Assembly (NCBI GenBank): GCA_902795095.1
Contig: CADBKB010000055.1
Location: 1-14,599, forward strand
Source: Oscillospiraceae bacterium
Lineage (GTDB): Bacteria; Bacillota_A; Clostridia; Oscillospirales; Oscillospiraceae
Reading direction: 5' to 3'
Length of the DNA stretch: 14,599 nt
A program made the position numbers and the translations under genes. The notes under the pieces were generated by a model. It saw nothing but the letters and a program-made list of their open reading frames with translations. It was not told where the DNA came from and ran no database searches. This document shows, one piece after another, positions 1 through 14,599 of this stretch; within the stretch, counting starts at the first letter, position 1, and the number at the start of each line of letters is the position of its first letter.

Positions 1-31
1 GGAATACCGATCGGAATATCCCGCATAAAAG

Positions 32-74
32 AACAGGCGCTTCTCCCGCTGTGAGGGCGGGAAAAGCGTCTGTT
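32..74. terminator. Bidirectional hairpin terminator after the Na/Pi cotransporter gene
   Basis: An inverted repeat pairs AACAGGCGCTT (32-42) with AAGCGTCTGTT (64-74), with one G-U pair, and continues inward as CCCGC/GCGGG (45-49 with 57-61). Read on the minus strand it is followed by CTTTTATG, and read on the plus strand by TGTTGTTTG. It lies about 80 bases past the stop of the minus-strand transporter gene, where its terminator is expected. The U tracts are short, so termination strength is uncertain. Bases 1-31 and 75-152 show nothing else recognisable. Confidence 0.7.
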
Positions 75-152
75 GTTTGTCTCATAACCCTTCGGTCGGT
101 CAGCCCTGGCCGGGCCGTCGGCGAAAGGAAGTGTACAGGGATCCGGGGCGTA

Positions 153-1907
153 TCAGATGGAGAACCGCTTGCTGTACTCCTCAAAGGCCTGGATGAAGGT
201 CGGGGACTGCATCTGCTTGACCTGGTCGAGGTATTCGTGGGTGTCGAAGGCGTCGGTCTCCAGCTCGATCATGGCGACGGCCACATTGGAGCAGTGGTCG
301 CCCACACGCTCCAGGCTGGTGAGCAGATCATTGAGCACGAAGCCCTGCGCGATGGTGCACTGGCCGCGCTGCAGGCGCTCGACGTGGTTCAGCTTCACCC
401 GGTTGCACAGCCGGTCGATCAGCTCCTCCAGCGGCTCGATGCGCTCAGCCCGGGTCAGATCGTTGCTCATGAAGGCCTGGGTCGCCAGATGCACAATCTC
501 CTTCGTGGCTTCGCATACCACGTTCAGCTCCTTCTGCGCCTCGGGGGAGAAGGTGATGCGCTTCTCATGCAGCTCCTGGGCGCTCTCGGCGATGTTGCGG
601 GCGTGGTCGGAGATTCGCTCGAAATCCGTCAGAGTGTGCAGATACTTGGATACGTCCTCATTCTGCTGCCGGGTCAGCTCGCGGCCTGTCAGCTTGACGA
701 GATAGGAGCCCAGGGCGTCCTCATAGCGGTCGGCGTCGTTTTCCTTCTGCCGAACCCGCTCAAACACAGCCTCGTCATAGGTCGTGATCAGGCTCACGGA
801 CTCGGAGAAGGCGTCGGCGGCGCACACCGCCATATCGTTGATGGTCAGGCGGCTCTGCTCGATGGCCAGCGCGGGATGGGCGATGAAGCGCTCCTCCAGC
901 CGCACCAGAAGCTGCTTGGAGGGATCCTCCTTCTCGCGGATCAGCATGCGCACCAGCACCTCCAGCACATCGGTGAAGGGCATGAGGATCACCACCATGG
1001 CAAGGCGCAGCGCCGTATTGACAAAGGCCAGGGAGAAGGGATTCATGGTCCTAGTCATGAAGGGGAAGCGGAAGATGGTATCGCCCAGATAGAACAGGGC
1101 GGCGCAGACCATGACGCTGACCACCTCTGACACCAGGTAGACCACCGCGGTGCGTTTTCCGTCGGTGTTGGCGCCCAGGGCGGAGAGGAGCACCGGCACC
1201 GAAGCGCCGATGGCCACGCCCATCAGCAGAGGCAGGGCTGCGGAGAACTGCATGGCGCCCGTCATGGACAGGGCCTGCAGAATACCCACCGCCGCCGAGG
1301 CCGACTGCAGCAGGGCCGTGAAGGCGGCGCCCACCAGGATGCCCAGCAGCGGATGGGACAGGGATGTGATGGCCCCGGTGAACCAGCTCTGCTCGCCCAG
1401 GCTGGAAACCGCGCCGCTCATGGTGCTCATGCCGAACATCAGCACGGCAAAGCCCATGAGAATATCACCCACATGGCGTTGGGCAGGCTTTTTCGCGAAC
1501 ATCCGCATCAGGATGCCCACGATCTCCACCACGCCGGTCAGAGTGGCGGTGGACAGCAGCCCCAGCACGCCGGAGCCGCCGCCGGGCAGATAGCTCAGAC
1601 TGATGATCCAGCCGGTGATGCTGGTGCCGAGGATGGCGCCGAGGATGACGCCGATCGCCTGGCGCAGCTTCATCATGCCGGAGTTCACGAAGCCGACCAC
1701 CATAACAGAGGTCGCGCTGGACGACTGGATCACCGCAGTGACGCCCGCGCCCAGCGCAACGGCCTTCAGGGTGGTGTTGGACAGACGATAGAGCACCAGC
1801 TCCAGGCGGCTGCCCGCCACCTTCTTGAGCCCGTCGCCCATTAAGCTCATGCCGAACAGGAACAGTGCGATACCGCCGAGCAAAGCAATCACTTGAGAAA
1901 TACTCAT
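153..1907 (-). CDS. Na+/phosphate cotransporter family protein with C-terminal PhoU domain
   Basis: A 584-residue membrane protein of the Na/Pi-cotransporter (NptA/YjbB-like, PF02690) family, which moves inorganic phosphate across the cytoplasmic membrane coupled to Na+. The two inverted transport repeats are visible: QSSSAT at residues 61-66 and QSASAA at 201-206, each in a hydrophobic, glycine-rich stretch. Membrane segments occupy roughly residues 5-320. From about 350 to 575 the protein is soluble and helical with acidic and basic heptads, as in PhoU domains, which typically modulate phosphate flux or signalling. The length is normal for the transporter-PhoU fusion. The start is ATG 1907, preceded by GAGGTGA (1912-1918, minus strand). 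It is divergent from a PhoB/PhoR-like pair with phosphate-box-like sites between them, which supports a role in phosphate rather than another anion. The direction of transport (uptake or efflux) cannot be read from the sequence. Confidence 0.92.
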   Translation of the reverse strand: MSISQVIALLGGIALFLFGMSLMGDGLKKVAGSRLELVLYRLSNTTLKAVALGAGVTAVIQSSSATSVMVVGFVNSGMMKLRQAIGVILGAILGTSITGWIISLSYLPGGGSGVLGLLSTATLTGVVEIVGILMRMFAKKPAQRHVGDILMGFAVLMFGMSTMSGAVSSLGEQSWFTGAITSLSHPLLGILVGAAFTALLQSASAAVGILQALSMTGAMQFSAALPLLMGVAIGASVPVLLSALGANTDGKRTAVVYLVSEVVSVMVCAALFYLGDTIFRFPFMTRTMNPFSLAFVNTALRLAMVVILMPFTDVLEVLVRMLIREKEDPSKQLLVRLEERFIAHPALAIEQSRLTINDMAVCAADAFSESVSLITTYDEAVFERVRQKENDADRYEDALGSYLVKLTGRELTRQQNEDVSKYLHTLTDFERISDHARNIAESAQELHEKRITFSPEAQKELNVVCEATKEIVHLATQAFMSNDLTRAERIEPLEELIDRLCNRVKLNHVERLQRGQCTIAQGFVLNDLLTSLERVGDHCSNVAVAMIELETDAFDTHEYLDQVKQMQSPTFIQAFEEYSKRFSI

Positions 1908-1947
1908 ACCTTCACCTCTCTATTTTTTCTAAGCATATCCTAAATTA

Positions 1948-1987
1948 GGTTAAATCCGCCACCCAGCCTACGTTAAATCTATGTAAA
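1948..1987. promoter_or_regulatory. Candidate PhoP/PhoB box in the divergent spacer
   Basis: On the minus strand three related half-sites occur: TTTACA (1982-1987), TTAACG (1971-1976) and TTAACC (1948-1953). The first two are exactly 11 bases apart (5-base linker) and the third lies 23 bases further, close to two helical turns. On the plus strand the adjacent 11-mers GTTAAATCTAT (1972-1982) and GTAAAATCTTT (1983-1993) agree at 9 of 11 positions. The Bacillus PhoP consensus is TTAACA-like hexamers with 4-6-base linkers, so this arrangement fits. The half-sites are oriented toward the cotransporter gene but could serve both promoters. Binding is inferred. Confidence 0.55.
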
Positions 1988-2002
1988 ATCTTTCCTTCGC
2001 AC

Positions 2003-2048
2003 TGGTCCGGCAGGCAAAGCTATGGTATCATAGACCTGTAACGGAGGG
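2003..2048 (+). promoter_or_regulatory. Weak promoter and RBS of the response-regulator gene
   Basis: TATCAT (2026-2031) is a fair -10 element. The hexamer 17 bases upstream, TGGTCC (2003-2008), is a poor -35, as expected of a promoter that needs an activator. A strong Shine-Dalgarno sequence GGAGGG (2043-2048) sits five bases before ATG 2054. The -10 call rests on hexamer match alone. Confidence 0.4.
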
Positions 2049-2053
2049 ATATT

Positions 2054-2737
2054 ATGATCTATCTTCTGGAAGACGACGACAGCATCCGCAAGCTGGTGCT
2101 CTATGCTCTGGAGAGCCAGGGCTTCCGGGCCGAGGGCTTCTCCACGCCTTCGGAGTTCTGGGCCGCCATGGACCGGGCGGAGCCGGAGCTCGTGCTGCTG
2201 GATATCATGCTGCCCCAGCAGGATGGCCTGAGCGTGCTGTCGACGCTGCGCGCGCAGCTCCGGACCGCCCGGCTGCCGGTCATCATGCTCACCGCCCGAA
2301 ATACGGAATACGACCGGGCCTACGGCCTGGATCTCGGCGCCGACGACTATATCTCCAAGCCCTTCGGCATCATGGAGCTCATCGCCCGCGTCCGGGCCGT
2401 GCTGCGCCGCACGGCCAAGCAGATCCCCGAGAGCGAATACCGGACGGGGGTGCTGTATGTCGATCCGGCGCGGCACCAAGTCCGGGTCAACGATCAGCCC
2501 GTGGCGCTGACCTATAAGGAATTCCTCCTGCTGCACCTGCTGCTGGAAGCGGGCGGCACCGTGCTCACCCGCACCGTTCTGATGAACAAGGTGTGGAACC
2601 TGGCGCCGGAGCGGGAGAACCGCACCCTGGATGTACACATCCGCACCCTGCGCGCCAAGCTCGGCGAGGCAGGAAAATACATTGAAACCGTGCGGGGCGT
2701 GGGCTATCGGCTCCAGGCCCCGGGAGAGACAAAATGA
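2054..2737 (+). CDS. PhoB/OmpR-family response regulator
   Basis: A 227-residue DNA-binding response regulator. The receiver domain (residues 1-115) shows the acidic pocket E6-D7-D8, phospho-acceptor D50 in LLDIMLP, T80 in MLTAR and K102 in SKPF. The C-terminal winged helix (about 130-222) has the OmpR/PhoB signature: LTYKEFLLL, then TRTVLMNKVW, then RTLDVHIRTLRAKLG and GVGYRL. Phosphorylated by the kinase encoded next, it should bind direct repeats as a dimer. The start is ATG 2054 with GGAGGG five bases upstream. The stop overlaps the kinase start in ATGA (2734-2737), so the two are translationally coupled. Phosphate control is inferred from the divergent Na/Pi cotransporter and the box-like sites between them; other OmpR-class stimuli cannot be excluded. 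The symbol is left blank because phoB and phoP orthologues cannot be told apart here. Confidence 0.95.
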   Translation: MIYLLEDDDSIRKLVLYALESQGFRAEGFSTPSEFWAAMDRAEPELVLLDIMLPQQDGLSVLSTLRAQLRTARLPVIMLTARNTEYDRAYGLDLGADDYISKPFGIMELIARVRAVLRRTAKQIPESEYRTGVLYVDPARHQVRVNDQPVALTYKEFLLLHLLLEAGGTVLTRTVLMNKVWNLAPERENRTLDVHIRTLRAKLGEAGKYIETVRGVGYRLQAPGETK

Positions 2738-4383
2738 CAGGAAAAATCTTTCGCTATTCTTTTCTGGTGGGCGCGCTGGCCCTTCTGCTGTGCGCGGCGC
2801 TGTTTTTCGGCCTGCAGTACCGCCAGAATCTGAACGAGGCCGCCGCCGCCCTGCGCCAGGAAACGGCCTATGTGGCCCGGGGGATCGCCCTGGAGGGCGA
2901 CACCTACCTGCGCGATCTGCCCTCGGACAAGCGGGTCACCTGGATCGATCCCAACGGCGATGTGCTTTATGACAGCCGCAATCCGGAGCTGCCCAACCAG
3001 GGCTCGCTCACCGAGGTGCGCCAGGCCATGGACACCGGCAGCGGCCAGGCCACCCGCGATTCCGCCACCGAAGGCGTGAAAGCCATGTACTATGCCCAGC
3101 GCCTGCCCGACGGCAGCATTGTTCGGCTGTCTCTGCCCGTCAGCGCGGTCCGTGCCGCTCTGATCGCCGTCAGCCCGGTGCTGTGGGTATTCGTGCTGGT
3201 GCTGAGCCTGTCGGGCATCCTCGCCTTCCGGGCGGCAAATCAGATCGTCGCGCCCATCAATGATCTGGACCTGGATCGGCCCGAGCAGATCCACACCTAT
3301 CCCGAGCTGGCGCCGCTGGTCGCCCGCATGCAGGAGCAGCGCCTGACCATTGATGAGCAGATCGAGGCCTTGCACCGCCAGCAGAAGGAATTCTCCGCGC
3401 TGACCGACAGCATGCGCGAGGGCTTCGTGCTGCTGGACCGGGACTGCGTCCTGCTCAGCGCCAATGCCGCCGCCCTGACCCTGCTTCCCGGAGCAGCTCC
3501 GGGGGAGCGCCTGCCGGAAAGCGCCGGAGAGCGCATCCTTACCGGCGCCGAGGCAGCCCTGGCCGGGGAGCGCAGCGAGGCGAGCTACCACTATGGCGGT
3601 CGCAGCTGGCAGTTCATCGCCAGTCCCATCCTGTCCCACAGGCAGGTAGTGGGAGCGGTGCTGCTGTGGCTGGACGTCACCGAGCGCATGCAGCGCGAGC
3701 AGCTGCGCCAGGAATTTTCCGCCAATGTCTCCCACGAGCTCAAAACGCCCCTGACCTCCATCTCCGGCTTCGCCGAGCTCATGGCCACGGGCACCGTGCC
3801 CCCGGAGACCGTGGTGGACTTCTCCAAGAACATCCAGGGCGAGGCCCAGCGGCTGATTGCCCTGGTGGAGGATATCATCAAGCTCTCCCGGCTGGATGAG
3901 AACGCCGGCCTGCCCACCTCGGAGCGAGTGGACCTGTATGAGCTGAGCGAGGATGTGATCGACAGCCTGCGCGCCGTCGCCGCCCAGCAGGAGGTGCGCC
4001 TTTCGGTCACGGGCGAGCATGCCGAAATCGACGGCGTGTGGCAGCTGCTCAATGAGATGATCTACAATCTCTGCGACAATGCCATCAAGTACAACCGCCC
4101 CGGCGGCAGCGTCAGTGTGGAGGTGGCCCGCCGGGACGACCAGGTGCTCGTCTCCGTCGCCGATACCGGCATCGGCATTCCCGAGGCCGCCAGGGAACGG
4201 GTGTTCGAGCGGTTCTACCGGGTGGACAAGAGCCACTCCCGGAGCATCGGCGGCACCGGCCTGGGCCTGTCCATCGTCAAGCATGGCGCCCAGTACCACG
4301 GCGCCAAGGTCAGCCTGCAGAGCACCCTCGGCGAAGGCACCACCGTGACCCTCGCCTTCCCCGCTCCGAAAGACGCCGAATAA
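2734..4383 (+). CDS. PhoR-like membrane sensor histidine kinase
   Basis: A 549-residue kinase partner of the upstream response regulator. In order: TM1 (about 8-27), an extracytoplasmic sensor of about 110 residues, TM2 (about 141-165), a short HAMP-like segment (IVAPINDLDLD, 171-181), a PAS domain (about 222-315, SMREGFVLLDRDC), a HisKA domain with phospho-acceptor H334 in SANVSHELKTPLTS, and a HATPase_c domain with N box NLCDNAIKYN (445-454), G1 VADTGIGIP (475-483), F box ERFYRVDKSHS (492-502) and G2 GGTGLGLSIVKH (506-517). All catalytic boxes are intact. The TM-sensor-TM-HAMP-PAS-HisKA order is that of Gram-positive PhoR/WalK kinases. The gene starts inside the stop of the regulator gene (ATGA) and ends in a strong hairpin terminator, so the pair forms a two-gene operon. 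Phosphate limitation as the signal is inferred from context. Confidence 0.95.
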   Translation: MTGKIFRYSFLVGALALLLCAALFFGLQYRQNLNEAAAALRQETAYVARGIALEGDTYLRDLPSDKRVTWIDPNGDVLYDSRNPELPNQGSLTEVRQAMDTGSGQATRDSATEGVKAMYYAQRLPDGSIVRLSLPVSAVRAALIAVSPVLWVFVLVLSLSGILAFRAANQIVAPINDLDLDRPEQIHTYPELAPLVARMQEQRLTIDEQIEALHRQQKEFSALTDSMREGFVLLDRDCVLLSANAAALTLLPGAAPGERLPESAGERILTGAEAALAGERSEASYHYGGRSWQFIASPILSHRQVVGAVLLWLDVTERMQREQLRQEFSANVSHELKTPLTSISGFAELMATGTVPPETVVDFSKNIQGEAQRLIALVEDIIKLSRLDENAGLPTSERVDLYELSEDVIDSLRAVAAQQEVRLSVTGEHAEIDGVWQLLNEMIYNLCDNAIKYNRPGGSVSVEVARRDDQVLVSVADTGIGIPEAARERVFERFYRVDKSHSRSIGGTGLGLSIVKHGAQYHGAKVSLQSTLGEGTTVTLAFPAPKDAE

Positions 4384-4386
4384 GAA

Positions 4387-4440
4387 AGAACGCATTGCCG
4401 CCGCCCGAACGGGCACTTGGCAATGCGTTCTGTTTTCTTT
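4387..4440. terminator. Strong bidirectional terminator between convergent operons
   Basis: AGAACGCATTGCC (4387-4399) pairs perfectly with GGCAATGCGTTCT (4419-4431), a 13-base stem. An inner GCCC/GGGC hairpin lies in the loop (4403-4406 with 4411-4414). The plus-strand product ends in TGTTTTCTTT. On the minus strand the hairpin is followed by the complement of an A-rich run, so it can also end the flavodoxin operon. It begins four bases after the kinase stop and ends 13 bases from the flavodoxin stop. Confidence 0.88.
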
Positions 4441-4452
4441 CCGAGGGAGGCT

Positions 4453-4893
4453 TCAGATCAGCTCCGCGGCGCTGTGTACCAGCTTTGCCGCCGTGATCCG
4501 GCCGCCGCGGACATAGGGCGAGAGCTTCTCGCCGGTCTTTCCGATGCCGCTGCCGCCGGAGGTGGCAAAGACCGTGATCTCCTTCCCCGTCCAGTCGTAG
4601 CCTTTGCAGAAGGTGTTCACCACATTCGGCGCGCCGCCGTACCAGATGGGAAAGCCGAGATAGACCGTGTCGTAGTCGGCGAAGCCGTCGATCCTGCCCG
4701 CCACCGGGACGTCCTTCTTCCCGAACTTCTCCCGGTTGCACCGGGCCAAGGGGTTGGTCCACCGCAGATCCGCGGCGCTGTAGGGCGTCTCGGGCCGAAT
4801 CTCAAAAAGGTCGGCGTCGATGGCCGCGGCCAGCTCCCGGGCGACCTTGGCCGTAGCGCCCTGGGCGCTGAAATATGCCACAAGGGATTTCAT
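4453..4893 (-). CDS. Flavodoxin family protein
   Basis: A 146-residue short-chain flavodoxin-like protein that should bind FMN and act as a cytoplasmic one- or two-electron carrier or quinone/disulfide reductase. The phosphate-binding loop is at the N-terminus (YFSAQGAT, residues 7-14). The FMN-flanking loops are GFPIWYGGAPN (80-90) and ATSGGSGIG (110-118). It resembles the flavodoxin_4 family common in Clostridia. The start is ATG 4893 with GGAGGGG (4902-4908, minus strand) eight bases upstream. It is the last gene of the ohrR-gpx-flavodoxin operon, 18 bases after the peroxidase stop, so a role in peroxide or redox stress is likely. Its electron partner is unknown. Confidence 0.9.
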   Translation of the reverse strand: MKSLVAYFSAQGATAKVARELAAAIDADLFEIRPETPYSAADLRWTNPLARCNREKFGKKDVPVAGRIDGFADYDTVYLGFPIWYGGAPNVVNTFCKGYDWTGKEITVFATSGGSGIGKTGEKLSPYVRGGRITAAKLVHSAAELI

Positions 4894-4911
4894 AGCTGCG
4901 TCCCCTCCGGC

Positions 4912-5457
4912 TCACAGCGCTGCGGCGACTGCGGCGCGAACTGCCTGCATATCCTCCGTGGGCTCAAAGCGGGCAATGACCTTGCCCTGCCGGTCCACCA
5001 GGAACTTGGTGAAGTTCCACTTGATGTACGCCTTGTCGCCGAAGGCCTTGTTGTTCAGATCCGCGAACTTCTTCAGCGCGGCATTTTTCAGCCCCTTGCC
5101 GAAGCCGGTGAAGGGCTTTTCCGTCGCCAGATAGGCAAACAGCGGGTCCGCCCCTTCCCCGTTAACGTCGAGCTTGGCAAACTGGGGGAACTCCGTGCCG
5201 AACTTCAGGGTGCAGAAGTCGTGGATCTCCTCCTCGGTGCCCGGCGCCTGGTTGGCAAACTGGTTGCAGGGGAAATCCAGGATCTCAAAGCCCTGCGCCC
5301 GGAACTCCCGGTACATGGCCTCCAGGGGATCGTAGTGGGGGGTGAAGCCGCAGCCCGTGGCGGTGTTGACGATCAGCAGCACCTTGCCCGCGTAGTCGCG
5401 GAGGCTGACGTCATTGCCCTGTCTGTCTTTGACTGTAAAATCGTATACCGTTGACAT
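4912..5457 (-). CDS. Glutathione peroxidase family (thioredoxin-type) peroxidase
   Basis: A 181-residue GPx-family peroxidase reducing hydrogen or organic hydroperoxides. The peroxidatic cysteine is C36 in NTATGCGFTPHY (a cysteine, not selenocysteine). The rest of the catalytic set is visible: Q70 in FANQAPGTEEEI, W147 and N148 in KWNFTKFLV, and the conserved FPCNQF at 62-67. A further cysteine, C82 in HDFCTLKFG, lies at the resolving-cysteine position of thioredoxin-dependent GPx enzymes, so thioredoxin is the more likely reductant than glutathione, which most Clostridia do not make. The start is ATG 5457; its RBS AAGGAGG (5466-5472, minus strand) overlaps the stop of the upstream regulator gene, so the two are tightly coupled. 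Substrate preference is inferred from the adjacent organic-peroxide sensor. Confidence 0.94.
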   Translation of the reverse strand: MSTVYDFTVKDRQGNDVSLRDYAGKVLLIVNTATGCGFTPHYDPLEAMYREFRAQGFEILDFPCNQFANQAPGTEEEIHDFCTLKFGTEFPQFAKLDVNGEGADPLFAYLATEKPFTGFGKGLKNAALKKFADLNNKAFGDKAYIKWNFTKFLVDRQGKVIARFEPTEDMQAVRAAVAAAL

Positions 5458-5470
5458 CTGTAATTCCTCC

Positions 5471-5911
5471 TTATGCTTTGGATTCCATATGGGCGAGCGC
5501 TTTGTAGGTCAAAGCGTACAGCGTCTTGAATTCCTCCGGGCTCAAGCCCATGCAGCGGGCCATCGCCGGGGGGATGGCGGCGGCCTGCTCCCGCAGGTCC
5601 CGGCCCGCCGACGTGAGCGTCAGCCGCAGCAGCCGCTCGTCCTCCGCGGCCCGGGTCCGGGTGAGATAGCCCGCCCGGTCCAGCCGCTTGAGCACCGGCG
5701 TCAGCGTGCCGTAATCCAGGTGCAGGCATTCGGAAAGCTCCCGGGAGGAGACCTCCTCCCGCTCCCACAGCACCATCATGACGATGTACTGGGTGTAGGT
5801 GAGATTCAGCTTCTTCAGATAGGGCCCGTACTGCCGGACCAGCTCCTTGGCGCAGGCATAGAGGGGAAAGCACACCTGATTGTCCAGCCGGAGCATTGCG
5901 TAGTCGTCCAC
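5471..5911 (-). CDS. OhrR-type MarR-family organic-peroxide sensor/repressor
   Basis: A 146-residue MarR-family winged-helix repressor that closely follows Bacillus OhrR in layout. The N-terminal LRLDNQVCFPLYACAKEL places C14 where the peroxide-reactive Cys15 of Bacillus OhrR sits. The dimer and core segment follows (YGPYLKKLNLTYTQYIVM), then the recognition helix region LHLDYGTLTPVLKRLD and the wing RTRAAEDERLLRLTLT. Oxidation of C14 by organic hydroperoxide should release DNA. Three further cysteines (C20, one in SECLH, one in ARCMG) could act as partners, so one- or two-Cys chemistry is open. The start is GTG 5911 with AAGGAGG (5921-5927) nine bases upstream; the next in-frame ATG (5896) is too far from the RBS, and the ATG at 5918 is in another frame. 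It is the first gene of the operon, with its own promoter and operator-like repeats upstream. Confidence 0.93.
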   Translation of the reverse strand: MDDYAMLRLDNQVCFPLYACAKELVRQYGPYLKKLNLTYTQYIVMMVLWEREEVSSRELSECLHLDYGTLTPVLKRLDRAGYLTRTRAAEDERLLRLTLTSAGRDLREQAAAIPPAMARCMGLSPEEFKTLYALTYKALAHMESKA

Positions 5912-5927
5912 GGCACATCGCCTCCTT

Positions 5928-5955
5928 ACTTGTGCGCTATTTGCTTGTGCGCAAG
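5928..5955. promoter_or_regulatory. Candidate OhrR operator
   Basis: CTTGTGCGC occurs twice on the plus strand (5929-5937 and 5944-5952), 15 bases apart. The second copy is part of the imperfect palindrome CTTGTGCGCAAG (5944-5955), and ACTTG (5928-5932) faces CAAGT (5953-5957) as an outer inverted pair. The block lies just downstream of the -10 element of the regulator gene, covering the expected transcription start and reaching the RBS, an ideal place for autorepression. Ownership by OhrR is inferred from position. Confidence 0.6.
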
Positions 5956-5956
5956 T

Positions 5957-5985
5957 ATTTTAGCGCATTCCCCGCCCATTGTCAA
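5957..5985 (-). promoter_or_regulatory. Promoter of the ohrR-gpx-flavodoxin operon
   Basis: On the minus strand TTGACA (5980-5985) and TAAAAT (5957-5962) are separated by 17 bases: a perfect -35, a 5/6 -10 and ideal spacing. Transcription should start near 5950, about 39 bases before the GTG. Such a strong core promoter fits a gene set held off by a repressor. Confidence 0.8.
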
Positions 5986-6027
5986 GCCCTGAAGGGCATT
6001 TTCTGCGGAGGCGGCAGCGAAAAAATA

Positions 6028-6058
6028 CCCGAGCCCTGCCTTTTGGCAGGGCCCGGGA
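6028..6058. repeat. 31-bp hairpin repeat, copy 1 (probable terminator of the giant gene)
   Basis: Identical over 31 bases to 6222-6252. The core is a perfect 8-base stem, GCCCTGCC (6033-6040) and GGCAGGGC (6045-6052), around a TTTT loop (AAAA on the minus strand), with partly paired flanks. Read on the minus strand it is followed by GGTATTTTTTCG, a good U tract, so this copy can act as an intrinsic terminator for transcription leaving the S-layer gene. No such tract follows on the plus strand. Confidence 0.8.
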
Positions 6059-6063
6059 CAGCG

Positions 6064-6215
6064 TGTCAAAAAAGTATTTTTGCCCCGCTGCGTGCGTTTT
6101 CCAAACTTTTGGAAAAGATTGGGAAACGGTTTGATTGGACGCGAAAGGAAACCCTGACGGTTTCCTTTCACACTTTCCTTCCCTCCGATTGTGAAGCCTT
6201 CCAAGTTTTTTGACA
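6064..6215. repeat. Cluster of perfect inverted repeats in the 5986-6279 gap
   Basis: Between the two 31-bp hairpins lie three nested or adjacent inverted repeats. TGTCAAAAAA (6064-6073) is matched by TTTTTTGACA (6206-6215). TTTTCCAAA (6097-6105) is matched by TTTGGAAAA (6108-6116). GAAAGGAAACC (6143-6153) is matched by GGTTTCCTTTC (6159-6169), an 11-base perfect stem with loop CTGAC. No gene was recognised here; short open frames in this gap have no RBS and follow the repeats. It could be an interspersed repeat element or a long structured 3' end of the giant transcript. Confidence 0.65.
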
Positions 6216-6221
6216 GTCTCA

Positions 6222-6252
6222 CCCGAGCCCTGCCTTTTGGCAGGGCCCGGGA
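6222..6252. repeat. 31-bp hairpin repeat, copy 2
   Basis: An exact copy of 6028-6058 in the same orientation, 28 bases past the stop of the giant S-layer gene. It has the same GCCCTGCC-TTTT-GGCAGGGC core. No T-rich run follows on either strand (minus: GGTGAGACTGTC), so by itself it is a poor terminator. It may stabilise the transcript's 3' end or be one end of an interspersed element. Confidence 0.8.
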
Positions 6253-6279
6253 TCCCTGATTGAATGAATGAATTGCGAG

Positions 6280-9200
6280 TTACTTCAGAGCTCTGTACAG
6301 GAACGTCACGATCTGGCCGCGGGTGCAGGTGGCGCCGGGGCTGAAATGGGTGGCGTCGGTGCCGTTGGTGATATTCTTCTCCACCGCCCAGAGCACGGCC
6401 TCATAATAGAAGGCGCTGCTCTGGATATCGACGAAGGGATGCTCTGTGCTGCCCGGCGCGGGCGTTCCGGCAAAGCGGTGCAGGAAGGTGACCACCTGGC
6501 CGCGGGTGCAGCCCTGGTCCGGGCTGAAGGCGGTGGCGGAGGTGCCCTTGGTGATCTCCTTCTCCACAGCCCAGAGGACCGCCTTGTAGTAGAACGCGCC
6601 TTCCTTGACGTCCACGAAGGGATTCGTTCCGCCCGACGGCTCTGGACAGCCTGCCGCACGCCAGAGGAAGGTGACCACCTGGCCGCGGGTGCAGGTCCGG
6701 TCCGGGCCAAAGTGGGTGGCGTCGATGCCGTTGGTGATCTGCGGCTCGTGCTCATAAGCCCAGTAGACCGGCGTGAAGTAGAATTTGCTTTCATCCTGAA
6801 CGTCGTCGAAGCGGAAGGGCGGCTCCGGCTCGACCTCGATGATCTCGCCCTCGATCCACTTGCCGTAGAGGGTCATGTCGCCCGCGACCGCGGTGTTGAA
6901 ATTGAACTTGCTTGTGCGCTCGGCGTCCTTGTACCAGCCCACGAAGGCGAAGCCCTCCTCCGTGGGATCGGCAGGTTTTGTCAGCTTCTCGCCCGATTTC
7001 ACGGTCTGCGGCGGAGGCGATACGCCGTGCTCGCCCGCATCGAAGGTGACGGTGCAGTTGAAGGGGATCGTTTGCGCCTTGCTCCACCCGGCATAGAGCC
7101 AGATATCCCCCATGATGGGCGTGTCGAAGTCGAATTTTTCGGTGCAGGCCTTGTCCGAATACCAGCCACCGAAGAGCCAGCCGCTCTCCTTGGGCTTGTC
7201 CGGCACGGTTGCTGTCTTGCCCGTTTCCACAAGCTGCACCTCAGGGGCCGTGCCGTGGCCGTTGGCGACGAAGGTGACGGCGTTGGGGATCTGCGATCTG
7301 ACCCGCCGCCAGCCGCCGTACAGGTCGATATCCTTCGTGATGGGCTGGGCGAAGTCAAATTTGTTCCGGCAGCTTGGCTCCGTATACCAGCCGAGGAAGG
7401 CCCAGCCCGGGACGCCCTCAGTGCCCCCCGGAGCAAAGGGCCGCAGCATGGTCCCGCCGTCGGCCACCTGCTGCTCCACGATCGCGTCCTCGCCGGCATA
7501 GTTGGTGTTGTTGGCATGGACGGTGACGGTGCGGTAGAATTCCTCGCCCTCCCGGAGGGGAACCAGCTCCACGGCGCAGTCCGGCATTGTGAACTTGAAT
7601 TTGTATGTGGCGTGATCGTTGGTCTCGAGCGTCACGGGAAGCTCGGCATTGATCGCGAACCTCTCGTACGGCGCTCCGCTCAAGGGCTCGGGCAGGCTCA
7701 GCAGCACCTCCGTGCCGGCGGGGGCGTCAAAGCTCCAGTCGCGTCCGTAATTGATCGTATTGCTTCCGATTTTGAGCTGGAACCAGGGCGGTCTTCCGAT
7801 GCCGCCGTCGTCGTTATTCACCGAGAGGGTGTGCGGCTCGAGCCCGTAGAGATGCTCTGTCCAGAAGACAGCGCCGTTGGGCCCGGAGCTCGTCTGCGGG
7901 ATGATGGCGGTCACGCCGTCCTCGGCGCTGATGCCATTGACCTCATTCTCGGAAATGCCGCCCTTCTTCCCGCCGATGTCCATCCAGCCCAGGTCGACAT
8001 AGCCCACGTACTGGAACGAGACCTCGCCCTTGCCGCCGAAGCAGAAGCTTCCCCTGTCGGCGCTGTAGACGTCGATCCACACAACGCCGTCGGCCACGTC
8101 AAGCTCCGCGCCGCCGGTGCGGGAATAGATGCCTCTTGGCTGGCCGGGGTTGTTCTGCTCGAGGAAGAGATAGACTTCGTCGTCGGAATAAATGCCGACG
8201 TCGTAGGCCTCGATGCCGCTTGAATCCATGGTGTGGCTGCTGTCCCCGTCGGTCCGCAGCTCCATATATGCTCTGGCGCTGTCAAGGATCAGCACGGAGC
8301 CGTCGTTCTCCGCAAGAATGCCCCGGACCTGATCGTACTCGTCGTTCGTGATGATCTCGACGGCGGCGCTGTCCTCCAGCAGAAGATCCTGCCCGGTCCG
8401 GATGCCCACGAATCTGATCATCGTATCGGCAGTGCTCCGGGCGCCGCACTCGGGATAAATGGAGATATCCGCCCTGTCCATGATGCGGATCTCCCCGGCG
8501 GCGTCAATGCCGACGCTGGTGAATCCGACCAGCTCGCCGCCCGCGTGCGTGTTGTCGGGCTCGGAGACAGACATGATGTACAGGTAGTTCTTTATCGTAT
8601 TGATCGTTCCCTTGCCGGACGGACTGATGATCCGGATGCCGCCGGTGGGATTGGAGATGGCAGCGGGCTCGATGGCGCTCTTGCCGCCGGAGCGGTAATA
8701 TTCCGTCGTGTCATTTTGCACCGTCAGCTTGCCCCGGATATCCAGGACGAGGTTGCCCTCGCTGTCGGACGCCGTGCGGATGGCGCCGACGGAGGCGCCG
8801 GCGCTGTGCCGGTCGTCCCGGAACTGATCCCCGTACAGAACCAGCGTGCCGGTGAAGGTGTTGAACTCCGCGGCCACCGTATAGTCGCCGCCCAGGGGGA
8901 GCATGCTGGTTTCGTAGAGGTACGGCCCATTCCCGTCTTTCTTCATGTTCAGGATATGATTCAATCCGTCCAGACGGAGCCAGGACCGGCCGTCGTCGTA
9001 GGCGGCGGGATAGCCGTTTTGCACGTTCTTCGTTTTCATGGCCGTGGTGGGGAAGGTGTAGATCTCCACCGCCGTGGCAAGCTTCTGCGGTGGATCGTAC
9101 ACCCGCTGCACCTGGATGGTATTGCTGTAATAGATCTGTCCGTCGATGGGCAGGGCGAAGCGGTACTCGTCGGTCGAGCCGACGCTCGCGGCCTTGGGAT

Positions 9201-12200
9201 CCACAAAGTCGATGCTGCCGTTCATGGCAAGAGGCGCGCTGGCGCCCTCCAAGACGTTCCAGTTGCTGCCGCTTCGCTTCTCCACGTAGATCCAGGGAGG
9301 ATTGGCGGGGGTGCTCGTCGCCCTGGCGAAATTGTATTCCGCGCTCTTGACCTGATAGGTCAGATGCAGTTTGTCCTCCGGCTTTGCGGAGATGCTGCCG
9401 GAATTGCTGCCGGAATTGCTGAGGAAGGGATCGACCTTCTGGAGATTGACCCCCTTCAGCTCGGTGTTGCCCTTGATCTCGATCTCGTAGGTCTGGGTGT
9501 TGCCCCGGGTCTTCTTCGGATATCTGAGCACGGCTCCGTCGCGATCCGTCACCTCCAGGCACCGCTTTTTCACGGGCATGTAGCCGGGCGCGATCTCGAG
9601 CTGGAACTGGACGATGTCGTTCTCCGCCACGATCAGGCGCCCTGCGTCGTCCCTGCGCCATTTGCCCAGGGGGTGGAGCGAATACGCCTGCGTATCCGCG
9701 CTCAGCGTGACCCGGTGCGAGTCGGAGATCAAATGCTTCTTGTACGTCTCCATATCCTCGGTATGGCACGCCAGGCTGTCGTCATAATACACCGTGCCGG
9801 AAAACAGCTTGGCCGTGTTGCCGATGTCCATCTCGGCATCTGTCACTGCGTCAAAGAAGATATTCCTCGCGCGGTACGCGGCGCCGCCGTTCCGATTGCT
9901 GTCGCAGATATCCATATAGATCATAATATCGCCCTGGATATTGATATTATCCCTTGCCCGCAGGCCGTTGCACTCATAGCTGCGCCGTTCCGTGGGAGTC
10001 ACGTCGGCGTCGACGCTCACGGTCACGTCAGCCTGATCCAGGATGGATATGTCGCGGTTGGAGTAAATGCCGCAGGAGGTGAATTTCATGTTTTTCGGCG
10101 TATACTGACCGGGCTGCTCGGTCTTGAGCCGGATATCCAGCTTTGCATCGCCGGAGACGGTGACGCTGCTGCCCTGGCCGTTTGTATTGGAATCGTTGCC
10201 GGAGATGCCGCGCATCCCCCGGTCGCTCTTCATGTTAATATTCAGCCTGCCGCCCGTATCCGACGTGATCTCCAGATCGCCGCCCACATCCATATTGAAA
10301 AGGATGCCGTAGAGCCCACTGGTGGTGATGGTGTTCGATTTGCCCTGCAGCACGACCTTGAAATCCGTGGGCAAAGTGGAGATGATATTGATCGAATCGC
10401 CGTCGTAGTTGCTCAGGTACAGGACGTTGTCGTCGCTGTAATACGCGATGCGGTCCGGGTCGTCCTTCAGATCCGCGTAGCCGTCGTAGTGCATGGAACC
10501 GTCCTTGTACATGCTGTGGTTGAACTCCAGCTTGGTTCTCTTTTTTGTAGACGGATTCGTCAGGTAGACGCTGGTCTCGATCGGCTCATATTTCGCCTCC
10601 AGCCAGATGAACTCGTCGCCCTTGAACTCGTAGCCCATGGCGATCCGGTCGTAGGAGCAGGTCGTGGTGGCGGAGGTGGGATCATCGATCTTGAGGTACT
10701 CCCCGCCGTGCTTGATCTCCCACCTGTAGAATCTGTAGCCCTCGGGCAGGTTGGGGGAGATCGTGAAGGTCTCTCTGCCCTTGGTCAGGTGCATCCGGCT
10801 GGATTTGCCGTGGCTGACCATGACGAGGATATCCTTGAAGTCGAAGTCGTAGGTCCGCGTGTAGGCGCAGGTTTTGCACTCGGCCCAGAGCCGGCCCTGC
10901 TTTGCCTCCGGCGCCGGCTTGGCCCGCCAGTTTGAGGGCACGGAATACGTAAAGTCATGGGGCTCCGTGTCGAATTTTTCGTTGCAGCCGACCTCACTGC
11001 AGGTGAACCAGTGCTGGAACGAATTGTAATCCTCACGATAGCGGTGCAGATATTCCTCGGATTCCTCCTCATCAAAGCTCCAGTGCTTGTGGTAGCGGAT
11101 GGGCGGGAGCTCCTTGGTCTCATAATAGCCGCAGTCGGTGCAGGTGCTCCGGCTTTCGCCGGGCTTGGTGGCCGTGGGGAAAACCTTCGTCTCCCACTGC
11201 GTCCAGCTGTGCGCCTGGATGCCCCCCAGCTTCCGCCCGCAGTCGCACACCAGGAAGTGGCCGGCTGCGGGGTTGTCCTCGCTGCAGGCGGCTTCATACT
11301 TGTGGACGTGATTCGGATCCAGCTTCGGGATGGTGATGGACTCTGTGCGGCCGCAGACCGCGCAGGTCTTGGCTTTCCGCCCCGTTTCCGTGGCGGTGGC
11401 GTATTTTGCAAACAGCCAGGGGCCGAACTGGTGGTCGGAAGGCGGGTTGACCTCGGGCTCCTTTCCGCAGCCGTCGCCCACGCACATTCTGGCGTGCTGC
11501 GTCGCGCTGATGGAATGGAACTGATAGTCGTGGGCCGCCTCCAGCTTGGCGCTCCGGGATCGCACGGTTTTTCCGTTCTCGGGATTGGTCACCGCGCAGT
11601 AGTAGTAATAGGTCTCGCAGCAGGCGTCTGCGGGGATCCAGGTGGTCAGGGTATTCGTATCGGCGCCATAGGTCGCGTAGTGGCCAGAATACTCGTCGTA
11701 GTAGTCTTCAATCTTCGTTCCCGTTCCGCCCGCCGTTTTACTCACGTACCACTGGCACTCGGCGTCGTCCCGCGCCCGCAGGGAGATGGTGAACTGGTTT
11801 TCGTAGTAGTCGCCGTTCGGGTCGGAGGTCTTGCCGCGGATGATCTCGCGGGGCTGGACAGAAATGATGGGCAGGCCGTCCCGGCTGGCGCCGCACAGGG
11901 TGCAGAAACCGTCGGAATCCCAGACGTGGGTGTGTTCGAAGCCCTCGCCCACGTTGCATTTTTCGCAGGTGCAGTCACTGTCGCAGTCGCACAGGATGAC
12001 GCAGTGGCCGCACTCGGCGCAGTAGTGATCCTCCCAGAAATTGGACTCGATGCACACTGCCTCGCCGCAATCGCAGCCCGCGCTCTCGGAGTTGTCGGCG
12101 CAGCACAGGAGGCACAGGCCGCAGTCGCCGCAGAAGTCCTCCATGCAGGAGAAGCTCTCCCAGCACTGCTCGCAGCGGTGATCCTTCGCCTCAAAATCGG

Positions 12201-13326
12201 GGTTCTCTACGCACATGCCGCAGGCGCAGCCGGCGCTTTCGGAATTGTCCGTGCAGCAGTCGACGCACAGGCCGCAGTACTGGCAAAGCTCCTCACCGGT
12301 GTTGCAGGCAGGGTTCTCACAGTTCGGGCAGATATGGTCCTCAAATTCCGAGCTCGCCACGCACAGGCCGCAGATGCAGCCGGCGCTGACGCTGTTCTCC
12401 AGACAGCAATCCGTGCACAGATAGCACTCCTCGCAATATCCGAGGGAGGCGCAGTCAAAGCACCTGCCGCACTGATCGCAAGGATCCAGCCCGCAGTTTT
12501 CCATGCAGTGGGAGCCCTCGCCGCCGGTGGGGCACCACTCCTCAACGTGCTCGCCGCAGCTCGGGCAGTGGGCGCCGGACTCCACGCAACAATCCAAGCA
12601 AAGCGCTTCGTCCGCCTTGCTGCACTTTTCAAACACCTCTAAGCATGCATTGCAGTTGATGCAGTGCAGGCCCTTTTCTTCAATGCAGTCGTAACAGTGC
12701 TCGCAGTTCGTGCAGTATGAGCTTTCGTGGTCCTCCAGGAAGCATTCTACGCAGCCCTTGCACAGGAGGCAGTGCTCGAGGCAATGGGCGTAGTATCCGT
12801 CGACGGAGTCGAAGCTGGGGCAAATGTCCCCGTCTTCCTCCTTTCCGACCAGGCATGCGCCGCAATATTTGCACCATGCATTATTATCATTATGGCACTT
12901 GATGCACACCTGCTTTGTGCATTCCTCACATTCCGGGCCGGTATCGCCCTCATCGAAATGCCCCAGGCATTTTCTGCAGTGATCCGCCCCTTCGTAGCAA
13001 AGATCACAGAGGATGCATTCACCGCAAAACGATGTTGAGTGTTCCTGACATGCGCCGCAGTCTTTGCAATGAAATTCGTCATAACAATAATGACATCCGC
13101 CGCACAATACGCATATGTAGTCATTTGACAGAAGATAGTCGGTGACGTCCATATAGTCGCCTTTATTGAAGTAATAATTCATCGTACAACCGCACATTGG
13201 ACAGTCGTATTCATAGCACTGTTCATAGTCGTCCCATGACGCGATCGCGTCAAACGGCAGCGTCCCCGCCACCATGATCAGGGCGAGCAGTAAGCTCAGT
13301 GCCCGGATGGCTGTTTTTCTTCTCAT
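6280..13326 (-). CDS. Giant secreted S-layer protein with a cysteine-rich N-terminal region, beta-helix tracts, Flg_new repeats and SLH anchor
   Basis: A 2348-residue extracellular protein. The chosen start is ATG 13326, with AAGGAG (13333-13338) six bases away; a GTG 105 bases upstream is open but adds a hydrophilic stretch without RBS support. The signal peptide is residues 1-29 (RRK, then SLLLALIMVAG, cleavage near DAIA-SW). Residues 31-480 contain about 90 cysteines, mostly C-x-x-C. Residues 484-597 look Ig-like. Residues 599-830 are H-x-W/F and C-x-x-C-G repeats. Two stretches rich in D-I/L-x-I-x-(D/N) turns (about 965-1180 and 1495-1810) look like right-handed beta-helices. Residues 1931-2157 are three Listeria/Bacteroides-type repeats ending in GW/KW, and 2171-2348 are three SLH domains that should bind secondary cell-wall polymer. 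No catalytic motif was recognised. It stands alone, with its own promoter and 3' hairpins. Adhesion, metal binding or a structural S-layer role are all possible; the function is unknown. Confidence 0.9.
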   Translation of the reverse strand: MRRKTAIRALSLLLALIMVAGTLPFDAIASWDDYEQCYEYDCPMCGCTMNYYFNKGDYMDVTDYLLSNDYICVLCGGCHYCYDEFHCKDCGACQEHSTSFCGECILCDLCYEGADHCRKCLGHFDEGDTGPECEECTKQVCIKCHNDNNAWCKYCGACLVGKEEDGDICPSFDSVDGYYAHCLEHCLLCKGCVECFLEDHESSYCTNCEHCYDCIEEKGLHCINCNACLEVFEKCSKADEALCLDCCVESGAHCPSCGEHVEEWCPTGGEGSHCMENCGLDPCDQCGRCFDCASLGYCEECYLCTDCCLENSVSAGCICGLCVASSEFEDHICPNCENPACNTGEELCQYCGLCVDCCTDNSESAGCACGMCVENPDFEAKDHRCEQCWESFSCMEDFCGDCGLCLLCCADNSESAGCDCGEAVCIESNFWEDHYCAECGHCVILCDCDSDCTCEKCNVGEGFEHTHVWDSDGFCTLCGASRDGLPIISVQPREIIRGKTSDPNGDYYENQFTISLRARDDAECQWYVSKTAGGTGTKIEDYYDEYSGHYATYGADTNTLTTWIPADACCETYYYYCAVTNPENGKTVRSRSAKLEAAHDYQFHSISATQHARMCVGDGCGKEPEVNPPSDHQFGPWLFAKYATATETGRKAKTCAVCGRTESITIPKLDPNHVHKYEAACSEDNPAAGHFLVCDCGRKLGGIQAHSWTQWETKVFPTATKPGESRSTCTDCGYYETKELPPIRYHKHWSFDEEESEEYLHRYREDYNSFQHWFTCSEVGCNEKFDTEPHDFTYSVPSNWRAKPAPEAKQGRLWAECKTCAYTRTYDFDFKDILVMVSHGKSSRMHLTKGRETFTISPNLPEGYRFYRWEIKHGGEYLKIDDPTSATTTCSYDRIAMGYEFKGDEFIWLEAKYEPIETSVYLTNPSTKKRTKLEFNHSMYKDGSMHYDGYADLKDDPDRIAYYSDDNVLYLSNYDGDSINIISTLPTDFKVVLQGKSNTITTSGLYGILFNMDVGGDLEITSDTGGRLNINMKSDRGMRGISGNDSNTNGQGSSVTVSGDAKLDIRLKTEQPGQYTPKNMKFTSCGIYSNRDISILDQADVTVSVDADVTPTERRSYECNGLRARDNINIQGDIMIYMDICDSNRNGGAAYRARNIFFDAVTDAEMDIGNTAKLFSGTVYYDDSLACHTEDMETYKKHLISDSHRVTLSADTQAYSLHPLGKWRRDDAGRLIVAENDIVQFQLEIAPGYMPVKKRCLEVTDRDGAVLRYPKKTRGNTQTYEIEIKGNTELKGVNLQKVDPFLSNSGSNSGSISAKPEDKLHLTYQVKSAEYNFARATSTPANPPWIYVEKRSGSNWNVLEGASAPLAMNGSIDFVDPKAASVGSTDEYRFALPIDGQIYYSNTIQVQRVYDPPQKLATAVEIYTFPTTAMKTKNVQNGYPAAYDDGRSWLRLDGLNHILNMKKDGNGPYLYETSMLPLGGDYTVAAEFNTFTGTLVLYGDQFRDDRHSAGASVGAIRTASDSEGNLVLDIRGKLTVQNDTTEYYRSGGKSAIEPAAISNPTGGIRIISPSGKGTINTIKNYLYIMSVSEPDNTHAGGELVGFTSVGIDAAGEIRIMDRADISIYPECGARSTADTMIRFVGIRTGQDLLLEDSAAVEIITNDEYDQVRGILAENDGSVLILDSARAYMELRTDGDSSHTMDSSGIEAYDVGIYSDDEVYLFLEQNNPGQPRGIYSRTGGAELDVADGVVWIDVYSADRGSFCFGGKGEVSFQYVGYVDLGWMDIGGKKGGISENEVNGISAEDGVTAIIPQTSSGPNGAVFWTEHLYGLEPHTLSVNNDDGGIGRPPWFQLKIGSNTINYGRDWSFDAPAGTEVLLSLPEPLSGAPYERFAINAELPVTLETNDHATYKFKFTMPDCAVELVPLREGEEFYRTVTVHANNTNYAGEDAIVEQQVADGGTMLRPFAPGGTEGVPGWAFLGWYTEPSCRNKFDFAQPITKDIDLYGGWRRVRSQIPNAVTFVANGHGTAPEVQLVETGKTATVPDKPKESGWLFGGWYSDKACTEKFDFDTPIMGDIWLYAGWSKAQTIPFNCTVTFDAGEHGVSPPPQTVKSGEKLTKPADPTEEGFAFVGWYKDAERTSKFNFNTAVAGDMTLYGKWIEGEIIEVEPEPPFRFDDVQDESKFYFTPVYWAYEHEPQITNGIDATHFGPDRTCTRGQVVTFLWRAAGCPEPSGGTNPFVDVKEGAFYYKAVLWAVEKEITKGTSATAFSPDQGCTRGQVVTFLHRFAGTPAPGSTEHPFVDIQSSAFYYEAVLWAVEKNITNGTDATHFSPGATCTRGQIVTFLYRALK
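6283..6816 (-). other. Three SLH domains (C-terminal cell-wall anchor)
   Basis: Residues 2171-2348 of the giant protein. Each unit has a PFxDV-type start (FRFDDV, PFVDV, PFVDI), an A-V-x-W-A-V/Y-E helix, an I-T-N/K-G turn and CTRGQ(V/I)VTFL. The cysteines before TRGQ fall at about 2212, 2273 and 2334, exactly 61 residues apart. SLH domains bind pyruvylated or similar secondary wall polymers, so the protein is held non-covalently with its N-terminus outward. Confidence 0.93.
6856..7536 (-). other. Three Listeria/Bacteroides-type (Flg_new, InlB B-like) repeats
   Basis: Residues 1931-2157 of the giant protein. Each unit of about 75 residues starts with a V-T-V/F strand and ends with FxGWYxDxxCxxKFDF-(10)-LYxGW. 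The three copies end at LYGGW, LYAGW and LYGKW. These small beta-grasp-like modules act as stalks or adhesive spacers in Gram-positive surface proteins. Confidence 0.88.
9394..9420. repeat. Two 12-bp tandem repeats encoding an NSGSNSGS linker
   Basis: GCTGCCGGAATT is repeated twice head to tail, followed by GCT. On the coding (minus) strand it gives SNSG-SNSG, a flexible linker near residue 1305. The in-frame 12-base unit could gain or lose copies by slippage without breaking the frame. Confidence 0.75.
11887..13236 (-). other. Cysteine-rich extracellular region (about 90 Cys in 450 residues)
   Basis: Residues 31-480 of the giant protein. By hand count there are about 90 cysteines, nearly one in five, mainly as C-x-x-C and C-x-x-C-x-x-C with acidic and His residues between (for example CGECILCDLC at 101-110, HCINCNACLE at 221-230). 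A degenerate unit of about 20-25 residues of the form C-x-x-C-(x)n-H-C-x-x-C-x-A/H-C repeats along it, followed by three larger modules at 303-448. The pattern resembles arrays of zinc-ribbon or rubredoxin knuckles more than EGF-like disulfide domains, but this is unproven. The DNA at the 5' end (12,900-13,200) is more AT-rich than the rest of the gene. Confidence 0.85.
11983..12420 (-). repeat. Three tandem ~50-residue CC-x-(E/D)NS-x-SAGC modules
   Basis: Protein-level repeats at residues 303-352, 353-403 and 404 to about 448. Each starts LC-x-x-CC, runs through (E/D)NS-x-SAGC-x-CG-x-x-C, then E-DH-x-C-x-x-C and ends in C-x-x-CG. Units 1 and 2 are 50 and 51 residues; the third diverges at its end (HCVILCDCDSDCTC). 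They are similar enough to be internal duplications within the larger cysteine array. Confidence 0.82.
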
Positions 13327-13525
13327 TTCATTCTCCTTTCCGCCTGTATCCGGAGGCGTGTCGCAGTTTCCGGCGGGAGACCGGGGTCTTGCGGTCTCCT
13401 TCCAATGATCATCGTCTCTTTTCTCGTTCACATTCGCACCGTCGCCGGCGCGGCTTCCCAGTTTTTGTTAATTCGGTGTTAGATTTCCTCAATTATATAT
13501 TAGCATGGTTTAATATCCATCGCAA
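13327..13525 (-). promoter_or_regulatory. Promoter and long leader of the giant S-layer gene
   Basis: On the minus strand TTGCGA (13520-13525) and TAATAT (13497-13502) are 17 bases apart, giving a start near 13490 and a leader of about 165 bases. An overlapping TATAAT a few bases further downstream is an alternative -10. The leader has small hairpins: GGAGACC/GGTCTCC (13376-13382 with 13393-13399) and CGCCT/AGGCG (13341-13345 with 13354-13358), the latter just before the RBS. I do not recognise a known riboswitch in it. Confidence 0.5.
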
Positions 13526-13692
13526 GGATATTTGTACAAAAAATACGGGATTTTATTCGATATCATTGTATCGTTTTAACAATTTGCATCATTTTTCGGA
13601 GCGTTTTGGAAATCATGCGCATTGAAGAAATCAGCTCCGCTCCGCCTTCCGCAGCGTCACAGCGCCGGCGCTTCCCTTCTCTCTTTTGGGGG

Positions 13693-13760
13693 TGGATTTT
13701 CCCGCCCCGTTGTGGTATCATTTTTGCGTCCCCCCGGGACGAAGATCCACACCCAAGGAG
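13693..13760 (+). promoter_or_regulatory. Promoter and RBS left in front of the broken phosphatase gene
   Basis: TATCAT (13716-13721) with TGGATT (13693-13698) 17 bases upstream is a moderate promoter. AAGGAG (13755-13760) is a full Shine-Dalgarno ten bases before ATG 13771. Both look functional although only 12 codons follow. Confidence 0.45.
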
Positions 13761-13770
13761 ACCCAGTGCA

Positions 13771-13809
13771 ATGGTCAGGATCCTGTTTGTCTGCCACGGC
13801 AGCAGATAA
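13771..13809 (+). pseudogene. 5' remnant of a low-molecular-weight protein tyrosine phosphatase gene
   Basis: The frame reads MVRILFVCHGSR and then TAA. LMW-PTP proteins of Clostridia typically begin M-x-ILFVCHGNICRSP, where the cysteine opens the catalytic P-loop C-x5-R-S. Here the match stops after CHG, in the middle of the P-loop, and the following DNA is AT-rich with no trace of the rest. The well-formed promoter and RBS argue that this is a true gene start and not chance. A break at this point may reflect a deletion or the insertion (and later loss) of another element. It cannot be active. It is short, so chance similarity is possible. Confidence 0.55.
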
Positions 13810-13990
13810 ATACAATCTAAATGTTTTAAGTTCTCCAGTTTTGTATATTATTTCGTCACTTTCTTAATAGATTTATTTGATTTTAAGGATTGCAAAAATG
13901 CCCTTACACCACCCGTACACCAAACACGCCTGATTTGATGTTTTTACACCAATTCGATACAAAAATCGTCATGATTTAAAAAACAGCCGA
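13810..13990. other. AT-rich non-coding stretch with three TACACCA repeats
   Basis: No gene was found. The base composition drops sharply to AT-rich right after the broken phosphatase start. TACACCA occurs at 13905-13911, 13916-13922 and 13945-13951, all in the same direction, the first two 11 bases apart. The spacing and AT-rich setting are like protein-binding arm sites at the ends of integrated elements, but no integrase gene is in the window. Confidence 0.5.
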
Positions 13991-13995
13991 TAAAG

Positions 13996-14039
13996 AGAAC
14001 CCAGAGCCTGCCGCATTGGCAAGCGCCGGGTTCTTTTTT
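13996..14039 (+). terminator. Intrinsic terminator
   Basis: AGAACCC (13996-14002) pairs with GGGTTCT (14028-14034). Inside, GCCTGCC (14005-14011 region) pairs with GGCAAGC (14018-14024 region) with one mismatch. The stem runs into six T residues (14034-14039) on the plus strand. No intact plus-strand gene lies just upstream, so it probably belonged to whatever the broken phosphatase transcript once carried, or it shields the downstream promoter. Confidence 0.85.
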
Positions 14040-14110
14040 GTCGATATGAGGAAAAGAACGTATATATGATTCTTTTTGATAAATTTTTCCCAAAAGCGGC
14101 ATAAAGACGA

Positions 14111-14139
14111 TTGCTTTCCCAATGAAAGCATAGTAAAAT
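14111..14139 (+). promoter_or_regulatory. Promoter of the flavoenzyme gene with an overlapping palindrome
   Basis: TTGCTT (14111-14116) and TAAAAT (14134-14139) are 17 bases apart. The inverted repeat TGCTTTC (14112-14118) / GAAAGCA (14124-14130), with a five-base centre, overlaps the -35 and spacer, a usual place for a dimeric regulator. Transcription should start near 14146. The gene's RBS AAAGGAG (14167-14173) lies eight bases before ATG 14182. Confidence 0.6.
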
Positions 14140-14181
14140 CATAACAGGGATCTCCCCAAAAAAAGAAAAGGAGACTGACTC

Positions 14182-14599
14182 ATGCCATACGAAAAGCTGT
14201 TTGCGCCTGGCAGGATTGCCAATCTGGAGCTCAAAAACAGGATCGTGATGCCTGCAATGGGCTGCTCCCTGGCGGAGCATTCCGGCGAAGCCGGCCCCCG
14301 CATGATCAAGTACTATGCTGAACGCGCAAAGGGCGGCACAGGCCTGATCATTACCGAAATCACCCGCATTGACGACGAAACCGGCGTCGGCACGCCGAAC
14401 CAGCTGTCCGTTACCCAACCCTATATGACCGGCCAGCTCCACCGTCTGGTCGAGGCCGTCCATGCCTATGACACCAAGCTGTTCGTTCAGCTGCACCATC
14501 CCGGAAACCAGACGCCCAGCCGCCTGATCGGCGGGCGGCAGCCGGTATCCGCGTCCGACGTGACCTGCCGGGTCATCGGCGAGCAGCCGAGAGCGCTCA
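14182..14599 (+). CDS. Old Yellow Enzyme family NADH:flavin oxidoreductase / 2-enoate reductase (N-terminal part)
   Basis: The first 139 residues of a gene that runs off the window. The opening YEKLFAPGRIANLELKNRIVMPAM (residues 3-26) is the first strand and FMN-contact segment of the OYE / 2,4-dienoyl-CoA reductase family. YYAERAKGGTGLIITEI (44-60) and the flavin and substrate-site motif FVQLHHPGNQ (101-110) follow in the usual order. Full-length relatives in Clostridia are about 640-670 residues, with an FMN TIM barrel, a 4Fe-4S cluster and a C-terminal FAD/NAD domain, and reduce activated C=C bonds, including enoates and bile-acid intermediates (BaiCD/BaiH). Whether this one has the C-terminal half cannot be seen. 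The start is ATG 14182 with AAAGGAG eight bases upstream and its own promoter. The substrate is unknown. Confidence 0.92.
   Translation, partial: MPYEKLFAPGRIANLELKNRIVMPAMGCSLAEHSGEAGPRMIKYYAERAKGGTGLIITEITRIDDETGVGTPNQLSVTQPYMTGQLHRLVEAVHAYDTKLFVQLHHPGNQTPSRLIGGRQPVSASDVTCRVIGEQPRAL

Follow-up and report, generated by a model that had tools for sequence, protein, structure and literature searches.

Among described systems, the CxxC surface coat of Giardia is the nearest thing in kind to the bacterial cysteine-rich heads considered here. VSPs cover the surface of this low-oxygen gut dweller and, like the heads, they and the high-cysteine membrane proteins are acidic and dense in CxxC motifs (PMC1762436; PMC5355454). 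One of these reports puts VSPs at about 12% Cys, with 13.9% Cys and 77 CxxC for HCNCp, a far larger protein, and describes all detectable Cys of the VSP TSA 417 as being in disulfides (PMC1762436). The other gives highly transcribed VSPs an average of 18-21 CxxC and 9-10% Cys (PMC5355454). The bacterial heads go further, averaging 19% Cys and about 42 CxxC each across the family. Moreover, the Giardia system is eukaryotic and, in TSA 417, disulfide-bonded, whereas eight of the bacterial heads scanned against Pfam, which includes a VSP model, matched no family at E<=1, so there was no LIM, RING, PHD, FYVE or Giardia VSP profile match.

Treble-clef and cross-brace zinc fingers (LIM, RING, PHD and FYVE) share with the modelled heads a CxxC turn followed by a short helix, and they account for most structure-match rows. 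These fingers are intracellular and mostly eukaryotic. The heads differ from them in being tandem, in sitting on exported proteins and in carrying 56-127 Cys, and no match to them is significant. As for the rest of the protein, SLH-anchored proteins with InlB B-repeats have the same anchor and stalk domains. The examples known to us, however, have leucine-rich or Ig-like heads and no Cys arrays. The usual view is that anaerobic Firmicutes keep cysteine out of the proteins they export; this family, whose named sources come from two phyla, does the opposite, with up to 127 Cys per head (among 94 heads). No description of such bacterial heads was found in the open-access PMC literature, searched by titles and the starts of abstracts. 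Zinc-binding proteins at or near the Gram-positive surface have been described, including pneumococcal PhtD and corynebacterial ZnuE/F/G (PMC3842936; PMC12445094). PhtD is reported to bind zinc via three His and a Glu and to lie in an operon with adcAII (PMC3842936), whereas no such neighbour was found in the window (the whole 14,599-nucleotide stretch of DNA analysed).

The cysteine-rich head and its protein

The gene lies on the minus strand of the window, as do all parts of the protein given below. Its ATG is at 13326 and its stop codon ends at 6280. Its product has 2348 residues; the ORF list also offers a longer reading of the same gene from a GTG at 13431. Residues 1-30 (13237-13326, including the start codon) contain no Cys and, judged by eye, form a hydrophobic, signal-peptide-like N-terminus. 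The head follows as residues 31-480 (11887-13236), exactly where the first-pass annotation had placed it. That annotation described the region as almost one-fifth Cys, mostly in CxxC with His and acidic residues between, and the counts bear this out: 90 Cys in 450 residues (20%), 20 His, 91 Asp+Glu and only 16 Lys+Arg, a net of -75. There are 44 CxxC motifs, whereas shuffling the same composition 2000 times gave a mean of 17.7 (SD 3.4, maximum 30). These shuffles, together with conservation over 94 heads, rule out chance or artefact as the origin of the pattern.

Three repeat units can be discerned within the head. Unit 1 (residues 295-343, 12298-12444) reads CxxCxxCxxCC-x8-CxCxxC-...-HxCxxC-x4-C and lies inside a confident AlphaFold2 model. 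Unit 2 (residues 345-396, 12139-12294) is mostly inside the AlphaFold2 model of residues 278-392, and unit 3 (residues 398-442, 12001-12135) was recognised by text match. Behind the head is an Ig-like segment, QPR...QWY...DAC...YYYYC (residues 486-600, 11527-11871), recognised visually and because it recurs among relatives, and without a Pfam match. Three HxH ... CxxCG-like repeats come next (residues 599-828, 10843-11532). They look zinc-ribbon-like by eye, have no Pfam match and show the same pattern in relatives.

The C-terminal part consists of three Flg_new (InlB B-repeat) stretches (residues 1932-2160, 6847-7533; PF09479, E 3.6e-37) and three SLH stretches forming the cell-wall anchor (residues 2171-2348, 6283-6816; PF00395, E 7.6e-23, 80.7 bits with a curated cut-off of 20.8), the limits of both regions being set by eye. 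The earlier reading of a 2348-residue SLH-anchored protein is thereby upheld. This layout, with the head next to a signal-like segment at the N-terminus and the Ig-like, B-repeat and SLH parts further along the chain, fits a display protein of the adhesin type.

The head itself resembles little that is catalogued. A Pfam search with the full protein left it without any match, the best NCBIfam stretches were all within residues 1942-2348, and a PDB sequence search with the single head sequence gave nothing at E<=10. Metallothioneins have few or no aromatic residues. The head has 15 Phe, 6 Trp and 20 Tyr in its 450 residues, and a metallothionein identity was rejected on this ground.

Conservation and spread of the heads

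Searches of 5.8 billion proteins returned 36, 8 and 1105 matches (the third at E<=1e-5, with the best 120 of 1105 listed). The matches listed comprise 151 proteins, one of which (P0001, 100% identity) is the window's own. All 151 have a Cys-dense head starting within the first 120 residues, as expected given that this region was the query. Their heads have a median length of 437 (87 to 631), 18.6% Cys, 24% Asp+Glu and 2.8% Lys+Arg. One close relative (P0002, 68% identity over the region) is instructive. Over residues 31-495 it keeps 88 of 92 Cys-bearing columns but 232 of 372 non-Cys positions. Since Cys columns are kept far above the others, selection maintains the pattern, which is no frame or sequencing artefact.

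For a wider view, 94 non-redundant heads were aligned, leaving out near-duplicates and heads shorter than 250 residues, and the 425 of 1135 columns that were at least half filled were used. Conservation at >=90% is nearly confined to potential ligands: 68 Cys columns, 8 His and a single Gly. The Cys count scales with head length (r 0.96). Reconstruction on a tree gave 100 Cys losses in 83 Cys-majority columns, of which 16 were to His, 16 to Ala and 11 to Asp. The share going to His is well above the 2.0% among 10583 background changes in the same alignment (Fisher p 2.3e-10) and the 1.7% expected from BLOSUM62. The exchange is visible from the other side as well, with 14-21 Cys in 6 of the 17 His-majority columns. 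At residue X of the motif GC-x-X-[GDE]-x-C there are 93 His, 46 Cys, 2 Asp and 1 Lys. In a previous set of 36 heads, His accounted for 68 of the 217 non-Cys residues found at 95 Cys-majority columns.

What lies behind the head is far less constant. Listed relatives have SLH, Flg_new, dockerin (PF00404), Big_2, leucine-rich repeats or EF-Tu-like domains, and by eye some C-termini resemble Bacteroidota sorting signals or membrane anchors. Heads are thus found on SLH, dockerin, transmembrane and Bacteroidota-type proteins. A minimal form (L003:9890-12373, no Pfam match) is hardly more than a head, a long (GGGTTT)n Gly/Thr linker and a hydrophobic C-terminus, and so displays the head in its own right. 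Two evolutionary patterns were considered and rejected. The 19 heads labelled Bacteroidota-like (by a rough C-terminal label that misses members) do not form a single clade, since the smallest clade holding them spans 36 of 94 tips. Nor does the head evolve faster than the tail as a rule: across nine pairs, its non-Cys identity fell below that of the tail in four, exceeded it in four and was about the same in one. As a separate observation, some exported surface proteins (P0026, P0074 and others) match EF-Tu domain 2/3, and in L055:12435-15302 such a match is slightly under the Pfam cut-off.

Source names among the listed relatives include Clostridia, Oscillospiraceae, Bacteroidaceae and Agathobaculum hominis (P0113); with a relative in a named species, the ideas discussed below are open to experiment. 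Patterns taken from close relatives, scanned against a genome collection of 84,980 species, found three loci, in MAGs from goat omasum, roe deer cecum and goat reticulum. A head profile (A4) was run on two genome families. At E<=1e-3 it hit 11 of 296 genomes in one and 28 of 295 in the other, falling to 4 and 10 at E<1e-10. Occurrence is thus patchy; one genome (G443) has head-profile matches on four contigs. A single-protein search of 200 genomes around G003 was uninformative, giving 0 of 200 and missing even the head of G003 itself.

What the cysteines may hold

A structure prediction of residues 31-480, as proposed in the first-pass annotation and made here with AlphaFold2, gave a confident model (mean pLDDT 84.3, alignment of 33 rows), and a model of residues 278-392 (115 residues) was better still (mean pLDDT 90.7, pTM 0.75, 17 rows). 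The modelled head has CxxC turns, each followed by a short helix. In the two Foldseek lists, zinc-finger proteins (LIM, RING, PHD and others) fill at least 22 of 39 and at least 25 of 32 rows, with no significant match. A head-profile search of PDB sequences gave 17 rows at E >=0.0014, including zinc-finger, palmitoyltransferase, RING, iron-sulfur, haem and other proteins.

How might an anaerobe hold such a head together? Pfam profiles of DsbA, DsbB and VKOR matched in 0 of 15 head-bearing genomes each, compared to 8, 6 and 3, respectively, of 14 control genomes. A 2025 study that used the same three Pfam families for Clostridia reports some clostridial enzymes (PMC12453122), so the absence belongs to these head-bearing genomes and not to the class. 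Our preferred explanation, which we consider probable, is that the head is a metal-scaffolded array, most likely of zinc, serving as a structural tip or stalk on an SLH-anchored surface protein. It would form the outer N-terminal end of a long protein and fold as an array of small zinc-finger-like modules, joined by Cys4 and Cys3His metal sites that would cross-link the head in place of disulfides. With about 100 ligand columns (the 83 Cys-majority and 17 His-majority ones) and about four ligands per ion, simple arithmetic would give about 25 ions per head. The outcome would be a stiff, very acidic tip or stalk of an adhesin-like protein. We infer a metal-braced structure from the near-exclusive conservation of ligands, the scaling of Cys with length and the minimal protein that displays little else. 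The suggestion in the first-pass annotation that reduced thiols bind metal gains indirect support from the conserved His, the Cys/His interchange, the lack of DsbA, DsbB and VKOR, and nearest folds that are mostly zinc domains, if not significantly so. Of the three functions it offered, a metal-stabilised stalk fits best.

If the Cys were instead paired in disulfides after export, as in Giardia VSPs, the head would be a tough coat or adhesin tip. There is precedent for dense-CxxC surface proteins of this kind, with disulfides described in TSA 417 (PMC1762436). The top Foldseek row, not significant, is megalin, and Cys counts of the heads lean towards even numbers (53 even, 41 odd). However, this parity bias vanishes in whole mature proteins (47 even, 47 odd of 94), DsbA, DsbB and VKOR had no match in the 15 carriers, and His is conserved beside Cys and exchanges with it. 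The searches also gave no match to a characterised disulfide-bonded family, one of two outcomes that the first-pass annotation had named as telling against its reading. We regard a disulfide-bonded head as unlikely. Somewhat less likely again is that the head stores or scavenges zinc or another soft metal at the surface, in the manner of PhtD feeding AdcAII. The ligand number and acidity of the head are very high, and surface zinc scavengers are known (PMC3842936; PMC12445094). Even so, no metal transporter is among seven window neighbours analysed with Pfam, and visual inspection of 16 other head loci turned up none, so that a PhtD-type partnership, which calls for an adjacent zinc-transporter gene, was rejected. 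Upstream of 13 heads there was no Zur-like box beyond chance, with 9 to 100 of 100 shuffles scoring equally well against the box consensus. In addition, fixed and conserved ligand positions in confidently modelled modules would suit structural sites better than labile ones. The metal store or sink proposed in the first-pass annotation thus finds no support from its surroundings.

Its third suggestion, a redox-active coat in which reversible surface dithiols buffer oxidants, owes its appeal to the window. The seven neighbours include a Na/Pi cotransporter, a response regulator, a histidine kinase and, downstream of the head gene on the same strand, MarR, glutathione peroxidase and flavodoxin genes in a row (4453-5911), together with a divergent OYE-type oxidoreductase. 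However, inspection by eye of the 16 other head loci (some of them incomplete) did not reveal this neighbour set, and neither conserved His nor Cys/His interchange would be expected of plain dithiols. A redox coat is accordingly hard to credit. An iron-sulfur or haem electron conduit at the cell surface seems more improbable than any of these. In its favour, a two-unit profile run against PDB sequences gave 19 rows, 16 of them iron-sulfur subunits (E 0.078 to 9.8) and 3 NLRP1, the head-profile search included FwdG (E 0.0086) and a nine-haem cytochrome (E 0.057), and the 94 heads contain CxxCxxCxxxC 309 times. These E-values all fall short of being convincing, though. The ferredoxin motif CxxCxxCxxxCP occurs just 5 times in the same heads, so that ferredoxin-type 4Fe-4S clusters are not favoured by motif. 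A multihaem c cytochrome, which would show CxxCH in excess, is likewise disfavoured: His comes directly after 129 of the 3904 CxxC motifs (3.3%), whereas it makes up 6.2% of the non-Cys residues. Furthermore, iron-sulfur proteins are usually loaded inside the cell.

For a cell that avoids oxygen, bracing a surface protein with metal would be an uncommon design. If the sites do hold zinc, metal cross-bracing would be an alternative to disulfides for the surface proteins of anaerobes, and the metal content of the cell surface would become a variable in gut ecology. The role of a 7TM-LuxR sensor in surface display would also become testable.

A 7TM-LuxR regulator near head genes

Upstream of the window's gene is a long AT-rich gap (13327-14181, G+C 0.44, compared to about 0.6 in most of the window) with no Rfam match, and the window as a whole has no RNA element at Rfam cut-offs. 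The 295 genomes of the G002 family, which is clostridial, include ten strong head genomes. One of their loci (L002) is cut at a contig end, and 7 of the 9 with a readable upstream side have a divergent 7TM-LuxR neighbour (L051, L053-L057, L059); L052 and L058 are without one on that side of the head gene. The regulator has 357-385 residues with HisKA_7TM and LuxR-type GerE domains (by Pfam in 4 of 7, by alignment in the rest). Counted anywhere in the genome, it is present in 9 of 10 strong head genomes and 38 of 285 others (Fisher p 2.9e-7, a value that ignores kinship). Perhaps the head gene is controlled by this neighbour. An exclusive pairing is ruled out: 47 of the 295 genomes have the regulator, which mostly adjoins other exported proteins (by eye) at 20 loci beyond those of the heads (L082-L101). 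Elsewhere, L001 has a weak 7TM-like protein, a HATPase protein, a LuxR-type response regulator and an SLH protein upstream, and L003 has a LuxR-type response regulator nearby. None of these genes was seen adjacent to the head gene in L048, L049, L050 or the window.

These strands can be combined into a broader picture, which we offer tentatively and with slightly more doubt than belief. Gut and rumen Clostridia and Bacteroidota might share a transferable, wholly metal-built extracellular head: a zinc-cross-braced array of some 30 ions that replaces disulfides, grows by unit duplication, rides on SLH, dockerin, membrane-anchored and Bacteroidota-type proteins and is switched by 7TM-LuxR regulators. 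It would then be an independent counterpart of the Giardia CxxC coats.

Quite apart from the heads, a one-component membrane regulator that joins a 7TM sensor to a LuxR-type DNA-binding domain often adjoins genes for exported proteins, both at the seven head loci and at the 20 further ones. The adjoining product is Cys-rich at two of the latter, L089 and L090. In L089 it is an ORF of at least 860 residues (8867-11446) that runs off the contig and is divergent from the 7TM-LuxR gene. Its 209 Cys and 88 CxxC make it denser than the window head, and it has no Pfam match.
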